In this document: piece after piece, positions 1 through 64,000 of the stretch
How positions within the stretch are numbered: the stretch's first letter is position 1
Layout of the letters: every line of letters starts with the position of its first letter
Assembly (NCBI GenBank): GCA_013388895.1
Contig: JACAEK010000024.1
Coordinates: 1 to 64,000 of the forward strand
DNA length: 64,000 nucleotides
Source of the DNA: Candidatus Bathyarchaeota archaeon
GTDB taxonomy: Archaea > Thermoproteota > Bathyarchaeia > Bathyarchaeales > Bathycorpusculaceae
Reading direction: 5' to 3'
Notes under the pieces: generated by a model
Seen by the model: the letters and a program-made list of their open reading frames with translations, nothing else
Told to the model about the DNA's origin: nothing
Database searches by the model: none
Position numbers and translations under genes: made by a program

Positions 1-73
1 GAAAAACGCATCCTTTATAGTAATATTCATGATTGCGGAATATTTGTTAAAGTAGCTGGCATAGAATCTATAC

Positions 74-2503
74 ATGATACTGATGAGAGCAAAGCTAGCG
101 AAAATACTAATGGTTATTATAGCAGTCGTACTTCTGGTTAGTCTAGCGCCAACGAATGTGCAGATTGCTTTCTCAAGTGAAAATGGCGGAAAAATCGACG
201 TTTTTACCCAAAAAGAACCTTACAGTGGAAAAGGCCTAAACATGCCAAGTGACGCATTTGGTCCAGAAGAAACCGTTATCTTGTATGCACTCGTAACCTT
301 CAATGAAATCCCAATGCAAAACGCACTGGTTGTATTCTACATCAACGCTTCCAGTGGCAGTTCATTCGTTCTCACGGGCAGAGCGGACATAAATGGAATT
401 GCAACGGTCAACTTCACGATACCTACACCGCCTATAGACGTTGATGAGAGCGAGATTTTTGGAACTTGGAATGTATTAGCAAATGTGTTAATCGAAAATA
501 CTGTGTTCTTTGATACCCTAACCTTCAAGGTGAATTGGCTTGTAAAACTTCTTTCTATCCGAGCTATTGATGAAAGTTTGATACGTCGAACCAGTTTCGG
601 CATTGGAGGAGATGTTGGATTTGAAATAACCCTAAGAAGCATTGCCATGACTGTGAAAAGCATTACAATAGCGATAGTTATACAAGATGAATTGAATGTT
701 CCTGTAAACTACACAGAAATACATGATTTTCAAGTATCACCGAACGAAAAAGTGGTTATCGTTTATTCCAAATTATATCTTCCCAAATGGTCGCACATAG
801 GAAACGCAACTGTATACGTATCAGTTCTGACTGCACCTGTAGCCGAGGGCGGTGTACCATATTGCCCCGATATATACACGTGGTTTTTCATCACTATTAC
901 TGGATCACTCAAAGTGTCTTTTCATGACGCAGCAGTTGTCAACTGCACACCTTCGGCTAAGTCTGTGGAAGCTGGACAATCTTTTGAAGTAAGTGCAACC
1001 GTTCAAAATGAAGGGACAGAAATTGAAAGTTTCAATGTTGGCGCCTACTATGATGAGGTGCTTATTGGAACTTCGCCGCTTGTACTTGCACCGTATTCCC
1101 ATGTGACTCTAGATTTTACTCTTAACACGTCACTTATCAATCCAGGAAATTATACAATAAAAGCGGCTATTCCCCTTCTAAATAATGAGGCAGATACAGC
1201 AGACAATATTTTTGTTGACGGAATTATCGAAATTAAATCCGAAACACCAATTATTATTCATGACATCGCGATAAGCAATATCACGATATCAAGTAGTAAT
1301 CTGTATGTTGGTGATCTGCTTTTGATTAACGTTAGCATAATTAACAAAGGAACTGAAACAGAACAGTTCAATGTAAGTGCGTACTATAACTCTTCAATAG
1401 TAGAAACCGTGCATATTGAAGCCCTCGCACCTACTGTTCAGACTACAATATCTTTTGTATGGGATACAAGTTTTGTAGATGAAGGTTTTTACCAGATAAG
1501 TGCAATAGCACCTCTTTCAGATGATGTTAATATTTCGGATAACATTTGCACAGATGGTGTTGTTGAAATTAGACTCCCACCGCCGCATACTCATGAGCTA
1601 GATATCCTAAGCAATCCGATTAGCGATGTCACCTTCATAATTAATGGTGTAGACGCAAGAACACCTTATTCTGCAATTCTTACAGAAGGCGTTTACACAA
1701 TAGTCTTTCCTTACGAATGGGTTGACTCAACTACTGGAAAGCATTATGTTTTTAGCCAGTGGGAAGACTTTTTCACAGATCCAACTAGAACTTTCAGCCT
1801 CGTCTCCGACATGAATCTAATAGCCTACTACGAGGAGACTATGTACACTTTAGAAATCAGCAGCTCCCAAGGAGGCACAACGGGTCCTTCTCCTGGAAAT
1901 TATACGTATCCCTATGGCATCTCAGTGACGATATGGGCTTTTCCGCATGCAGCCTACGAATTTGATCATTGGACACTTAATGGAATCAATAGAACTGAGA
2001 ACCCAATAACAATCTTCATGGATAAAGACTATGCCCTATCAGCTCGTTTTGAAGCTGTTTTATTTTTAACCTACAGGTTGTCGATAACAAGTGACCCAAT
2101 ACTAAGTGTCGAATTCAAAATAAACGGCATGAATTATACAACGCCATATTCAGCTACACTTCATGAAGAAAACTACGCAATAACCATGCCCTCATCATTT
2201 AGAGACTTCGCAACTGGCAAATTATATGCTTTCGACCATTGGGAAGACAGTTCAACCAATTTGGAAAGAATAGTTATTCTTAACCAGAACATGAGTCTAG
2301 TGGCATATTATGAAGAAGCCTTTGCAGGATGGTTTATTCCAGAATGGTTCTATTTGCTTTTGCCACCGTTTCTGGTTTTGGCTATTCTATTAATTGCTTT
2401 GCTCTATCGTAGAAGAAGGAGAAAAGAAGAGGAATCATTTTATTCTGGTTGGACTGCTTGGTATTACTGCCGTGACATGCGGAACAAGTTGTCCAGAGTT
2501 TAA
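74..2503 (+). CDS. Membrane-anchored surface protein with CARDB-like and repeat domains
   Basis: An exported protein of about 809 residues that I would place on the outer cell surface. An N-terminal hydrophobic stretch after a few basic residues (about 5-25) looks like a signal peptide. Two CARDB-like beta-sandwich repeats lie at about 290-385 and 395-500, each with an NEGTE/NKGTE element followed by an F-N-V-x-A/S-Y-Y motif. Two copies of a 'DP/NPI-x-x-V-x-F-x-I-N-G' module, each ending in a W-E-D block and 'AYYEE', flank a glycine-rich middle repeat (about 510-750). A C-terminal membrane helix (about 765-788) is followed by RRRRRKEEE, a typical stop-transfer anchor. Start ATG at 74; the in-frame ATG at 83 leaves a shorter signal peptide and is equally possible. 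Ligand unknown; adhesion or cell-wall structure is a guess. Confidence 0.75.
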   Translation: MILMRAKLAKILMVIIAVVLLVSLAPTNVQIAFSSENGGKIDVFTQKEPYSGKGLNMPSDAFGPEETVILYALVTFNEIPMQNALVVFYINASSGSSFVLTGRADINGIATVNFTIPTPPIDVDESEIFGTWNVLANVLIENTVFFDTLTFKVNWLVKLLSIRAIDESLIRRTSFGIGGDVGFEITLRSIAMTVKSITIAIVIQDELNVPVNYTEIHDFQVSPNEKVVIVYSKLYLPKWSHIGNATVYVSVLTAPVAEGGVPYCPDIYTWFFITITGSLKVSFHDAAVVNCTPSAKSVEAGQSFEVSATVQNEGTEIESFNVGAYYDEVLIGTSPLVLAPYSHVTLDFTLNTSLINPGNYTIKAAIPLLNNEADTADNIFVDGIIEIKSETPIIIHDIAISNITISSSNLYVGDLLLINVSIINKGTETEQFNVSAYYNSSIVETVHIEALAPTVQTTISFVWDTSFVDEGFYQISAIAPLSDDVNISDNICTDGVVEIRLPPPHTHELDILSNPISDVTFIINGVDARTPYSAILTEGVYTIVFPYEWVDSTTGKHYVFSQWEDFFTDPTRTFSLVSDMNLIAYYEETMYTLEISSSQGGTTGPSPGNYTYPYGISVTIWAFPHAAYEFDHWTLNGINRTENPITIFMDKDYALSARFEAVLFLTYRLSITSDPILSVEFKINGMNYTTPYSATLHEENYAITMPSSFRDFATGKLYAFDHWEDSSTNLERIVILNQNMSLVAYYEEAFAGWFIPEWFYLLLPPFLVLAILLIALLYRRRRRKEEESFYSGWTAWYYCRDMRNKLSRV

Positions 2504-2727
2504 TTTTTGCTGCAAGTTTTGTTACAGAAAAGATTGATGAAGGAGGGATAGAAGCCTTCTCCTTTCTCCCTGCTTTGGCTGAGATTGTTGTGGGCAATAT
2601 CTTTATAAAACGTTGCTGTTCATGGCGGTATATGTCGTTTTTGAAAATATGCCGAGTTTTTGGTGCATGTCGGTTTTGGAAACTTTGCTTTTAGCATTGG
2701 CAATGCCTTTTTATTAGTTGATGGAGA
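2504..2727. other. Intergenic stretch with promoter-like elements
   Basis: No recognised gene. A TATA-like TTTATAAA lies at 2602-2609, followed at 2622 by an ATG opening a 31-codon frame to the TAG at 2715-2717, the spacing of a leaderless archaeal transcript. The peptide has no recognisable features. A near-direct repeat (TATGTCGTTTTTG, CATGTCGGTTTTG) lies at about 2630-2685. A second A/T-rich element (CCTTTTTATTAG) precedes the small frame at 2728. Confidence 0.3.
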
Positions 2728-2847
2728 ATGTTTGAGGAGATTGCTTCGGACTCTGTTCAAATGCTAATACTGCTATTCTGGATTACGTTAGCTTTTGTGA
2801 TAATCTGGGGAGTTACGTGGGCACGTAGCTCGAAAAAGGCTAAATGA
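2728..2847 (+). CDS. Possible 39-residue single-pass membrane peptide
   Basis: A short open frame with an acidic N-terminus (MFEEIASDS), a continuous hydrophobic stretch of about 20 residues (about 12-31, rich in L, I, F, W) and a basic tail (ARSSKKAK). That is the profile of a small N-out, C-in membrane peptide. There is no good ribosome binding site for the ATG at 2728; the internal ATG at 2761 would remove most of the acidic part. It stands alone between the surface protein and tRNA-Tyr. No family recognised; it may be a chance frame, though the hydrophobic block with a basic tail makes translation plausible. Confidence 0.35.
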   Translation: MFEEIASDSVQMLILLFWITLAFVIIWGVTWARSSKKAK

Positions 2848-2952
2848 CAATGTAAGAAGCTCAGGTGCCGAGAATAAATCCGTAACGCATAAATTCGTTT
2901 TCTTATTTTTAGAAGTTTGATCGGGCGGTAGCTCAGCTTGGTAGAGCTTCCG

Positions 2953-2993
2953 AGCCAGCGTAGGTTTAAGCGTAAAGCTTAGCTGACGGAGAC
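2953..2993 (+). other. Non-canonical tRNA intron (position 30/31)
   Basis: 41-nt intron in the anticodon stem of tRNA-Tyr. The junctions meet bulge-helix-bulge geometry: the central helix CTTC (2947-2950) pairs with GGAG (2988-2991), one pair being T-G; bulges are CG|A (2951-2953) and AC|G (2992-2994), each cut after its second base. The inner helix includes CAGC (2956-2959) with GCTG (2982-2985). The outer helix is short, so this is a relaxed motif. Confidence 0.8.
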
Positions 2994-3000
2994 GCTGTAG

Positions 3001-3050
3001 ACACCTACCCATGGTGGATGCCAATCAGCCTATCAAGCGTACAAGCAGAG
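3001..3050 (+). other. Canonical tRNA intron (position 37/38)
   Basis: 50-nt intron directly 3' of the anticodon loop. Central helix CTGT (2995-2998) pairs with GCAG (3045-3048), one pair being T-G; bulges are AG|A (2999-3001) and AG|A (3049-3051). The outer helix is the anticodon stem, complete only after the upstream intron has been removed, which suggests an order of splicing. Confidence 0.85.
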
Positions 3051-3216
3051 ACCGGACTGTCGCAGGTTCAAATCCTGCCCGCCCGACCAAGCTTCTCTAG
3101 CGAAGAACAGCACGAATAACATTTTTTGTTCATGACTGAAGGCAACTGTGCTGAAACTTCCGGTGGGTTTGTTTTCAGAAGGCAACATGCGTAGTGGACG
3201 TTACTGCGGTTTCTAC

Positions 3217-3817
3217 TCAGTCGTCGGTTTTTTCCGAGTGCGCAATTAGATATCCGCCAAATCCAGCTCCCCACATGAAAAGTGGATAGACGATCATGCG
3301 TTCCATTCCGCCTGCACCTAGCCCTAAAGTAAATTTTGCCCGCAAAGAGGACCAACGCTCCAAGCGCTATCAGTCCCAGAACAACGGCTATAATAGAGAA
3401 TGACATTTCCACTAACTTGATCTTGTGAACGTATGAACATATGATGGAGAATATGGTTGATAGTCCGCCGAATAGAAACGCAATTAGTGATACTACTGTG
3501 TGGATTATGCCGAAGTCTTCTGTGAATATGCCGACGCCCATGGCGCCGATAGCCGTCAACATCAGAACCACGGTTAGCACCTTAAATTCTCTAAAGGCGC
3601 GCTGCAGAAAGTATGTTCCAATAAGCACTAATAATCCCAGAAGGAAGACAGATGAGTTGAAGACCATCGCGGAAGACCCGACTCCAAGATCGCTTATGTA
3701 ATTGTCCGCTATGCTGTAACCTGGATACAATGCTTCCGAGACAAACAGACATATGACGAATTGAGTTGCCGCAATGAAAAAGAGTGTTCCTGCCACTTTT
3801 CCATTAGCATAGACCAT
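3217..3817 (-). pseudogene. DUF998-family membrane protein, frameshifted
   Basis: A multi-pass membrane protein that I recognise as DUF998-like. It starts MVYANGKVAGT at 3817, has several hydrophobic helices, and carries the family's typical SEALYPGY and ISDLGVG segments near the N-terminus. After 'FAGKIYF' (about 3334) the frame runs into unrelated sequence. Moving one base restores a family-like C-terminus, including GGMERMIVYP and GFGGYLIAHSE, ending at the stop at 3217-3219. A single indel at about 3325-3340 therefore separates the two parts. It is either a recent pseudogene or a consensus error. Function of the family is not established. Confidence 0.75.
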
Positions 3818-3896
3818 GCCAAGCGATGCTGTCGCATAAATAGATAAAACTTGCGTAAAAGAGCATTATCAAGACATGCAGGTCAACCATTTTATA

Positions 3897-5450
3897 TTAT
3901 CGCTCAATGTTTGCTTGTTCTTCCATTTCGTGAAGTATCAATTGGTCTCTTATTGCTTGTCTCAGTTTTTCTATTTCTTCACTTAGCACTCGGTCTTTTT
4001 TAAGCGCTGGCACAATTCTTCTTATAGCTGTATAAGCTTTTTTTGTGCCTTTTCCAAGTTTTTCTATTCCACGATACTCTACCGCTTGTGCAGCACATAG
4101 AAGTTCTATGGCAGTTATATACTCACTATTTTTCAGAATTTTCGCAGCTTTTTGAGCAGCTGTTGCGCCCATACTCACAAAATCCTCAAAGTTTGCCGAA
4201 GTAGGAATCGAGTCCACACATGCAGGATGAGCCAAAACCTTGTTCTCTGAGGTTAATGCTGCAGCTGTACACTGTGCTGTCATGAAACCACTGTTCAGCC
4301 CAGTCTCTGCTTGTGATGGAATGAGAAAAGCGGGTAAACCGTTGCTTAGTTTTTCGTCAACAAGCCTTGCTATTCGACGTTCAGAAAAGTTGCCAATAAT
4401 AGCCAAGGCTATTCCAAGCATGTCCATGGCAAGAGATATTGGCTGACCGTGGAAGTTTCCACCCGATAGGCATAAGCCTTGTTCAGGGAAAACTAGAGGA
4501 TTATCAGTAGCCGAATTAATCTCAACTTCAACCACTCTCCTAGCATATGCAATTGCATCTCTTGTAGCACCCAACACTTGTGGGGCGCATCTTAGACTGT
4601 AGGGATCATGAGGGCGTTGCATCTTATCGACAGCTTTTGTGCCCTTATGAACGAGTTTGCTTCCGACAATCAGCTTGAGCATGTTTCTCGCTGTTGTGAC
4701 TTGTCCATTGTGTGGCCTAGCTTTCTGGATATTTTCGTCAAAAGCGTCAGAAACTCCAAGCAAAGCCTCAAGCGACAAAGCTGTCGCAACCTCTGCTGTT
4801 TTAATCAAGCTTTCAGCGTCGTAAACAGCTAAAGCCCCTATTGCCGTCATCAGTTGCGTGCCATTAATGAGGGCTACTCCTTCTTTGGACTTTAGCTGAA
4901 CTGGCTCTATCTTGGCTTTCTTTAATGCCTCCTTTCCGCTTATTACTTTGCCTTGATATTCGGCTTTTCCTTCACCTATAAGTACCAGAATCATATGGGC
5001 TAGTGGGGCTAAATCACCGCTTGCTCCCACTGAACCTTTGGCTGGAATTACTGGATGTACACGTTTATTCAGCATTTCTACAAGTGTTTCTAATGTTTCT
5101 AGGCGTATGCCAGAAAAGCCCTTAGCCAACGTATTAGCTCGCAAAAGCATTAGAGCGCGAACGACTCCTGTAGTTAGGGGTTCGCCAACACCCACAGAAT
5201 GGCTTCTGATGAGATTAATCTGCAACTGCTCAATCTGCTCCGGCGGAATCATTCGATTATTTAATGCGCCAAAACCCGTGTTAACACCATAAATCACATG
5301 ATTCCCTTTTACTAGCTTTTCCAAAAAATCGCGACTACTCTTCACTTGTTTTTTGACTTTTTCTGGAATCACAACTTTTGCACTATCTCGCGCAACCTTT
5401 ACGACATCTTCTATTTGCAGCGCTTCTCCATCAATTGTTATTTCGTTCAT
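3897..5450 (-). CDS. hutH: Histidine ammonia-lyase
   Basis: Converts L-histidine to urocanate and ammonia, the first step of histidine breakdown; cytosolic homotetramer in the family. The 517 residues match the usual length. The Ala-Ser-Gly triad that cyclises to the MIO electrophile is at 143-145 inside GASGDLAPLAH. The N-terminal YGVNTGFG loop (54-61) supplies the catalytic Tyr, and the SGGNFHGQP block that binds substrate is present. No other hut genes are adjacent, so the fate of urocanate is not visible here. The same fold also includes phenylalanine/tyrosine ammonia-lyases and aminomutases, but the sequence reads as HAL-like. Confidence 0.9.
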   Translation of the reverse strand: MNEITIDGEALQIEDVVKVARDSAKVVIPEKVKKQVKSSRDFLEKLVKGNHVIYGVNTGFGALNNRMIPPEQIEQLQINLIRSHSVGVGEPLTTGVVRALMLLRANTLAKGFSGIRLETLETLVEMLNKRVHPVIPAKGSVGASGDLAPLAHMILVLIGEGKAEYQGKVISGKEALKKAKIEPVQLKSKEGVALINGTQLMTAIGALAVYDAESLIKTAEVATALSLEALLGVSDAFDENIQKARPHNGQVTTARNMLKLIVGSKLVHKGTKAVDKMQRPHDPYSLRCAPQVLGATRDAIAYARRVVEVEINSATDNPLVFPEQGLCLSGGNFHGQPISLAMDMLGIALAIIGNFSERRIARLVDEKLSNGLPAFLIPSQAETGLNSGFMTAQCTAAALTSENKVLAHPACVDSIPTSANFEDFVSMGATAAQKAAKILKNSEYITAIELLCAAQAVEYRGIEKLGKGTKKAYTAIRRIVPALKKDRVLSEEIEKLRQAIRDQLILHEMEEQANIER

Positions 5451-5519
5451 GCATATTTGTCTCCGCTTTTCAAATAAGAAAAAAGGGTGTTTTAATTCTT
5501 TGGGAAAGCAGGCGAGTTT

Positions 5520-6215
5520 TTATCTTGCTCTTGCCCTTACTCTTGGTTCAAGTAAGGTCCAAAGCCACTCCACGAACTCGCCTAGATTCTTTGTTTGAAT
5601 GTAAACTTCGCCTGGTCCTGTAATGTTTGTTACTAGGCCTTCTCCGCCCAGAATTGTTTCTTTCAGTCCGCCGAATTTTGTCACGCGATAACTGCATGTG
5701 TCACTGAAAGCCACAAGGTGGAAGTTGTCAACGACCATCGATTGTCCAGGCTGTAAGACGTGTTTGTCTATGGCTCCAAAAGTGTTTATGAATAATGTTC
5801 CGTTGCCTGTCACTTTTATCATGAATAAGCCTTGTCCGAACAAGCCTCTGGTGAAGCCTTCCCATTTAACGTCTAAATCCACGTTTTCCGTTGACGCTAT
5901 GTAAGCTGCCTTCTGTATAATGTAGCCTTGATTTGGTTTGATTTCCAGTTTTTCGATGTCGCCTACTGGTGCAGAAACAAATCCTGCTTCGCCTTGACCG
6001 TTTGCCGCAGTATATTCATTTACCCAGAAAGATTGACGCCCAAAAATCGCCAGACCCAAAGTGCCTAAAAGACTTGTTTCTCTCTTTCTGGTGTGAACTT
6101 CAATGTTTGGAGTCATGTAAGTCATTGCGCCTGATTCGGCAACTATTTTCTCGTTTGGCTCCAGATTCACTACGAGCATTGAATAAGACGGTTTGTATTT
6201 TATCTCATACTTCAT
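5520..6215 (-). CDS. AIM24 / TIGR00266 family protein
   Basis: A 231-residue beta-rich protein of the AIM24 (TIGR00266, old DUF124) family, found in bacteria and archaea without a firm biochemical role. Family features include IVAESGAMTYM near the N-terminus and repeated glycine-rich strands such as GEAGFVSAPVGDI, TFGAIDKHVLQPGQ and GGEGLVTNITGPGEVYIQT. I chose the ATG at 6215: an AGAGGG lies six bases upstream, whereas the upstream in-frame ATG at 6233 has no such site. The gene stands alone, downstream of hutH and divergent from the small membrane gene. Confidence 0.8.
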   Translation of the reverse strand: MKYEIKYKPSYSMLVVNLEPNEKIVAESGAMTYMTPNIEVHTRKRETSLLGTLGLAIFGRQSFWVNEYTAANGQGEAGFVSAPVGDIEKLEIKPNQGYIIQKAAYIASTENVDLDVKWEGFTRGLFGQGLFMIKVTGNGTLFINTFGAIDKHVLQPGQSMVVDNFHLVAFSDTCSYRVTKFGGLKETILGGEGLVTNITGPGEVYIQTKNLGEFVEWLWTLLEPRVRARAR

Positions 6216-6295
6216 CAGATTTCCCTCTATCATTAGGTTGTTGCAAAAACATTAATATTACCTTTTAAGCCATATCAATGCTTAGGAGAAAAATC

Positions 6296-6499
6296 ATGAG
6301 CTTCTTCGGCTTCGACCTCATCGGACTCATAGGTTTAATAATAATCGGACTCATAATCATACTAGTTATCCGATTACTTATCGTATTGATTCCAGCAGCC
6401 ATAATCGCCATTATAGTCTGGATTTTCACAGGAAACCTGTGGTACGCTGGAGCTGCTTTCTTACTCATCGCTCTTTTATCTATAGTGAAAAAATTGTGA
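6296..6499 (+). CDS. Small two-helix membrane protein
   Basis: About 67 residues, almost entirely hydrophobic. A first helix (about 6-33, Gly/Ile/Leu rich) is followed by a short turn and a second helix (about 35-62), ending in KKL. The ATG at 6296 follows AGGAG by eight bases, so it is preferred to the in-frame ATG at 6278, which lies upstream of that site. No enzymatic motif is seen; the family is not recognised. Confidence 0.55.
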   Translation: MSFFGFDLIGLIGLIIIGLIIILVIRLLIVLIPAAIIAIIVWIFTGNLWYAGAAFLLIALLSIVKKL

Positions 6500-6641
6500 C
6501 AAACGCCTCTATTTTTCAAAAAAAGCTGAAAAAATCCGATTTTTGATTAAATTACTTAAAAATCTTGGTGGTGCTTTTCATAAAACTTTTATATCTGATG
6601 AATCGTGGAATAAGAGTAATCAAACAAATCATGGTGCTTAC

Positions 6642-6875
6642 ATGGAACCAAGCAAAAAACCGCTGAACGTGCTTATCAAGCAATTAAACGTTAGCATTGC
6701 AGTCATGCTCAAAAACGGATGCGAATACAAGGGAAAAATGATAAAATGCGACGGCCACATGAACATACTTCTCGAAGGAGCAACAGAAAGCAAAGATGAA
6801 CAACTATTGGCAAACTACGGAAACGTACTGCTACGCGGAAACAACATACTCTATATAATGCTAGACATGCACTAA
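6642..6875 (+). CDS. Sm-like archaeal protein (Lsm)
   Basis: A 77-residue Sm-fold protein. Archaeal Lsm proteins form hexa- or heptameric rings that bind U-rich RNA. The Sm1 part is visible as an N-terminal helix followed by AVMLKNGCEYKGKM and the D-G-H-M-N turn. The Sm2 signature is LLRGNNILYI near the C-terminus. I start at the ATG at 6642 (MEPSKKPL) because the upstream extension is not Sm-like; TTTTATAT at about 6589-6596 is a plausible TATA box. The stop overlaps the end of the convergent rio2 gene by four bases. Confidence 0.88.
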   Translation: MEPSKKPLNVLIKQLNVSIAVMLKNGCEYKGKMIKCDGHMNILLEGATESKDEQLLANYGNVLLRGNNILYIMLDMH

Positions 6876-7768
6876 GCAGCTAATTTAGCAGTTCCCGAGA
6901 CATAGTCTAAAACGTCTTTGAGTCTAGTCTGCAACTTATACTTTCGTCTGAAATATTTAAGGACGTTTCTTACGTCACGAGTCAGAAGCTGCTGCGCGTT
7001 TGGATGTTTTTTTGTCACGTATTGAGGCCAATCAATAATTAAGATGTGCATGTCTGGCTTCAGAATGACATTGTACTCGCTTAAATCCGCATGAATTACG
7101 CCTGCTTTCAGATAAGCCCTTCGAACATTGCGCAGTATTTCTTTCAGAATTTTTTCTGGTTTGCGAATTTCTTTCCACTCTGCAAGTTCTGCACCTTCAA
7201 TCATACTCATGGCTATTACGTGGCGGTTTTGGCTTATAGGTTCTGGAACAGCTACTTTATGCGGAAATACAAGTTTTAAAGCGTGAAATTCTTTTTCCGC
7301 CGCAAGTCTGGACTGGAAGAGCCAGCTTGCTCGTTCAGTTGCATAGCCTCTTTTTCGAGTAGTCTGGCGAAAACTGATTCTGCCCAATCTGTGAAATTTT
7401 ATGGCAATCGCTTCGCCTTTAGGATTCAACGCATCATAAACATCCGCTTCTTTACCAACACCAAGCGGTTTTCCAAAAGCTTCAAGCACACCAGCTTTGA
7501 CAAAGGCATTTATCGCCAAGCAATCGTATCCTGCATAATTCATCGTATAGCCTACGTAAGGTCTCCGTATCTGGTAGATTAATCCGAACTTGTTGAGGCG
7601 GCTTAGTCTAAAGTCTGTTTCGCGAGGGCTAAATTTTGTGTATTTAGCGATTTGTTCTTTGGAAACAAATTCATGTTTGCCCATTGCTGCTTCAATGATG
7701 GTTAACACTCTGAGGTCTTCATTTTCTAGGCTGCGAAACACTTGAACGGCAACTTCAGCAGACGACAT
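6872..7768 (-). CDS. rio2: RIO2-type protein kinase/ATPase
   Basis: Rio2 acts in late maturation of the small ribosomal subunit. The 298 residues show the family order: an N-terminal winged helix (about 1-85), then a compact RIO kinase domain. The ATP loop reads GVGKEADVYD (about 104-113). The invariant Lys is in AIKFHRLG, the catalytic loop is HADLSEYNV (about 222-230), and the metal-binding Asp is in IIDWPQYV. Length and motifs agree with archaeal Rio2, not Rio1. It lies between lsm and a broken thiI on the same strand. Confidence 0.92.
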   Translation of the reverse strand: MSSAEVAVQVFRSLENEDLRVLTIIEAAMGKHEFVSKEQIAKYTKFSPRETDFRLSRLNKFGLIYQIRRPYVGYTMNYAGYDCLAINAFVKAGVLEAFGKPLGVGKEADVYDALNPKGEAIAIKFHRLGRISFRQTTRKRGYATERASWLFQSRLAAEKEFHALKLVFPHKVAVPEPISQNRHVIAMSMIEGAELAEWKEIRKPEKILKEILRNVRRAYLKAGVIHADLSEYNVILKPDMHILIIDWPQYVTKKHPNAQQLLTRDVRNVLKYFRRKYKLQTRLKDVLDYVSGTAKLAA

Positions 7769-7786
7769 AACACCACAAAGAACAGT

Positions 7787-8962
7787 TTATTCCACGTTAA
7801 CTATTTCGGTTTTTTCAATGCTCTCTCTGACAGCCTCTTTCAAGTTTAATTTTCTCTCAAAAGATTTCACAATCCCTAGCTTAGCTTTCGTTGCTGGATG
7901 TTTTGCTATAAAAAGTGAGCAACAGTCCTTGTAAGGACTTGTGGAGATTTCGAATGTGCCGATTTGTTTGGCTAATTCAACTATTTCGTTTTTTTCATAT
8001 GTAAGCAACGGTCTGAGTATAGGCAGCGAAGCTGCACTACTTATCGCCGCGATATTCTACAAGGTTTGCGATGAAACTTGAGCCAAATTTTCGCCGCTTC
8101 CCAAAGCCAATATGGCATGTTTCGTAGCTATTTCTTCGGCAACTCTAACCATGAAACGTCTAAACAGAACTAAACGATACCGTGCTGGGGCTTCCACTGC
8201 CTCAGCTTCAAAAGGATAGTAAGGAACAAAAAACACTTTAGTCTTGAAACAATATTGCGTTAAAATCTTCATCAGCTCAAGAATCTTGGCGTTTTTTCTT
8301 TCGTCAAATTTTTGGAAAGCGTGAAAGTGTAGAAATTGGAGTTCACAACCGCGTTTCATTAGAAGCCAAGCTGCCACAGGCGAGTCAATTCCACCGGATA
8401 ATAGGTGCAAAACTTTCCCAGAAACGCCTACAGGCAAACCGTACAATCCGTTAAATCTTTCATCGAAAACGTATGCTTTTCCTTCAAAAAGCTCAACAAA
8501 TATTTCTTTTTGGGGCTGTGTAAGCGAAATTTTGGCTTTAAAGCGATTAACGAGATAGGTGCCCAACTCTCGATTTACGTCCATAGAGGTGAATGGCAAC
8601 GTTTTGTCGGCTCTTTTCGCAGAGACTTTCGCCAAAGTACCAGCTTCTAACGAAAATTTCTTTCCCACTAGTTGTTTTATGTTTTCTAAGGTGGCTTCTG
8701 TTCTGAAACAAAATGCAAATGAAGCTATTCCAAAAACTCTTTTCAACAAGTCTGCAAATTTGTTCTTGTCAGATTTTTGGTTTAATTCGAGAATTATTCT
8801 TCCCTGCTTTTTTCGTATCTTATCATATTCCAGTCCCTCAACTGCTTTGCCTATGTTTTCGATTAGCTTTTTTTCAAAGAAGGGCCTGTTTAATCCTTTC
8901 AGCCCAAGTTCTCCGTAATGAATCAATATGCAGTCAAACACAGTTGAAGGTACTTCATGCAA
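7787..8962 (-). pseudogene. thiI: tRNA 4-thiouridine synthetase ThiI, interrupted by in-frame TAG
   Basis: ThiI adenylates U8 of tRNA for 4-thiouridine formation; some homologues serve thiamine synthesis. The N-terminal ferredoxin-like/THUMP part includes IHYGELGLKG. The PP-loop SGGIDSPVA and the YRLVLFRRFM region follow. At codon 302 (8057-8059) a TAG interrupts the frame directly after GSGENLAQVSSQTL. Reading continues in the same frame (NIAAISSAASLPILRPLL) to the family-typical DCCSLFIAKHP and a stop at 7787. Family members normally carry a sense residue in that position. No rhodanese domain is present. Explanations are a nonsense mutation, a consensus error or readthrough. Confidence 0.85.
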
Positions 8963-8984
8963 AATTTTAAGACTTTCTATTCCT

Positions 8985-9506
8985 TCAAAGTTCCAAGCGC
9001 ATCAGCGGAAAATCGTCTTTTTCACTTTTTATTTTGAAGTTATGTTTCAAATAGAGTTCCAATGGACCTGAAGGATTCTCGGCTGAGCCTTTCTTTGCAA
9101 AAGTTTCAACAGTTTTGAATCCGCTCTGTTTGAGCTGGGCTAGTAGGTTTCTAAGCATAATCGTTCCCAATCCTTTTCTGCGTGTTTCCTTACTGGCTAT
9201 GTATAGGCACGCGAGAAAAACTGCATCTTTGCTTGGTGGCCCGGCAACATATTCCTTTGTGCGTGGGAAGAATTTTGCTGGCGCATATTGTATGAAGCCT
9301 ATTGGCGTGTCAGCCAAATATGCGATTTTGATGCATGTTCCAAATTCGCTGGCAACTTTGTTAAACCATTCGCGTTTTTGCTGCTCCATCTCTGGTTTCA
9401 GCATTTCTTCGCCATAAGCACCACTTGTTTGCCAATAGAGGCAGTAACGACACGGGCTGGGAACATCCTTAAAATTGTCACTGGCTGCGTCTTCAATTTT
9501 TAGCAA
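8985..9506 (-). CDS. GNAT-family N-acetyltransferase
   Basis: A 173-residue single-domain GNAT enzyme expected to move an acetyl group from acetyl-CoA to an amine. The acetyl-CoA binding motif is seen as KETRRKGLGTIML (about 110-122), preceded by a beta strand ending CLYIAS and followed by the LYLKHNFK C-terminal motif. The N-terminus carries a CRYCLYW cluster, which some archaeal GNATs share. Substrate not predictable. It lies between the cation antiporter gene and thiI, all on the same strand. Confidence 0.8.
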   Translation of the reverse strand: MLKIEDAASDNFKDVPSPCRYCLYWQTSGAYGEEMLKPEMEQQKREWFNKVASEFGTCIKIAYLADTPIGFIQYAPAKFFPRTKEYVAGPPSKDAVFLACLYIASKETRRKGLGTIMLRNLLAQLKQSGFKTVETFAKKGSAENPSGPLELYLKHNFKIKSEKDDFPLMRLEL

Positions 9507-9519
9507 AGCGTTTCATCTT

Positions 9520-10503
9520 TCATGGCTTGTAGCCGCTAAAGCTAATTATCAAAAACACGAAGTATATAAAAAGTAAAACTGCGCTTTCTCTCCAAGTGAT
9601 TTTTTCGCTTGATAAAAAGTACCAGAGGAAAAGATTTGTTATAAGCGAGAACATGGCTACATTGGAGAATGCTGTCATGTTAATGTTTAATGGTGAAGCT
9701 ATGAGTGAGACGCCTAAGATGCAAGTAATATTTATGAAGCAGCTTCCAATGATGTTGCCCAGTGCCATGTCTAGATGTCCCTTTCTCGTGGCGTTTATGC
9801 TGGTTGCCAATTCAGGTACGCTTGTTCCGAAGGCTACGATAGTTGCGCCAATAATAACTCGTGAAATGCCAACGTACCCTGCTAAAAACGAAGCGGAGTC
9901 AACGATAAAATAGGAAGCAAGCACTACTCCAATAGCGCCCAAAAACGCAAAAAACGTGCATCTCTGCAGTTTTTGTCTTTTATTATCTAGGGAAACTTCT
10001 TCCACAACTTTTCTCACTTTGGAGAGTTGGTAAAGATAAAACACAAAGATTGCGAGAAGCACTATGCCAATAAATCTGCTTGCCTCTCCCAAATAAAGAA
10101 GCGTTAACGGAATAATCGAAGCTATGAAAAGACCGAAGTGCAGACTGCCCATTTCTTCCTTCGCCATAGACGGAAGAATGCTTGCATATTTTGGGCTTCG
10201 TAACACTATCAGAAGGAAGCAGACGCCTAGTATGAGACAAATGTTCACAATGTTCGAACCTAACACGTTTCCAATGGCTACACCAATATTATCTGGATTA
10301 ACTGCGGCGAAAACAGCAACCAAAAGTTCAGGCAAGGAAGTGGAAAATGCGACTAGAATGAAGCCTACTGTTGTCTTGCCGAAGCCTGTCATGTCCGCAA
10401 CCTTAACAGAATTTGTGATGGTTAAGTTACTGGCTTTATTCAAAAAAACTAGAGAGCCAACGAGAATTAATGCGTTAACCAACGGGTCTTCGAACAACGC
10501 CAT
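9520..10503 (-). CDS. Calcium/sodium antiporter family protein (CaCA)
   Basis: A 327-residue integral membrane exchanger with about ten helices in two inverted halves. The two alpha-repeats are explicit: AFSTSLPELLVA with GNVLGSNIVNI in the first half, AFGTSVPELATSI with GNIIGSCFINI in the second. Their acidic Glu residues bind the cation in the family. Length matches bacterial and archaeal YrbG-type and NCX-type exchangers. Ion selectivity (Ca2+/Na+ or Ca2+/H+) cannot be read from sequence alone. The gene ends 13 bases before the GNAT gene. Confidence 0.9.
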   Translation of the reverse strand: MALFEDPLVNALILVGSLVFLNKASNLTITNSVKVADMTGFGKTTVGFILVAFSTSLPELLVAVFAAVNPDNIGVAIGNVLGSNIVNICLILGVCFLLIVLRSPKYASILPSMAKEEMGSLHFGLFIASIIPLTLLYLGEASRFIGIVLLAIFVFYLYQLSKVRKVVEEVSLDNKRQKLQRCTFFAFLGAIGVVLASYFIVDSASFLAGYVGISRVIIGATIVAFGTSVPELATSINATRKGHLDMALGNIIGSCFINITCILGVSLIASPLNINMTAFSNVAMFSLITNLFLWYFLSSEKITWRESAVLLFIYFVFLIISFSGYKP

Positions 10504-10622
10504 TAGGATTCACTCTCTTAATTTCTTCAAAGGCATTGTTAAAAGCGTTTCTACGTATACGCAACTGCAAAAATGGAAAGAAGGCATAAAACAAAAATCG
10601 TTTAACCGCCTTAAGATTGCTT

Positions 10623-11462
10623 ATGAGTCCAAAAGTTGAGATAATTTTTCTCGGAACAGGCGGCGGAAGATTCGCAACAATTACGCAGAAAAGACGCACT
10701 GCCGGCATCCGAATACTCAGCGAAAGCCTAAATTTGCATTTAGACCCAGGACCAGGCGCACTTGTACACTCAATCGATGAGGGATTGGATCCGCAAAAGA
10801 TTGACGCTGTTTTTGTTTCACATTGCCATCCAGACCATTACACGGACGCTGAGGTATTGATTGAAGCAATGACCCATGGCATGACCAAAAAACGCGGAGT
10901 ACTAGCCACAGCCAAAAGCGTGCTAAACGGAAACAACGCATGTGAACCTTCAATCTCGAAGTATCACCAGCAAATGCCAGAACAAAAAATCGAAGCAGTG
11001 CCTAACATGAAGTTTCAGGTGGGCAGCCTTAACGTTTCAGTAACTAAGGCAGTGCATACAGACTCCGACGCTGTGGGCTTCAGATTTGAAACTCCAGATT
11101 TTGGCGATTTCGCATACACAAGCGACACTGAATACTACGAGGACATAGGCAAATACTACGAGGATGTAAGGCTTCTCATCTTATGCGTTATGAGACCAGC
11201 TGGAAAACCTTGGAAAGGACACATGACAACAGATGACGCAAATAGAATAGTTGAAGCCACTCGCCCAAAACAAGTGGTTCTGACGCATTTAGGTATGCAA
11301 ATGATATTCAAAGGTCCAGCCACAGAAGCCAAATCAATAGAAGAAAGAACAGGGGTGCCAACCGTAGCTGCTACGGATGGGATGCATATAATGTTTGATA
11401 AGGAGATAAAGGTGGAAACTGGTCCAAAGCGGGCTCAGCAAAATTTAGGCAAATTCTTTTAG
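10623..11462 (+). CDS. Metallo-beta-lactamase-fold hydrolase
   Basis: A 279-residue MBL-fold protein with N-terminal IIFLGTGGGRF, the metal motif SHCHPDHYTD (H-x-H-x-D-H), a later metal His in KAVHTDS, the Asp in YTSDTEYYED, and a C-terminal VVLTHLGMQM block. The overall arrangement resembles RNase Z-like and phosphodiesterase-like MBL proteins of archaea, but the RNase Z exosite arm is not evident. I use the ATG at 10623 rather than the TTG two codons earlier. It is divergent from the antiporter gene. The substrate is unknown. Confidence 0.8.
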   Translation: MSPKVEIIFLGTGGGRFATITQKRRTAGIRILSESLNLHLDPGPGALVHSIDEGLDPQKIDAVFVSHCHPDHYTDAEVLIEAMTHGMTKKRGVLATAKSVLNGNNACEPSISKYHQQMPEQKIEAVPNMKFQVGSLNVSVTKAVHTDSDAVGFRFETPDFGDFAYTSDTEYYEDIGKYYEDVRLLILCVMRPAGKPWKGHMTTDDANRIVEATRPKQVVLTHLGMQMIFKGPATEAKSIEERTGVPTVAATDGMHIMFDKEIKVETGPKRAQQNLGKFF

Positions 11463-11532
11463 GAGCACAAAAGTTTTGCTCGTAAGTGTTATTTCTTAGT
11501 AAATCAAACAAAGCCTCAAGGACGAGGTTCCT

Positions 11533-12207
11533 ATGCGTATCGTGCTTAGAATAGGCGGCTCAATAATCGGCTCACCAATCAACGTAGACCTCATTAAACA
11601 ATATGCGACTTTACTAAAAAATTTAAAAGCAAAAGGACATGAAGTGGCGGCTGTTGTCGGCGGCGGTGATTTGGCAAGAGAATTCATCACGAATGCAAGA
11701 AGTTTAGGCTTAGACGAAAAAGCCCAAGACGAGTTGGCAATTTCTGTTTCACGAGTTTTTGCCCAGCTTTTCTTAGAAAAATTGGAAGGAATGAGTTGTG
11801 AGGCTGTTCCGTTAACTGTTGATGACGCTTCAAAATGCTTACAGAAAGGGAAAGTTGCTGTTATGGGCGGTCTTAAGCCTGGGATGACAACAGACACAGT
11901 AGCAGCTTTGCTCGCTGAGAAGGTGAATGCGGATTTGCTGATCAAAGCCACCAACCAAGAAGGCGTTTACGATAAAGACCCCAAAAAACATGCTGACGCC
12001 GTCAAGCTCGACCACATAAGCTTTGAAGCATTGTCAGACGTGTTCACCGAAGACAAGCACAAGGCAGGAATAAGACAGATCATTGATCCAGAAGCAGTGA
12101 AAACACTGAAGCGTAAGCGAGTCAAAATGATTGTGGTCAACGGCTTTAAGCCAGAAAATGTTCTGGCTGCTGTGAGAGGCGAGCGTGTAGGAACTGTGAT
12201 TGATTAG
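11533..12207 (+). CDS. pyrH: UMP kinase (archaeal type)
   Basis: Phosphorylates UMP to UDP with ATP in pyrimidine nucleotide synthesis. The 224-residue amino-acid-kinase fold shows RIGGSIIGSP for phosphate binding, AAVVGGGDLAREF with its glycine-rich loop, the GLKPGMTTDTVAALLA segment and KATNQEGVYDKDP near the nucleotide site. These match the shorter archaeal UMP kinases. The ATG follows GAGGTT. It precedes the padR operon but is separated from it by a promoter. Confidence 0.92.
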   Translation: MRIVLRIGGSIIGSPINVDLIKQYATLLKNLKAKGHEVAAVVGGGDLAREFITNARSLGLDEKAQDELAISVSRVFAQLFLEKLEGMSCEAVPLTVDDASKCLQKGKVAVMGGLKPGMTTDTVAALLAEKVNADLLIKATNQEGVYDKDPKKHADAVKLDHISFEALSDVFTEDKHKAGIRQIIDPEAVKTLKRKRVKMIVVNGFKPENVLAAVRGERVGTVID

Positions 12208-12232
12208 AACTTTTGTGTTTTGTGAAGCAAAG

Positions 12233-12267
12233 CTTAAATATCACTGTTGATATCGCAGTTGATATCA
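12233..12267 (+). promoter_or_regulatory. padR promoter with repeated GTTGATATC operator
   Basis: A TATA-like CTTAAATAT at 12233-12241 is followed by two copies of GTTGATATC (12246-12254 and 12258-12266), 12 bases apart, each with a GATATC dyad. They sit between the TATA box and the start codon, covering the expected transcription start. The spacing of about one helical turn suits a dimeric PadR repressor and suggests autoregulation of the padR-ABC operon. Confidence 0.6.
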
Positions 12268-12831
12268 ATGATGATAAACATGATGCATAAACGCCATTGG
12301 ATGAGACACACAGCAATTGTTCCAAAAGGATTCATACGCTATCACGTCCTTGAATTGCTAGGCGAGAAACCTATGTCTGGCTCGGAAATTATGAACGAAA
12401 TTGAAAAGAAAACAGAAGGACGCTGGAAACCAAGTCCAGGCTCCATCTATCCACTTTTGTCATGGCTACAAGATAACAACTACATAAAAGAATTGCCAGC
12501 CGAAGAGGGTGGCATGAAACGTTACACACTTACCGATAAGGGTAAAACTCTTTTAGAAGAGCAAAGAAAGATAAGGAAGGATTTTAGGAAAGAGGCAAAA
12601 TTCATGCCACCTCCATTCTTAGGCGGCTTATGGTTTCACATACCACCAGAAAAAACTGTTGAACTGGGAAAGTCCATGCGCAGAGTCTTCGTTTCCTTTT
12701 TCGAACTTGGAAGCAACCTAGAAGAACATTTTTCAGAACAAGCAATAGAAGACGTCCGAAAAATTTTGAATGAAACAGCAGAAAAACTAGAAGAATTAAA
12801 CAAGAAACTAGAGAGGAAACAGAATGAGTGA
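12268..12831 (+). CDS. PadR-family transcriptional regulator
   Basis: A 187-residue PadR regulator with an N-terminal winged helix (ELLGEKPMSGSEIMNEI for the helix-turn-helix, PSPGSIYPLLSWLQD for the wing region) and a long C-terminal helical part rich in Glu/Lys for dimerisation (about 115-187). PadR proteins commonly repress adjacent drug or lipid exporters. This one overlaps the start of an ABC ATPase gene by eight bases, so the two are co-transcribed. Several Met codons are clustered (12268, 12271, 12280, 12283); I use the first ATG after the operator. The frame extends back to a TTG at 12247, but that would place the operator inside the gene. Confidence 0.85.
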   Translation: MMINMMHKRHWMRHTAIVPKGFIRYHVLELLGEKPMSGSEIMNEIEKKTEGRWKPSPGSIYPLLSWLQDNNYIKELPAEEGGMKRYTLTDKGKTLLEEQRKIRKDFRKEAKFMPPPFLGGLWFHIPPEKTVELGKSMRRVFVSFFELGSNLEEHFSEQAIEDVRKILNETAEKLEELNKKLERKQNE

Positions 12832-13827
12832 AGAAATAATCAAGACAAAAGAATTAACAAAAGTTTTCAACAAACACCTAACCGCAGTCGACCACGTCAA
12901 TTTCAGCGTAAAGAATGCGAAATCTTCGGTTTTTTAGGTCCAAATGGCGCTGGAAAAACTACAACCATTAACATGCTGATAACGATTTTGAAGCCGACAG
13001 AAGGTCAAGCATCTGTTTGGGGATATGACATCATGAAGCAGGCAAACGAAGTTAGAAATGTGATAGGCGTCGTACCACAGGAATATACCGCAGACGAAGA
13101 TTTGACTGGCTTCGAAAATGTCCTCTTATGCGCCAACCTGTACGGAATTCCACGCGACATCGCAAAAGAACGCGCGATGGAGTTGCTGAAGCTTGTAGAA
13201 TTGACTGATTTTAAGGATAAGAAGGTTCAAACTTATTCAGGGGGAATGCGCCGCAGACTTGAGCTTGCATGCGGACTGATTAACAGGCCAAAAGTACTCT
13301 TCTTGGATGAGCCTACTTTGGGTTTGGACGTTCAAACACGGACTGCGACTTGGGAATACATTAGGAAACTAAAGAATGAGTATGGTATGACGCTGTTTAT
13401 GACGACGCATTATCTTGAAGAGGCTGATGCGCTATGCGACCGCATCGCAATAATTGACCGTGGAAAAATAATCATCACTGGAGCACCTGAAGAACTAAAA
13501 CATGGCTTGGGTGGCGACATCATAACACTAAGCATTAAAGAAGACGCTGATGTAAGCGAACTTATTCGCAATGTTGAACATGTAAAAGATGTGAAGAAAG
13601 AAAATGGATTATATCGGATTAAAGCGGAAAATGGAGAGATAACCACACCCTTCATAATTGAGACCTTGCGAAGAAAAGGTCACACTGTAACAAAGCTCTC
13701 ACTTACAGAACCAACCTTAAACGAAGTTTACCTTGAGTACACAGGCAAGTCCATGCGTGATGTGGAAGAATCTAGAGAGGCTTTTGCCACGCAAAGAATG
13801 ACAATGATGCATGCGAGAGGGAGATGA
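12824..13827 (+). pseudogene. ABC exporter ATPase (DrrA-like), frameshifted
   Basis: Nucleotide-binding subunit of an ABC-2 exporter. The N-terminal part begins at ATG 12824, inside the end of padR, and reads correctly to VDHVNFSVK. One base appears to be missing at about 12914; shifting restores the expected CEIFGFLGPNGAGKTTTI Walker A region. The rest is intact: signature YSGGMRRRLELA, Walker B VLFLDEPTLGLD and the H-loop TTHYLEEAD, then a C-terminal DrrA-type extension. Since the rest is well preserved and the permease follows after six bases, a sequencing error is as likely as true loss. Confidence 0.8.
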
Positions 13828-13833
13828 GCCAAA

Positions 13834-14670
13834 ATGAATGAACACTGTGCAAGCAGGCTTCATGGCATATGGGCTTTAACTAACAGAGAACTCAAAAAAT
13901 GGTACAAAGCCCCTGTCATATTTCTGCTTTCTATTATTCAGCCAATTATTTGGATGGGCTTGTTGGGAAAGGCAATGAACATAGGCGCTCTCATACCAAA
14001 TATTCCGGGGAGCGAAATAGACCCCGCCACTATCCTAAGGGAGACTCTCGGAACAGGCGATTACTTTTCTTTCATGTCTGTAGGCATGATTGCTTTCACC
14101 GCACTTTTCACAACTATGTTTAGCGGCATGTCAATTGTTTGGGATAGACGCCTAGGCTTCCTGAACAAAGTGCTGAGTACGCCTGTGTCTAGAGCTGTGA
14201 TAATATTTTCCAAAGTTCTTTCAGCAACGTTGCGGTCAATGTTCCAAGCAAGCATCATCATAGTCTTTGCTGTCATATTAGGTCTCCAGTTCGGTCCAAC
14301 CTTCAATCCACTGAACATACTAGGTGTCTTTGCCATTCTGTTCCTAATCTGTGTCGGCTTGTCCTCGCTCTTCATTGCAATCACCATAAGATCAACAAGA
14401 ATCGAAACACCAATGGCAGTTGTGAACTTAATAACTCTGCCGTTGATGTTTGCAAGCAACGCTTTCTTTCCAACTGGTTTTATGCCTAGCTGGCTGCAGA
14501 CAGTAGCAAAGTTTAATCCCATGACCTACACTACTGACGCTGTGAGGCAACTTCTAATATTCAGCACAGATTATACACAGCTTGCCATGGACTTTGTATA
14601 TGTTGGAATATTCGCAAGCGTGGTCGCGGTAATTGGCATAGTTCTTTCATGGAGATTCCTAACCAAGTAA
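13834..14670 (+). CDS. ABC-2 type permease
   Basis: A 278-residue membrane subunit with about six helices, in the size range of DrrB-type permeases. An N-terminal cytosolic segment (ALTNRELKKWYKAP) precedes the first helix. The conserved ABC-2 segment FLNKVLSTPVSR lies before the third helix, and a P-x-M-F-x-S-N-A-F-F-P-x-G block plus FNPMTYTTDAVRQLL lie near the end. It pairs with the preceding ATPase and is controlled with padR. The cargo is not determined; homologues export drugs, lipids or polysaccharides. Confidence 0.85.
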   Translation: MNEHCASRLHGIWALTNRELKKWYKAPVIFLLSIIQPIIWMGLLGKAMNIGALIPNIPGSEIDPATILRETLGTGDYFSFMSVGMIAFTALFTTMFSGMSIVWDRRLGFLNKVLSTPVSRAVIIFSKVLSATLRSMFQASIIIVFAVILGLQFGPTFNPLNILGVFAILFLICVGLSSLFIAITIRSTRIETPMAVVNLITLPLMFASNAFFPTGFMPSWLQTVAKFNPMTYTTDAVRQLLIFSTDYTQLAMDFVYVGIFASVVAVIGIVLSWRFLTK

Positions 14671-14692
14671 ACAAGGGCATGGAGCTGACATA

Positions 14693-15376
14693 ATGACCAC
14701 GATTGTAGAAGCAACTAGCCTGAAGAAAACTTACATGCTTGGCAAAATTCCCGTTGAAGCCTTGCGCGGCGTAAACCTAAAAATTGAGAGTGACGACTTT
14801 CTCGCTATTCTTGGCCCGTCTGGAAGTGGCAAATCGACGTTGCTAAATTTGATTGGGGCTTTAGACAAGCCGACTGGGGGAAAGTTGTCAATCGAAGGTA
14901 TCGACCTTTCTTCACTGAATGATAATCAACTAGCAGATATTAGGCGTCGGATAGGTTTTGTCTTCCAGTTTTTCAATCTCATTCCAAGGTTCACTGCAAG
15001 AGCAAATGTCGAATTGGCAATGTCTATAGCTGATGTGAGTAGGGCTGAAAGAAGAAAACAGGCAGAAGAACTACTTGAGACTGTTGGATTGAAGGGTCGA
15101 ATGGGTCATAAGCCAGCCGAATTGAGCGGCGGTGAACAGCAGCGCGTGGCGATTGCCAGAGCGTTGGCAAACAATCCCCGATTTTTGTTAATGGACGAGC
15201 CGACGGGAAACATAGATTCCAAGACTGCAAACGAAATTATGCATCTGGTTAAACGGCTTAACGAGGAGAAAGGTGTAACAATCATTATGGTTACTCATGA
15301 TCAGCAGTTGGCGAGAGAAACAAAGAGAACAGTTCAGATGTTTGACGGCGTGATAGCCAAGGAGATTGTGAATTGA
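14693..15376 (+). CDS. ABC transporter ATPase, MacB/LolD type
   Basis: A 227-residue ATPase of the MacB/LolD class. Walker A is GPSGSGKSTLLN, the Q-loop is FVFQFFNLIPRF, the signature is LSGGEQQRVAIARAL, Walker B is FLLMDEPTGNID, and the H-loop is MVTHDQQLA. These ATPases drive mechanotransmission by a MacB-like partner rather than simple transport. It starts 23 bases after the ABC-2 permease stop and its stop is two bases before the partner permease, so all belong to one operon. Confidence 0.92.
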   Translation: MTTIVEATSLKKTYMLGKIPVEALRGVNLKIESDDFLAILGPSGSGKSTLLNLIGALDKPTGGKLSIEGIDLSSLNDNQLADIRRRIGFVFQFFNLIPRFTARANVELAMSIADVSRAERRKQAEELLETVGLKGRMGHKPAELSGGEQQRVAIARALANNPRFLLMDEPTGNIDSKTANEIMHLVKRLNEEKGVTIIMVTHDQQLARETKRTVQMFDGVIAKEIVN

Positions 15377-15377
15377 T

Positions 15378-16679
15378 ATGAAAACAAGAGATGTCTTCGC
15401 CTATTCCTTCAGCGCAATAAAACTGCGGAAACTACGTGCAGGCTTAACAACCTTGGGAGTGGTCATAGGCATTGCAGCCATCGTTGCTTTGCTTTCCATT
15501 ACTCAAGGTTTGCAGATTGCTATAACTAGGCAACTTCAGACAGGATTTGCGACTGACACTTTAATTGTTTCCACGGGTGGGGGCTTTGGGGGAGCATTTG
15601 GTCAAGGCGCACTAGGTGGAGCAACCTCGTCTGGTTTCACATTAGTCGTCAATGACACAGAAATAATCAACAACATAACCGACGTCGACACGTCGACTGC
15701 AATAATTCAAAGAACCGGGCAAATCAAATCTGGAACAATAGTTCAAGATGTCACCATAGTAGGTGTAGATTTCGCCGAATACCAGAACATTTACAGCAGC
15801 ACATTTGTACCTGAAAACGGCGGCAGCATACCCTCTAACCCAGAAAACGACAGGGTTGTGATTGGCAGCCGCATAAACGACCCTCAAGAAAATGGCACAT
15901 CACTCTTCACTGTGAATAGCACAGTTGATATCATTTGGCTCAATGCAACAGGGTTCCCAATAGTGAGAAATGAAACATACATAGGCAACGTTACTGCTAT
16001 TCTTCCAGAGATTGGAGGATTCGGCGTTGGAGGACCCTCAGATTACAGCATATACATTCCGATTTCGCAAGCCCAAAGCTTCTTCGGCACCGATGAATGC
16101 AACGTGATAGTTGTGAAGCTGACAGACGATGAAGAAGCAACTATTGACAGCGTTTCTGCAGCAACAAAGGAGACTTTCAAAAATCAAGTATCGGTGACAT
16201 CTGCAGTAGCAGTGCTTAACACTCTCTCAAGTGTTTTCTCAATCATACAACTCTTCTTGGCTGGAATTGCCGCCATATCGCTTCTTGTGGCGGGCATAGG
16301 TATAATGAACATCATGATAGTTTCCTTGATGGAACGCACAAGAGAAATAGGAATATTGAAAGCGTTAGGCACGAAAAGCCGCACAGTGCTTCTGATTTTC
16401 CTAAATGAATCTGCGATAATTGGCTTAATTGGCGCAGTGATTGGCATAGCCACAGGATGGGGCTTGGCAAACGTGGTTGCATTAGCCTTTCGTGGAGGAG
16501 GCCTATTCATGGGAAATCAAGCTGTAGCCTCTGCTGGAATGACGATAACTCCTGTTTTGACAGCGACCGTGCTTCTTGGAGCCTTAGGCTTCGGCGTAGG
16601 TGTCAGCGTGATTTTTGCACTTTATCCAGCTTGGAGAGCTTCAAAACTTAAGCCAGTGGAAGCTTTAAGATATGAGTGA
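15378..16679 (+). CDS. MacB-like ABC permease (FtsX domain)
   Basis: A 433-residue protein with one N-terminal helix (about 20-48; LTTLGVVIGIAAIVALLSI), a large extracytoplasmic domain of about 230 residues, and three C-terminal helices in an FtsX domain. The conserved MIVSLMERTREIGILKALG loop follows the second helix, and a YPAWRASKLKPVEALRYE tail closes the protein. This is the standard MacB topology. The extracytoplasmic domain begins with a glycine-rich segment (about 70-95). Partner of the preceding ATPase; substrate unknown. Confidence 0.9.
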   Translation: MKTRDVFAYSFSAIKLRKLRAGLTTLGVVIGIAAIVALLSITQGLQIAITRQLQTGFATDTLIVSTGGGFGGAFGQGALGGATSSGFTLVVNDTEIINNITDVDTSTAIIQRTGQIKSGTIVQDVTIVGVDFAEYQNIYSSTFVPENGGSIPSNPENDRVVIGSRINDPQENGTSLFTVNSTVDIIWLNATGFPIVRNETYIGNVTAILPEIGGFGVGGPSDYSIYIPISQAQSFFGTDECNVIVVKLTDDEEATIDSVSAATKETFKNQVSVTSAVAVLNTLSSVFSIIQLFLAGIAAISLLVAGIGIMNIMIVSLMERTREIGILKALGTKSRTVLLIFLNESAIIGLIGAVIGIATGWGLANVVALAFRGGGLFMGNQAVASAGMTITPVLTATVLLGALGFGVGVSVIFALYPAWRASKLKPVEALRYE

Positions 16680-16706
16680 AACTACAGTAAGGAAGAGGCT
16701 TAGACT

Positions 16707-17153
16707 TTGAAGAGACTTTACCCAAACCAGCCGATAGTAGGCGTCGGCGCAATAATCATCTGCAACGGTCAAATTTTGCTGGAAAAAAGAAAAAATGAGC
16801 CTGGACGAGGAAAATGGAGCATTCCAGGCGGTTTAGTGGATTTAGGCGAAAGCATAGAGCAAACAGTAAAACGAGAGGTGAAGGAGGAAACTGGACTTGA
16901 GGTTGAAAGACCCAAACTCGTTGATATTGTGGACAACATACTCAAAGATGAGAATGGAAAGATAAAGTATCATTTCGTCATAGTTGACTATTTTGTGAAA
17001 CTCGTTGGGGGCGTGCTCAAGGCTTCTAGCGATGCGCAGGAACTAAAATGGGCTCGATTAGATGAAGCAGAAAAGTATGATTTGACGAAAACTTTTAGAG
17101 CATTTTTTAGGAGAAACAAACAAAGGCTGAAAGAGTTTGATTCATGCCTTTGA
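16707..17153 (+). CDS. NUDIX hydrolase
   Basis: A 148-residue Nudix enzyme that would cleave a nucleoside diphosphate linked to another group; an ADP-ribose pyrophosphatase-like role is possible. The Nudix box is complete: GGLVDLGESIEQTVKREVKEE, including the R-E-x-x-E-E metal-binding core. Start is a TTG (16707) after a GGAAGAGG site. It lies downstream of the MacB-like permease, 27 bases after its stop, so may be read with it. A repeat element begins almost directly after its stop codon. Confidence 0.88.
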   Translation: MKRLYPNQPIVGVGAIIICNGQILLEKRKNEPGRGKWSIPGGLVDLGESIEQTVKREVKEETGLEVERPKLVDIVDNILKDENGKIKYHFVIVDYFVKLVGGVLKASSDAQELKWARLDEAEKYDLTKTFRAFFRRNKQRLKEFDSCL

Positions 17154-17176
17154 GAAAGAGTTCTCTTTGTCTCGTG

Positions 17177-17383
17177 GGTCTAGACCTCTTTTATGTATAG
17201 ATAACCTGAAGAATGTTCTGAATATCTGAAAGCGTCTAGAGTGCTTATCACGCTCCGAGCCTCGCTTCTCCAAATTTCTAAGGCTCAAAAATTGGCGGTA
17301 GATGTAAGCTAAGGCTTTTTGCATGGTATAGCGAATTTCATGTTATGCGAATCGGATGAATGCGGAAAAGTTATAGCTGAAAC
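17177..17383 (-). repeat. Repeat R1, copy A
   Basis: About 207 bp that match 57675-57881 at about 85% identity without a gap, in inverted orientation. Weak similarity continues to about 17158, next to the Nudix stop. Over the 51 codons from a shared ATG, the 25 differences fall 8, 9 and 8 on codon positions one, two and three, and this copy has two stops in that frame, so it does not behave as a conserved protein. A fully conserved core reads GGAGAAGCGAGGCTCGGAGC. Function unknown. Confidence 0.85.
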
Positions 17384-17401
17384 AAAGGAATTAATCAGAT
17401 T

Positions 17402-17816
17402 ATGGTAGGCTATGAAGAGGTAATATTGTCTGCTCTTGGAGTTGTGGGATATAGGAATTGTCACAACCTCTCTAGCTTACGTCTTTGATAAGCGGAAGCA
17501 AATTAAGTTTAGAGAGCAAGAATACAAGGAAATGCGGTATAAAGCCATGGTATTGCATATGAAGGTAATGCTCAAGCCAGATGACTTGAAATATATGCAA
17601 CTACGCCGACCAGATTTGAAGAACATGGAAGACGTAAAAAACGAAGTTGAAACTGAGTTATACAATTGTCTACTTTTTGCCTCAGATGATGTTATCAAAT
17701 CATTAAAAGAGTTTATTCTTAAACCTAACAATGTGACTTATGTCAAAACCGTTTTTGCTATGAGAAAGGACTGCTGGAACAAAAAAACCAATTTAAAAGC
17801 AGAGGAAATTCTATGA
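17402..17816 (+). pseudogene. Small hypothetical membrane-anchored protein, probably frameshifted
   Basis: The visible frame from 17436 encodes about 126 residues. It begins inside a hydrophobic segment (IGIVTTSLAYVF), followed by a charged helical domain (DKRKQIKFREQEYKEMRYK) and a helical C-terminus ending KAEEIL. An ATG at 17402 opens another frame, MVGYEEVILSALGVVG, which would complete the membrane helix if one base were missing near 17450. I read this as one gene of about 137 residues with an N-terminal anchor and a cytosolic domain. The family is not recognised. It is enclosed between repeats R1 and R2. Confidence 0.55.
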
Positions 17817-17900
17817 TTATCCATGTAAGACTCCTGTGTCCTTCCAGAAATCCAAAACCAGAAATTTTAATCAATTGTTTAAACTTCTCTCTCGAAACCC

Positions 17901-17978
17901 CGTGAAAAGAAGCCTAAATCAAGCTCCTTTAAAGTGGATTTTCCAAAGAAACTTGGATTATATATAGATTGAGCAAGT
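17901..17978 (+). repeat. Repeat R2, copy A, with hairpin
   Basis: 78 bp matching the reverse complement of 56943-57021. The flanks are nearly identical (four differences in about 60 positions), while the middle differs in sequence but keeps a hairpin: here TCCAA-AGAAAC-TTGGA (about 17942-17957). The hairpin is followed by ATTATATATAG and GATTGAGCAAGT, resembling a TATA box. A transcript reading rightwards would run into the end of the convergent UPF0145 gene. Confidence 0.8.
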
Positions 17979-17993
17979 TTTGAATTGTAAGGC

Positions 17994-18338
17994 TTATTCT
18001 TTTTTCTCTGTTGGTTTTGCTATGATTGCGGTTCCGTATGATGCGAAGACCGTGGCTGTGCCTTGAAGTATGTCGCTTGTTTCAAAATCTGCAGCGATAA
18101 CAGCATTAGCGCCCATTTCTCTTGCATTTTCGATAAGTCTGTTCAAAGATTCACGTCTAGCCTTTTCGCATTCTGAGCTGTAGGCTGTTACCTCTCCACC
18201 CAACATTCCTTCAATGCCAGCAATGAATTTTCCTCCAACGCCTCTAGTACGCACTGTTAAGCCATGAACTGTTCCTAAAACTTTAACTATCTCAAAGCCT
18301 GGCAGATTCGGCGTTGTAACAACTATTACTTCACTCAT
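17994..18338 (-). CDS. UPF0145 / YbjQ-family protein
   Basis: A 114-residue protein of the YbjQ (UPF0145) family, which forms homopentamers in known structures and is often described as heavy-metal-binding, without firm function. It starts at ATG 18338. Family-typical segments are VVTTPNLPGFEIVKVLG, the GG-x-x-x-Y-S/T region (GGEVTAYSSECEKAR) and MGANAVIAADFETSD. Single gene, convergent with repeat R2. Confidence 0.85.
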   Translation of the reverse strand: MSEVIVVTTPNLPGFEIVKVLGTVHGLTVRTRGVGGKFIAGIEGMLGGEVTAYSSECEKARRESLNRLIENAREMGANAVIAADFETSDILQGTATVFASYGTAIIAKPTEKKE

Positions 18339-18406
18339 TTAACAACCCGAGATTTTAATAGCTAATGCTTCTTATTTGGATTGCTAAACTTTGGGTGAGT
18401 TTCGTC

Positions 18407-18781
18407 ATGGAAAACATCGAGAAAATTCGTGAGCAATTTCCAATAACTAGGAACAGAGTCTTTATGAATCATGCTGCGCAGTCGCCTCTTCCTAAGGTAG
18501 TTGCTGACGCTGTTTGCAAGTGCATTGACGAATTTTCGAACTTCGGACACACTTCGATTGAATGGCACAACGGCGGAAAACCCTTTTTCGCAAAGCTGAT
18601 TGGCGCAAAAACTGAAGAGATAGCCTTAGTCGAAAACACTTCGATAGGCATGAACATAGCTGCAAACGTGCTTCGTTATCCGCAAGGCGCAAAAATTGTC
18701 ACAACAGACTTAGAATATCCTTCAGTGGTTTATCCGTGGCTTCGCAAGCGTTTAGGCGTAGAAGTGCTTTTGATAGTCTGA
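18407..18781 (+). pseudogene. Class V aminotransferase, N-terminal fragment
   Basis: Only the first about 124 residues of a PLP-dependent class V aminotransferase (cysteine desulfurase/IscS-like superfamily) remain. Recognisable parts are FMNHAAQSPLP, IEWHNGGKPFFAKLIGA and EIALVENTSIGMNIAANVL. The frame ends at 18779-18781 directly after LEYPSVVYPWLRKRLGVEV, well before the lysine that binds PLP. The ATG at 18407 follows a GGGTGAG site. The sequence then passes without a gap into the middle of an acetyltransferase gene, so a deletion or assembly join has removed about two thirds of this gene. Confidence 0.8.
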
Positions 18782-19419
18782 AAGGATACATCCTAGTCTA
18801 CACTGCTATGGATTTTCCAAGCGTAATCCTAGAATGTGAAGCAGACACAGCCCAAAAACTAATCAAGTATACACCTGAAAACCGTTTCATAATGCACGCG
18901 CCGCCAAATCTTCTGCCAATCATAAAAGAGAAAATCCCAAACTCAAAACATTACATTGAAAATTGGATGCTAGTCAGAAGAGGAGAAGCAAACTTTTTCA
19001 AATCAGAATTTGCGCGTAGATTACGCTCCGAAGAAGACGCTTCAAAACTTGCTATGCTTCTTTCAAGCCGTGAAGAACGCCCAACAGGAACAATACAAAG
19101 ATATTTTGATTGGATAAGCAAGATGCCGCTTTACGGAGTTTTCATCAATAGCGAACTAGTCGCTTACGCTGGTTCTTTCATTCAGCTACCACAAGTTTGG
19201 ATGATAGGCGGCGTCTATACGCATCCAAACCATAGAAACAAAGGCTACTCAACATTAGCTGCTTCAGCCGCAACCGAAGAAGCATTGAAGAATGCTGAAG
19301 CCGCAGCGTTATTCGTAAGGTCAGACAATTACCCAGCCATAAGAGTTTATGAAAAAATCGGCTACAAAGAAATAGGTGAAAAACTTTGGGTAGACGTGGG
19401 AACAGGACTTAAGCCCTAA
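18772..19419 (+). pseudogene. GNAT acetyltransferase, N-terminally truncated
   Basis: The C-terminal about 215 residues of a two-part acetyltransferase. The CoA-binding core is intact: GGVYTHPNHRNKGYSTLAAS, then LFVRSDNYPAIRVYEKIGY. The upstream part (from about DSLKGYILVYTAMDFPS) resembles the N-terminal domain of such proteins, but its first strands are missing; they are replaced by the aminotransferase fragment in a different frame. It could still be translated from an internal start, such as the ATG at 18808. It ends four bases into the end of valS on the other strand. Confidence 0.7.
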
Positions 19420-21878
19420 TATTCGCTGACAAAACTCATTTCTGGATATTCTTGAACTTGTCTGCCCTTGCCTTTGCCCTTTTCAGACAGAATTTCAAAC
19501 TGGGCAATTTTGCATGTTCCACTAATGACTTCTTTGTTATCGCTGATTATACTTGCGAAACGGCTGCTTCCCGCATAAAGTTTCACCCTCTTAATCTCAG
19601 CGTTCAAGGGTTTTCTTTTCTCAGCCTTTTCCCGCCTAACCTCTGTTATAACAGCCATCACCAAATCGCCCTTCTTCTCTATCTCTTCGTCGATTTTACT
19701 TGTTTCAGTAGTGGGCCAAGGCGTCAACTGCAAACTTTTTTGTCCTATGTCCTCAGAGTACATTGTTTGGTAAATTTCCTCTGTCATGTGAGGCATGATT
19801 GGAGCCAACAATTGGATTATTCGATGTAAGACTGTGTAAAGTGTGAATTGCGATGCCTTGCGAGCTTTTTCTCCATAAAGTTCTGGCTTGTAGAGCCGAT
19901 CCTTGACAGCCTCTAAGTATTGGTCGCAGAACACATGCCACGTGAAGTTGCGTATTTCCTCCATCACCATGTTGAATTGGCATTTCTCGAAAGCATCAGT
20001 AGCCCGCTGAGTCAGCCTTTCAGTCTTGCTCAAAACCCACCAGTCCAAAAGCTGCAACTCACTTTCCTCGCTGGGCACGTAATCTTTTAGCTGTGCGCTA
20101 ACAAATCGTGCAGCATTCCAAAGTTTAGTTATGAAGCGTCGCCCATATTCAACATCTTGCCAACGGAAAGGAATATCTGAGCCCGTAGCGCCGCCGTTTG
20201 CAGCCCACTGTCTCGTAGCATCAGTTCCAACCTTGTCCAAAACTTCCGGTGCAGCAACATAGTTTTTGAGTGACTTGCTCATTTTTCTGCCATCAGAACC
20301 CAGAACCATGCCATTGATTAGGCAGCTCTTGTATGGTTTTTCATTGAACAAGGCTAGGTGCCTAACCATTAAGTAATAAGCCCATGTTCTTATGATGTCG
20401 ATGCCGGAAGGATGCAAGTCCGCTGGAAACAGTTTTCGCCAATCCTCTTTGTATGGCCAACCAGCATGCACTGCACATGAGATTGAGGAGTCCATCCAGG
20501 TGTCGAAAACGTCTCGTTCAGGAAAGAATTCTCTGCCGCCGCATTTTGGACACTTTTCTATTCTTGGCTTTTCAAGTTTTGGGTCTATTGGAACCCATTG
20601 CTCTTCTGCTAATATGACTTCATTGCAATATTTGCAGTACCACACGGGTATTGGTGTTCCAAACACGCGTTGACGGCTTATCACCCAATCCCAGTCAAGT
20701 GAACGAGCCCAATCTATCAACCGAGTTTTCATGTAATCAGGATACCAGACTATTTCATTCGCCTTCTCTTCCAGTTTATCTGTTAAGATGCGGGTTCTCA
20801 TAAACCACTGCTTACGCTCCAAAATCTCAACTGGCGTTTCGCATCTGTCACAAACACCCATCTCTTGCTTAATCTTCTCAGTTTTCTGCAAAAGCCCAGC
20901 TACTTCCAAGTCTTTAGCCATGCTTTTTTTCGCCTCGCTTATTGTTAATCCCGCGTATTTGCCGCCGTTCTCATTTATCTTTCCATTCTCTGCCAACAAC
21001 GTTATAGCCGGAAGCTTATGCTTAATGACTGTTTTCACATCTTCCTTGTCGCCATAAGTGCATATCATGACTACGCCCGTGCCAAAAGACGGGTCAACAC
21101 CTTCGTCTGGAATAATATTGACTGCGCGGTTTACAACTGGAACAATGATTTTTCCACCTATATACTTCTTGAATCTATCGTCAGTCGGATTTATTGCCAC
21201 TGCAACACATGCAGGTATGAATTCTGGACGTGTCGTGGCTATTAGCAGATGGTTGGGGCTGTCTTCCAAAGGAAATTTGATGTAATAAAGCGCGCCCTCT
21301 CGTTCTTCATAGTTCACTTCGGCGTCTGCAATTGCTGTTTCACAGCCTGGACACCAATTAACTGGATGTGTACCTTGATACATGAAGTCTTTCTTGTGCA
21401 GAATTATGAAGCTTAGCTGGGTGCGTCTCCAATAGTCTGGATTCATCGTGCGATATTCAGTTGTCCAGTCAACGCTACAGCCCAAGCGAATTACGCCTTC
21501 TTTCATTATTGCAATATATTTTTCAACAAGCTGCTCGCATAGTTTGCGAAACTTGTCTGGAGGTACTTCCCTTTTCCTAATGTTATTTTCTTTTTCCGCT
21601 TGTACTTCAATGCCTAAACCATGGCAGTCCCATCCCTGCGGAAAATGAACATTATAGCCTTTCATGCGCTTGTAGCGAGCAACCATGTCAAAGTAGGTCC
21701 AGTTTAGCACGTTTCCCATGTGGAATTCGCCAGAAGGATACGGCGGCGGAGTATCAATGCTGAAAGTTGGACGTTTTTCGTCTTTCCAGTCGAAATGGTA
21801 AATGCCCATCTCTTCCCATTTCTTCTGCCACTTCTTCTCAATCGCAATAGCGTCAAACTCTTTAGGCAACTGCCTCAT
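19416..21878 (-). CDS. valS: Valyl-tRNA synthetase
   Basis: Charges tRNA-Val with valine, with an editing domain that removes threonine. About 820 residues, normal for archaeal ValRS. Class I signatures are PPYPSGEFHMGN (HIGH equivalent) and GRKMSKSLKN (KMSKS). The CP1 insert contains NWCPGCETAIADAE and a TTRPEF editing motif. Zinc-type cysteine pairs occur (CDRCETP; CKYCN; CPKCGG). I start at the ATG at 21878 (MRQLPKEFDA). The frame is open for another 68 codons upstream, but that stretch lies over the TPP riboswitch of the divergent gene and is not protein-like. Confidence 0.95.
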   Translation of the reverse strand: MRQLPKEFDAIAIEKKWQKKWEEMGIYHFDWKDEKRPTFSIDTPPPYPSGEFHMGNVLNWTYFDMVARYKRMKGYNVHFPQGWDCHGLGIEVQAEKENNIRKREVPPDKFRKLCEQLVEKYIAIMKEGVIRLGCSVDWTTEYRTMNPDYWRRTQLSFIILHKKDFMYQGTHPVNWCPGCETAIADAEVNYEEREGALYYIKFPLEDSPNHLLIATTRPEFIPACVAVAINPTDDRFKKYIGGKIIVPVVNRAVNIIPDEGVDPSFGTGVVMICTYGDKEDVKTVIKHKLPAITLLAENGKINENGGKYAGLTISEAKKSMAKDLEVAGLLQKTEKIKQEMGVCDRCETPVEILERKQWFMRTRILTDKLEEKANEIVWYPDYMKTRLIDWARSLDWDWVISRQRVFGTPIPVWYCKYCNEVILAEEQWVPIDPKLEKPRIEKCPKCGGREFFPERDVFDTWMDSSISCAVHAGWPYKEDWRKLFPADLHPSGIDIIRTWAYYLMVRHLALFNEKPYKSCLINGMVLGSDGRKMSKSLKNYVAAPEVLDKVGTDATRQWAANGGATGSDIPFRWQDVEYGRRFITKLWNAARFVSAQLKDYVPSEESELQLLDWWVLSKTERLTQRATDAFEKCQFNMVMEEIRNFTWHVFCDQYLEAVKDRLYKPELYGEKARKASQFTLYTVLHRIIQLLAPIMPHMTEEIYQTMYSEDIGQKSLQLTPWPTTETSKIDEEIEKKGDLVMAVITEVRREKAEKRKPLNAEIKRVKLYAGSSRFASIISDNKEVISGTCKIAQFEILSEKGKGKGRQVQEYPEMSFVSEY

Positions 21879-21949
21879 CTTGCAAACATCCAAACCTAAT
21901 TTGACTTTAGGAAAGATAAATATACAACTAAATAACAATTGCTCTCCAA

Positions 21950-22046
21950 GGTTTAAGGGGAGCTGGGACTGTGACCTGGCTGAGAGGACAGCAGAAAGCG
22001 CTGTCGACCCGTAGAACCTGATCCAGGTAATACTGGCGGAGGGAAA
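21950..22046 (+). promoter_or_regulatory. TPP riboswitch (THI element)
   Basis: Conserved TPP aptamer: GGGG-AGC at 21957-21963, the pyrimidine-sensor CTGAGA at 21980-21985, and the pyrophosphate-sensor region from GACCCGTAGAACCTGATC (about 22006-22023) into GGTAATACTGGCGGAGGGA. The gene's ribosome binding site, GGAGGG (22038-22043), belongs to the 3' side of the aptamer, eight bases before the thiT ATG. Ligand binding would therefore hide it, implying translational control. A TATA-like AAATATA lies upstream at about 21918-21924. Confidence 0.93.
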
Positions 22047-22050
22047 AAAC

Positions 22051-22614
22051 ATGAATGAAACTAAAACTAGATTCAACACCAAAGTTCTTGCAGAAATTGC
22101 AGTTTTTGCAGCTCTTTCAGCAGTATTGTATATTCTGCGCCCTTACACGCTTCCATACGGTGGCTCAGTAACCTTAGGTAGCATGGTTCCAGTAATGTGG
22201 CTGTCCATGAGAAGAGGCATATACGCTGGAATTGTGTCAGCAGCGATTTTCGGCATTTTAGCACTCCTCATCGATGTTACATTTCTTGGCGCCGCAAGCG
22301 TCATTGCGACTCCCGTACAGGTCATCCTCGAATATCCAATAGCCTTTGGAGTGCTCGGATTAGCAGGAATTTTCCACAAAAAAACTGTAGCCTTCGCAAT
22401 AGCAGGAGTAGGCATCAGCATATTCATCAAATTCGTGATACACTACCTTGTAGGCGTCTTCGTCTGGTATTATGTATACGCGTTTCCTCCAGAATGGGGA
22501 CAATATCTTTGGCCAGCCATCTACAACGGCAGCTTCCTCTTAGTGGAATTCATCATAAGTGCAATACTCATCGTCATCCTCGTGAAAAGGGGAACATTGG
22601 AATACGCTCTCTAG
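22051..22614 (+). CDS. thiT: Thiamine ECF transporter S component
   Basis: A 187-residue membrane protein with about six helices that binds thiamine for an energy-coupling-factor transporter. The N-terminal EIAVFAALSAVLYILRP, the GGSVTLGSMVPVMWLSMRRG loop (typical of ThiT) and the aromatic VHYLVGV-F-W segment support this. Control by a TPP riboswitch directly upstream makes the substrate assignment strong. The shared ECF ATPases and EcfT are not in this window; two other S-component-like genes (28406, 37684) could use the same module. Confidence 0.9.
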   Translation: MNETKTRFNTKVLAEIAVFAALSAVLYILRPYTLPYGGSVTLGSMVPVMWLSMRRGIYAGIVSAAIFGILALLIDVTFLGAASVIATPVQVILEYPIAFGVLGLAGIFHKKTVAFAIAGVGISIFIKFVIHYLVGVFVWYYVYAFPPEWGQYLWPAIYNGSFLLVEFIISAILIVILVKRGTLEYAL

Positions 22615-22630
22615 ATTAAGTGAAATTGCT

Positions 22631-23341
22631 ATGGCTAAACTTAATACTGGAATTAAAGGATTCGACGAATTAATAGGCGGTGGAATCGAGTCTGGTTCAC
22701 GAAACATCCTTTATGGTTTACCAGGCACTGGTAAGACTGTTTTTGCCATGCAGTTTCTCTGGCAAGGACTACAGAAAGGCGAGACTGTTGCCTATGATGT
22801 GATGGACAAGCCATTCCCACGCTTAAAAGCCTATTTCAAGTCCTTCGGATGGAACATAGAACCATACATAGCCAAAGGCAAATTCATCGCCATACAAGCG
22901 TTTCCACATTTCGAACCGTATCCACAAGATCCAAAGGTGATTTACTTTAATCTTGAAGATTTTGAGAAAATGAAACGCATAGACAGGATACTTTCTGAAA
23001 AAGGCGTAACACGGTTTGCGGCTGGAGATTTCAGTGAACAAATGTTTTCGCTTTATGATTTGAAGTATATGGAGCCTGTGGAAGATTGGACGATTAACTG
23101 GAGCCACTACGATGACATTGTTAACGTTGATATTATGACAGCGGCGACACAGAAAGACTTGGCAACGCAGCGAGCGACTGATTTAGACTTGAATAAAGCT
23201 CATAACATATTTCTTTTCAGATTCAACGAAGAAAAACTTCAAAGAGAAATGCGCATTATTAAGATGGAAGGATGCGACCATCCGCTTGAGTGGATTCCCT
23301 TCAAAGTAACCAGCAAAGGCATCCAACTGCTGAAAACTTGA
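22631..23341 (+). CDS. KaiC-like RecA-family ATPase
   Basis: A 236-residue single-domain KaiC/RadA-type ATPase of unknown role, common in archaea. It begins with GIKGFDELIGGGIESGS, the usual KaiC entry, then Walker A GLPGTGKTVFAMQF. The C-terminal half (LFRFNEEKLQREMRIIKMEG) matches the family end. A clear RecA Walker B is not visible: the expected hydrophobic strand followed by Asp is replaced by NVDIMTAATQ, so ATP hydrolysis may be weak. It begins 16 bases after the thiT stop and may be co-transcribed, without an obvious link to thiamine. Confidence 0.8.
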   Translation: MAKLNTGIKGFDELIGGGIESGSRNILYGLPGTGKTVFAMQFLWQGLQKGETVAYDVMDKPFPRLKAYFKSFGWNIEPYIAKGKFIAIQAFPHFEPYPQDPKVIYFNLEDFEKMKRIDRILSEKGVTRFAAGDFSEQMFSLYDLKYMEPVEDWTINWSHYDDIVNVDIMTAATQKDLATQRATDLDLNKAHNIFLFRFNEEKLQREMRIIKMEGCDHPLEWIPFKVTSKGIQLLKT

Positions 23342-23354
23342 GGTTCTGCCTCTA

Positions 23355-24356
23355 ATGGGAAAATTATCCAACGAAGAAGTAAAAAAACTCTTAAGCTGCG
23401 TCAAAAGAGAACCAAGAGTTATTATTCCGCCCTCGCCTGGTTTTGATTCAGGCGTCCACCTGATAGATGACAAATGCCTAGTAGTTTCAACAGACCCGTG
23501 CATAGGCGTTCCAGAAAAATGGTTTGGATGGCTCCTAATACACTATGCAGCTTCAGATGTGGCTCTTTTTGGGGCGAAACCAGAATACTGCGCAATAAAC
23601 CTTTTAGGTCCATCATCAACAAAGCCTGAGAGCTTCTATGAAATAATGAATCAAGCATGTAAAGCCTCAGAATAATTGGAAATGGCTATCATAACTGGAC
23701 ACACTGGAACGTATGACGGAATATCAACCATGGTCGGTGTTTGCACAGCATATGGCACAGTCAAAAAAGACAAGCTAATAACGCCCGACGGTGCCAAGCC
23801 AGGTGATTACCTATTATGCACGAAACCAATAGGCTTAGAAGTGACCGTCAACTTCGCATTGATGCATCAAGCATCAGCCAAAAGATTCTTTGGAGCTCAA
23901 CAAACAAAAGAACTTACAAGACTTGTCAATTTGCAGAGCTGCGTGGAAGAAGCACTTTTGCTAGCGGAAATAGAAGGTGTGCATGCCATGCATGATGCTA
24001 CAGAAGGCGGTTTGACAGCAGCGTTAAACGAGATGACTGAAGCTTCCAAAGTTGGCTTCAAAATCGAATGGAAAAAGATCCAGTTTCCAAAAGAGATTCA
24101 CATACTGAAAGAATTGTTTAGAATTCCAGAAGAACAAATGTTATCCATGTCTTCCACGGGAACAGTTTTAGCCGCTGTTAGTCCAGATGCAAAGGACAAA
24201 GTTTTGGAAACCCTAAGACAGAACAAAATTGAAGTGAGCGTCTTGGGAGTTTTCGAAAAAAATAGGCGCCGTGTTTTAGTTAAGAATGGAAAAGAGACGC
24301 TGTTTCCAAGAAAGGCTAAAGATCCTTACGAGAGAATCCTTTCTGGAAAGCTGTAG
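23355..24356 (+). pseudogene. AIR synthase-related protein (HypE/SelD-like), interrupted by in-frame TAA
   Basis: A 333-codon member of the PurM/HypE/SelD/ThiL superfamily, which binds ATP between two domains. The N-terminal domain includes IIPPSPGFDSGVHLIDD, VVSTDPCIGVPEKWFGW and ASDVALFGAKPEY. The C-terminal domain includes HDATEGGLTAALNEM. At codon 107 (23673-23675) a TAA interrupts the frame just before MAIITGHTGTYD, which in relatives is part of the same domain. Reading continues correctly in the same frame. No SelD-type Cys/Sec loop is seen, so selenophosphate synthesis is unlikely. Confidence 0.78.
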
Positions 24357-25108
24357 ACGTTCATGCGTTTTCCACGCGCAAAACCGATTAAGGTTAAATG
24401 AGCATCTTCTGCAATTGTGATGCCAGAATCTATGGCTGCAGCAAGAGAGGCTACAATTGGAATGCCTATTCTCGCTGCCTTAAACACTATGTCGCCTGTT
24501 AACCTTCCGCTTAAAGCAAGAAAACGTTGGCTGAAGTCGGTTCTGTTTAGGGCGCATGTGCCTATTACTTTGTCAACAGCGTTATGTCTCCCAATGTCCT
24601 CGGCAAAAGCTACAAGCTCTCCATTGGCTTGGTAGATTGCGGCTACGTGCACTCCGCCAGTTTTCCGAAAGGTTTCTGCAACAAGATTAAGGCGACTGAC
24701 GCTGTCATGAATTACCTGAGCTGTTACATGCAAATCTGACTTGATTCTGGGAAGTTTGCCAGAAAAATGATAAGGAGCATTGCTTCCGCATGCAGAAAGA
24801 ATCAACCTTGAAAACGGCCTAAAAAGTTTCAGTCTCTTTTCCAAATCCACGCCGGGTTTCAGCTTAACATTGCAAACGCCACCTTCTTTTAGACGTATCT
24901 GTTCAATTTCGTCAATTGATTTCACAATGCCTTCCGTAAGTACATGGCCGACGGCTAATTCCTTCAGGTTTGATGGCGAACAGAAAATGGTTGCGTAGTG
25001 AGTCTTGTTCAAGAATATGTGAAGAGGCTTTTCTTCTGCCACATAATCTGTTGTTTTTAGGATTTTTCCTGTTGAGACGTCGACTTTTGCAATTTTGGTT
25101 TTTAGCAT
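24326..25108 (-). CDS. fdhD: Formate dehydrogenase accessory sulfurtransferase FdhD
   Basis: FdhD transfers sulfur to the bis-MGD cofactor of molybdenum or tungsten enzymes such as formate dehydrogenase. The 260 residues match the family: EKPLHIFLNK, LAVGHVLTEGIV, GGVHVAAIYQANGELVAFAEDIGRHNAVDK in pieces, and LALSGRLTGDIVFKAARIGIP. The usual CxxC site of the E. coli protein reads SACGSNAPYH here, with one Cys only. It overlaps the preceding gene by 31 bases, tail to tail. A client in this window could be FwdB, which uses the same cofactor. Confidence 0.92.
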   Translation of the reverse strand: MLKTKIAKVDVSTGKILKTTDYVAEEKPLHIFLNKTHYATIFCSPSNLKELAVGHVLTEGIVKSIDEIEQIRLKEGGVCNVKLKPGVDLEKRLKLFRPFSRLILSACGSNAPYHFSGKLPRIKSDLHVTAQVIHDSVSRLNLVAETFRKTGGVHVAAIYQANGELVAFAEDIGRHNAVDKVIGTCALNRTDFSQRFLALSGRLTGDIVFKAARIGIPIVASLAAAIDSGITIAEDAHLTLIGFARGKRMNVYSFPERILS

Positions 25109-25121
25109 GTTGATTCGCCTT

Positions 25122-26006
25122 TTACTTCTTTAATTCTGACAACACAAAATCAGCAATTTCATCGGCAATATTAACGCTTGCAACTGATTGCAAGCCTCTC
25201 CAGCCCGGTTGGCTGTTAACCTCAACAACTAATGGTCCTTTAGGGCTTTCTAGGATGTCGACGCCTGCGATTTTGCATTCGATAAGCTTCGCAGATTTAA
25301 CAGCCATATTCTCCATAACTTTGTCAAGCTCTAATCGTTCAGGACGGGCTCCTTGGCTGTAATTGGTTTTCCAGCTATTCGAAACACGCCGCATGGCTGC
25401 AACGACACGGTCGCCAATAATGAATGCGCGAATGTCAGAAGACCCATGATTTACAAACTCTTGGAGATAAATTACGCCGTGATAAAATGTTATGGCTCTG
25501 AAAGTTGTGGAAGCAACTTCCGAGTCTTTGATGTGTGTTGAGCCGATTCCTCTAGAGACGAATATAGGTTTGACAACAATGTCTCCGCCTAACTCGTTAA
25601 AGGCTTTTAAAGCGTCGTTAACGTTTTCGGTTGTAGCTGTGCGTGGAACAGCTATGCCGTTTTCTTCCAAAATTGCCAGAAGGTCATACTTATCAACGCA
25701 GTGTTCAATGGCTTCTGGCGGGTTGATTATGCATAAGCCTAAACGTTGAAGCCTGTAGAGCATGTCCATTCTGAAGACTATTTCTTCCAGCGACCCGCGA
25801 CCGATTGGACGAATTAACAAGGCGTCTAACTCGTCAAGAATGCTTGTATTGCCGACATTCAGGTATGGTTTACAGCTTACACGTGCAATTAGATGTGGAA
25901 AGCTGAAGCACAAGTGCGGAATACTGCGTCTTGTTAAAGCCTCTCGAAGTTGGGTGGAACTCCATGAATCTCTATTTCGTGTTACGATTCCAATTTTCAA
26001 AAGCAA
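25122..26006 (-). CDS. RimK-family ATP-grasp ligase
   Basis: A 294-residue ATP-grasp enzyme of the RimK type, which adds an amino acid, often L-glutamate, to a carboxyl group. Visible parts are INPPEAIEHCVDKYDLL, GGDIVVKPIFVSRGIG (ATP-binding loop), VNHGSSDIRAFIIGDRVVAAMRR, and the metal ligands in AGVDILESPKGPLVVEVNSQPGW. Archaeal relatives include the ligases that glutamylate tetrahydromethanopterin (MptN) and coenzyme F420 (CofF). With fwd and mch genes nearby, a role in C1 cofactor tailoring is reasonable, but LysX-type or protein-modifying activity cannot be excluded. Confidence 0.8.
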   Translation of the reverse strand: MLLKIGIVTRNRDSWSSTQLREALTRRSIPHLCFSFPHLIARVSCKPYLNVGNTSILDELDALLIRPIGRGSLEEIVFRMDMLYRLQRLGLCIINPPEAIEHCVDKYDLLAILEENGIAVPRTATTENVNDALKAFNELGGDIVVKPIFVSRGIGSTHIKDSEVASTTFRAITFYHGVIYLQEFVNHGSSDIRAFIIGDRVVAAMRRVSNSWKTNYSQGARPERLELDKVMENMAVKSAKLIECKIAGVDILESPKGPLVVEVNSQPGWRGLQSVASVNIADEIADFVLSELKK

Positions 26007-26078
26007 ACCTTCTCAGCTGAATTCTGTGAAACATGCTAAAAGGATTACATTCTTAAAGTTTCCGTGTAATAGCCAAAC

Positions 26079-27008
26079 CTAGAACTTGCATATGTATGGA
26101 ATTAATTGTTCCGCATCCTCAAATTTCTTTGAAAGATCCAAATCCAAGTATGCACCATGCTCATTAAAATAGGGGGCGCCTTTCCGCGAAAAAAGGGTCA
26201 AGATTTTGCCGTTATGATTGGTTTTGAAACCTTCTTCGCTTGGTTCATGTCCCCTTATCATGATTCTAACGTTGAATCTCTCTAACACTTCGCTTGTTAT
26301 TTTTTCGCCGAACAATCTGCCAGCACCTCTAGGCGATACGCTTGTTTCTTCAACTATTTCGTCGGGGTCGCTCCAGAGCATCTCCTCCAAAAAACTCTGC
26401 TGGGGGTGTAAGCTATGCGCATAGGCTAAATCTTCAAGAGTCTTGGCTTGATGTGGTAAGCCACCATGAATCATCAAGTAGCGTTCCTCAACCAGCACAG
26501 CGTTGTAGAGGCAATCAAATAAGCTGCGGACTTTTGAGTACGCCATTTGCCATTTTTCGCCAAATTTCATCTGAAATTCCGAAGGCAAATCGTGAGGAGA
26601 AGCCAACAAGTCTTCTGGACCTTCATGGTTACCACGCATCAGAACCACTTGCTCAGGAAACATCAGTTTCAATCTTAAAACAGTATAGTAGACTTCCTTG
26701 GAATATTCGCCTCTATCTCCGTAATCTCCGAGAAAAATTAATATTGCATTGCCGTTTTGGCTCATTTTTCTTAAGAAGTTGCTTTCTTGGATAATGTCAA
26801 TTAGACTTTCGAGGTCACCGTGCAAATCGCCTATTACTAGTCCTTCGCCTTCTGGTTTAAGCCTTGCAAGCCTGCCAGCGACATTAAGGCTTCCAATTTT
26901 TCCATTTTCTCCACAAATGAGACGTGTGGCATTGTCAACGATTCTAACAAAACTGTCATGTTGGGATTCCAAGGCTTCTTTAACAATTTTTGGGAAATCT
27001 ATTTGCAA
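26079..27008 (-). CDS. PPP-family serine/threonine phosphatase
   Basis: A 309-residue metallophosphatase of the PP1/PP2A superfamily. The canonical signature blocks are all present: GDLHGDLESL, GDYGDRGEYSKEV, RGNHEGPED and MIHGGLPH, followed by IRGHEPSEEG. These bind two metal ions at the active site. The eukaryotic-type G-D-x-V-D-R-G is G-D-Y-G-D-R-G here. It ends a small two-gene unit with the coiled-coil gene upstream (stop and start 17 bases apart), suggesting a common function. Confidence 0.9.
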   Translation of the reverse strand: MQIDFPKIVKEALESQHDSFVRIVDNATRLICGENGKIGSLNVAGRLARLKPEGEGLVIGDLHGDLESLIDIIQESNFLRKMSQNGNAILIFLGDYGDRGEYSKEVYYTVLRLKLMFPEQVVLMRGNHEGPEDLLASPHDLPSEFQMKFGEKWQMAYSKVRSLFDCLYNAVLVEERYLMIHGGLPHQAKTLEDLAYAHSLHPQQSFLEEMLWSDPDEIVEETSVSPRGAGRLFGEKITSEVLERFNVRIMIRGHEPSEEGFKTNHNGKILTLFSRKGAPYFNEHGAYLDLDLSKKFEDAEQLIPYICKF

Positions 27009-27024
27009 ACATTGCGCCTTCGAA

Positions 27025-28287
27025 CTATTTGATGTGGACTTTTCTGTTAATGAATCCTAGAATGTTCTTTTCCATTTGGCTTTTGTGATTTTGTATTTTG
27101 CTCAGTATTTCGTTATACTCTTGTTCAGCTGTGCTTTCTTCTGCCATGATGCCGCTTTTTCGTATTTCCAGTTTTTCAATGACCTCCTGAAGCCTTGATA
27201 AGTCGCTCTTTGTTTTCGCCACTTCCGCTGACATGGAAAGTTGCGTTTTCTTTTCGGTAGCTTCGGTGCATCTTTGTTGAAGATTTGCCAAGGAATTTTT
27301 GTTTAGTATTTGGTCTATGGTTTGTTCTGCTTTTCGCATTTTATCCGACTTCAGCTTAAGCTTATTATCCGCCATTAGGCGCTTCGTTTTTTGCAGAATC
27401 TGCCTTAGTAGCGGATAGTTGTTTTCTTCCGTTGCTAAGGCTGCGAAGGGATTTTGCAGGTACTGATCGAGTTTCTTAACTTCTTCTTGCAGTAAGCCGC
27501 TGCCTCCGCCGTGAAGGCTCAATGCTTGAAGCTTTATGAAGGGTTTCTGGAGATAATGCAAAGCAAGTTTCACTTCCATAGTTAACGTGTCTATTTCCGT
27601 GGCTATCTGGTTTAGTTGGCTAACGGCTCCTCTGGTTTTTAGTTCATCCATTTTCTGTTGTGTTTCAGCGATTTCTCTGTCAACATGAGCCTTCTCATTT
27701 TCAGTCTTCAGTCTTTGCTGTTTTAGGTTTTCCAACTGTGCTTCAAGAGCTTTGAGCTTGTCTGCGAGTTGAAAAGTTTCTTCCAAAGTCTTAGTTTGAA
27801 CGTACTCTCTTGTTAAGAAGTTAGTCATTTCTTTCAGCAGTTCTTTTGCTTTTTCGAAGACTGTCTGGAACTTTCTTCGGTCAAGTATGAAGAATGGGGA
27901 AATTCTTGAGAACCAGTTTCTGATGTCAATGTCAGTCACTAGAAAGGCTTTTTGAGTTTCTTGGACGAAAGCGTTAAAGCTGTCATATGTGACTTGGTTT
28001 GGAACTTTAATTTGGCGCATTCGGTCGAGAAACAAGTGTGCAAGCTTGTTTAGGGCTCTGGCCCGTCCATAGGTCTTCATATTTCTCTTCTCAATTTCCT
28101 TCTGGCTGCTTTCCAAAAGCATCTTGCTCGCATCAGAAAGACTCGCAATTGCCCGGCGCATTTCATCAACAAACTTTTGAGCGCGAGAATGGACAGGGAC
28201 AAAAATTGTGGCTGTTTCTTTTTCAAGCCAGCCTTTGACGTCTTTTGAGGAGAGTTTTAAGGTTTCAGACAAGCCTTTTCCCACCAT
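27025..28287 (-). CDS. Coiled-coil protein of unknown function
   Basis: A soluble 420-residue protein dominated by helices. Long coiled-coil segments are evident at about 165-245 (EETFQLADKLKALEAQLENL and onward, rich in E, K, Q) and about 340-410. A Gly-rich break, LHGGGSGLL, lies near 260. No catalytic motif or membrane segment was found. It is followed at once by the PPP phosphatase gene in the same orientation; the pair may form a regulatory unit with the coiled-coil protein as scaffold or substrate. I do not recognise the family. Confidence 0.7.
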   Translation of the reverse strand: MVGKGLSETLKLSSKDVKGWLEKETATIFVPVHSRAQKFVDEMRRAIASLSDASKMLLESSQKEIEKRNMKTYGRARALNKLAHLFLDRMRQIKVPNQVTYDSFNAFVQETQKAFLVTDIDIRNWFSRISPFFILDRRKFQTVFEKAKELLKEMTNFLTREYVQTKTLEETFQLADKLKALEAQLENLKQQRLKTENEKAHVDREIAETQQKMDELKTRGAVSQLNQIATEIDTLTMEVKLALHYLQKPFIKLQALSLHGGGSGLLQEEVKKLDQYLQNPFAALATEENNYPLLRQILQKTKRLMADNKLKLKSDKMRKAEQTIDQILNKNSLANLQQRCTEATEKKTQLSMSAEVAKTKSDLSRLQEVIEKLEIRKSGIMAEESTAEQEYNEILSKIQNHKSQMEKNILGFINRKVHIK

Positions 28288-28405
28288 GAAGAATAGCAGA
28301 AGCCATATTTATTTCTCAACTTTTCAAAACATCCATACCATTATTAAGTAGTTACTCTTAAATAATGAACCAAGCTAACATCGCATACTGCTTTAGGATG
28401 AGAGC

Positions 28406-29020
28406 ATGAACGCAAAACAAACAGCGTTTGTAGCAATGATGAGCGCTTTAGGGCTTCTACTCTCTGCAATTTCACTTAATGTTGCGCCATGGTTAAGCTC
28501 AGTTGGTCAAGGCGGAGCAGCATTAGACTTATCACACATCGCAACCTTTATAGCCGCAATTTTCGGAGGACCCATTGTTGGAGCAATAGTTGGGTTTCTA
28601 AGCGGCATTTACGCAGGCTATTATTTCGGTTATGTGCTGGGCACACTTGGACTACTTTCAGTGATAGGAGTGCCGTTTGGAAAAGCTTTAACTGGTTTAA
28701 CGGCGGGCTTTCTCTACAAAAAACTAAAAATAGGCAATAATCCACGGTCTTCTACCTTAACCATACCGGTAGTACTCGGGTCATATATTCCTGAAAGCCT
28801 ATACACAATCGCCTATTTTCTTTACATAGTTCAATACTTCTATGGATATGCAATGACCTTCATGATACCGATTGTAATTCCAAAGGCATGGATAGAAATA
28901 ACTATAATGAGTCTGCTGATGGGTGCGCTCGCTGGAAACACAGGCTTTAAAGAATTCATTTTCAGATTCTTATATACTCAAAAAATGAAAAAGTCAGAGC
29001 ACTTAGCTAACGGTTCTTGA
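28406..29020 (+). CDS. ECF transporter S component-like membrane protein
   Basis: A 204-residue membrane protein with about five or six helices. The N-terminal A-x-x-A-x-M-x-A-L-G pattern (FVAMMSALGLLLSAIS), the DLSHIATFIAAIFGGPIVGAIVGFLSGI region and the C-terminal helix ALAGNTGFKEFIFR fit an ECF-type substrate-binding subunit. The substrate is not predictable; no riboswitch is seen upstream. It starts after GGATGAG. It overlaps the end of mch by 14 bases, tail to tail. Confidence 0.7.
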   Translation: MNAKQTAFVAMMSALGLLLSAISLNVAPWLSSVGQGGAALDLSHIATFIAAIFGGPIVGAIVGFLSGIYAGYYFGYVLGTLGLLSVIGVPFGKALTGLTAGFLYKKLKIGNNPRSSTLTIPVVLGSYIPESLYTIAYFLYIVQYFYGYAMTFMIPIVIPKAWIEITIMSLLMGALAGNTGFKEFIFRFLYTQKMKKSEHLANGS

Positions 29021-29978
29021 AGCCGAACGATTCCGCCAATGCGTTGGCGTTGATGTCGCCGTTTTGGAATGTGTTGCCAGTTTTCAAGTTGTTAACAACT
29101 ATTATGGCTGGTGCGAAGAGGTTCGGGTCGATTTTGTAGAAGTCGTAGCCTGCTTCTTTGAAGATTTCTATGAACGGTTTCCCGTAGCTCTTAGACGCTT
29201 TAGATGGAGCCTTCTCCTCAATCGCTTTCAATTCCTCCTCATTCTCATACTCAACTGCATAGTAGGCTATGCCGCCATAAAGAATAGCGTCATTAGTTCT
29301 CGCCATTGCCTTCACAAATTTTGGGTGAATTGGCGCTATTGGAGCGATTCCCCAAGCATAAATGATTACGTTTGGGTCTAACCCAACCTTTCCAAGTTTG
29401 TGAATTCCAGTTTCAACAATTCTGCCAGAAACTTGCGTTGCGCCTGCTATGCTGGCTGTAGGCGTCAGAATCACCGCCAAATTCTCTGGAAGTACATGGC
29501 AATCCTTCAAAAGGCGTTCTAACAGTTTTTCTGGCGGCTGCTTGTCGGTTTCCAGAACCACTATGGCCTTGTCAAAATCGTCTTTGTACCCGATTTTTTC
29601 GTAGATGTCTTTTGGTTTTAGTGCTAAGGCTCTTGCAGGTCCCGAACCTATCGCAAAGTAGTCGCCTTCTTTGATTTGCCATCCAGCATACTGCGAACCC
29701 AGAGTAGCAATGACCGGGTGATCTGAATGAACAAATATGGAAGGAAGCTCAAGTTCGCCATATTGCCTACAAGTTATTCTCGCTTTTGCACAGCCGCCCA
29801 TGCAAATTTCAGTTATGACCTTTCCTGCATTAAATCCTCCTTTCGCTGTTATCCCAGCATCTATAATGGTTGCGCCAGAACTTGTTTCGTCAATTTTGAC
29901 TCCATAAAATTCTGAATTAACACACAATTTCTCTAGTAGTTTCCATGCTAAACGATTAACGCTTAAGGCTTCTTTCAT
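29007..29978 (-). CDS. mch: Methenyltetrahydromethanopterin cyclohydrolase
   Basis: Interconverts N5,N10-methenyl-H4MPT and N5-formyl-H4MPT in the cytoplasm, the step after formyl transfer in the archaeal C1 pathway. The 323 residues match the family. Diagnostic parts are SVNRLAWKLLEKL at the N-terminus, DAGITAKGGFNAGKVITEICMGG, the IGSGPARALALKPKDIYEKIGY region, and LYGGIAYYAVE near the C-terminus. It is the last gene of the run fwdD-fwdB-fwdA-fwdC-mch, 14 bases after the fwdC stop. Confidence 0.95.
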   Translation of the reverse strand: MKEALSVNRLAWKLLEKLCVNSEFYGVKIDETSSGATIIDAGITAKGGFNAGKVITEICMGGCAKARITCRQYGELELPSIFVHSDHPVIATLGSQYAGWQIKEGDYFAIGSGPARALALKPKDIYEKIGYKDDFDKAIVVLETDKQPPEKLLERLLKDCHVLPENLAVILTPTASIAGATQVSGRIVETGIHKLGKVGLDPNVIIYAWGIAPIAPIHPKFVKAMARTNDAILYGGIAYYAVEYENEEELKAIEEKAPSKASKSYGKPFIEIFKEAGYDFYKIDPNLFAPAIIVVNNLKTGNTFQNGDINANALAESFGFKNR

Positions 29979-29992
29979 AACGCTTCCCTTCT

Positions 29993-30829
29993 TTACAAGT
30001 ATTTTTCGTAATGGCTTAGATGGGGATTCTTCGTTTTAAAAACATAAAGTTTGCCGTCGCCATGTTCCACACGGTCGCCGAGAAAAAGGTAGAAGGGTCC
30101 TTCAGCCACTTCATTCTCTTCAATTTTGACTTTTCCCTTAATGCTATCTATTGTAAAGGAAGGCAGAACAGACTCCAAGAACCCGCCGATGACAATTTTG
30201 CCACTAGTCATGCATGCGCCCGCTCTTGGTTCGGCGTCTTTCTGAATGTAGATTGTGCCATCGCACATGCGGAAACCCACAAACTGGCCTGCAGAACCGT
30301 AGATTTTGATGATGCCTTTCTTCATATGGGCGCCTGCTTCAGTGCCAACATTTCCGTTGACGATTATTTTTCCTCCGTGCATGCCTTCGCTGCATCCTCG
30401 ATAAGGCGCTCCTAGATAGTTGCCAGCGTTTCCGTGGATTTCAATTGTTCCATTTTTCATCATTGAGCCTGCCCAGCTGTCTACATTTCCATGCACTGTT
30501 ATTTTTCCGCCTTTCATTTCTTCGCCTAGGTGCATGCCAACATCGCCGAGGATTACTATTTCTCCGTTTTTCATATCAGCACCTATTCTTCTCGCTTTGC
30601 TTACGTTGCCGTGAATCGTTATTGCGGCTTCTTTTTCAAGTGGATTTTCTGTTCTGTTTTCTTCAACTTTAAAAAGTTCGCCGATTTTTTTCGGTTTGTT
30701 TCCTTCCCAAATCTTCAGCTTCTCTATTTCTTCACGCGTTTTGCCACTCAAAACGTCTGGATTTATGCATTCGGCATTTATGGGAAACTGGAATTCTTTT
30801 GCTGGGGTCAGTTTTATCATTTCAAACAC
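29993..30829 (-). CDS. fwdC: Formylmethanofuran dehydrogenase subunit C
   Basis: The beta-helix subunit of formylmethanofuran dehydrogenase, also seen as a domain of glutamate synthase and as FhcC. A run of about seven repeats from residue 75 to 215 has the form G-x-x-M-x-x-G-x-I-x-I-x-G-x-x-G, e.g. GAHMKKGIIKIYGSAGQFVG. In the complex it supports the A and B subunits. The start overlaps the end of fwdA by eight bases, indicating translational coupling. The 278-residue length agrees with the stand-alone subunit. Confidence 0.94.
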   Translation of the reverse strand: MFEMIKLTPAKEFQFPINAECINPDVLSGKTREEIEKLKIWEGNKPKKIGELFKVEENRTENPLEKEAAITIHGNVSKARRIGADMKNGEIVILGDVGMHLGEEMKGGKITVHGNVDSWAGSMMKNGTIEIHGNAGNYLGAPYRGCSEGMHGGKIIVNGNVGTEAGAHMKKGIIKIYGSAGQFVGFRMCDGTIYIQKDAEPRAGACMTSGKIVIGGFLESVLPSFTIDSIKGKVKIEENEVAEGPFYLFLGDRVEHGDGKLYVFKTKNPHLSHYEKYL

Positions 30830-32513
30830 AAGCCTTTATGGGTATGGGGTTTGAAACTTCGAGATAATCTTCTGTTACTGGATAATTTTCGTACTCAACT
30901 GTCCAATATTCCCTAAACCTTCGCTTCACGTCATCAGTTATCTTCGCAGGCTCTAAAGACTGCACGTCCAGCCACATAGTTGCACCTTCCACATGCTTCA
31001 GCACTTCGCCATCTTTGACCACTATTTTGCCGTCTTTAACAGTGTAAGCAGCCCGTTTGAACGCCCTTCTTACCAGTTTATATTTTCTGGAAGGGTCAGT
31101 TTTCTCTGGATTTACGTTGTATATGGCTATGTCCGCGTCAGCTCCAACGCCTAAGTGCCCTTTATTAATGAGCCCTAAGGCTTTTGCTTGTCCAGCCCGA
31201 GTCACAACCGCAATATCATAAAAGTTTAATTCACGGTCTATGGTGGGAAGAAGGCTTCGACTTCTCGCTCGAGGATTAATTCTTTTTAAGGCTGCTTCTC
31301 TGGCCTTTTTACTCATAAACCAAGCAATAATTTTTGGGTAAGAAGTGAATGGTCCGCCGTTTGGGTGATCTGTTGTCATGAAAATTTTCCACGGGTCTTT
31401 GATTAGTAAGGCTAATTCTAAGCCTATTGACCATTGGACTGCGTGAACATATCTTTTGCGGCGATATCGAAACGGCACTATGCCCGCGCTTGTTTCAGTT
31501 TCCACGTCGTGGTTTACCCATTTGTTTCCGCTCAACTCGTAAAGCGTGTATTGGAATGGCCCATCAGCTGTCATGGTAGTGGTGTCTGTGAATATGACTT
31601 GACCCATATCCAACGTTACATGCGAATGTGTGTTAACGTAGTTTGCGATTTCCTCAGCGCCAGACTGCAACGATGCCCAATCATCTCCTTTGAAGGCGCT
31701 GAATTGGCAGTGCGTTATGTGAATCGCAGGCTTGTTTCCATCATATAAGTCTTCAACACACTTCATAGTTTCTAAAGCCGTTTGATAATTGCCTGGTTTG
31801 CCAAGATTGTTCGTGTGAACGTGGATCGTGTGAGGCAAATTAAGCAGCTTATTCACTTTGCACAGTCCACGGATTATTTCACGAGGTGTGATACAAAAAC
31901 ATGGAACTTGGTCGTCTATGCTGCTGACGTTGTGGCCGAATCCCCATGCTTCCAATCCGCCTGGGTTGACGATTTTGATGGCGTAGCCCTTTGTAGAAGA
32001 CATTATCCAAGCGATGTATCTTGCGCATTCTTCGATTTTTCCGTCTTTCAGGTATTCGAGCACAAACCACCAATCACCCAGTAGCGGATAACTTGCCTTA
32101 TCAACCATTGGCGTGTCGCTCAATTCCTCATGCGTGTGCTTAGCCTCTAAAGGCGGCATAGAAGGATTCATTATCGTAGTATAACCCATTCTCGCATAGC
32201 GGTAACCAGTCGTGAAAGTGGAAGGAATCGAATAACCCACACCAGACCTTGTCGTAGACGTTTTGCGTTCAAAATCTTTAAAATGATCTTCAGGTCTTAG
32301 GAGCCGCCCAGTGTTCACCTCAGAACCTGCAATATGGCAGTGGATGTCAACTCCGCCTGGCATGACTATCATTCCAGAAGCATCAATTTTTTTCGCCTTG
32401 CGTTCGTTTACTTTCTCAACTATTTTTCCATCACTGACTGCGATGTCCATTTTTTCGCCCTTAACACCATTCGTTGGGTCGAAGACAAAGCCATTTTTTA
32501 TTAGAAGCTCCAT
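30822..32513 (-). CDS. fwdA: Formylmethanofuran dehydrogenase subunit A
   Basis: The amidohydrolase-like subunit that condenses formate with methanofuran (or the reverse) at a dinuclear metal site. 563 residues, normal length. Metal and active-site blocks include PGGVDIHCHIAGSE, MNPSMPPLEAKHTHEEL, HTIHVHTNNLGKPGN, HITHCQFSAFKGD and FMTTDHPNGGPF; the last holds the catalytic Asp of the family. Its ATG overlaps the fwdB stop (TAATG), a coupled pair. Confidence 0.95.
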   Translation of the reverse strand: MELLIKNGFVFDPTNGVKGEKMDIAVSDGKIVEKVNERKAKKIDASGMIVMPGGVDIHCHIAGSEVNTGRLLRPEDHFKDFERKTSTTRSGVGYSIPSTFTTGYRYARMGYTTIMNPSMPPLEAKHTHEELSDTPMVDKASYPLLGDWWFVLEYLKDGKIEECARYIAWIMSSTKGYAIKIVNPGGLEAWGFGHNVSSIDDQVPCFCITPREIIRGLCKVNKLLNLPHTIHVHTNNLGKPGNYQTALETMKCVEDLYDGNKPAIHITHCQFSAFKGDDWASLQSGAEEIANYVNTHSHVTLDMGQVIFTDTTTMTADGPFQYTLYELSGNKWVNHDVETETSAGIVPFRYRRKRYVHAVQWSIGLELALLIKDPWKIFMTTDHPNGGPFTSYPKIIAWFMSKKAREAALKRINPRARSRSLLPTIDRELNFYDIAVVTRAGQAKALGLINKGHLGVGADADIAIYNVNPEKTDPSRKYKLVRRAFKRAAYTVKDGKIVVKDGEVLKHVEGATMWLDVQSLEPAKITDDVKRRFREYWTVEYENYPVTEDYLEVSNPIPIKACV

Positions 32514-33973
32514 TACGCTGCCACCTCCACTTGCCTTTTCTTTCGCATCTTCTTAACTTCGGAGAGAATTCTTCGCAAGATTTCTTCGTCTGTGAGCACT
32601 CCCCTAGGCGGTTCAACAACCTTCTTGAGAGGAAGTGGCACATGATCCATGCGATAGGCTGTTCCACATGCTTCTATCCCAACAAATGCGGAAGGAAAGA
32701 CAACATCAGCCATCTGCGCTGTTGCGTTCATGTGCGGGTCAATAACTATTAACGGATTCTTAACCAAATGCTCCACTGCCTTTCGTGGAAAATTCGCAAC
32801 AGGGTCCGACGCAATAACTAAGGCAGCGTCGGATTCTTTGCGTAAAAGAACATCGACAACAGATGTTTCTCCAGGATTATACCGCGGATAGCCTAATGAG
32901 AAATCCACTGCGTATGGATAGCCAGTCTGCCATGTAGAAACTGTGTTTGCGCCTGTAACGTTGAAGTGTCCTCGCATGGGCATTATCACAAATTTTGTTC
33001 GCATATTCAAATCTCGAATCAGAGAAAGCGCTGCGTCTATGTTTCGCAGTTTGCCACTGCTCATTGTCAGCCCAACCCCAAAGAACAACACTCCAAAATT
33101 GCATCTAATCATGACGTCTGCAACTTCTTCAAGATACTCAACTGGAACTCCAGCAACTTGGTCAACTTCTAGTTCTTCGTCTCGAATTAAGGCTCTGAAA
33201 GCTTGCAAAAGCTCATAGTCCCTGTTAGGTTCAACTTGGATGAAGTAGTCGGCCATTTGAGCAGATCTTGTTCGCCTAACATCAATAATCACGAGTTTTC
33301 TTCCTTCTCTAAAAATTGATGGAGGAGGCTCACGTCTAATAAGCGGTGGAATGGAAGGCGCTTCTTTTAGAAATACTCTCCTAACGGCGCTTTCAATTTT
33401 TTTCCTAACTTGTGAAGCTTTTATCTTGGTTAGGTATCCTCTCCATGCACTGTTTTCGAATCTTCCTTGGGAAAATGCTGTGTATCTTTCGATGTGTCTC
33501 GGGTGAGCGCTCCATGGGTCGCTTCCCCAATAAATGACAAGGTCAGCACGATGCCGTATCTGTCCAAGTGTGCATGATGGGATGCCGACATCTTGAACGC
33601 TTAAAATTGAGGGGCCGTGACAGATTACAGACGTGTTGTCAATTACCCCTCCAACTTCCTCGGCTAGTTCAATGCCTACACGTGTTGCTTCACAGTTTGT
33701 TGAACTCCAACCATAAAGCACGGGATAGTTTGCTTCAGCAAGAATTTCTGCTGCTCGCTTAACAGCTTCTTTAACAGAAGTTTTAACGAACTCTCCATTT
33801 TTTCTTATGAGCGGCTTCAAAATCCTATGCTCGCCATTATAACCTAGAAATTTTGATTCACACATTGCACAGCCATTCTTAACCTTAACGACTTTCCCTT
33901 CTTGGATTGTAAGCTCTATGTCGTCGCATAAGCTTCCACAGACAGGACACGTTACAGCTTTAACAACTGGCAT
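32513..33973 (-). CDS. fwdB: Formylmethanofuran dehydrogenase subunit B
   Basis: The catalytic Mo/W-bis-pyranopterin subunit, which reduces CO2 to formate inside the complex. An N-terminal 4Fe-4S motif is seen (CPVCGSLCDDIEL and onward to GCAMCESKF). The metal-ligating position in NTSVICHGPS is cysteine, not selenocysteine. About 486 residues from the ATG at 33973 (MPVVKAVTCPVC). That ATG is one base after the fwdD stop, so the longer frame from 34009 is not used. Requires bis-MGD; mobB and fdhD in this window may serve it. Confidence 0.95.
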   Translation of the reverse strand: MPVVKAVTCPVCGSLCDDIELTIQEGKVVKVKNGCAMCESKFLGYNGEHRILKPLIRKNGEFVKTSVKEAVKRAAEILAEANYPVLYGWSSTNCEATRVGIELAEEVGGVIDNTSVICHGPSILSVQDVGIPSCTLGQIRHRADLVIYWGSDPWSAHPRHIERYTAFSQGRFENSAWRGYLTKIKASQVRKKIESAVRRVFLKEAPSIPPLIRREPPPSIFREGRKLVIIDVRRTRSAQMADYFIQVEPNRDYELLQAFRALIRDEELEVDQVAGVPVEYLEEVADVMIRCNFGVLFFGVGLTMSSGKLRNIDAALSLIRDLNMRTKFVIMPMRGHFNVTGANTVSTWQTGYPYAVDFSLGYPRYNPGETSVVDVLLRKESDAALVIASDPVANFPRKAVEHLVKNPLIVIDPHMNATAQMADVVFPSAFVGIEACGTAYRMDHVPLPLKKVVEPPRGVLTDEEILRRILSEVKKMRKKRQVEVAA

Positions 33974-33974
33974 G

Positions 33975-34382
33975 TCAATCCTTCCCAAACTGTTGATTGA
34001 GAAGTGCACGTAGGCTTAGAAGAGGCTTATTTGGAGCGGGTTCGATTTCTGCGGGAATTCCTTTAAGGGAAGGCATTCCTATGCTGTGTGTTTCTGGGTT
34101 TACTATGACGTTTGCCCATGGACCATAAGGAATGTAAATTATTCCAGAATGTGGACCTCTGATGGATTTTAGTGCTTTAACAACTACTGAACCATGTTCT
34201 GTTGAAACCTGCACGTTTGTTTTTTCTTTGATTCCAAGTTTCCTTAAGTCTTCTGGGTCGATAAAGCAGACCGTGACGCTGTCTACGTATTCTTGGGAAG
34301 TTTTTCCTTTCTCTTTTCCCACGCCTTGCTCTATTGTGCGTCCAGTGAGCAATGTTACTTTCAGCTTTTGGTATGTCACCAT
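33975..34382 (-). CDS. fwdD: Formylmethanofuran dehydrogenase subunit D
   Basis: The molybdopterin-dinucleotide-binding subunit, corresponding to the C-terminal domain of larger formate dehydrogenase-type proteins. The 135 residues contain the beta-barrel features TVCFIDPEDLRKLGI, VQVSTEHGSVVVKA and IIYIPYGPWANVIVNPETHSIGMP in pieces. It is the first gene of the operon fwdDBAC-mch. Subunits E, F and G are not adjacent; a polyferredoxin at 61695 could take the F role. A/T-rich sequence at about 34425-34440 is the likely promoter. Confidence 0.92.
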   Translation of the reverse strand: MVTYQKLKVTLLTGRTIEQGVGKEKGKTSQEYVDSVTVCFIDPEDLRKLGIKEKTNVQVSTEHGSVVVKALKSIRGPHSGIIYIPYGPWANVIVNPETHSIGMPSLKGIPAEIEPAPNKPLLSLRALLNQQFGKD

Positions 34383-34593
34383 TTGTCAACCTACTGTTAG
34401 TGTAGAATGCGTTTCCTTTTGTAATATGTATTTTGGAAAAAACACAAACCTAAATGTTTTTTCCTCGTGGACCAAAAACAATGTCTGTGCTAAGATTGGC
34501 ACATATCGACTTTGAAAACCACGAAAAAACCGACCCGACAGAACAATGCTTTTATACTTCAAAAAAACCATGACGGGTTGATTTGGTGAAGAA

Positions 34594-35523
34594 ATGATTA
34601 TTGAAGTCGAGGATTTGGTGAAACATTACGGCGAAGTCAAGGCAGTTGACGGTGTTTCTTTTGTTGTTAAGGAAGGCGAAATTTTTGGCTTGTTAGGTCC
34701 AAACGGCGCTGGCAAAACCACGCTGATGGAGATACTCTGCTGCTTGAGAAGATTCGACAGCGGAAAAGCTACAGTTTACGGGTTTGATTTGGCTAAGGAT
34801 TCTTTGAAAGTTCGCGCCTCAATTGGGTTTTGCCCTCAAGAAACGTTGCTTTACGACTTGTTAAGTGTGAGGGAAAATTTTGCTTTTTCTGCTTCGCTTT
34901 ATTCATTAGATTCCAAGAAGTTTAATGAACGTGTGGAATTTTCCTCCAAGGTTTTGGGTGTTGGCGAGTTTTTGAATAGGAGAGTTCAGCAGCTGTCAGG
35001 TGGAATGAAGAGGCGCGCAAATCTTGCAGCTTCGATTATTCATGATCCGCCTATTGTGATTTTGGATGAGCCTACTGTGGGCTTTGATCCTAACATTAAG
35101 AGAGAGTTTTGGGAACTGATTAAGAATCTTAAGCATTATAGTAAGACTGTTCTTCTTTCTACTCATGACATGTATGAGGCTGACGAAATCTGCGACAGAG
35201 TGGCAATAATGAATGAGGGAAAAATCGTTGCACTTGACAAACCATATGCCCTTAAAAAGACTATTGGAGGAGACGACGCCATCCATATTAGAGTGAAGGA
35301 TTCCCAAACAAAAAAGGCGATTACAATTCTTAAGGAATATAAAACCACAGTGATAGACAGTGAAATTCAGGTTTCTGCTAAAAATCCGTGGGAAGTCATG
35401 GCAGAAGTTTCTAATAAGCTAGTTTCACAAGGAATCCTTACAGAGAAAATAGAAATTGTCGAGCCAACTTTAGAGGACGTTTTCATAAAATTGGCTGGAA
35501 GAAAACTTGCGGAGGAATCTTGA
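34594..35523 (+). CDS. ABC transporter ATPase (ABC-2 exporter type)
   Basis: A 309-residue nucleotide-binding protein of the DrrA/CcmA class. Walker A is GPNGAGKTTLME, the signature is LSGGMKRRANLAASI, Walker B is IVILDEPTVGFD, and the H-loop is LSTHDMYEAD; a C-terminal extension (about 225-309) is typical of this class. A TATA-like TTTTATAC at 34551-34558 precedes the ATG. The gene is divergent from fwdD and its stop overlaps the permease start (TGATG), so the two are one operon. Confidence 0.92.
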   Translation: MIIEVEDLVKHYGEVKAVDGVSFVVKEGEIFGLLGPNGAGKTTLMEILCCLRRFDSGKATVYGFDLAKDSLKVRASIGFCPQETLLYDLLSVRENFAFSASLYSLDSKKFNERVEFSSKVLGVGEFLNRRVQQLSGGMKRRANLAASIIHDPPIVILDEPTVGFDPNIKREFWELIKNLKHYSKTVLLSTHDMYEADEICDRVAIMNEGKIVALDKPYALKKTIGGDDAIHIRVKDSQTKKAITILKEYKTTVIDSEIQVSAKNPWEVMAEVSNKLVSQGILTEKIEIVEPTLEDVFIKLAGRKLAEES

Positions 35524-36628
35524 TGAATTCGATAATTGGAATAGCTGTTAAAGACATTAAAACTTTTTTCAGAGAAAGAGGAACAATCTTCTGGACTATA
35601 GCTTTCCCAGTAATGATATTACTATTGTTCACCGCCATTTTTGGAAGAGAAATTCTTTCAACGCAAACTTGGGAATAGTAAATGAGGACGGGCAGTCACG
35701 GTCTGAAATCGCAATATCATGGCTTAACGCCACAGGATTCCTAACTTTAAAGAATTTCGCCCAGAGAACAGATGCACTTAAAGAGCTAAACGCAACCAAC
35801 TTGAATGCAGTTCTGATACTTCCTGAAAACTTTACGCAAAATCTTGACTATGGTGTCCAGACAAATGTCTCACTTATAATAGATGGAACGAATCCAGACG
35901 TTGCTCGTTTAGTTGATGACGGAATTAGAACCCTTTTCGCAGAATTTTACAAAACCATAATCAATCAGAACTACACGGAGCCCATAATGGTGAATACGGA
36001 AACAGCTGTTGTACGAGAAGCAATAGGTTATAAAGAGAACATTGTTCCAGGCATGCTGACCTATCCGCTATTGTTTTCGAGCATGGTCGTTTCAACTGGA
36101 GCCATTGTTTTTGAAAGAGAAAAGGGCACGCTCAAGAAGATACGAGCTTCCCCTATTCGTCCAATAAACATGCTTTTCGGCAAAACTTTAGCCGCGCTAT
36201 TCCAAACAGCAATATCCATAATAGTCATGTCAGTTTTAGCCCTCTTCTTGCTTGGTCCAAAGCTTAACTGGAATGTGCCATTGCTGATTCCAATATTTTT
36301 CTTGGGTTCGATGAACGGAATAGCCTTAGGCCTGATAATATCATGCATTGGCAGAGCTCCGCAAGAAGCATCAAACGCAGCCACCACGATTGCAGTTGTG
36401 CTTCAGTTCTTCACTGGAATGTACTTTCCAATAGAATATCTGCCAGTCTACATGCAGCAAATTGGACAGTTCATACCAATGACTTATGCGGCGCAAGCAT
36501 TGAGAAACATAATGATTCGAAACGCCACATTATCAGATTTAGTTGTGCCAATGGCAACACTAACTGTTTCCGCTTTGATTCTGTATGGCATTGGTGTTGT
36601 TCTTTACAAAAGATGGGTCGAAAAATAA
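35523..36628 (+). pseudogene. ABC-2 type permease, frameshifted
   Basis: Membrane partner of the preceding ATPase. The N-terminal part starts at ATG 35523 (MNSIIGIAVKDIKTFFRERG) with one membrane helix. It breaks off near AIFGREI at about 35645-35665; moving one base gives NSFNANLGIVNEDG, which starts the extracytoplasmic domain. The remaining helices are intact, with EKGTLKKIRASPIRP, then FFTGMYFPIEYLP and FIPMTYAAQALR. Length would be about 367 residues if joined. The ATPase is whole, so a base-call error is plausible. Confidence 0.8.
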
Positions 36629-36631
36629 CGG

Positions 36632-37594
36632 TTAAGGTCTATATCCACCCAAAACACATAAGGCTAACGCCGCTGCAATAATGTCCGCAGTTGTTCCAGG
36701 ATTAAAGAGGCTGTCTGATTTTCTAAGGGTCAAATCAAATTCACGAAGCAGTTCTTTGCCTTTCGTGGTTTCAAGTCCACCAACCCTCAAAATCTCTTCA
36801 GCTATGCAAGAAACATCGCGCGCTTTTTCGACACCGACTTTTCTAGCAATAAAAGTATCTGTATACTCCGCCAGAACTTTTAGAAATGTGTGAACTACCC
36901 CCATATTCAAGTTCTTAGTCCTTTCGATTTCCTTTTTTAAGTGTGGGTAGGCAACATCGAAAGTCAACGTGTAGTTATTAACCCATTCAGAACAAACAGC
37001 GTCATACTTTTCAGCTATCTTAAAAATTTCATAAAGAGACATCTTCTCCTCAAGTATCCGCCTTTCAGAGCTTAAGTCATTAACGTCAAATTCTGGAACC
37101 TTGCCAAGACCACTAGGCTTAGCGATTCTTATCGCCTCATAGACTGCAACCGCATCTTCAGGAGTTGTTGATTCAACAACAAGTTTCAGATTGTCCCTAA
37201 GTCTTTCAATGTTGAAGATAAGTTCGTCTTTTGTGGGAATCATTCCAGCAGCAACTGCGATAGGCGCAAACAAGATTATCGTACCAAGCAGAGTGTTGCC
37301 GCCACTCTGCCAAGCATTGATATCAGCTACACAATTTCTTATGATTCGTCCTACTTCTACATCGTGAACGTGAATTTCTCCTTGAGAAACCGCAATTCCT
37401 CTTTTTGCCGCTAATTCAAACGAGGACGTTGCAGCTACTGCGGAAGCGAGAAAATGTTCGTAGCGCGTGCCTTCAAAACCCGTTACTAAGTTTACGTTTC
37501 CTGGTTTGTCAGCGCTAACTTCGAAAAGGATGGCTAATTCCAGGCATTTTGAAATTTGCTTCGCCTTATCATGTGGTTGCATCTGCATGAACAA
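36632..37594 (-). CDS. Triphosphoribosyl-dephospho-CoA synthase-like (CitG family)
   Basis: A 320-residue, mostly helical protein of the CitG/MdcB superfamily. CitG makes the citrate lyase prosthetic group precursor from ATP and dephospho-CoA. The family blocks are seen: LELAILFEVSADKPGNVN (usually KPGNV), NTLLGTIILFAPIAVAA (usually NTxxG-x-LF) and the C-terminal SDSLFNPGTTADIIAAALAL (usually NPGTTADL). No citrate or malonate lyase gene is near, so the real product in archaea may be different. The gene is divergent from the ECF-like gene at 37684. Confidence 0.8.
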   Translation of the reverse strand: MFMQMQPHDKAKQISKCLELAILFEVSADKPGNVNLVTGFEGTRYEHFLASAVAATSSFELAAKRGIAVSQGEIHVHDVEVGRIIRNCVADINAWQSGGNTLLGTIILFAPIAVAAGMIPTKDELIFNIERLRDNLKLVVESTTPEDAVAVYEAIRIAKPSGLGKVPEFDVNDLSSERRILEEKMSLYEIFKIAEKYDAVCSEWVNNYTLTFDVAYPHLKKEIERTKNLNMGVVHTFLKVLAEYTDTFIARKVGVEKARDVSCIAEEILRVGGLETTKGKELLREFDLTLRKSDSLFNPGTTADIIAAALALCVLGGYRP

Positions 37595-37635
37595 TCCCTA
37601 GTTATGTAATCAGCAAAGAAAAGTTTTATTAACGT

Positions 37636-37673
37636 TGTGTAAAAAATTACACATCTAACTAGAAATTTACACA
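37636..37673. promoter_or_regulatory. TTACACA operator-like repeats
   Basis: A perfect inverted repeat TGTGTAAAAAATTACACA (37636-37653) is followed by a third TTTACACA half-site (37666-37673), directly upstream of the gene at 37684 and within the start region of the divergent CitG-like gene. AAGTTTTATTAA (about 37621-37632) could be the TATA element. The arrangement suggests a repressor site for one or both genes; the regulator is not identified. Confidence 0.5.
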
Positions 37674-37683
37674 GGGTATCTCT

Positions 37684-38379
37684 ATGAAGTTGTCGGCTAT
37701 AGATGTCGCGTTGATAGCTGTCTTTGCGGCTTTACAAGCTTCTTTTGCAACTCTTCCCTTCACAATTACAGTAGGAGTTTCTGGTGTAATAACATTAGGC
37801 GTCATAGGCGGTTCTCTTATAGGCATTTTGTTAGGACCTATCACGGGAGGACTAGCCGTGTTGATAGGTTCCGTTGTCGGAGTTTTTATTAATCCTGCAG
37901 GTGCCCTTTTTGGCATTTTAACAGTGATTCCGCCGTTTTGCGGAGCTTTTGGAGCTGGTTGTGTAAAGATCAAGAGAGGATATATAACGGGAGCGATTAT
38001 TTTTGCCTCACTTTTGATTTTTTATGCTCATCCTTTTGGTCGCGAAGCCTATATTTATCCATGGCTTCACATAATCGCTCTGGTAGTCGCCTTCTCTCCA
38101 ATTGCACACATAGCTGGCTCAACTTTCACCTCTTCAAATACTAAAAAACCAATATTTGGCATCGCAATAGCCGCTTTTGTAGGAGTTTTAACTGACCACA
38201 TCACTGGCAGCGCTTTGGCAATGTGGTATTTCTCGCCGTTTTTGACACCGCCAGTATGGTACTCAATAATGCCCGTCTACCCAATAGAGAGAATGGTTGC
38301 ATTAATCGTCATAGTCGCCATCGCAACCCCCATTTATTATAGCCTCAGAAAAGCCGGGCTCATCGATTTGCATAAATAA
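37684..38379 (+). CDS. ECF-type S component-like membrane protein
   Basis: A 231-residue membrane protein with about six helices. The N-terminus (DVALIAVFAALQASFA) has the A-x-x-x-A motif that S components use to contact EcfT. A Gly-rich second region (GVITLGVIGGSLIGILLGPITGG) and the loop GVFINPAGALFGILTVIPP follow. It differs from the S component at 28406. Substrate unknown; the inverted repeats upstream suggest regulation by a metabolite-sensing repressor. Confidence 0.65.
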   Translation: MKLSAIDVALIAVFAALQASFATLPFTITVGVSGVITLGVIGGSLIGILLGPITGGLAVLIGSVVGVFINPAGALFGILTVIPPFCGAFGAGCVKIKRGYITGAIIFASLLIFYAHPFGREAYIYPWLHIIALVVAFSPIAHIAGSTFTSSNTKKPIFGIAIAAFVGVLTDHITGSALAMWYFSPFLTPPVWYSIMPVYPIERMVALIVIVAIATPIYYSLRKAGLIDLHK

Positions 38380-38412
38380 AATTTTGAACATGTCTTATAG
38401 TGAAGAATGTAA

Positions 38413-39426
38413 ATGAAGACTCGTGAAGGCGACTTAATAGAAACAACCGAAGGTTTAATATTTGACGTGAAAGGTTTAGTTCACCCTCCAAAAAAAACCA
38501 TAGCATTCATACGTTATTTTCCGAACGAAAGGGGAAAAAGAAAACGTAAAAAAAGAGTCTACGAGAAGATTTACTCGTTGTCAAAACGTTATGAGTGGCT
38601 GAAACAGCATTTTCCTCAATACCTTGTTTACGACCCCTACTTTGATGAGGTGCTCTGTGAAGTTCCTGACGTTGCTGTTAAAGTGTATTATAAACCAGTT
38701 GAAAAAGCTGCATCGCTCCGGAAAGCAAAAAATCTTGGTGAACTTGAAGATAAGGCTTTGGAAATGGCTACTTTGCTGAAAAATTCGGCTAATATTTCAT
38801 GGAATGACATTGGTATTTCTGGTTCAATTTTGGTCGATCTCTTAACTACAGCATCAGACATTGACCTCATAATATACGGAACTAAAAACTGCTCAAAAGT
38901 TTACTCTGCTCTAAAACAATTGTTAGAAGAAAGACGCAGTCCTCTAAAACCATACACTATTGAAGACTTAGGGGCACTGTTCAAATTCCGCTCAAAAGAT
39001 TCTTCAGGTAATTTCAAGGACTTCGTCAAAACAGAATCAAGAAAAGCCATGCAGGGCAAATTTGAGCAAACAGACTATTTTATACGCTTTGTGAAGGATT
39101 GGGACGAGATTGATGAGAAATATGGCGACGTTCAGTATAAAAATCTGGGTTGCGCAAGAATTAAAGCCACAATTTCGGTGGATTCTGAGTCAATTTTCAC
39201 TCCGTGCAAGTATATGCTTGAAAACGTGAAAGTTATTGAAGGACAGGAACTTCAGCAGATATCAGAAATATCGTCTTTTCGTGGTAGATTTTGCGAGCAA
39301 GCAAGGATTGGCGAGGCTATCGTTGCACAAGGAAAAATTGAGAAGGTAATAGATAGAAGACAAAATCGCGAGTATTATAGGCTTCTGATCGGTAATAAGC
39401 CTTCAGACTTTATTGTTTTGGCTTAG
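38413..39426 (+). CDS. Nucleotidyltransferase-fold protein, paralogue 1
   Basis: 337 residues, first of three related proteins. An N-terminal domain (EGLIFDVKGLVHPP, then YEWLKQHFPQYLVYDP) is followed by a nucleotidyltransferase core (about 130-160) with GISGSILVDLLTTASDIDLIIYG: the G-S and D-x-D of the polymerase beta-type superfamily. Later comes a conserved block D-S-E-S-x-F-T-P-C-K-Y, and a C-terminal beta-rich stretch (IVAQGKIEKVIDRR) that looks OB-like. Substrate unknown; a nucleic acid or protein nucleotidyltransferase is possible. Starts at ATG 38413. Confidence 0.75.
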   Translation: MKTREGDLIETTEGLIFDVKGLVHPPKKTIAFIRYFPNERGKRKRKKRVYEKIYSLSKRYEWLKQHFPQYLVYDPYFDEVLCEVPDVAVKVYYKPVEKAASLRKAKNLGELEDKALEMATLLKNSANISWNDIGISGSILVDLLTTASDIDLIIYGTKNCSKVYSALKQLLEERRSPLKPYTIEDLGALFKFRSKDSSGNFKDFVKTESRKAMQGKFEQTDYFIRFVKDWDEIDEKYGDVQYKNLGCARIKATISVDSESIFTPCKYMLENVKVIEGQELQQISEISSFRGRFCEQARIGEAIVAQGKIEKVIDRRQNREYYRLLIGNKPSDFIVLA

Positions 39427-39431
39427 CCTTA

Positions 39432-40502
39432 TTAGGGTACAACTTTTAGGGCTTGCTCGCAGTATCTTGGACAATATGTCAGCGCTATTTGGTAGAAGCT
39501 ACCTTTTTGAGACGCTACTTCTTCCAAGTTGCCTTCCACATAGACTTTTTCGTCTTTAAATGCTTGCATTCGAAATTCTTCCATGAAAGAAACAATGCGC
39601 ACAGCTTCTTCAGTTTCTTTCGTTCCATCTAAAATGTGGAGAGGCTCAATGCCATAAACCGAGGGAATAAAAGGCGCATCACTGTCGTCTATTATTCGTG
39701 CAACCAGTTTAACCCAGCCTTTCTGTAAAATTCTCGCCTTAGAGTCATATTCGCTATGGATTTCCTTCCAGTCCTTAACAGGCTCAAACTCCGTCTTTAT
39801 GATTCTGCCACTCGTCTCATCCTTAAACAACGCATAAATCAGCTTCCGCTGTTGATGCCAAACAAATTCTTTAGCGTTTAAGTTCTGAAATCTCCAATGC
39901 TTTCCTCTAATTGGTTTGTCGCTTTCAAACTCGTTCTTGAGAAGCGAACGGTTATCATGATACAATTCTTGCAAGGCTTCACGTAGCTTGACCAGTTTTT
40001 CTCTTCCATACACAATAAAATCTAGGTCGGAAAATCGTGGATGATAAAAGTCATGAAGCAAAGAGCCGAAAACGCCAAAATCTTCTGTTGACAAGTTAGA
40101 ATACTGCAGTGTAAATTCTAGAGCCTTATGCAAAGCAGCAACGAGTTCGTCTTGCGGCTTTTTTCTAAGTAGCTCTGCAAGTTTCTTGTCTGGTTTTCTC
40201 ACTTTAACAATGTTGGAATGATTAACTCCTACAACTTTCGCTTGAAGCATCTCATGAAAAACAAAGTAATGTGGATAATGCTTCTCGATGAACTTTATGC
40301 CTTCATCTTCATAAAACTTGTAGAAAACGCTTTGCCCTCTGCTTCTGAATGCCTTCGGATTTTTTGACCCAAAAATCTCTGAAGGAGCATACTCTACATC
40401 ACAAATGTATGCGTCAGATGGGTGAGAATTGCCAAAAACGCGGAAGATCAAGCCTTTGTTTGTAATTATTGCGTCGCGGTCTCTGAGCCCTAAAGAGGCC
40501 AA
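39432..40502 (-). CDS. Nucleotidyltransferase-fold protein, paralogue 2
   Basis: 356 residues with the same order as its neighbours: N-terminal [27 protein letters not shown], then the core [26 protein letters not shown] with G-S and D-x-D. The block [15 protein letters not shown] matches the other two proteins, as does the C-terminal [13 protein letters not shown]. It ends in [13 protein letters not shown], adding a CxxxC pair. It overlaps the third paralogue by 13 bases, so those two are co-transcribed; paralogue 1 is convergent. Confidence 0.75.
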
Positions 40503-41512
40503 ATGTGTTCTTCCTCACTTGTGCCTGTTCCAACAACAACTTGGTGATAGGTTTCGCCGTTTTCAAGGTTTTCAACATGTTCAAGCATGCCTGAAACCCG
40601 AATTTTGCCGCCTTTTCGGGCAATGTTTCTGTAGCATCCAATCATTGAAACTACAAGTTTTGGAATTGTTTCTTTAGGAAGCACCGACGCTACATTAGCG
40701 GGTTCGTAGTCCTCAATCTTGTAGATGGCTGGGCGGAACATGGCTTCGCTGTCATCTATAACGGTGCAGTGAAACTGAATGGGCTTAAGTGGCATGTACT
40801 TAGACACGTCATATTTGGATTGGATTTCTTCTGGTTTGCGAATCGCGTTGTACATGAAAATCTTGTTCATGTAACGTCCCTTAAATCGTCTGGCAGCATC
40901 TAGGCGATTACTGGTCACGAAGCTTAACGCACCATCTTCAACAAGCCTCTCAATCGTTCGTTCTAGTTTTCTAAAGTTTTGCGCTCCGTAAACAACTATG
41001 TCGATGTCTGATTTAGCCGAGTGCATGTTTAATGCTATGGAACCGTGAACCCCGAAATCGTCTATGGCGATGGTTGAATCAGCCGACAGCAGATTGACAA
41101 ATCTTAGAGTCATTTCTTGTAGACTATCTTTTCTTTTAATCGTAGTTAGATATTCCAAGCATTCCTTGGGAACATAGACTTTTTCTATAGAGCCCAAAGG
41201 CGCGCTGATTACTTCTTTTCCTCTGAATGGGTCAAAAAATACGTAATGGGGAAAATTTTTGTGAAAAGTTTCAAGAAATACTTGATAGTTTTGTGCTGTA
41301 TATAATTTTTCAGCTCGATATAGCCTCGTCTTTTCATATTTCCATGCTCTTTCTAAAAAACGAATGTTAAAAAGTGTCCTCAATTTGTGGGGAATATATT
41401 TTAGAAAGGCGAATACGCGGTCATTTGGATGTTCATACCCGAACGTGTTGAATACGAATCCTTCTCTAGTTACAAATGTGTCGCCGTCTGAAGGAAGCCA
41501 ATCTTTAACAGC
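40490..41512 (-). CDS. Nucleotidyltransferase-fold protein, paralogue 3 (start unresolved)
   Basis: Third member of the local family. The core reads [25 protein letters not shown], followed by [15 protein letters not shown] and the C-terminal [16 protein letters not shown] at 41383 opens a 297-residue frame, but homology continues upstream in the same frame ([17 protein letters not shown]), matching the N-termini of the other two. There is no ATG, GTG or TTG in that frame before the stop at 41549-41551. A GTG at 41525 lies one base out of frame, so a missing base near 41515 would explain it. Confidence 0.65.
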
Positions 41513-41610
41513 CGTTTCCGTGCACCGTGATAAAATGTTGATGGAATACTAAAAAAGTTATTGTTTGCAAGCATAACTTTTAAAACACGTTTGCAGCAGA
41601 GCAGTTTAGA

Positions 41611-42087
41611 GTGAAGCGTTTGAGCGAAGACTTACATCCGTATGTAGTGTTTCTTCCATCAGAACAGAAAAGCAGAATACTGAGCGCCATTTTCGGTTCG
41701 AAAGCAGCAGTTGACATCCTAAGATTCTCTCTCAAACAAGGCATATCAAACAAAATCTACCAAAAAGAACTTGTAGAAAGACTTGGCTATTCCAATAAAA
41801 CTATAATTGGAAATTTGAAGTCGCTGACTAAGCTTGGAGTTTTGAAGGAAGACATGGAGAAAAGCAAAAAGGAACGACGCATTGTGTGGGTGAAGGCATA
41901 TCAGCTCTCAGACATAGGCAGGTGGTTTGCGTTATTACTCGCAGAAGAAAAAGACGTGTCTGAAAAGGAAAAGGCGGAAATTTTGCAAAATCTTTTTAGG
42001 ACATATATACGATGGGTTAAGGATCTTTCCGAAAAACTTCACGTGGATAAAAAGATATTCGAAAAAATCTTTAGACAAGAAATCTAA
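41611..42087 (+). CDS. Winged-helix transcriptional regulator
   Basis: A 158-residue DNA-binding protein. The helix-turn-helix is at about 50-80 (YQKELVERLGYSNKTIIGNLKSLTKLGVL) and the wing is a basic KSKKERRIVWVKAYQLS. A C-terminal helical region (about 110-158) likely dimerises. Starts with GTG at 41611, about 30 bases after a TATA-like CTTTTAAAA (41577-41585). It is divergent from the nucleotidyltransferase pair and followed by mobB after nine bases. Targets unknown. Confidence 0.75.
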   Translation: MKRLSEDLHPYVVFLPSEQKSRILSAIFGSKAAVDILRFSLKQGISNKIYQKELVERLGYSNKTIIGNLKSLTKLGVLKEDMEKSKKERRIVWVKAYQLSDIGRWFALLLAEEKDVSEKEKAEILQNLFRTYIRWVKDLSEKLHVDKKIFEKIFRQEI

Positions 42088-42105
42088 CCGATAAAGGTGC
42101 AAAAA

Positions 42106-42636
42106 ATGAAAAAAATGGCTGTCGTGTCAATTGTTGGGGGCAAAAGCTCTGGAAAAACTGCAACTGTAGAAGCTCTGACAAAAGAGCTAACGAAAAGAGG
42201 CTACAGAGTTGCAGCGGCAAAGCACATTCCTGAGCCGCACTTCACCATAGACACTGTTGACAAGGACACGTGGAGATTCGCTAAATCTGGAGCCAAAACA
42301 ATCATCAGCGTAGCTGCTAATGAGATAGTCACTATAGAAAAGGTTAACACACAAAATTTTTCACTTAAAGAAATTTTACGGAAATGTAAAAATAACGATA
42401 TAGTTTTCCTTGAAGGATTCAGAAAGCTAGTAAGCAAAAACAAAAAAATCCAGAAAATCGTCGCCGTAAAATCTAAGGAAGAAGCCGTAGAGGCGTTAAA
42501 AAACTTCAAACCTTTGTTGGCTTTTACTGGACCATACTCAACAGAAGAAATGAATATCAGAATTCCGCATGTAGATGTGTTTAAAAATCCGGAAAAAATT
42601 GCGAACATTGTAGAAAAAACTGCGTTACGTTTTTGA
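42106..42636 (+). CDS. mobB: Molybdopterin-guanine dinucleotide biosynthesis protein B
   Basis: A P-loop GTPase-like protein that assists in making molybdopterin guanine dinucleotide. About 176 residues. The P-loop is VGGKSSGKTATVEAL, followed by HIPEPHFTIDTVDKDTWRF, a histidine and D-T-x-R-x-x-x-A-G-A pattern typical of MobB, and the strand DIVFLEGFRKL. I start at ATG 42106: AAAGGTG directly upstream serves as binding site and includes the alternative GTG at 42097. Its product would support FwdB and other Mo/W enzymes. Confidence 0.9.
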   Translation: MKKMAVVSIVGGKSSGKTATVEALTKELTKRGYRVAAAKHIPEPHFTIDTVDKDTWRFAKSGAKTIISVAANEIVTIEKVNTQNFSLKEILRKCKNNDIVFLEGFRKLVSKNKKIQKIVAVKSKEEAVEALKNFKPLLAFTGPYSTEEMNIRIPHVDVFKNPEKIANIVEKTALRF

Positions 42637-42773
42637 GTTTTGTGTTGGGTTATGGGGTTTGGAGATTATGTTTAAAGGGGGAGAAAGGAGTTACAATTTA
42701 GAAATAGAGAAAGGAATTTTTTCTCCAAACCTTTCCACCCAACTTTGACTAGTTTCTGCGTTTTTCCCTCCTT

Positions 42774-43937
42774 TTAAAGTGCCTTAAAAGCTTCAAACCA
42801 TCTGTTGTAAAGAGCCAACATATCCATGGAAACGCTCGGTTTTCTCTCTTCCAATATTTGTCTAAAATCGTCCATTGTTAATGCTCTTGGCTTAGCTTGT
42901 TTATTGGATGCTTGACCTGTCTCAAAGAATTCACCTATAAGCTTCAATTGTGCAGATTGGCACACGTCTCGTATGTCGCTTCCAGAGAATCCTTCCGACA
43001 GTCGAGCCAACTCATGCAAGTCAACATTGGAACCAAGCATTAGGTTGCTTGTGTAAAGTTTGAACATCATTAATCGTGTGTGATGGTCTGGGAGTGGAAC
43101 CAAAATTCTCTTTTGGAACCTTCTTATGAATGCCCAATCTAAATCCCACGGCTTGTTTGTGGCGCCAATAACGTAAACATGAAGTTTTCTGCCTTTATCG
43201 ATGATGCCGTCCATTTCCTTCAAATATTGGTTTCGAACACGAACCTCACCGCCAACTTCGTTTGAATGACGTCCCATAAGCGAGTCCAATTCGTCAATGA
43301 AGACTATGGACGGCTTTCCATCAACAGCAGATTTTCTCACAGAGTTAAAAAGTTTAGCAACATTCTGCTCGGCTTCGCCTAACCACTTAGACATTATTGA
43401 TGCAGCATCAATCGAGACAAATGTAGCATCTATCTCTGTCGCAACTGCCGCAGCCAGTAGAGTTTTTCCACATCCTGGCGGACCAAATAAGAGAATCCCT
43501 CTGGGCCATCCAAGAGGAAAGAGGTCAGGTCTCTGAACTGGATAGACTATGGCTTCTTTCACAGCTTTTTTAGCATTGTCAAGCCCGACAACTTCGTCCC
43601 ATTTCACACTTGGTTTTTCCGTGAGAATCAACTCTTCATAACTTGATTTTCCACCTTCAGAATTTTTTGTGTCCTCACGATTTTCTGTTTCAAGTTGAGG
43701 CTGAACAGGAATCACTGCGCCTTGCAATGCCTTTATTCGTTCTTGATAGGCTATGGCTCTTTGAATGTAGACTTTATTTAAACTATATTCGGGATACAAC
43801 TGGACAAGATTTAACAGACTTTCAATGGCTTTCTGATACATTGTCACTGCCATGCCCTTTGACCCTTGCTTGTCGAGGCGAACTGCTTCTAAGGCGTAAT
43901 TTGTCGCAGCTTTTTCAAGTTCTTGAGAAGCACTCAT
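42774..43937 (-). CDS. cdvC: CdvC, Vps4-like AAA ATPase
   Basis: The AAA ATPase that disassembles ESCRT-III polymers in Cdv-based division. An N-terminal MIT domain (about 1-75; helices with ATNYALEAVRLDKQG and AIESLLNLVQLYP) precedes the AAA module: VKWDEVVGLDNAKKAVKEA, Walker A GPPGCGKTLLAAA, Walker B IVFIDELDSL, an arginine-finger region (RRFQKRILVPLP) and a C-terminal Vps4-type helix. 387 residues, close to the Sulfolobus protein. Last gene of the operon cdvB1-cdvA-cdvB2-cdvC, 13 bases after cdvB2. Confidence 0.93.
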   Translation of the reverse strand: MSASQELEKAATNYALEAVRLDKQGSKGMAVTMYQKAIESLLNLVQLYPEYSLNKVYIQRAIAYQERIKALQGAVIPVQPQLETENREDTKNSEGGKSSYEELILTEKPSVKWDEVVGLDNAKKAVKEAIVYPVQRPDLFPLGWPRGILLFGPPGCGKTLLAAAVATEIDATFVSIDAASIMSKWLGEAEQNVAKLFNSVRKSAVDGKPSIVFIDELDSLMGRHSNEVGGEVRVRNQYLKEMDGIIDKGRKLHVYVIGATNKPWDLDWAFIRRFQKRILVPLPDHHTRLMMFKLYTSNLMLGSNVDLHELARLSEGFSGSDIRDVCQSAQLKLIGEFFETGQASNKQAKPRALTMDDFRQILEERKPSVSMDMLALYNRWFEAFKAL

Positions 43938-43950
43938 AAAAGCTTACCTC

Positions 43951-44850
43951 CTATCCTCCAGCCAATTCAATTTTTATTTTTCCTTTAGCCCCTAAACTTT
44001 CCAGGGCTTTCTCAATATCCTCATAAGAGGTTTTCAAATCAGATGAACAACGCGCTAAATCAATTTCTCCTCTACTTTTCTTAACATATTCAAGGAGAAC
44101 GTCTTCTAGAGACGATTTTTCCTTTTCAACGGTTAAGGAAATTTCCTGAATTTCGGCTTTTTTAAATGAAAAGAGGGTTTGAGAAGAATCTCGTTCAGAT
44201 TCCTCGTTTTCTTGTCCCATTGCCTGTGAGCAATTTGCTGCTAGGGCGACCATCTCTTTCAATGTGGTTTTTTCAAGTTTGGGCGCTTCTTCCAAAGTAA
44301 CGGGTGGTTCAGGAAGCTCCTCAACAAGTCTTTGTTCAAGGAAGCTGGAGACTTCTTTCAGTATTGCTTCTCCTGCCGCTGTTTTTCCGCCCACGGGTAT
44401 TATTGATTCGTCTGTTGTCAGTCTTGTCGAATGTAATGTTTGGTTTATTTCTTCGTTCACTTTAGACAATTCAGAGGAAACATCTGGCAGAATCTCGAAT
44501 AGTTGCTGCGAAACACCCTGAAGAAGTCTTAATGCAGGTTTAAGGTCGAAAACTATGTCGTTCAATTCTTTTATCGTTTCAAGCCTGAGAAGCACTCGCT
44601 CAATGGCTAATTCTATATTATGTAGAAACTTTATGAATTTTCGAACTTCTGCAATTTCATTTGCGCAGATAGCCGCTTTTTCTTTATTTTTGTTATCTAA
44701 GGCACTAATGCACGTTTGAAAAAGAATTTTATCGCGTTCCCTAAGCCTAAAGCTGGCTTGTGCAATCTTGTTTCGCTGCACTCTTAATGTTTGCATAGAA
44801 TTGATTACCACATCACGGAGAGGAGGGTCAGAGCGAACAAATATTTTGAT
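43951..44850 (-). CDS. cdvB: CdvB-type ESCRT-III protein 2, with winged-helix tail
   Basis: Membrane-remodelling Snf7-like protein. The core helices align with cdvB1 (MQTLRVQRNKIAQASFRLRE, FIKFLHNIELAIERVLLRLE). A proline-rich LPEPPV at about 186-191 resembles the MIM2 peptide that binds MIT domains. The C-terminus (LEDVLLEYVKKSRGEIDLAR... ALESLGAKGKIKIEL) is the winged helix that recruits CdvB to CdvA in Sulfolobus. GTG 44811 opens the longest frame, but homology reaches back to residues SDPPLRDVV, and a GGAGGG site is followed eight bases later by ATC at 44850 where an ATG is expected. I use that position. Confidence 0.85.
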   Translation of the reverse strand: MKIFVRSDPPLRDVVINSMQTLRVQRNKIAQASFRLRERDKILFQTCISALDNKNKEKAAICANEIAEVRKFIKFLHNIELAIERVLLRLETIKELNDIVFDLKPALRLLQGVSQQLFEILPDVSSELSKVNEEINQTLHSTRLTTDESIIPVGGKTAAGEAILKEVSSFLEQRLVEELPEPPVTLEEAPKLEKTTLKEMVALAANCSQAMGQENEESERDSSQTLFSFKKAEIQEISLTVEKEKSSLEDVLLEYVKKSRGEIDLARCSSDLKTSYEDIEKALESLGAKGKIKIELAGG

Positions 44851-44882
44851 GGCTTTTCCCTCCGCCCGCTACCTCTTTGCGA

Positions 44883-45626
44883 TTATACTCCGGCCTTTCC
44901 GATTTCCTTTACATAAACGACTACAGGGGGCTCAGGTAGCTCCGAAGCATTAGGGATTGAGGCGAATTCTTTGGATGATTCTTCTATTTTTGCTTCAGTT
45001 TTCAACAATTCTTCGGTTTTCGGTGCATCACCTAGTAAGATATTTGAGAGTTTGTTGCTTGTTTGTTCAAAATCGTTCTTTTCAACATTCACCCGTTTGA
45101 TATTCTCTTGAATTATAGCGAAGGCTGTTTGATAAGCTAGGTCTTCAATTTTTCCTATTTCGTGCTCAAGCTCAAGATGAACTAGGGCGTAGTTCAATTC
45201 TTTTACTTCATTCGTGCATCTGTCGATTTCTCTCTCTATTTCTTCTATTAGTGTCTGAGCCTCTCTTTTCAGCTGATTTAATGCACCTTCAAAACTTCTG
45301 TGCAATTCTTCATAAAGTTCCTTAGAAATTTTCTTCTTCTCAGACAATTCTTTGAGAGCCTGGTCTTTGCGCCAAAGCAGGGGAATTTGATCGCAGAAAC
45401 CATTTGCTCGTGATTTAGCGGTAGATGTTATGGTGACGTTAGTACCGTCAAACGATAAGTGTTCTGTGAAAAGCTTCACGAATTTTCCGTCGGTTTGTTC
45501 TATGAAGACGGAGTCAAATTTTCCGCTTGGAGTTAGAGCAAAAGATGCTATTTTGCCTACTTCTCGTCCATATTCGTCTTTAATTTCTTTTCCGACAGAA
45601 AGAAAAAGGTTGGGATTCTGTGCCAT
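44883..45626 (-). CDS. cdvA: CdvA-like protein
   Basis: CdvA binds membrane and DNA and recruits CdvB. The N-terminus is a PRC-barrel-like beta domain (about 5-70; VGKEIKDEYGREVGKIASF, then KLFTEHLSFDG). A long coiled coil follows (about 95-190; LKREAQTLIEEIEREIDRC). The tail ends SELPEPPVVVYVKEIGKAGV, in the place of the short peptide that contacts the CdvB winged helix in Sulfolobus. 247 residues, standard. It lies between the two ESCRT-III genes of the operon, 18 bases after cdvB1. Confidence 0.88.
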   Translation of the reverse strand: MAQNPNLFLSVGKEIKDEYGREVGKIASFALTPSGKFDSVFIEQTDGKFVKLFTEHLSFDGTNVTITSTAKSRANGFCDQIPLLWRKDQALKELSEKKKISKELYEELHRSFEGALNQLKREAQTLIEEIEREIDRCTNEVKELNYALVHLELEHEIGKIEDLAYQTAFAIIQENIKRVNVEKNDFEQTSNKLSNILLGDAPKTEELLKTEAKIEESSKEFASIPNASELPEPPVVVYVKEIGKAGV

Positions 45627-45643
45627 TTTTTTCTCCCCCGTTT

Positions 45644-46315
45644 TTACGAGGTCTCAGTTGACGACTTTTCGCCTAGCGCAGCTGTGGGGATGCCGGGAAT
45701 TCCTGGTGGCAGCTCTGGGAACTTTTCTTTGATTCTTTGTTCTGCAACTGTTGCCGCTTCTGTGAGAATCTTTGTTGCATCTTCGTTTACCGTGTCAAAG
45801 TTTAATGTCATTCCTGAGCCCTGACCTGCTTCAATCATTATACCGCTTAATAGATTGCCTATTTCTCCAAGTTCATTCTCTGCCTCTGGGAAGACGCTTG
45901 CGAGTCCTGTTCTCACTGAGCGCAATACGCCTACGGCTGGCCCTAGTGTGGATACTACGTCTCCGAGTTCTGATACTGTTCGTAACCTTAACACGATTTG
46001 TTCAAGGGCAAGTCTTGCATTAATAATGAGTCGCTCCATTTTGCGGATTTCAGCGAGTTCATTAGCGAAAACGTTTGCGCGGGCAGTATCATGTTTAGTG
46101 TAAGCATCTACAATTCTTGCGAATATTGTCTTGTCTCTTTGGCTAAATCTCTCTGTTGCTTGGTCTAATTTTTGAGTTTGAAGTTCAATGCGTCTAACGG
46201 CAAAGTCTAAGCGTGGCTTGAGTGGACCTGGGGGCCTTACAGCTCCTTTGATGCGATCTGAGAGTGGCGCTTCTTCTCTTCTACTTTCCCATCTTTTTGC
46301 GAACCTTTCAGACAA
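45644..46315 (-). CDS. cdvB: CdvB-type ESCRT-III protein 1
   Basis: A 223-residue Snf7-like protein without a winged-helix tail, similar to Sulfolobus CdvB1/B2. The N-terminus has PPGPLKPRLDFAVRRIELQT, then helices SQRDKTIFARIVDAY, AEIRKMERLIINARLALEQI. The C-terminal tail contains FPELPPGIPGIP, a possible MIM2 peptide for CdvC. I start at TTG 46315 because GGAGGA lies seven bases upstream and reads (M)SERFAKRW; the ATG at 46345 would put that site inside the gene. An A/T-rich promoter region lies at about 46350-46420. Confidence 0.88.
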   Translation of the reverse strand: MSERFAKRWESRREEAPLSDRIKGAVRPPGPLKPRLDFAVRRIELQTQKLDQATERFSQRDKTIFARIVDAYTKHDTARANVFANELAEIRKMERLIINARLALEQIVLRLRTVSELGDVVSTLGPAVGVLRSVRTGLASVFPEAENELGEIGNLLSGIMIEAGQGSGMTLNFDTVNEDATKILTEAATVAEQRIKEKFPELPPGIPGIPTAALGEKSSTETS

Positions 46316-46544
46316 ATTAATTCCTCCAAAAAAGAAGGGGTGCATACAGCAATATTATACATTGTTAATATGTTGAAAATATGCACGTATATATGTGGAG
46401 CTATATGTAGGATCGAAAGCGTTTTTAAGCTTTAATTTTCCAATTAAAAGGTAATGTTGTTGGTTTTGGAGTAATAGACAAAAATGTGTAAGTTAGACTA
46501 AAAAGAGGCTTGGATTTGAATTCTAGAGCAAAGGTGTAAATTGA

Positions 46545-46763
46545 ATGAACGAGAGATTAAAAGTGTTCATGTTAGTAGCGCTACTGGGATTCCTAGCAGG
46601 AGTCATCGCAGACCTAACCGCAGAATATATAATACCAGGACTCTTGACCATATTGCCAGCTTTCCTCAATGCGCGCTATGTGCTTTCAGGACTCGCAGGA
46701 GCTTGCCTAACACTAGTGCTGGTAAGCGTCTGGGCATACATAACAGGAACACCAGAACGATAA
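46545..46763 (+). CDS. Small two-helix membrane protein
   Basis: 72 residues with two hydrophobic helices (about 6-28, VFMLVALLGFLAGVIADLTA; about 44-68, YVLSGLAGACLTLVLVSVWA) joined by a short loop, ending TGTPER. Starts at ATG 46545. It is divergent from the cdv operon and precedes tldD by 195 bases, so it may have its own promoter. No family recognised; a role linked to division by position alone is speculation. Confidence 0.6.
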   Translation: MNERLKVFMLVALLGFLAGVIADLTAEYIIPGLLTILPAFLNARYVLSGLAGACLTLVLVSVWAYITGTPER

Positions 46764-46958
46764 GACTTAACCCTTTCTCTCCCTTTCTTTATCCCCGAAA
46801 ACTTAGCTTCGCGCTTCATTTTTTTGGACTCGGAAGCGGAAAAAGCAATCATCCGCAGAGACGTCAACGTACCTCGATTACCTCATCGTCCAATAATATA
46901 GTTAACTATCCCAAAATATTTACTTATCTTGCACTCTTATTCCTATCAATAACACACG

Positions 46959-48362
46959 ATGGGGTTGAACATAATATTTGAAATCTTGGAAAAGTGTTTG
47001 CAATCCAATATTGTGAATCAAGCAACTTTAGTACAGTTGCGTGGTCAAAAACGAGTTTTAACAACGTGCACTGTTAAGAATGGTATTGTTGAAGAATTTT
47101 CCAACATCAAATTGGGCGGCGTCGGCATAAGAACCTCTGCAGATGGCAAGTCTTGGGGTTTCAGCTCAACCAATAAACTTGATTATGAAGATGTAGAAAA
47201 GACTTTACAAGATTCTTTAAAACTAGCCAAAGCTTCTTCAAAACTGAAGAAACATAGAATAAAGCTTGACCGGGTTAAAGACGTAACAGCAAATGTGACT
47301 ACACCTGCGAAATTGCCACTTCGAAATTTGCCAATTGAAGATGCTGCAAAAATTCCTTTGGAAGCGTATAAAGGAGCAAAAGAAGTTGGAACTCATGTTG
47401 CTGATGTTAAGGCAACATACATCGGCATAGAAGATGACAAGTATTTTGTAAGCTCAGAGGGTTCTCACATTCGCCAAAATAATACACGCGTTCTACTGTT
47501 TGTAGATGTTATTGCAAAAAGCAACAGCCTAGTTTGTCCAGCGTCAGAGAACTTGGGTCACTCTGGAGGATTAGAGCTCTTCGACAAAACTCCACCATAT
47601 TCTTTGGGAAAAACGGTTGCAGAAAAAGCAGTAAACCTCCTAAAGGCGAAGGCGCCTCCGTCAGGAAAGTTTCGGGTAGTTGTCCATCCCACCTTATGTG
47701 CTACTCTGCTTCACGAAGCTATTGGACACCCGTTGGAAGCAGATTTAGCTATGGCGGGCGGCGGCTTCGGCAACAGCATCGGAGAACCTGTTTCCTCAAA
47801 ACTTGTCACAATTTACGACGACGGACACGTACAAGGCGGATTAGGCTATTTCGCGTATGATGATGAAGGCGTTGAATGTAAACGCACAAATCTCATTGAG
47901 AAAGGAGTGTTAAAATCGTTCATGCATGACAGAACAAGCGCCGCAACAGCACACGTATCGCCGACTGGCAACGCCCACGCGTGGGACTACAGTGTTGAAC
48001 CATTAATTAGGCAAACCAACATTGGAATCGAAGTTGGCAGATATTCGCTGGAAGAGATGATTGAAGACGTCAAAGAAGGATTATTCCTACAAGGAACATT
48101 CGGCGGTCAAGCAGATATTAACGCTGACTTCACATTTGGCTTCCAAAATGCAACACGGATAAAAAATGGCAAGCTAACAGAGGAGTTTCGTGGAGCAAAC
48201 GTCGCTGGCAACGCTATTGAAGTTTTCAAAACCATAGACGCTGTAGGCAAAGAAGCCATTCTACGTCCAGGTGCATGCGGAAAATTTCAGTTCGCTGTCC
48301 AAGGGCGAGTGGTTCCAGCCGTCCGTTGTGAAATATTGGTTGGTGGTATGGGAGGAAGCTAA
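46959..48362 (+). CDS. tldD: TldD-family metalloprotease
   Basis: Zinc protease subunit that with TldE/PmbA degrades unfolded peptides or trims modified peptides in bacteria. 467 residues. The catalytic motif is LLHEAIGHPLEADL near residue 252 (H-E-x-x-x-H). Other family blocks are GGVGIRTSADGKSWGFSS near the N-terminus and PLIRQTNIGIEVG, then LFLQGTFGGQADINADFTF near the C-terminus. One base separates... the stop directly precedes the pmbA start codon, so the pair is coupled. Substrate in archaea unknown. Confidence 0.93.
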   Translation: MGLNIIFEILEKCLQSNIVNQATLVQLRGQKRVLTTCTVKNGIVEEFSNIKLGGVGIRTSADGKSWGFSSTNKLDYEDVEKTLQDSLKLAKASSKLKKHRIKLDRVKDVTANVTTPAKLPLRNLPIEDAAKIPLEAYKGAKEVGTHVADVKATYIGIEDDKYFVSSEGSHIRQNNTRVLLFVDVIAKSNSLVCPASENLGHSGGLELFDKTPPYSLGKTVAEKAVNLLKAKAPPSGKFRVVVHPTLCATLLHEAIGHPLEADLAMAGGGFGNSIGEPVSSKLVTIYDDGHVQGGLGYFAYDDEGVECKRTNLIEKGVLKSFMHDRTSAATAHVSPTGNAHAWDYSVEPLIRQTNIGIEVGRYSLEEMIEDVKEGLFLQGTFGGQADINADFTFGFQNATRIKNGKLTEEFRGANVAGNAIEVFKTIDAVGKEAILRPGACGKFQFAVQGRVVPAVRCEILVGGMGGS

Positions 48363-49760
48363 ATGGTTTCAGAAACAGACTGGGGTTTCCTGCGCGATTC
48401 AGTTTATAAGACTGTCAAGAAACTTGAGAACAGAAATATAGTGCATGCAGAAGCATTTTTCACAAGCACTCAAACAACCGAAGTTAGCATCAGAAATTCT
48501 GAAATCCTAACACAAAACAAGGCAGATGATTCAGGTGTAGGTTTCCGCGTAGTAGCTGCCAAAAACAAGGTTGGATTCGCATGCACAAACACTTTAGATG
48601 AGAAAACAATTCAAGAGACCGGAGAAAAAGCATTTGACATTGCAAAGGCAAGCAGTGAAGAGCCTAATTTTGCACTTCCTGAAAAAGACAGAATTCCTAA
48701 AGTGAAAGAGTTATTCGATAAAGCAGTCGCTGAGATAGTGGTTGAAGAGGCTGTTGACATTGCGAAGAGGGCAATAACTGCTGCTGAAGACTTTGACAGA
48801 CGTGTAATAGCTAAAGACGGGCGCGTTATGTTTCAAACTGGTTGGAGAGGAATCACAAATACCTTAGGCACAGACATTGCGGAACAAGAAACCAAGACCG
48901 TAATTTACCTTGGAGGAAGTGGAAAACAAAAAGGCGAAGTAACAGGAAGCTGCTCCGATTTTATTTTCAGTCGTGCAGCAGACTTGAAGCCTGAAATAGT
49001 GGGACAAAACGTGGCAGAAATGGTAATAGAAATGTTTAATCCAAAGCCTGTGAAAACTTTTGAAGGCACTGCGGTTTTTGGACCAGAAGCAGTTTCAAAC
49101 CAGCTTTTTGAAGTGCTGGTTAATGCGTTAAAAGGCGAAAATGTCTTAGCTGGACATTCTGCATGGACGAAAAAGCTTGAGGAAAAAGTCGCATCTGAGA
49201 GCCTGACAATTACGGATAATGCTCTTCGGGAAAAAGGATTCAGCTCCAGAAGCTTTGACGACGAAGGCTATCCTTCTCAGAACACAGTTCTTATAAGAAA
49301 CGGACAACTCGAAAGCTTTCTCCACAACGCCACCACTGCAAATGCATTAAAAATGAAGAATACGGGCAACGCCTCACGATCTCCAAACGGATTTAATATG
49401 GTTAGGTGGATAATCGGCAACGGCTACAGAGCCAAACCAGAAGTTCATCCTTCAAACCTAATAATTCACCAAGAAAAAAAGACAAAAGACAAACTTGTGT
49501 CAGAAATTGAAAACGGCATTCTAATTGAGTCTATGGCTGGCTTTCCGCAGGCAAGTTCTGGAATGATAAGTGCACATCTTTCGAGAGCTTTCTTCATTAA
49601 AAATGGCGAAAAACAACATGCTATGAAAGATGGAATGATTTCAGGCATGGCCTTCGATTGGTTTAAGAAGATATCTGGCGTAGGTAATGATTCCAAGCAA
49701 TTTCAAAATGCTGTAGTGCCATCGGTTCGGGTAGAGGGAGTTAAGATATTAGGTGCCTAA
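48363..49760 (+). CDS. pmbA: TldE/PmbA-family protein
   Basis: Non-catalytic partner of TldD; 465 residues. The same fold as TldD but without H-E-x-x-x-H. Recognised by VGFRVVAAKNKVGFACTNTLDE, GFSSRSFDDEGYPSQNTVLIRNGQLESFLHN in pieces, TGNASRSPNGFN, and the C-terminal MAGFPQASSGMISAHLSRAFFIKNGE in pieces. ATG 48363 follows the tldD stop with no gap, and GGGAGGAAGC at the end of tldD serves as binding site. Confidence 0.92.
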   Translation: MVSETDWGFLRDSVYKTVKKLENRNIVHAEAFFTSTQTTEVSIRNSEILTQNKADDSGVGFRVVAAKNKVGFACTNTLDEKTIQETGEKAFDIAKASSEEPNFALPEKDRIPKVKELFDKAVAEIVVEEAVDIAKRAITAAEDFDRRVIAKDGRVMFQTGWRGITNTLGTDIAEQETKTVIYLGGSGKQKGEVTGSCSDFIFSRAADLKPEIVGQNVAEMVIEMFNPKPVKTFEGTAVFGPEAVSNQLFEVLVNALKGENVLAGHSAWTKKLEEKVASESLTITDNALREKGFSSRSFDDEGYPSQNTVLIRNGQLESFLHNATTANALKMKNTGNASRSPNGFNMVRWIIGNGYRAKPEVHPSNLIIHQEKKTKDKLVSEIENGILIESMAGFPQASSGMISAHLSRAFFIKNGEKQHAMKDGMISGMAFDWFKKISGVGNDSKQFQNAVVPSVRVEGVKILGA

Positions 49761-49803
49761 GATTGCCCTTAACAATACTTAATTGCGGAAGGAAAAATGA
49801 CAA

Positions 49804-50595
49804 ATGTGTGGCATATTCGGGTATTCACTGGCAAAACCAGTTTCGCTGAAAAAAACCTTTAACGTCCTTGAAAGACTTGAAGTTCATCAATACCCTCAGG
49901 AGCTGAAGCCTGTTGGCGGTTATGGCGCAGGCGTGGCTATTCTTCTAAATGACGGGAGTATATCAACCGAAAAAGTCGGAAAAACTAATGGTTCTCCAGT
50001 GAGACAATTGGCCGAAACTGTTAATGCTAAGTTTGATGAAGCATCTGTTCTGCTTAGTCACGTTCGAATGCCAAGCCCCGAATTCATGAAATCCGCAAAG
50101 TTTAAGGAAACCGCGCAGCCTTACGTTGCCGAACCTGACCCAAACTCAACTATAATCTCGATTCACAACGGCAAAGTGGAAAACTACAAAGAACTCAGAA
50201 AGAAATTAAGTAAAGAACATGTTTTTGAGTCTGAAAAAATCCAGCTTGTTGATTCAGAAGTTATTCCACACTATTTCGCAGAATTACTAAATGAATCAGA
50301 AGACACTGATGAAGCCTTATACAAACTTTTCTGCGTTTTGCAAGGTTCTAACGCAATCGCTATGTTGCAAATCGATGAAGAAAACACGTTCCTGCATCTC
50401 CTTCACAAAGGAAAAACAAGGGGATTGACAGTTTGGATAAACGAAAGGAACGAAGTAATTTTCAGTTCTAGAAAAGAGCCATTAATAGGAGGGTTCGGCA
50501 AAATGCTGATAACTGGCAAATTTAAGGAGAAAATTTCAATTCCATTTAAAGAAAACGCTGGTCTCAAGCTTTCATATCCAATAAGTTCAAAGTAA
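49804..50595 (+). CDS. Class II glutamine amidotransferase domain protein
   Basis: A 263-residue stand-alone Ntn-type amidotransferase. MCGIFGY supplies the N-terminal Cys nucleophile after Met removal. Other features are LLSHVRMPSP, the glutamine-pocket IISIHNGKVENYKELR and QLVDSEVIPHYFAELL. The glutaminase domain resembles those of GlmS, PurF and glutamate synthase, but no synthase domain is attached. Its ammonia acceptor is therefore unknown; it could be a separate subunit. It sits between pmbA and the helicase gene. Confidence 0.82.
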   Translation: MCGIFGYSLAKPVSLKKTFNVLERLEVHQYPQELKPVGGYGAGVAILLNDGSISTEKVGKTNGSPVRQLAETVNAKFDEASVLLSHVRMPSPEFMKSAKFKETAQPYVAEPDPNSTIISIHNGKVENYKELRKKLSKEHVFESEKIQLVDSEVIPHYFAELLNESEDTDEALYKLFCVLQGSNAIAMLQIDEENTFLHLLHKGKTRGLTVWINERNEVIFSSRKEPLIGGFGKMLITGKFKEKISIPFKENAGLKLSYPISSK

Positions 50596-50641
50596 AAGGA
50601 TAAACCCTTCACTGACACTATAATTTTTGGTATGCTCAACA

Positions 50642-53554
50642 ATGCCAGAGAAAACTCCAAATCCTAACGCGTTCGGTTTACTTGCTAAGCCCATCCGCGA
50701 TTCTTTAGTTGAGCTGGGCTTTACAGAGCCGACGTTGCCGCAGGTAATGGCTATTCCACGCACTTTGGATGGAGAAAACGTGCTTTTGATTGCGCCTACT
50801 GGAAGCGGCAAAACCGAGGCTGTGCTTTTGCCAATATTCTCCCAACTCATCCAACAAGAAACAAAAAAGGGCATATCAGTAATCTATATCACGCCTTTGA
50901 GAGCTCTGAACCGTGATTTGCTAAAACGTCTATCGTTCTGGGCTAGTCGCCTGAGCATTTCAATCGAAGTTAGGCATGGCGACACTGAAATGAAACTGCG
51001 TAGGAAACAAGCTATTTCGCCGCCGCAGATGCTGGTGACAACGCCTGAAACTTTGCAGGCTGTTTTGCCTGGAACGCGTATGAGACAGCATCTAAGCCAT
51101 GTTCGCTACGTGATTGTGGATGAAGTGCATGAGCTTGCGTCTAGCAAACGTGGCGTTCAGCTTACTATAGCTTTGGAACGTCTTTATGACGTTGTCGGGA
51201 AAGAGTTCCAGCGTATAGGCTTGTCTGCAACAGTAGGCAATCCAAACGAAGTTGCACAATTTGTTGCCGGAACAAATCGAAATGTCAGCATTGTTCAGGC
51301 TTCGTTGGCTAAAGGATATAGGTATCATGTGGAGAATCCCAGTCCAACAGAAGCAGATTACGATTTAGCTGGAAAGCTAAGGACAGCGCCGGAAGCAGCA
51401 GCTAGAATAAGACGATTAATTGAGCTTGTTGACAGCCACAAATCAACGCTGATTTTCGTGAATAGCAGAACTAATGCGGAAATGCTTGGCTACAAGTTTA
51501 ACCAGCTTAGCAGAACAGACGTAGCGGTTCATCATGGCTCATTGTCGAAGGAAGAGCGTGTACAAATAGAGGACGAGTTTAAGGCGGGAGTTCTAAAGGC
51601 GATAATCTGCACAAGCACTCTGGAGCTTGGCATAGACATAGGTAACGTGGACTTAGTTGTCCAGTATCTTTCGCCGAGGCAAGTTAGCAGTTTAATTCAG
51701 CGGGTAGGCAGAAGCGGGCATCGGTTGAATATGCTTTCCAAAGGCGTAATCATTACTGCTTTTCCTGATGACACGCTTGAGTCGATTGCTTCAACACGAA
51801 ACGCCTACGAGAATAGGATTGAGCCTGTTTTGATTCATGAGAACGCTTTGGATGTTTTAGCACATCAGATTGTTGGCATATTGATGGATAAAGGAAACAT
51901 AAGCGTAAAAGAGCTTTTGGCTATGCTACGCAGAGCGTATCCGTATAGGAACGTGACTGAAGATACATTTTTGGACGTGATACACTTTTTAGACAGCCTA
52001 AACGAATTAAGAATAGAACAAGAAGGAAACGCAGTGAGGAAAACAGCTAGGGGCAGACGCTATTATTACGAGAATCTATCGATGATTCCAGATGAAAGAC
52101 GCTATCCGATAATCAACGTGATTTCGGACAGAAAAATCGGCACATTAGGGGACGAGTTCATGGCTTTACGCGCACGTATCGGCTTAAACTTTATTGTTAA
52201 AGGAAAGGTTTGGCGCATCGTCCAAATTGAAGAGGAAACAGGCACAGTTTACATCGTTCCATCCGAAGACCCATTGGCAGCGATTCCAGGATGGGACGGC
52301 GAAATGCTCCCAGTGCCTTTCGAGCTTGCGCAGGAAACAGGAAAAATGCGAGAAGAAATTGCAAAAGCACTGAAGGAAACTGGAAAAACTGAATTAGCTG
52401 TGGCGAAGGTTGCTGAGAAACTTGCAGTAGTCAAGTCTGCTTTGCTTGACGCTGCTCGTGAAGTTGAACAGCACTTGAAAGAAGGCGCACCGTTGCCAAT
52501 GCATAATCATATTCTCATCGAAGCCTACGACAAATACCTCATAATTCACGCGTGCTTCGGCGAAATCGTTAACAGCACTTTAGGCGGAGTCTTCGACTCG
52601 ATTCTTTCAGATAAGGAAATCATTATTGGCTGGTGGAACGACGGTTACCGCATACTAATCGAAACGCCAAGAAAACTGTCGCCGAAAGAAGTGGAAAAAC
52701 TACCAACTACGCTTTTTAACCTAACTGACGAACAAGTGGATAAAGCATTTGACGATTACCTAGAAGCCAAGTTTCCGTTTTCGTATAAGATGAAATTTGT
52801 GGGTGAACGTTTTGGTGCGCTGCCACGTGGAAAAACTATGGGTCCTGAAAGGCAAGGTCAATTGCCACTACAGTTCAAAGAGACTCCGATTTATGATGAA
52901 ACTTTACGCGAGGCAATGGTTGAAAAAGTTGATGTGAGAAAAGCTAAGGAGATAATGCGCAATGTTAGAGAGGGAAAGATGAAGGTTGCCACGTTATATC
53001 GTCATGAAAAGCCTACGCCATTAGCTTATCACATATTGGCGAAGTATTCAGACGTTTCAGAGCTGATGGCTCCAGAACAAGTTTTGCTAAGCAATATTGA
53101 CAAGATGAAAAAGGCTATAGAAGCCAGAACAGCAACGCTGCTTTGCATGTCATGCGGCGAGTGGACAGAAGAGAAGAAAATTAGGGATTTACCCGAACAA
53201 CCATCATGCAATAAGTGCGGTTCAAGGCTTTTGGCACTGCTATATCCAAGCCAAGACGTAAATCGGCTACGTGAACTTCTAAAGAAGAGACGTGAATCCA
53301 AAGAATTCAGCGAGGAAGAGCTTAAGGAATTGACAAATGCGAGACGCACAGCAGATCTAGTACTAAGCTATGGAAAAAAAGCAATAGTCGCTTTAGAAGT
53401 GAAGGGAGTCGGTCCAGAAACAGCCTTTAGGATTTTGGGAAAAATGCATCCCAAAGAAGAGGAGTTTTACATGGACCTTCTGAAGGCGAAGATTCAATAT
53501 TTGCGAACACGAGAATTCTGGGAAAACAAAGAAAACCACATAAAAAGTTTCTAG
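50642..53554 (+). CDS. Lhr-type superfamily 2 DNA helicase
   Basis: A large ATP-dependent helicase of about 970 residues. Motifs are APTGSGKTEAVLLP (Walker A), DEVHELASSKRG (motif II), GLSATVGNP (III), CTSTLELGIDIGNVD (IV-V) and QRVGRSGH (VI), followed by the Lhr-type winged-helix and beta-sheet domains. Near the C-terminus a zinc-ribbon-like CMSCGEW...CNKCGS and a helix-hairpin-helix GVGPETAFRILGKM can be seen. Known archaeal Lhr proteins act in DNA repair. ATG 50642 is preferred over the TTG at 50627; a TATAATT at 50619-50625 is very close, so the mRNA may be leaderless from another element. Confidence 0.9.
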   Translation: MPEKTPNPNAFGLLAKPIRDSLVELGFTEPTLPQVMAIPRTLDGENVLLIAPTGSGKTEAVLLPIFSQLIQQETKKGISVIYITPLRALNRDLLKRLSFWASRLSISIEVRHGDTEMKLRRKQAISPPQMLVTTPETLQAVLPGTRMRQHLSHVRYVIVDEVHELASSKRGVQLTIALERLYDVVGKEFQRIGLSATVGNPNEVAQFVAGTNRNVSIVQASLAKGYRYHVENPSPTEADYDLAGKLRTAPEAAARIRRLIELVDSHKSTLIFVNSRTNAEMLGYKFNQLSRTDVAVHHGSLSKEERVQIEDEFKAGVLKAIICTSTLELGIDIGNVDLVVQYLSPRQVSSLIQRVGRSGHRLNMLSKGVIITAFPDDTLESIASTRNAYENRIEPVLIHENALDVLAHQIVGILMDKGNISVKELLAMLRRAYPYRNVTEDTFLDVIHFLDSLNELRIEQEGNAVRKTARGRRYYYENLSMIPDERRYPIINVISDRKIGTLGDEFMALRARIGLNFIVKGKVWRIVQIEEETGTVYIVPSEDPLAAIPGWDGEMLPVPFELAQETGKMREEIAKALKETGKTELAVAKVAEKLAVVKSALLDAAREVEQHLKEGAPLPMHNHILIEAYDKYLIIHACFGEIVNSTLGGVFDSILSDKEIIIGWWNDGYRILIETPRKLSPKEVEKLPTTLFNLTDEQVDKAFDDYLEAKFPFSYKMKFVGERFGALPRGKTMGPERQGQLPLQFKETPIYDETLREAMVEKVDVRKAKEIMRNVREGKMKVATLYRHEKPTPLAYHILAKYSDVSELMAPEQVLLSNIDKMKKAIEARTATLLCMSCGEWTEEKKIRDLPEQPSCNKCGSRLLALLYPSQDVNRLRELLKKRRESKEFSEEELKELTNARRTADLVLSYGKKAIVALEVKGVGPETAFRILGKMHPKEEEFYMDLLKAKIQYLRTREFWENKENHIKSF

Positions 53555-53573
53555 CAGAAAAGGCAAAAGAGGC

Positions 53574-54308
53574 ATGATTTTGGATTTTTTCAATGTTTAT
53601 GAGGACTCTAAACGTGCAGAAGCCTACGCTAAACTCGAGTTTCCTGGCACATATTATCTAGCCTACAGAGATTTGCCCAAAATCATATTTAAACATGTCA
53701 AGGGAAGAACAGCATTAGATTTTGGATGTGGCACAGGACGTTCTTCAAGATTTCTCCAAAAGCTAGGATTCAGCACTGTTGGAGTTGACATATCTGCTGA
53801 CATGTTAGAGAAGGCAAGAGAATTAGACTCCAAAGGAGATTATCGCCTCATAAAAGATGGCGACTTTAGCCAGTTTGAAGATCAGGCTTATGATCTTGTG
53901 TTGTCTGTTTTTACGTTTGATAACATTCCTACTATGAAAAAGAAGGTTGTGAATTTTAGAGGACTTGGGCGACTGCTGAAAAATGAAGGAAGAATAGTTA
54001 ACCTAGTCTCGTCACCTGAAATATACACACACGAGTGGGCGTCATTTTCCACCAAAGATTTTCCAAAGAATAAACATGCAAAAAGCGGAGACAAAGTAAG
54101 AATAATCCAAACAGACATAGAAGACAAAAGACCAGTAGAAGATGTAGTCTGGACAGATGAGTATTACAGAGAAACCTACAAGAAAGCTGGGTTAAAACTA
54201 GTCAAAACCTATAAGCCACTAGCAAAAAGGAGCGAACCGTATAAATGGGTCAATGAAACAAGGATTGCGCCTTGGGTTATTTATGTATTGAAAAAAGAAA
54301 AAAGCTGA
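53574..54308 (+). CDS. Class I SAM-dependent methyltransferase
   Basis: A 244-residue methyltransferase. The SAM-binding motif I is ALDFGCGTGRSSRFLQKLG (about 46-64), motif II is VGVDISADMLEKAR, and the post-motif is YDLVLSVFTFDNIP. The C-terminal part (SGDKVRIIQTDIEDKRPVEDVVWTDEYYRETYKKAGLKLV in pieces) is typical of small-molecule methyltransferases. Substrate unknown. It starts 20 bases after the helicase stop. Confidence 0.85.
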   Translation: MILDFFNVYEDSKRAEAYAKLEFPGTYYLAYRDLPKIIFKHVKGRTALDFGCGTGRSSRFLQKLGFSTVGVDISADMLEKARELDSKGDYRLIKDGDFSQFEDQAYDLVLSVFTFDNIPTMKKKVVNFRGLGRLLKNEGRIVNLVSSPEIYTHEWASFSTKDFPKNKHAKSGDKVRIIQTDIEDKRPVEDVVWTDEYYRETYKKAGLKLVKTYKPLAKRSEPYKWVNETRIAPWVIYVLKKEKS

Positions 54309-54316
54309 GTGTATGC

Positions 54317-55417
54317 TTAAGGTTTTGATTTTAGTGATATTTTGCCGTTTTTGATTATTGTCTGTCCGTCGATTTTGAGTGTTGCTTTGCTTAGTGTTGC
54401 CGCCATGCCGAATGATGAGTTGTTCTTTCCGCCTATGTATTCGTTGTCTCCGACGCCTATTTGGACGGCTCCTTCAACGATGTAGTCTGTCAGATAACCG
54501 TATTCTGCTTTGGGATTTAATCCTATTTGTAGATAGCTTATCTTGTCTTTGTCTCCTGAAGCTTTCTCGAACTGTTTGGAAATAGGTTCCAGATTCTTCG
54601 TTGCTTTCATTGATTTCATTTTTCCGTTCTTGAATTCCAACTTTATGCCTGGTATGTTGACGCCCATTTGCTGTAATGGCCTGTCAAAAAATATTTTTCC
54701 GTCTCCGGCTGTTTCGATAAGTGTTGTTAGCACGGATCCCGTTGGCAGCTGTGTGTCAAGAGACTTCTTTGCAATGTCATTTTTGTCGATTATTCCATCA
54801 TCAACGTGAATGGGTCTTTTGCCCAGCTCGAATGTGAGTTTTGTTCCGTTTGGCGCTGTCAAATGAGCTGTGTGAGCTTTCTCGAGTACTGCTGCAATGT
54901 CGTGTCCCACTTTCGCCATCTTCTTCAAATCCATTGTTAAAGCATTGTTTATCATTTTTTTCCATTTTTCGAAGTTGAAGCCGTAGACTTTGGCTCTCTC
55001 TGCTGTTAATAGTGCTAATGGAAGACTAGCGTTTCTTATTTTTCTCTCTATATTTCTTGGGTAATGCCCTTTTCTTTCTCCCTCAGACCAAGCGTTGAGT
55101 TTTGAAGGTGACAGTTTTTTTAAGCCTTCAGGGTTTTTCGGACCAAACATGTTGATTGTTGCTGTTTCTGCTTCTGTAAATGCTTCACATATTTTGGAAG
55201 GTATTTTTAGGCTTTCTTCTGATAGTTCTCTGAGTATCCCGTAGTAATATTCGTCGGTCCACAGGGATATCATGGCGTCTGCGCCCCGTTTGAAACATTC
55301 AACTGCCATCGCATTAGCCACGTCTATTGTGTGGTCCCAAGTTGTAATCGTAACAACATCATTTGGATTGATTTTTAACGAGTCTCTGACAACTATTTTG
55401 GCTAATTCCTCATACAA
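54317..55417 (-). CDS. M29-family aminopeptidase
   Basis: A 366-residue metalloaminopeptidase of the M29 (AmpS/PepS/aminopeptidase T) family. It starts MYEELAKIVVRDSLKINPNDVV, typical of the N-terminal domain, then has TEAETATINMFGPKN and the C-terminal metal-site region YGYLTDYIVEGAVQIGVGDNEYIGG in pieces. These residues, with Glu, His, Tyr and Asp ligands, fit the family. Two divalent metals are used. It is convergent with the methyltransferase gene. Confidence 0.85.
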   Translation of the reverse strand: MYEELAKIVVRDSLKINPNDVVTITTWDHTIDVANAMAVECFKRGADAMISLWTDEYYYGILRELSEESLKIPSKICEAFTEAETATINMFGPKNPEGLKKLSPSKLNAWSEGERKGHYPRNIERKIRNASLPLALLTAERAKVYGFNFEKWKKMINNALTMDLKKMAKVGHDIAAVLEKAHTAHLTAPNGTKLTFELGKRPIHVDDGIIDKNDIAKKSLDTQLPTGSVLTTLIETAGDGKIFFDRPLQQMGVNIPGIKLEFKNGKMKSMKATKNLEPISKQFEKASGDKDKISYLQIGLNPKAEYGYLTDYIVEGAVQIGVGDNEYIGGKNNSSFGMAATLSKATLKIDGQTIIKNGKISLKSKP

Positions 55418-55498
55418 TGAGTTTTTTCACCCCCAGAAAAGAGAATCGTACGAAGCAGCTTATAAAACAATAAGAACAGTGTTAGTTCTAAGTGTACT

Positions 55499-56737
55499 CT
55501 ATGTTTCTTTTTGTTTTGGTTCATGGACAAGAAGCAAGGTAACGACTGCACATGGCATTGTCACCATAAATGCTAATATGAACGGTAACATAGGCGAGAC
55601 AGATTCGTAAAAGAAGCCACCGACCAGTCCGCCTATGGACATTAACACATAAGTAATGAACTGACTGCAGCCAACCTCCTTTCCCCTTAATTCTCGCGGC
55701 ACCAGATCAGCTTCTAACGCTTGGTAAGCAGCGGCGAATAAAGCGTTGCTGGCCCCGAAGAAAAGGTAAGCGGCGAATAGTATGTATAAACCTCCCGCTA
55801 AGAAGAGCAAGGGAAAAAATGCAAGAAGCACCCACGAAACAAATGCGGGTTTCTTTCTTCCAATCTTGTCAGCGAGTTTTCCTGAGGGCAACGCTAAGAA
55901 AATCATTGACGCAGTGTACCACATCATTATCAATGCCCAATTGAACTCTTCGACGTGAAGAACTTTTGTTGCGTAAACCACCTGATATGGCATGCACATG
56001 GCAAAGATGAAGCTGGATGCAGTGTTCGTGAGAAAGAGGAAGAACATCGATCGTGGCAGTTTTTTCCAAACACTTATGCCTTCTTTCACAGCCTTTGGAT
56101 ACTCCCTGATGGTGCCGCTCAGATTGAATTTTTCGCTGTGGACTTTTAGCGTCTCTGTCAGTCTGGTTCTTACGATGGCAGCAGTCAAGTATAGAAGAAC
56201 AATCATCAGGTAGGCGATTCGCATTCCCGCAACTAGTCCGTGTTGGACATAGAGAAAGCCTGCCACGACTGGTGAAAAGACTGCTGCTGCGTTGTTGACT
56301 AGCATGATTGTGGAGAATCCCACTCCGCGTCTTTCTGAAGGGATGGAGTCAGCAATGATAGCCTGAAGAGCTGGCTGGTAGATTAGAAAGACGTTCTGAA
56401 GCATTACTCCTAGAAGTACGAAATGCCAAGAAGGAGCGAGCACACAGAAAAGGTTGGCGATTGCCATTGCAAACGTGAATGTCACTATGAGATTTCTTCT
56501 CCCATGTTTATCCGCCAAGTAGCCGCCTGGAAACTGCACCGACGCCAAGGTCAGGAACGAGATGAACTCCATAATTCCAATAATGAAAGGCGTACCGCCC
56601 AACTCCAGAACAAACAGCGAATAGTAGGTCATAGGAATGGCGGCAGCAAAGTTCATCACTATCCAACTGGTCATCATGATCAGAACATTGCCACGAAGAA
56701 ACGAAAACTCATTCCTCAATCTTGAATTCAAATTCAA
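55499..56737 (-). CDS. Major facilitator superfamily transporter
   Basis: A 412-residue transporter with about twelve helices. The MFS motif A is GGYLADKHGRRNLI between helices 2 and 3, repeated weakly as SGKLADKIGRKKPA between helices 8 and 9. A LVPRELRGKEVG loop resembles the motif of drug and sugar exporters. Start is TTG 56737, eight bases after a clear GGAGG site; the frame has no better start. Repeat R2 copy B lies 205 bases upstream with its TATA-like end facing this gene. Confidence 0.88.
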   Translation of the reverse strand: MNLNSRLRNEFSFLRGNVLIMMTSWIVMNFAAAIPMTYYSLFVLELGGTPFIIGIMEFISFLTLASVQFPGGYLADKHGRRNLIVTFTFAMAIANLFCVLAPSWHFVLLGVMLQNVFLIYQPALQAIIADSIPSERRGVGFSTIMLVNNAAAVFSPVVAGFLYVQHGLVAGMRIAYLMIVLLYLTAAIVRTRLTETLKVHSEKFNLSGTIREYPKAVKEGISVWKKLPRSMFFLFLTNTASSFIFAMCMPYQVVYATKVLHVEEFNWALIMMWYTASMIFLALPSGKLADKIGRKKPAFVSWVLLAFFPLLFLAGGLYILFAAYLFFGASNALFAAAYQALEADLVPRELRGKEVGCSQFITYVLMSIGGLVGGFFYESVSPMLPFILAFMVTMPCAVVTLLLVHEPKQKET

Positions 56738-57162
56738 AATGGAATCCTCCTAATCATGAAGTGATGGCGCTCTAAAGACTGATAGACTAGACTAACAGAA
56801 CAGTGCAGTATTGCTTACAGGCTTGGAAACAAGATCATCAGAGCACTCACCTTTTAAGTAAACGAGCTCTACGTCATTATGCGTTTCTGCTTTATCAACT
56901 TTTTCATAGTAGCTTCAGAGTTAACCCAGATATAGGTTGACTACTTGCTCAATCTATATATAATCGGAGAAATGCTCCGAAAATCCACTTTAACGGAGCC
57001 TGATTTGGGCTTCTTTTGACGGATTCTTAGTGGAGAAGTTTAAGCAATTGATTAAGGCTCAAGGGGGAAAGTTTTATCCAAGAAACCCTCTTTTTGCGCT
57101 GTTGCGGGATGTGAAAAGTTTAAAATACTGTGGACTGGAAGAAATAGGATTAGGATTCTAAG
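56738..57162. other. Intergenic stretch around repeat R2
   Basis: 425 bases without a recognised gene. It holds the MFS ribosome binding site (56746-56750), repeat R2 copy B (56943-57021) and, at 57119-57128, a TTTAAAATAC likely to be the TATA box of the oxidase-like gene starting at 57163. I see no tRNA or other structured RNA in the rest. Confidence 0.5.
56943..57021 (-). repeat. Repeat R2, copy B, with hairpin
   Basis: 79 bp, the reverse complement of repeat copy A at 17901-17978. Outside the hairpin four of about 60 positions differ. The stem is TCGGAG-CATTT-CTCCGA here, against TCCAA/TTGGA in copy A, so both strands changed together. The conserved TATATATA side faces the MFS gene at 56737; if it is a promoter, the transcript would have a leader of about 180 bases. 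Confidence 0.8.
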
Positions 57163-57627
57163 ATGGATTACACGCAACCTCCTCCGCTCACTGAAGGAGA
57201 AGTCGAATCGCCCCTCAAAGAGGCTCGGACTGCAAGGTTCTGTAGCCTCAACAGAGATGGAACTATACATGCAGCACCTGTTTGGTTCAGATATGAAAAC
57301 AGGCAAATCACTATAATAACGCCAGCAGCCAGCCGAAAAGCTAAGAATGTTAAACGCAACAGTAAGGTTTCAGTTCTTATTGACATCGAGCAGGCTTCGC
57401 CGAGGGCAGTACTAATTTACGGTAGGGCAGAATTGCGGTATCCAAAATCACGTGACGAGTATCTGGCAGAGGCAACAAGATTATATGAGAAGTATATGCC
57501 AAGAGAAAGGGCTGAACGCACGGCTCTAGGCATGTACCAGATAACACACGGGGTTGAAATCATAGTGAAGCCAGAGCGCATCGTATCGTTTGACTATCGC
57601 AAAGATACCATGTATCCGACTGCTTGA
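57163..57627 (+). CDS. Pyridoxamine 5'-phosphate oxidase-family protein
   Basis: A 154-residue split-barrel flavin- or F420-binding protein. The N-terminal ARFCSLNRDGTIHAAPVWFRYENRQITI, in pieces, and KNVKRNSKVSVLIDIEQ are typical of the PPOX/FDR family of archaea and actinobacteria. It could use FMN or F420 as cofactor; true PNPOx activity is not implied. The gene is enclosed by repeats R2 and R1, as is the unrelated gene at 17402. Confidence 0.82.
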   Translation: MDYTQPPPLTEGEVESPLKEARTARFCSLNRDGTIHAAPVWFRYENRQITIITPAASRKAKNVKRNSKVSVLIDIEQASPRAVLIYGRAELRYPKSRDEYLAEATRLYEKYMPRERAERTALGMYQITHGVEIIVKPERIVSFDYRKDTMYPTA

Positions 57628-57674
57628 AGACCACGTAAAAAGCAACTCGATTCACTATTCAAACCAATAGAACT

Positions 57675-57881
57675 GGTTCAGCTATAACTTTTCCGCATTT
57701 ATCCGATTCGCATAACATGAAATTCGCTATGCCATGCAAAAAGCCTAAGCCTACATATATCGCCAAATTTCAAGCCTTAGAAGTTTGGAGAAGCGAGGCT
57801 CGGAGCGTGGTAAGCACTCCAAACATTTTTAGATATTACGAAGATACTTCGGGTTACCTATTTATAAGGGGGGGTCTAGGC
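57675..57881 (+). repeat. Repeat R1, copy B
   Basis: About 207 bp, the inverted partner of 17177-17383 (about 85% identity, no gap). Weak similarity extends to about 57901. An ATG at 57717 opens a 56-codon frame to a TGA at 57885, but copy A has two stops in that frame and changes are evenly spread over codon positions, so I do not call a gene. A run of eight G closes the element. It fills most of the 349-base space between the oxidase-like gene and the permease; the remaining 57902-57976 holds only an A/T-rich promoter-like GATTTAATA (about 57930-57938). Confidence 0.85.
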
Positions 57882-57976
57882 TTCTGAGAGCAGAGAGAAG
57901 CGCATTCATTAGAGTTTGATGCGTTAAGATTTAATAGCATGACGTCTTTAGAACAGTTTTCTGAATCGGTGACAAA

Positions 57977-59242
57977 ATGAGCGAAAAAAGCAGTGAGCAG
58001 TCACAGCTTAAGCCTTCTCTAGGTTTGTTCGATGCTACAGCCATAAGTGTCGGCGCAATCATCGGCGCAGGCATATTCGTAGTAACTGGAATCGCTGCAG
58101 GCTCAGCAGGTTCAGCCCTCATAGTTTCCATGCTCATAGCCGCCGTCATCGCACTATTCACAGCATTAAGCTTCGCCGAACTGACTTTTTGGCGTCCAGT
58201 AGAAGGAAGCGTATACGAATATACGTACATGCTTGTCTCGCCTTTTGCAGGTTTCTTAGTTGGATGGATGTGGATGTTATCTAACATTTTTGCTGGAGCC
58301 GCCGTATCGCTTGGATTTGCGTATTATTTGACAGCCATTTTTCCATTCTTAAATGCTAATCTGGTCGCCGCAGTTTTGTGCATCGCTTTCACAATTCTCA
58401 ATTACTTGGGCATTCGCCAATCAGCTCTTTTTAACAACTTCCTCGTTATGGCGAAACTGCTCATTCTATCATTCTTCATCCTTTTCGGCACGTTATACGT
58501 TAACTCTGCAAATTTTGTTCCATTCGCTCCTTTTGAACTAGGCGTATTCTATGGTGCTTGCTATATTTTCTTTGCTTACGGCGGATTTGCAAGAGTAGCA
58601 ATAATAGCAGAGGAAGTCAAAAATGCTAAACGAAATGTTCCAAGAGCTATACTCTTGTCGCTTATCATATCGACTATAGTTTACATACTTGTAGGGATTG
58701 TGGCTGTTGGGCTTGTTGGAGGCGCAAGACTTTCTGGTTCAAATTCGCCGTTAACGGAAGCCATAAGCATCGCTGGAAGCACACCAGCAACTTACGTAGT
58801 TTCAATCGGCGGATTAATGGCGACAGCCAGTGTTCTGCTCACATCAATCCTAGGAGTTTCACGTATGGCGTACGCAATGGCAAAGAGAAAAGACATACCG
58901 CAAGTCTTCAGCAAACTGCACCCACAATATAACACACCATACTATTCAGTCTGGATAATAGGCGGCTTAATGGCGTTACTCGTCCTCTTCTTCGAACTCA
59001 CACGCGTCGTAGCCATAAGCACCTTCGCACTGCTTTTCTACTATACGCTAGCCAACGTTTCCGCCTTACGCCTCAAAACTCAAAAAAGATTATACCCACG
59101 CCTTGTGCCAATTTTAGGCGTAATAACGTGCCTTGCACTGTTAGTCTTCATTCTTTTTGCCTCACCACAGGCACTGATAATAGGCGTCGCTGGATTGATA
59201 GCAGGCGCGATTTACTACGTTCTCAAAGTTGTTCTAAAATAG
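57977..59242 (+). CDS. APC-family amino acid permease
   Basis: A 421-residue transporter with about twelve helices. The first helix carries the family signature AISVGAIIGAGIFVVTG, in which the unwound glycine stretch binds the substrate amino group. The second has AELTFWRPVEGSVYEYTY; later the helix FFAYGGFARVAIIAEEVKNAKRN matches the motif after helix 6. Amino acid specificity cannot be set from sequence. Convergent with the HdrA gene, with three bases between the stops. Confidence 0.9.
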   Translation: MSEKSSEQSQLKPSLGLFDATAISVGAIIGAGIFVVTGIAAGSAGSALIVSMLIAAVIALFTALSFAELTFWRPVEGSVYEYTYMLVSPFAGFLVGWMWMLSNIFAGAAVSLGFAYYLTAIFPFLNANLVAAVLCIAFTILNYLGIRQSALFNNFLVMAKLLILSFFILFGTLYVNSANFVPFAPFELGVFYGACYIFFAYGGFARVAIIAEEVKNAKRNVPRAILLSLIISTIVYILVGIVAVGLVGGARLSGSNSPLTEAISIAGSTPATYVVSIGGLMATASVLLTSILGVSRMAYAMAKRKDIPQVFSKLHPQYNTPYYSVWIIGGLMALLVLFFELTRVVAISTFALLFYYTLANVSALRLKTQKRLYPRLVPILGVITCLALLVFILFASPQALIIGVAGLIAGAIYYVLKVVLK

Positions 59243-59245
59243 AGA

Positions 59246-61693
59246 CTACTTCTTTTCCTTCCTTTTCAACATGTTCTCCAATATTGGACGCAGTTTCTCA
59301 TTTTCCATTTTAATCTTATCCTTGCCCAACGCATTTAATTGCGCAGTCATTTCTCTGATTAATTCAGCAAATCTGACTCCTTCAGCAGCAGAAACGTATT
59401 CCACGCGGAATCTTTCTGGGCTTAAACCAAGCTTCTGCAGCATCGGCGCCAAAGCGTCCATTCGGGCTTTCATTTTCCAGTTACCACTAATGTAGTGACA
59501 GTCGTATGGTAAGTGACATGCACCAACGAGAACCATGCCGGCGCCCAGTCGAAGTGCTTCTAAGATAAAGTCGCGGTCAACTCTTCCAGAACACATAACC
59601 CTTATTGGACGTATTATTGGTGGATATTCAAAACGGCTTGTGCCAGCCAAATCTGCACCAGCATAGCTACACCAGTTGCATAAGAAAGCCAAAATCTTGT
59701 CTTGAGGATTTGTTTCTAGGGCGGCTCTTATCTGAGCAAAAATTTGAGCGTCTGTAAAATGCATCTGTGTTATGGCATCTGCGGGACATTCAGCCACGCA
59801 CGTTCCACATCCATGGCACATGGCAGTTATCACTTCAGCCGCCTTCTTTTCCTCAACCTTTATCGACCCATATGGGCAACGTTCAGCGCAAATACCACAT
59901 TTAGAATTAACATTTCTACACTTTGCAGGGTCTATAACAGAAACTATGGGTTCGATCTTCCACTTTGGCTTTGAAAGCACAGTAGCAGCCCTTGACGCTG
60001 CGCCGCTGCCTTGCGAAACGCTGTACGGTATGTCCTTAAGTCCTTGACAGGCACCAGCAAAGAACACGCCATCTGTAGGCGCGTCTATTGGCTTGAGTTT
60101 CGGGTGACTTTCCATGAAGAATCCATCAGCACCGCGCGTCACATTGAGTATACGGGCTATTTCGTCGGCGCCTTTCTTCGGAATGGCGGCTGTTGCCAAA
60201 ACAACCATTTCCGCTTCAATCTCTATGGGTTGACCAAGCAAACTATCTTCGGCAGATATCAGCAAATTCTTTGTTTCGGGAACTTCCAAAATCTTGCTTA
60301 CTCTTCCGCGGACAAAGTTTACACCTGCCTCTCTTGCACGGTCATAAAATTCCTCATAGCCTTTAAAGTTGCTTCGCATGTCCATGTAGAAAACGTAAAT
60401 TTCCACGTCCTGCTTGTACTTCTCCTTCAATTGGACAACGTGCTTCAGAGTGTACATGCAACAGAAGTTTGAGCAATAGGGGTACTTGTTTTTGTCGCGT
60501 GAGCCCACGCATTGGATGAAGGCGACGCTGTGAGGCTTATGCCCATCAGAAGCCCGAACAACTTTTCCACCTGTTGGTCCCGCTGCGAGTATAAGTCTTT
60601 CGAACTCGAGTGATGTTATGACGTTTGCGTATTTGCCGTATCCCAGAAGCGGATTATCATACGGCATGTACACGTCATAGCCAGTAGCAACAACTATTGC
60701 GCCTACGTCTAGCTCTATTTCTTCGGGTTGCTGCTCAAAGTTTATGGCTTGTCTTGCCCCACAAGCGTCAACACACTTGAAACATTCAATACAATAATCC
60801 TTGTTAATTGTGTAAACAAGCGGAACCGCCTGATCAAACGGGACAGATATGGCTTTTCTAACGCCTAAGTTCATGTCCCACTCATTCGGATATTCGATTG
60901 GACAAACTTCTTTACATTCACCACAGCCAGTGCAATTTTCAGCAATAACAAATCGCGGATTCTTGCGAATCTTAACCTTAAAATTGCCAATAAAACCACT
61001 CACACTCTGCAAGTCTGCATTAGCTATTATTTTGATGTTTGGATGGCGTCCAACGTCCACCATTTTTGGACCTTCAATGCATATTGAACAGTCCAGTGTT
61101 GGAAAGGTCTTGTCAAGCTGTGCCATGTGACCGCCTATGCTTTCGCCTTTCTCAAGCAGATACACCTTAAAGCCCATTTCCGCCAAATCTAAAGCAGTGT
61201 TCATTCCTGCTATGCCGCCTCCTACGACCAATGCTTTGTTGGTTACTGGAACCTCTATTGTTTGTAAAGGCTTCAGCAGTCTTGCTTTTGCAACTGCCAT
61301 TTTGATGAGGTCTTTGGCTTTTTCTGTTGCCTCTTGTGGTGTGCTTGGGTGGCACCAAGATGAGAATTCGCGGATGTTTGCCATTTCAAAAAGAAAAGCA
61401 TTCAAGTTGACGTCTGAGACTGTTCTTCGGAAGGTTGGTTCATGCATCCGCGGAGAACAAGCAGCAACTATTACACGGTTAAGCTTGTGCTCCTTTATCC
61501 CTTTCCTGATTTCTTCTTGCCCTGGGTCTGCACATGTGTAACGGTTATCTTTAACATAAACAACATTTGGCAAGGTCTTCGAGTATTCAAGAAGTTCCTT
61601 TATGTCCAATACTCCAGCTATGTTCAAGCCGCAATGGCACACAAAAACGCCTATTCTCGGCTCTTCAACTTCAATTTTCTTTTCTGCACCCAT
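59246..61693 (-). CDS. hdrA: HdrA-MvhD fusion protein
   Basis: An FAD-containing electron-bifurcation type subunit fused to the MvhD domain. About 815 residues. The HdrA part has CHCGLNIAGVLD, an FAD motif GGGIAGMNTALDLAEMG, CSICIEGPKMVDVG, and ferredoxin motifs CTGCGECKEVCP and CIECFKCVDACG; two more (CGICAERCP, CHGCGTCVAECP) follow. The C-terminal 140 residues form MvhD (FLCNWCSYAGADLAG, then CSGRVDRDFILEAL and GACHLPYDCHY). ATG 61693 is one base after the polyferredoxin stop. HdrB and HdrC are not present here, so the electron partners are open. Confidence 0.92.
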   Translation of the reverse strand: MGAEKKIEVEEPRIGVFVCHCGLNIAGVLDIKELLEYSKTLPNVVYVKDNRYTCADPGQEEIRKGIKEHKLNRVIVAACSPRMHEPTFRRTVSDVNLNAFLFEMANIREFSSWCHPSTPQEATEKAKDLIKMAVAKARLLKPLQTIEVPVTNKALVVGGGIAGMNTALDLAEMGFKVYLLEKGESIGGHMAQLDKTFPTLDCSICIEGPKMVDVGRHPNIKIIANADLQSVSGFIGNFKVKIRKNPRFVIAENCTGCGECKEVCPIEYPNEWDMNLGVRKAISVPFDQAVPLVYTINKDYCIECFKCVDACGARQAINFEQQPEEIELDVGAIVVATGYDVYMPYDNPLLGYGKYANVITSLEFERLILAAGPTGGKVVRASDGHKPHSVAFIQCVGSRDKNKYPYCSNFCCMYTLKHVVQLKEKYKQDVEIYVFYMDMRSNFKGYEEFYDRAREAGVNFVRGRVSKILEVPETKNLLISAEDSLLGQPIEIEAEMVVLATAAIPKKGADEIARILNVTRGADGFFMESHPKLKPIDAPTDGVFFAGACQGLKDIPYSVSQGSGAASRAATVLSKPKWKIEPIVSVIDPAKCRNVNSKCGICAERCPYGSIKVEEKKAAEVITAMCHGCGTCVAECPADAITQMHFTDAQIFAQIRAALETNPQDKILAFLCNWCSYAGADLAGTSRFEYPPIIRPIRVMCSGRVDRDFILEALRLGAGMVLVGACHLPYDCHYISGNWKMKARMDALAPMLQKLGLSPERFRVEYVSAAEGVRFAELIREMTAQLNALGKDKIKMENEKLRPILENMLKRKEKK

Positions 61694-61694
61694 G

Positions 61695-62627
61695 TTATGC
61701 ACTCTTCCACCCTAACCTTTTCTCTACCGACACAACTGCCTTCTGAGAACCCTTAGCCTTCAACTCTTTACTCATTTCAACTGGCGACGCTAACCTTTCC
61801 AAGGCTTTGTTCCATGCTCCAGAACGCACGGGCGTATGGACAATTTTTGTGCGTTTAAGGTCTAAGGCTTCTTCAACCGGACAAACGGCTTTGCAGGCGC
61901 CACAGTAAACACAGAACATCTCATCAGCGTGTACTTTTTTGTCTTCATCAGAATAGTAAAGTGCACCTGTTATTGGGCAGACGTCTAGGCAGTCGGTGCA
62001 GCCTTCTGGACACTTTTCGGGATGGATAAGGATTTTTCCGTGGACAAATTTGCGTATATGCATGACATCTTCTGGACATTTGTATTCGCAGACTCGGCAG
62101 CATGGACAACGTTCCTTTTCAACATCTATTTTGACTTGAAGCTTTTTTCTATCCTTTCTTGATACTGCCTTCAAATCTTCAACCACGTTTCCGTCTGGCG
62201 TGAGTCTTGCGATGTGGATTAAGTTTAGTGGACATGCCTCTTCGCATTTTGAATCGCCTACAGGAAATTTGCTTGTGTCCACTTGGATGTCGCGGACCAA
62301 TTGCGGAAAGCTTTCCTTCTCTACTACAGATAGAATATGCTCACCGTTGACTGTTACTTTTATGGCTCCGTATGGGCATAATATGTCGCATATTCCGCAA
62401 AAGTTACACTTTGTCAAGTCAACGTCCACTGTGGCTTTTTTGGCTTTTTGTCCTTGAATTTTCGTATGTTTCACGAGTTTTATGGCTTCTTTTGGGCAAG
62501 CCAGAGTGCAGATTTGACAGCCTACACAATGATCTTTGTTGAGCGAAAGCCTGTAATTTTTTATGTGCAAAATCCATTCTAACGTTAGCGCATTAGCCGT
62601 CTCTTGTTTTAATGTTTTTAACGGCAT
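61695..62627 (-). CDS. Polyferredoxin
   Basis: A 310-residue iron-sulfur protein. Four classical 4Fe-4S motifs are visible (CVGCQICTLACP, CNFCGICDILCP, CPCCRVCEYKCP, CVYCGACKAVCP), a variant fifth (CPEGCTDCLDVCP), and an incomplete CEEACP. It may wire HdrA-MvhD to another redox enzyme; FwdF, the polyferredoxin of formylmethanofuran dehydrogenase, is one candidate, but FwdF usually has more clusters. First gene of a two-gene operon with hdrA. Start at ATG 62627 (MPLKTLKQ). Confidence 0.85.
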   Translation of the reverse strand: MPLKTLKQETANALTLEWILHIKNYRLSLNKDHCVGCQICTLACPKEAIKLVKHTKIQGQKAKKATVDVDLTKCNFCGICDILCPYGAIKVTVNGEHILSVVEKESFPQLVRDIQVDTSKFPVGDSKCEEACPLNLIHIARLTPDGNVVEDLKAVSRKDRKKLQVKIDVEKERCPCCRVCEYKCPEDVMHIRKFVHGKILIHPEKCPEGCTDCLDVCPITGALYYSDEDKKVHADEMFCVYCGACKAVCPVEEALDLKRTKIVHTPVRSGAWNKALERLASPVEMSKELKAKGSQKAVVSVEKRLGWKSA

Positions 62628-62659
62628 TCATTAACCACCAAGACATTTAAGCGATTAAA

Positions 62660-62678
62660 GTGTTGTGTTTAGCAACAC
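62660..62678. promoter_or_regulatory. GTGTTG/CAACAC dyad upstream of the polyferredoxin operon
   Basis: A perfect six-base inverted repeat, GTGTTG-TGTTTAG-CAACAC, lies 33-51 bases before the polyferredoxin start. On the coding strand it is followed by TTTAATCGCTTAAATG, which may hold the TATA element. Position and symmetry suit a repressor or activator site. It shares TGTGT/ACACA half-sites with the inverted repeat at 37636, which may be chance. Confidence 0.35.
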
Positions 62679-62787
62679 ATGGTAATGTAGATTGGTTGAA
62701 AATGGTAAATTCTTAATATAAATGTTGCTTGACGATAACGATTATTCTTCCATCAGGTTTGACGAGTCGGTTTATGATAGTTTTGCG

Positions 62788-63354
62788 CTAAGCGTGAAGC
62801 AAATCAAAAATGCAGATTGCCACATAGCATTTTAGACCTTCATGTTTCAGGGACACAACTTTCAATTTGGCATTCCGCAGCAGCCTCTCAAATTCTTCTA
62901 AGGTGAAGGCCTTTTTCATGCCAGTAACAACAATTGTGGCATTTTCATCTGCAATTCGTTCGATTTCTCTCAGAGTCTTAGTTGGGTTTGGCATGTTTTG
63001 GAGGAGCGTGAAAGCGAAAACGTTTCTAAATACTCTTTCTTTCAGAGGCATGTTATCTACATCGGCCAAAATTAGGTTTACGTTTCGAAACTGTCCTGCA
63101 TGTTTTTTTGCTTCAAGCAGTATTTTTTTAGAAATGTCTAGTCCAATTATTGTTTTTGTTTTGTTTGTGATGTGATTGAATAGTATTCCTGTTCCGCAGC
63201 CTGCATCTAAGACTATGTTGCTTTTGTTGATGGAAACAGCTTCTAATGCCGCCCTAATTTTTGCTGTTTGCTCTTCAGCATATCGCATATCATAAATATG
63301 CGCTGTCAAATCGTAGCGGCGCATTATGCTACGTTTTTTGTTCCATTCACTCAT
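62788..63354 (-). CDS. Class I SAM-dependent methyltransferase
   Basis: A 188-residue methyltransferase of the UbiE/Methyltransf_11 type. Motif I is VLDAGCGTGILFNHI (about 48-62), motif II is IIGLDISKKILLEAKK, and the acidic strand is LILADVDNMPLKERVF, then FAFTLLQNMPNP. The N-terminus (MRRYDLTAHIYDMRYAEEQ) is typical for small archaeal members. Substrate unknown. Divergent from nucS, 24 bases apart, so promoters overlap. Confidence 0.85.
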   Translation of the reverse strand: MSEWNKKRSIMRRYDLTAHIYDMRYAEEQTAKIRAALEAVSINKSNIVLDAGCGTGILFNHITNKTKTIIGLDISKKILLEAKKHAGQFRNVNLILADVDNMPLKERVFRNVFAFTLLQNMPNPTKTLREIERIADENATIVVTGMKKAFTLEEFERLLRNAKLKVVSLKHEGLKCYVAICIFDLLHA

Positions 63355-63378
63355 GGCTAGCCTTCAGAAATCTTATCT

Positions 63379-64000
63379 ATGAACATGTCTTGTAAATCTA
63401 TTGGCGAAACGCAATTGACAAACTACAAATCGTTGCAAGTGTTGGTGAATCCGCAGATTATTGAGGCAGAAAAAGTCGTCAAAGAAGCGGTTTCCCAACG
63501 CAAAACGCTGCTTGTGGTTGGCAATTGCTGGGTATACTATCTTGGCAGAGCAAAGTCAAAACTTGATCCTGGCGAACGCATATTAATGATTAAGGAGGAC
63601 GGTTCGCTTCTTGTTCACCGTTCAGTCAGTTACGAACCTGTTAATTGGCAACCGCCTGGCTGTATTTTCCACGTACAGGCTAAGGATAACGTGTTGGAGA
63701 TTCGGGCAGTGAGACAGAAGCCAGCGGAATCTGTTAAAGTGTTTTTTGACAACATTCAATTAATTTCGGCTTTGAGCCTCGTAGATTCCGGGAAATTCTC
63801 TCTTTATGCCAGCGAGGAGGACATGCAGAAAGCAATTTTAACTGAGCCTTCGCTTTTGGAGGAAGGTTTCAAGATTATCAGTTATGAGAAGAAGGTGGAG
63901 CCTGGTTTCGTAGATGTTTATGGGTTAGATAAGGACGGAAGACTAGTGATTGTGGAAATCAAACGGAAAACGGCGAGAAAAAATGCAGCCATTCAGCTTG
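63379..64000 (+). CDS. nucS: Mismatch-specific endonuclease NucS/EndoMS (partial)
   Basis: The first 207 codons of an endonuclease that cuts both strands at mismatches in archaea and actinobacteria; the gene runs off the end of the window. Family hallmarks are GSLLVHRSVSYEPVNWQPPG in the N-terminal DNA-binding domain, AVRQKPAESVKVFF, and the nuclease-domain entry EEGFKIISYEKKVEPGFVDVYGLDKDGRLVIVEIKR in pieces, where the Asp and E-x-K catalytic residues are visible. Start at ATG 63379 or 63385. Confidence 0.9.
   Translation, partial: MNMSCKSIGETQLTNYKSLQVLVNPQIIEAEKVVKEAVSQRKTLLVVGNCWVYYLGRAKSKLDPGERILMIKEDGSLLVHRSVSYEPVNWQPPGCIFHVQAKDNVLEIRAVRQKPAESVKVFFDNIQLISALSLVDSGKFSLYASEEDMQKAILTEPSLLEEGFKIISYEKKVEPGFVDVYGLDKDGRLVIVEIKRKTARKNAAIQL

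Follow-up and report, generated by a model that had tools for sequence, protein, structure and literature searches.

A conserved element in the second intron of an archaeal tRNA-Tyr gene, a candidate H/ACA-like guide complementary to the D-loop of the same tRNA

Introduction

Archaeal H/ACA guide RNAs have a lower stem of 7-9 bp and place the ACA box 14-16 nt from the pair that closes the pseudouridylation pocket (PMC4652768). In Sulfolobus, which has a deficient Pus7, Psi35 of tRNA-Tyr is reported to be made by an H/ACA guide (PMC4652768, PMC6313347, PMC7991803). Guides can also reside in tRNA introns; the one named in a recent review of tRNA modifications that depend on introns is the C/D guide of tRNA-Trp (PMC11408192). 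Our literature search, which covered only a minority of subscription journals, turned up no H/ACA-like counterpart described within a tRNA intron. Regarding splicing, α2β2 endonucleases accept relaxed BHB motifs, and 30/31 is a known intron site, for example in split tRNA-Lys genes (PMC4090602). Ordered excision of adjacent archaeal introns is already built into tRNAscan-SE 2.0 (PMC8450103), and the highest published intron count per tRNA gene is three (PMC8450103, PMC4033280).

Here we analyze a tRNA-Tyr gene in a 64,000-nt stretch of archaeal DNA (the whole of which we call the window), together with its counterparts in related genomes.

Results

The tRNA-Tyr gene and its two introns

The sole tRNA-Tyr(GUA) gene detected in this very probably bathyarchaeal genome (1.58 Mb, 96% complete) lies on a contig of 174,976 bases, at positions 2922-3089 (+) of the window. 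It is interrupted by two introns:

2922..2952, + strand: exon 1, tRNA-Tyr positions 1-30
2953..2993, + strand: intron 1, 41 nt at 30/31; BHB with a 4-bp central helix
2994..3000, + strand: exon 2, positions 31-37, GCUGUAG
3001..3050, + strand: intron 2, 50 nt at 37/38; BHB; the spliced form is tRNA-Tyr
3051..3086, + strand: exon 3, positions 38-73, followed by the encoded CCA at 3087-3089

The unspliced gene was not recognized by standard tRNA scans and is otherwise misread by ARAGORN as a tRNA-Asp with a single 76-nt intron; a permissive Rfam tRNA scan matched 2922-3086 at 42.6 bits. Once both introns are removed, ARAGORN reports tRNA-Tyr(gta). The spliced product carries C1-G72 and A73, as expected of an archaeal tyrosine tRNA. 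The first-pass annotation had described a tRNA-Tyr with introns at 30/31 and 37/38, and its junctions proved right. It had also regarded a second intact tRNA-Tyr gene as evidence against activity, and tRNA scans of the genome found none. The best explanation is that this locus is the organism's working tRNA-Tyr gene, with a structure read from the sequence and splicing predicted from it.

Other features were noted in the surroundings of the gene. The 3' end of a DUF998 open reading frame (3068-3817, -) runs antisense over roughly 20 bases of the acceptor and T arm of the tRNA, and a gene of the aromatic amino acid lyase family lies nearby (3897-5450, -). Farther along the window, a TPP riboswitch (21946-22062, +, 66 bits) sits just upstream of, and slightly overlaps, an open reading frame for a YuaJ-like thiamine transporter (22051-22614). 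The riboswitch is also overlapped by the first part of an opposite-strand open reading frame for a class I tRNA synthetase (19416-22082); translation of this frame probably starts more internally. Elsewhere in the genome, five intron-containing tRNA genes (L063, L064, L066, L068, L070) received a doubtful anticodon or intron call from ARAGORN, and they probably harbor non-canonical or multiple introns.

Splice junctions and splicing order

Both junctions fit the BHB motif with a 4-bp central helix and 3-nt bulges, as the first-pass annotation had proposed. The central helix is formed by C25-G, U26-A, U27-G and C28-G for intron 1, and by C32-G, U33-A, G34-C and U35-G for intron 2. The inner helix of intron 2 is almost absent, so its BHB is of the relaxed type. 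The intron strand of its central helix is a separate feature:

3045..3048, + strand: GCAG, intron strand of the BHB central helix, distinct from the ACA box

Given the mature sequence, the intron 1 junction is unambiguous; for intron 2, cuts from 35/36 to 39/40 all give the same product, and the BHB selects 37/38.

The same arrangement recurs among relatives. The 37/38 intron was found in all 56 parsed tRNA-Tyr genes and the 30/31 intron in 48 of them, with 4-bp central helices in 55/56 and 48/48 genes, respectively; the central helix of intron 1 is always CUUC/GAGG or CUCU/GAGG. Because the same introns and central helices recur in most relatives, the two-intron arrangement is not due to chance. 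Position 30/31, which had been called a rare site, is thus used by 48 of 56 genes in this lineage and was known before (PMC4090602).

A broad-specificity endonuclease had also been anticipated, and the genome does contain two PF01974 endonuclease genes (L076, L077), one of which has the catalytic-triad His and Lys, whereas the other lacks both. The predicted enzyme would combine a catalytic and a non-catalytic subunit, as in the broad-specificity α2β2 type. The proposal that the outer helix of intron 2 can form only after removal of intron 1 goes too far, since 27-30 and 40-43 could pair around intron 1. Ordered removal of the two introns, a known behavior of neighboring archaeal introns, is plausible; the possibility of a fixed order raised on this basis stands to that extent, and was overstated, as enforced order is known in Archaea (PMC8450103).

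Some relatives carry more introns in tRNA-Tyr, four in 11 genes and five in 4 genes, located near 9/10 and at 30/31, 37/38, 53/54 and 59/60:

Four introns: L114, L092, L101, L129, L139, L140, L144, L147, L157, L216, L219
Five introns: L202-L205

ARAGORN identified the spliced product of each as tRNA-Tyr, and one four-intron gene (L114) belongs to the window's own genus. The T-arm introns (53/54, 59/60) of L092, L101 and L129 are near-identical between distant families, which suggests transfer, intron mobility or a binning error.

An element in intron 2 that pairs with the D-loop and the anticodon arm

The surprising part of the locus, missed by the first-pass annotation, is a phylum-wide element in intron 2 that pairs with the D-loop and the anticodon arm and ends in ACA. 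Here it reads CAGC-CUAUCAAGC-GU-ACA; in relatives it consists of XAGC, about nine bases, two more, and ACA. Its parts are:

2936..2944, + strand: G15-G22 of the D-loop, GCUUGGUAG, which would provide the 5' strand of a 9-bp lower stem; covaries in relatives with its partner at 3030-3038
Within exon 2: G31-G34, proposed guide-paired target, with U35 at 2998 as the proposed pseudouridylation site
3000..3022, + strand: upper hairpin of intron 2, beginning at G37, with two mismatches in the window (read from the sequence)
3026..3029, + strand: CAGC, a 3'-guide-like strand, pairs with G31-G34
3030..3038, + strand: CUAUCAAGC, the D-loop complement that forms the intron side of the lower stem
3041..3043, + strand: ACA box, with the guide strand beginning 15 nt before it

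Nine base pairs thus join the element to the D-loop of its own tRNA and four more join it to positions 31-34; U35-A36 remain unpaired. In relatives, the commonest upper stem has 10 uninterrupted bp, and the linker between this stem and the guide strand is mostly 3-6 nt long.

Base pairing between the D-loop and the intron is supported by covariation. The intron nine-mer tracks changes in the D-loop, GCUUGGUAG occurring with CUACCAAGC and GCCUGGUAG with CUACCAGGC; further partners are GCUUGGCAG with CUGCCAAGC and GCCUGGAAG with CUUCCAGGC. Among 105 distinct D-loop/intron combinations, whose upstream parse required an ACA and which are less selected than the alignment described below, the lower stem was fully paired (9/9) without gaps in 83 and with at most one bulge in 100; the distance from X to ACA was 15 in 98, and the box was ACA in 103. 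In an alignment of 55 variants in a fixed register, 99.3% of cells were paired, a value inflated by the choice of rows, each of which had to have an ANA box and no fewer than 8 of the 9 lower-stem pairs; slid registers gave less than 48%. Within this alignment, where cells count sequences rather than events, changes on both sides of a pair were observed in 34 cells versus 7.9 in shuffles; position 17 is UA in 27 variants and CG in 26, and position 20 occurs as UA, CG and AU. When D-loops were reshuffled among 26 distinct combinations, the observed pairing was never reached in 10,000 trials.

Pairing of CAGC with G31-G34 is likewise supported. The XAGC strand is paired in 100% of the 55 selected variants, and a single compensatory event was seen at L201, where G31 changed to A together with AGC to AGU. 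In the minimum-energy fold of the window pre-tRNA, AGC pairs with 24-26 rather than 31-33, which is a difficulty for reading the element as a guide. Across variants this alternative pairing is disfavored, as the partner of X is position 34 in 55/55 and position 27 in 0/55. The D-loop helix itself is present in the minimum-energy fold of the window transcript, both cut at ACA and as the full precursor; with at least 7 of 9 pairs required and intron 1 removed, the corresponding folds keep it in 41 and 35 of the 56 parsed genes. Five other intron-bearing tRNAs of the same genome showed no D-loop complement beyond chance.

The ACA was kept in 49/49 correctly parsed introns with at least 6 nt after the box, the window's included. 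It is not merely a splice motif, because in those 49 introns the BHB uses another sequence.

Comparison with the H/ACA architecture yielded both matches and departures. The 9-bp lower stem, one strand of which is the tRNA D-loop, agrees with the 7-9 bp rule, and the 3' guide strand pairs adjacent to the target U35, as the H/ACA rule asks; the 15-nt spacing from X to ACA (98/105) lies within 14-16 nt only if the linker is uncounted, since in most cases the end of the upper stem is another 3-4 nt away. The genome contains Nop10 and Gar1 genes. By inspection, no 5' guide strand pairs on the 3' side of the target, which continues directly into the upper stem, and a simple GA/GA test detected a K-turn or K-loop in 0/105 upper hairpins. 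Because it has neither K-turn nor 5' guide arm, we did not file the element as a canonical H/ACA RNA.

Distribution across the phylum

We found the element in the window's order, in further families of the same class (L165-167, L182, L190, L202-205, L207-209, L211, L214, L216, L219) and in families elsewhere in the phylum (L183-188, L192-195, L197-201, L222-240, L271), using a pattern search whose reach excludes the tRNA-Tyr of families with other D-loops. Named records with the element include Bathyarchaeota, Nitrososphaeria/Nitrososphaerota and Thermoprotei. It is also present in genes without intron 1 (L104-107, L113, L156, L158, L159), and we therefore rejected the idea that it is a helper for intron 1. 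The tRNA-Tyr genes L189, L191 and L196 have no proper ACA at the expected place. Two of these, L189 (genome G103) and L196 (G196), have a different intron type with long upper hairpins, in which a K-turn is conceivable by eye; L196 still has an AUA box and some weak complementarity to the D-loop. A further locus, L109 (G052:C54), is a decayed tRNA-Tyr-like copy in a genome with an intact gene elsewhere (L080).

Pus7 in genomes with the element

Absence of Pus7 was rejected as an explanation for the element, since TruD/Pus7 is present in 96/100 relatives with its catalytic Asp kept, though with a changed motif II. The three structurally characterized homologues used for comparison carry Lys or Arg after their catalytic Asp, reading KDKR (M. 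mazei and human) or KDRR (yeast). By contrast, 16 of 18 genomes with the ACA element and a readable TruD motif have KDA or KDT instead of KDK or KDR, in a small sample of mostly draft genomes. Family f30 has Ala or Thr at the same position, and its motif IIIa is changed too. Four genomes with the element (G042, G116, G113, G104; 92-98% complete) gave no TruD match, and KDK is kept in G103, which has no element, and in G120, where the box is degenerate. The exceptions are G181 and G397, which have both the element and KDK, and G196, which has KDA without a proper element. The overall pattern fits a handover of Psi35 from Pus7 to the candidate guide.

Discussion

We lean, with moderate confidence, toward reading intron 2 as an H/ACA-like guide for Psi35 that borrows the D-loop of its target as half of its lower stem. 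This candidate guide would probably direct anticodon modification in the unspliced precursor. Transcription would produce the 5' half and intron 2 first, and before splicing the two could fold in cis into an H/ACA-like guide. In this fold, G15-G22 of the D-loop would pair with the intron strand, a pairing that covariation supports, and CAGC would hold G31-G34, leaving U35-A36 open beneath the upper hairpin with ACA 15 nt away. Cbf5-Nop10-Gar1 may then dock on the ACA and the lower stem and convert U35 to pseudouridine. The D-loop/intron fold excludes the D-arm of the cloverleaf, and modification would therefore precede tRNA folding and splicing. The pre-tRNA would subsequently refold into the cloverleaf and BHB, and the α2β2 BHB endonuclease would excise the introns in two splicing events. 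On this scheme, the candidate guide may take over from Pus7, an enzyme that in this lineage has a changed catalytic motif.

The lengths and conservation of the element could also serve a role in folding or splicing. We consider it rather unlikely, though worth serious weight, that the D-loop/intron pairing is real but acts as a device for folding or splicing order. The 5' half would be kept in an alternative structure as it emerges, and the endonuclease would be held off until the whole tRNA has been made; ACA and its spacing would then be by-products of the BHB, in which CUGU pairs with ACAG. Indeed, ACAG itself is the BHB strand in 27/56 genes, and the helix, present in the minimum-energy fold of 35/56 pre-tRNAs, competes with the cloverleaf and the BHB. 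This explanation does not account well for the invariance of ACA in the 49 introns where the BHB strand is a separate GCAG or GCGG, for a spacing fixed at 15 whereas adjoining segments vary, or for the genes that keep the element without intron 1.

It is improbable, in our view, that the element positions U35 for Pus7 rather than Cbf5, as an archaeal parallel to intron-dependent Psi35 formation in eukaryotes. UGUAG at positions 33-37 of tRNA-Tyr fits the Pus7 consensus UNUAR, and TruD occurs in most genomes; however, motif II is altered in the lineages that bear the element, several such genomes have no TruD match, and the ACA box is left unexplained. More improbable still is an ordinary two-intron archaeal tRNA whose intron 2 has no further role: tRNAs with several introns are frequent in some lineages of the phylum (PMC8450103), but sequence conservation across the phylum and covariation with the D-loop speak against it.

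If the guide reading is true, an ordinary-looking archaeal tRNA intron gains a job that explains its conservation, the C/D guide of the tRNA-Trp intron gains an H/ACA counterpart, and the loss of conserved residues from Pus7 in much of the phylum is offered a reason. The element would also exemplify a guide RNA completed by its own target. The broader proposal, that a cis-acting H/ACA-like guide in a tRNA intron using the D-loop is an ancient Psi35 route of Thermoproteota from which the trans-acting guide of Sulfolobus derives, seems to us evenly balanced.

Several known systems resemble the locus in part. The multi-intron tRNA genes of Thermoproteales likewise have BHB introns at non-canonical sites with ordered removal, with a published maximum of three introns (PMC8450103, PMC4033280), whereas the relatives studied here reach four and five. 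The H/ACA-like guides of Pyrobaculum that have no lower stem (PMC4652768) share an incomplete fold with a guide strand and an ANA box; unlike them, with their K-turn, pseudo-internal loop and trans targets, the element described here would have its missing strand supplied by the target RNA. The Psi35 H/ACA sRNA of Sulfolobus and Aeropyrum (Muller et al. 2009, as cited in PMC4652768 and PMC6313347) serves the same uridine by an H/ACA route where Pus7 is deficient; as those citing papers present it, it is a separate trans-acting sRNA, while the present element is intronic and takes half of its lower stem from the D-loop. The pre-tRNA-Trp intron of Haloferax and Pyrococcus likewise holds a guide, of the C/D kind, for modifying the anticodon region of the tRNA it belongs to (PMC11408192, PMC6313347), with C/D boxes and 2'-O-methylation where tRNA-Tyr has an ACA box and a predicted pseudouridine 35.

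Follow-up and report, generated by a model that had tools for sequence, protein, structure and literature searches.

The R2 hairpin probably marks the right-hand end of the members of a family of cassettes that are small, non-autonomous, cargo-bearing and probably mobile, whose folded single-strand end would be recognised by an enzyme acting in trans that inserts the unit at a dispersed motif, M. Two R2 copies, A and B, lie in the window, that is, the whole 64,000-nt stretch of Candidatus Bathyarchaeota DNA analysed here, and R2 ends a unit of the form R1–cargo–R2 of 767–904 bp (767 bp in A, 904 bp in B). In the proposed layout, the left part of M, ending in TATAWATAG, would be followed by R1 (~180 nt, with the left hairpin and a promoter-like end, P), a variable cargo gene, R2 (~105 nt, with the right hairpin), TATATATAG and the right part of M. 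Most likely, the near-terminal hairpins, folded in single-stranded DNA, would have been the recognition signal of an enzyme supplied in trans, and the unit would have been inserted at the TATA-like core of M, with no long target copied. For the R1–R2 units, the mobility, the single-strand mechanism and the enzyme are what we infer rather than what was observed; the copies show their age, some of their parts having decayed, and they may be fossils.

Little was found on mobile DNA in Bathyarchaeota in the literature searched. Cassettes in which the genes vary between constant non-coding ends, and which dock at a single dispersed motif, would, if true, represent a concrete route of gene exchange in these archaea. 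Moreover, a hairpin with paired changes provides a testable hook for a single-strand mechanism that operates without a known transposase.

Anatomy of the R1–cargo–R2 units

R2 was found in eight copies in three Bathyarchaeota genomes, six of them beyond the window pair. The source genome (G000, 1.58 Mb) contains five (A to E), and among 60 relatives searched one copy was present in G003 (G3) and two in G034 (G34 and G34b). A covariance model applied to 163 genomes of the order recovered the same eight copies and none outside these three genomes, and no copies were found in the viral contigs searched with DNA patterns. Five of the eight R2 copies (A, B, D, G3 and G34) are accompanied by R1 at the other side of the unit, in the same relative orientation and about 500–900 bp upstream.

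The constant non-coding ends frame unrelated cargo genes (Table 1 for A and B). The cargo of C is a DUF4760 protein and that of D a similar broken ORF; G3 carries a GNAT acetyltransferase, and G34 a 248-aa protein without family assignment. Contigs C49 and C41 probably contain the two halves of copy E, as judged from their common cargo. The partly open reverse-strand frames of both ends were considered as coding sequence and rejected: substitutions in R1 have no codon periodicity in codon-position counts, and the frame in R2 is interrupted by in-frame stops in most copies (translation by eye).

The left end is the less regular one. A hairpin a few bases inside it is clear in G34 (7 bp) and B (5 bp) and weak in A and G3, and the right hairpin lies one or two bases inside TATATATAG. 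D and E/C49 have a full M and then a truncated R1, and in C no R1 can be recognised; the left boundary therefore varies among the units. When compared as inverted repeats, the element ends match at 5–6 of 20 positions; they are therefore not terminal inverted repeats, unlike the ends of a MITE. No transposase or recombinase was seen inside the copies.

The last 23 nt of R1 constitute P (AATGCGGAAAAGTTATAGCTGAA, window 17359–17381), which is present in exact or near-exact form in numerous genera of the order; an R1 query finds matches in 17 genera, most of them at P. It is commonly located some tens of bases upstream of a start codon, the genes downstream being unrelated, and by its sequence and position P looks like the promoter of the cargo. 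P also occurs inside the 3' end of a small zinc-ribbon gene, and when translated it gives the C-terminal residues KCGKVIAE of such a protein. Several P copies are preceded by a common stretch resembling AAAACTTTACCCCAACCAACC, another dispersed intergenic repeat.

Table 1. Positions in the window of the parts of elements A and B and of their left flanks.
Feature	Position	Strand	Remarks
Left half of M (GTCTAGACCTCTTTTATGTATAG) flanking element A	17171..17200	+	p=0.0006 against the M weight matrix; orthologous G001 site has a decayed M and no element
R1, left end of element A	17201..17381	+	Non-coding; ends in P, a promoter-like cargo start
Cargo ORF of element A	17436..17816	+	126 aa, unassigned in Pfam
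R2, right end of element A	17867..17967	+	Non-coding; 82-89% identity to other copies; covariance-model match 17867-17972
R2 hairpin of A (5 bp)	arms 17942-17946 / 17953-17957	+	TCCAA/TTGGA
TATATATAG, terminal core of element A	17959..17967	+	Common to motif M
Left half of M flanking element B	57858..57890	-	0/20,000 random stretches score as high; decayed M without element beside the orthologous G001 permease gene
R1, left end of element B	57677..57857	-	87% identity to R1 of A over 194 nt
Cargo gene of element B	57163..57627	+	Pyridoxamine 5'-phosphate oxidase-like (PF01243); opposed to R1-to-R2 direction
R2, right end of element B	56954..57055	-	Covariance-model match 56949-57055
R2 hairpin of B (6 bp)	arms 56980-56975 / 56969-56964	-	TCGGAG/CTCCGA

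Pairing in the R2 hairpin

The sequence-only reading had described two R2 copies matching at about 56 of 60 positions outside a centre that differs in its letters yet pairs in both. The stems and their coordinates were confirmed, and the count outside the centre is 59 of 63 (37 of 41 to the left, 22 of 22 to the right), with homology between A and B reaching further left, up to 17867 and 57055, respectively. The pattern GCTCCNTTAAAGTGGATTTTC occurs twice in the window, against 0.03 expected. Folded as single-stranded DNA, copy B outperforms 198 of 200 shuffled versions (z -3.3), and copy A is by itself no better than expected by chance (z -0.6). The case for a kept structure therefore rests on the comparison of copies.

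In this comparison, with the six additional copies included, the stem is able to form at the same position in all eight, even in the decayed G34b. Read on the R1-to-R2 strand, G3 has the stem of B, C and D have TCCGAA/TTCGGA, and E, G34 and G34b have TTGGAG with CTCCGG or CTCCGA. In the seven aligned copies, 93.9% of the stem cells are paired, a value which falls to 18–65% when the partner strand is slid by 1–3 columns, and three stem pairs are changed on both sides. In a drift simulation with random substitution of an equal number of stem bases, as many pairs were kept in 0.1–3% of trials. The one-sided changes give U.G on the R1-to-R2 strand, and that strand is therefore slightly favoured as the folded one. 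No double changes were seen in a further intramolecular helix, which lies at the inner edge of R2. In the hairpin, the double changes amount essentially to one split, which sets C and D apart from the rest, with A intermediate.

The same pattern may have arisen by mutation instead of selection. At a quasi-palindrome, template switching transfers changes between the arms and may turn the loop around, which can give matched arm changes and loop inversion without any selection (PMC8794818), whether the units are inherited or mobile. The three doubly changed pairs that separate C and D from the other copies, with no stepwise intermediates sampled, are in line with such an origin. So are the loops, which seem inverted between the groups (TTT-like in one, AAA in the other), a pattern that homogenisation of the arms and inversion of the loop would be expected to leave (PMC8794818; PMC8604942). 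However, a hairpin kept in the same place in eight of eight copies, with one-sided changes that retain U.G pairs on a single strand, is less readily explained in this way, and we hold an origin by mutation to be rather unlikely. The inference of selection on structure, made earlier from two copies, remains plausible, but because the double changes represent very few events and template switching can give the same pattern, selection on the stem is likely rather than proven.

R2 might also be a functional RNA that belongs to the transcript of the cassette, as its 3' untranslated region, as a signal for processing or as a small RNA. A, C, D, G3 and G34 have R2 downstream of their cargo gene, R2 is highly conserved, and the tolerance of U.G on the R1-to-R2 strand agrees with an RNA. 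Nevertheless, R2 is kept in B, where the cargo is oppositely directed, and it is confined to three of the 163 genomes searched. The Rfam search gave no match at R2, its sole match being a TPP riboswitch (RF00059, 66 bits; window 21946–22062), which overlaps the start of ORF 22051–22614 and is a separate observation, made here in an archaeon. No terminator-like site (a GC-rich stem followed by a T run) was found in 17100–18100. With the B cargo gene pointing the other way, this speaks against the terminator that had also been proposed, and a functional RNA in general appears improbable.

Motif M, unit flanks and element-free sites

Reading R2 as a cassette end gains from the surroundings of the units, which sit inside M (CTAGACCCCCCTTATAAATAG followed by ATTGAACTT), an intergenic motif of ~45 nt present in roughly 40 copies. 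M was counted 38 times in G000, 21 times in G001 and 44 times in G006, with no match to the reversed control in these three genomes, and 0–9 times in other relatives. Its variants are genus-specific and belong to two genera; the G000 contigs that carry it include C9, C11, C27, C30, C31 and C46. Tandem pairs of M, 65–70 nt apart, were observed in G000 (C46) and G001 (C1).

The flanks of most units resemble this motif. Left flanks match M at p <=0.002 in A, B, D, E/C49 and G34, and right flanks at p <=0.01 in A, B, C, D, E and G34b. The right flank of G34 does not match (p 0.23), nor does the left flank of G3 (p 0.49), the right flank of which is marginal (p 0.06). With regard to a target duplication, which PATEs lack, TATAWATAG is found at both sides of the units, the two copies being identical only in G3; the right one possibly belongs to the element itself. 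In the sister species G001, the orthologous left flanks contain M without a unit, intact at D and decayed at A and B. These empty sites were compared by eye, with the C run of M varying in length; at A, ~20 nt of the right flank are also similar, and this is the only empty site that resembles both flanks. The M flanks of the units, along with element-free M in G001, point to insertion into pre-existing M sites. Of the roles suggested for the hairpin by the sequence-only reading, the transposon end is the one best supported, by the anatomy of the units and by these element-free sites.

The DNA beside the amino-acid permease gene, where element B lies, holds different inserted genes in G035 (C6) and G006 (C1) and none in G001 (C19). 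This locus is possibly an insertion hot spot.

The sequence TATATATA directly after the hairpin of A had been proposed as a promoter, in which case the hairpin would be an operator or a leader. It does resemble an archaeal TATA box, and M, with the same core, occurs upstream of serS, between Pcc1 and serS, in G000, G006 and G035, being absent there in G022. However, TATATATAG, which follows the R2 hairpin, belongs to a core found also in M, and the gene downstream of A is convergent (17994–18338, minus strand). M itself is mostly intergenic, in either orientation relative to its neighbours, and often faces a convergent gene; on this gene context it was rejected as a general mRNA promoter. Moreover, at the serS locus a separate conserved promoter-like stretch, GGTTAAATA, is closer to the gene than M. 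The promoter proposal is weakened by these observations, and we regard it as highly improbable.

Enzyme searches and known systems

The cassette reading assumes an enzyme encoded elsewhere. A Y1 HUH transposase was found in none of five genomes (G000, G001, G003, G034 and G006; MAGs 86–98% complete), in which the positive controls were detected. No TnpB domain exceeded the cut-off in eight genomes, with sub-threshold matches only in G034 and G024, and none of the eight R2 copies, from the search of 163 genomes of the order, was seen to lie beside a transposase. Since neither Y1 nor TnpB was found over the cut-off, membership in PATE or IS200/IS605 is not claimed.

The palindrome-associated transposable elements (PATEs) of Haloquadratum walsbyi (PMC3119063) are similar in the lack of terminal inverted repeats, the palindromes near the termini, the absence of a transposase gene of their own, the divergence of copies and the short target on the 5' side. 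The units described here differ in carrying unrelated whole genes, in sitting in a long dispersed host motif, in ends that were not matched to any IS605-type transposon and in a left palindrome that is weak in some copies. IS200/IS605 and REP/TnpA-REP elements (PMC6006769) resemble the units in their subterminal hairpins and in a cleavage that, in the units too, would occur close to a short constant sequence. In A, B, E, G3 and G34b, GTGG occurs 5' of the R2 hairpin and resembles the GT[AG]G tetranucleotide of REP (PMC6006769), but a few bases separate it from the foot of the stem, and C, D and G34 lack it. No consistent canonical pairing of a guide tetranucleotide with TATAG was seen in folds, nor any by eye.

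Integron gene cassettes, which are also known from archaeal MAGs (PMC9668308), likewise comprise one gene each and a hairpin site at its 3' end, with variable cargo and insertion at a defined site. In contrast, the units are single and not arranged in tandem arrays, have a conserved R1 at the left, and their left junctions are of the TATAG/RTAACC type, not G/TTRRRY, with no attC-type core there; no integron integrase was seen beside the copies. The broader proposal of an undescribed archaeal gene-cassette system, in which a single-strand recombinase would insert individual genes, bounded by R1 on one side and by R2 with its terminal hairpin on the other, and M would be a genome-wide docking site, is one to which we give little credence.

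Rolling-circle elements of the Helitron and IS91 type have a hairpin within a few bases of the 3' end, carry captured genes, lack inverted repeats and insert at an AT-rich target. The units agree with them in each of these respects, their cargo genes included, but lack a CTRR end, and no Rep/HUH gene was seen within the copies. Taken together, the absence of inverted repeats, the hairpins near the ends, the variable cargo and the fixed target give the R1–R2 units a resemblance to elements processed as single strands, such as PATEs and IS200/IS605.
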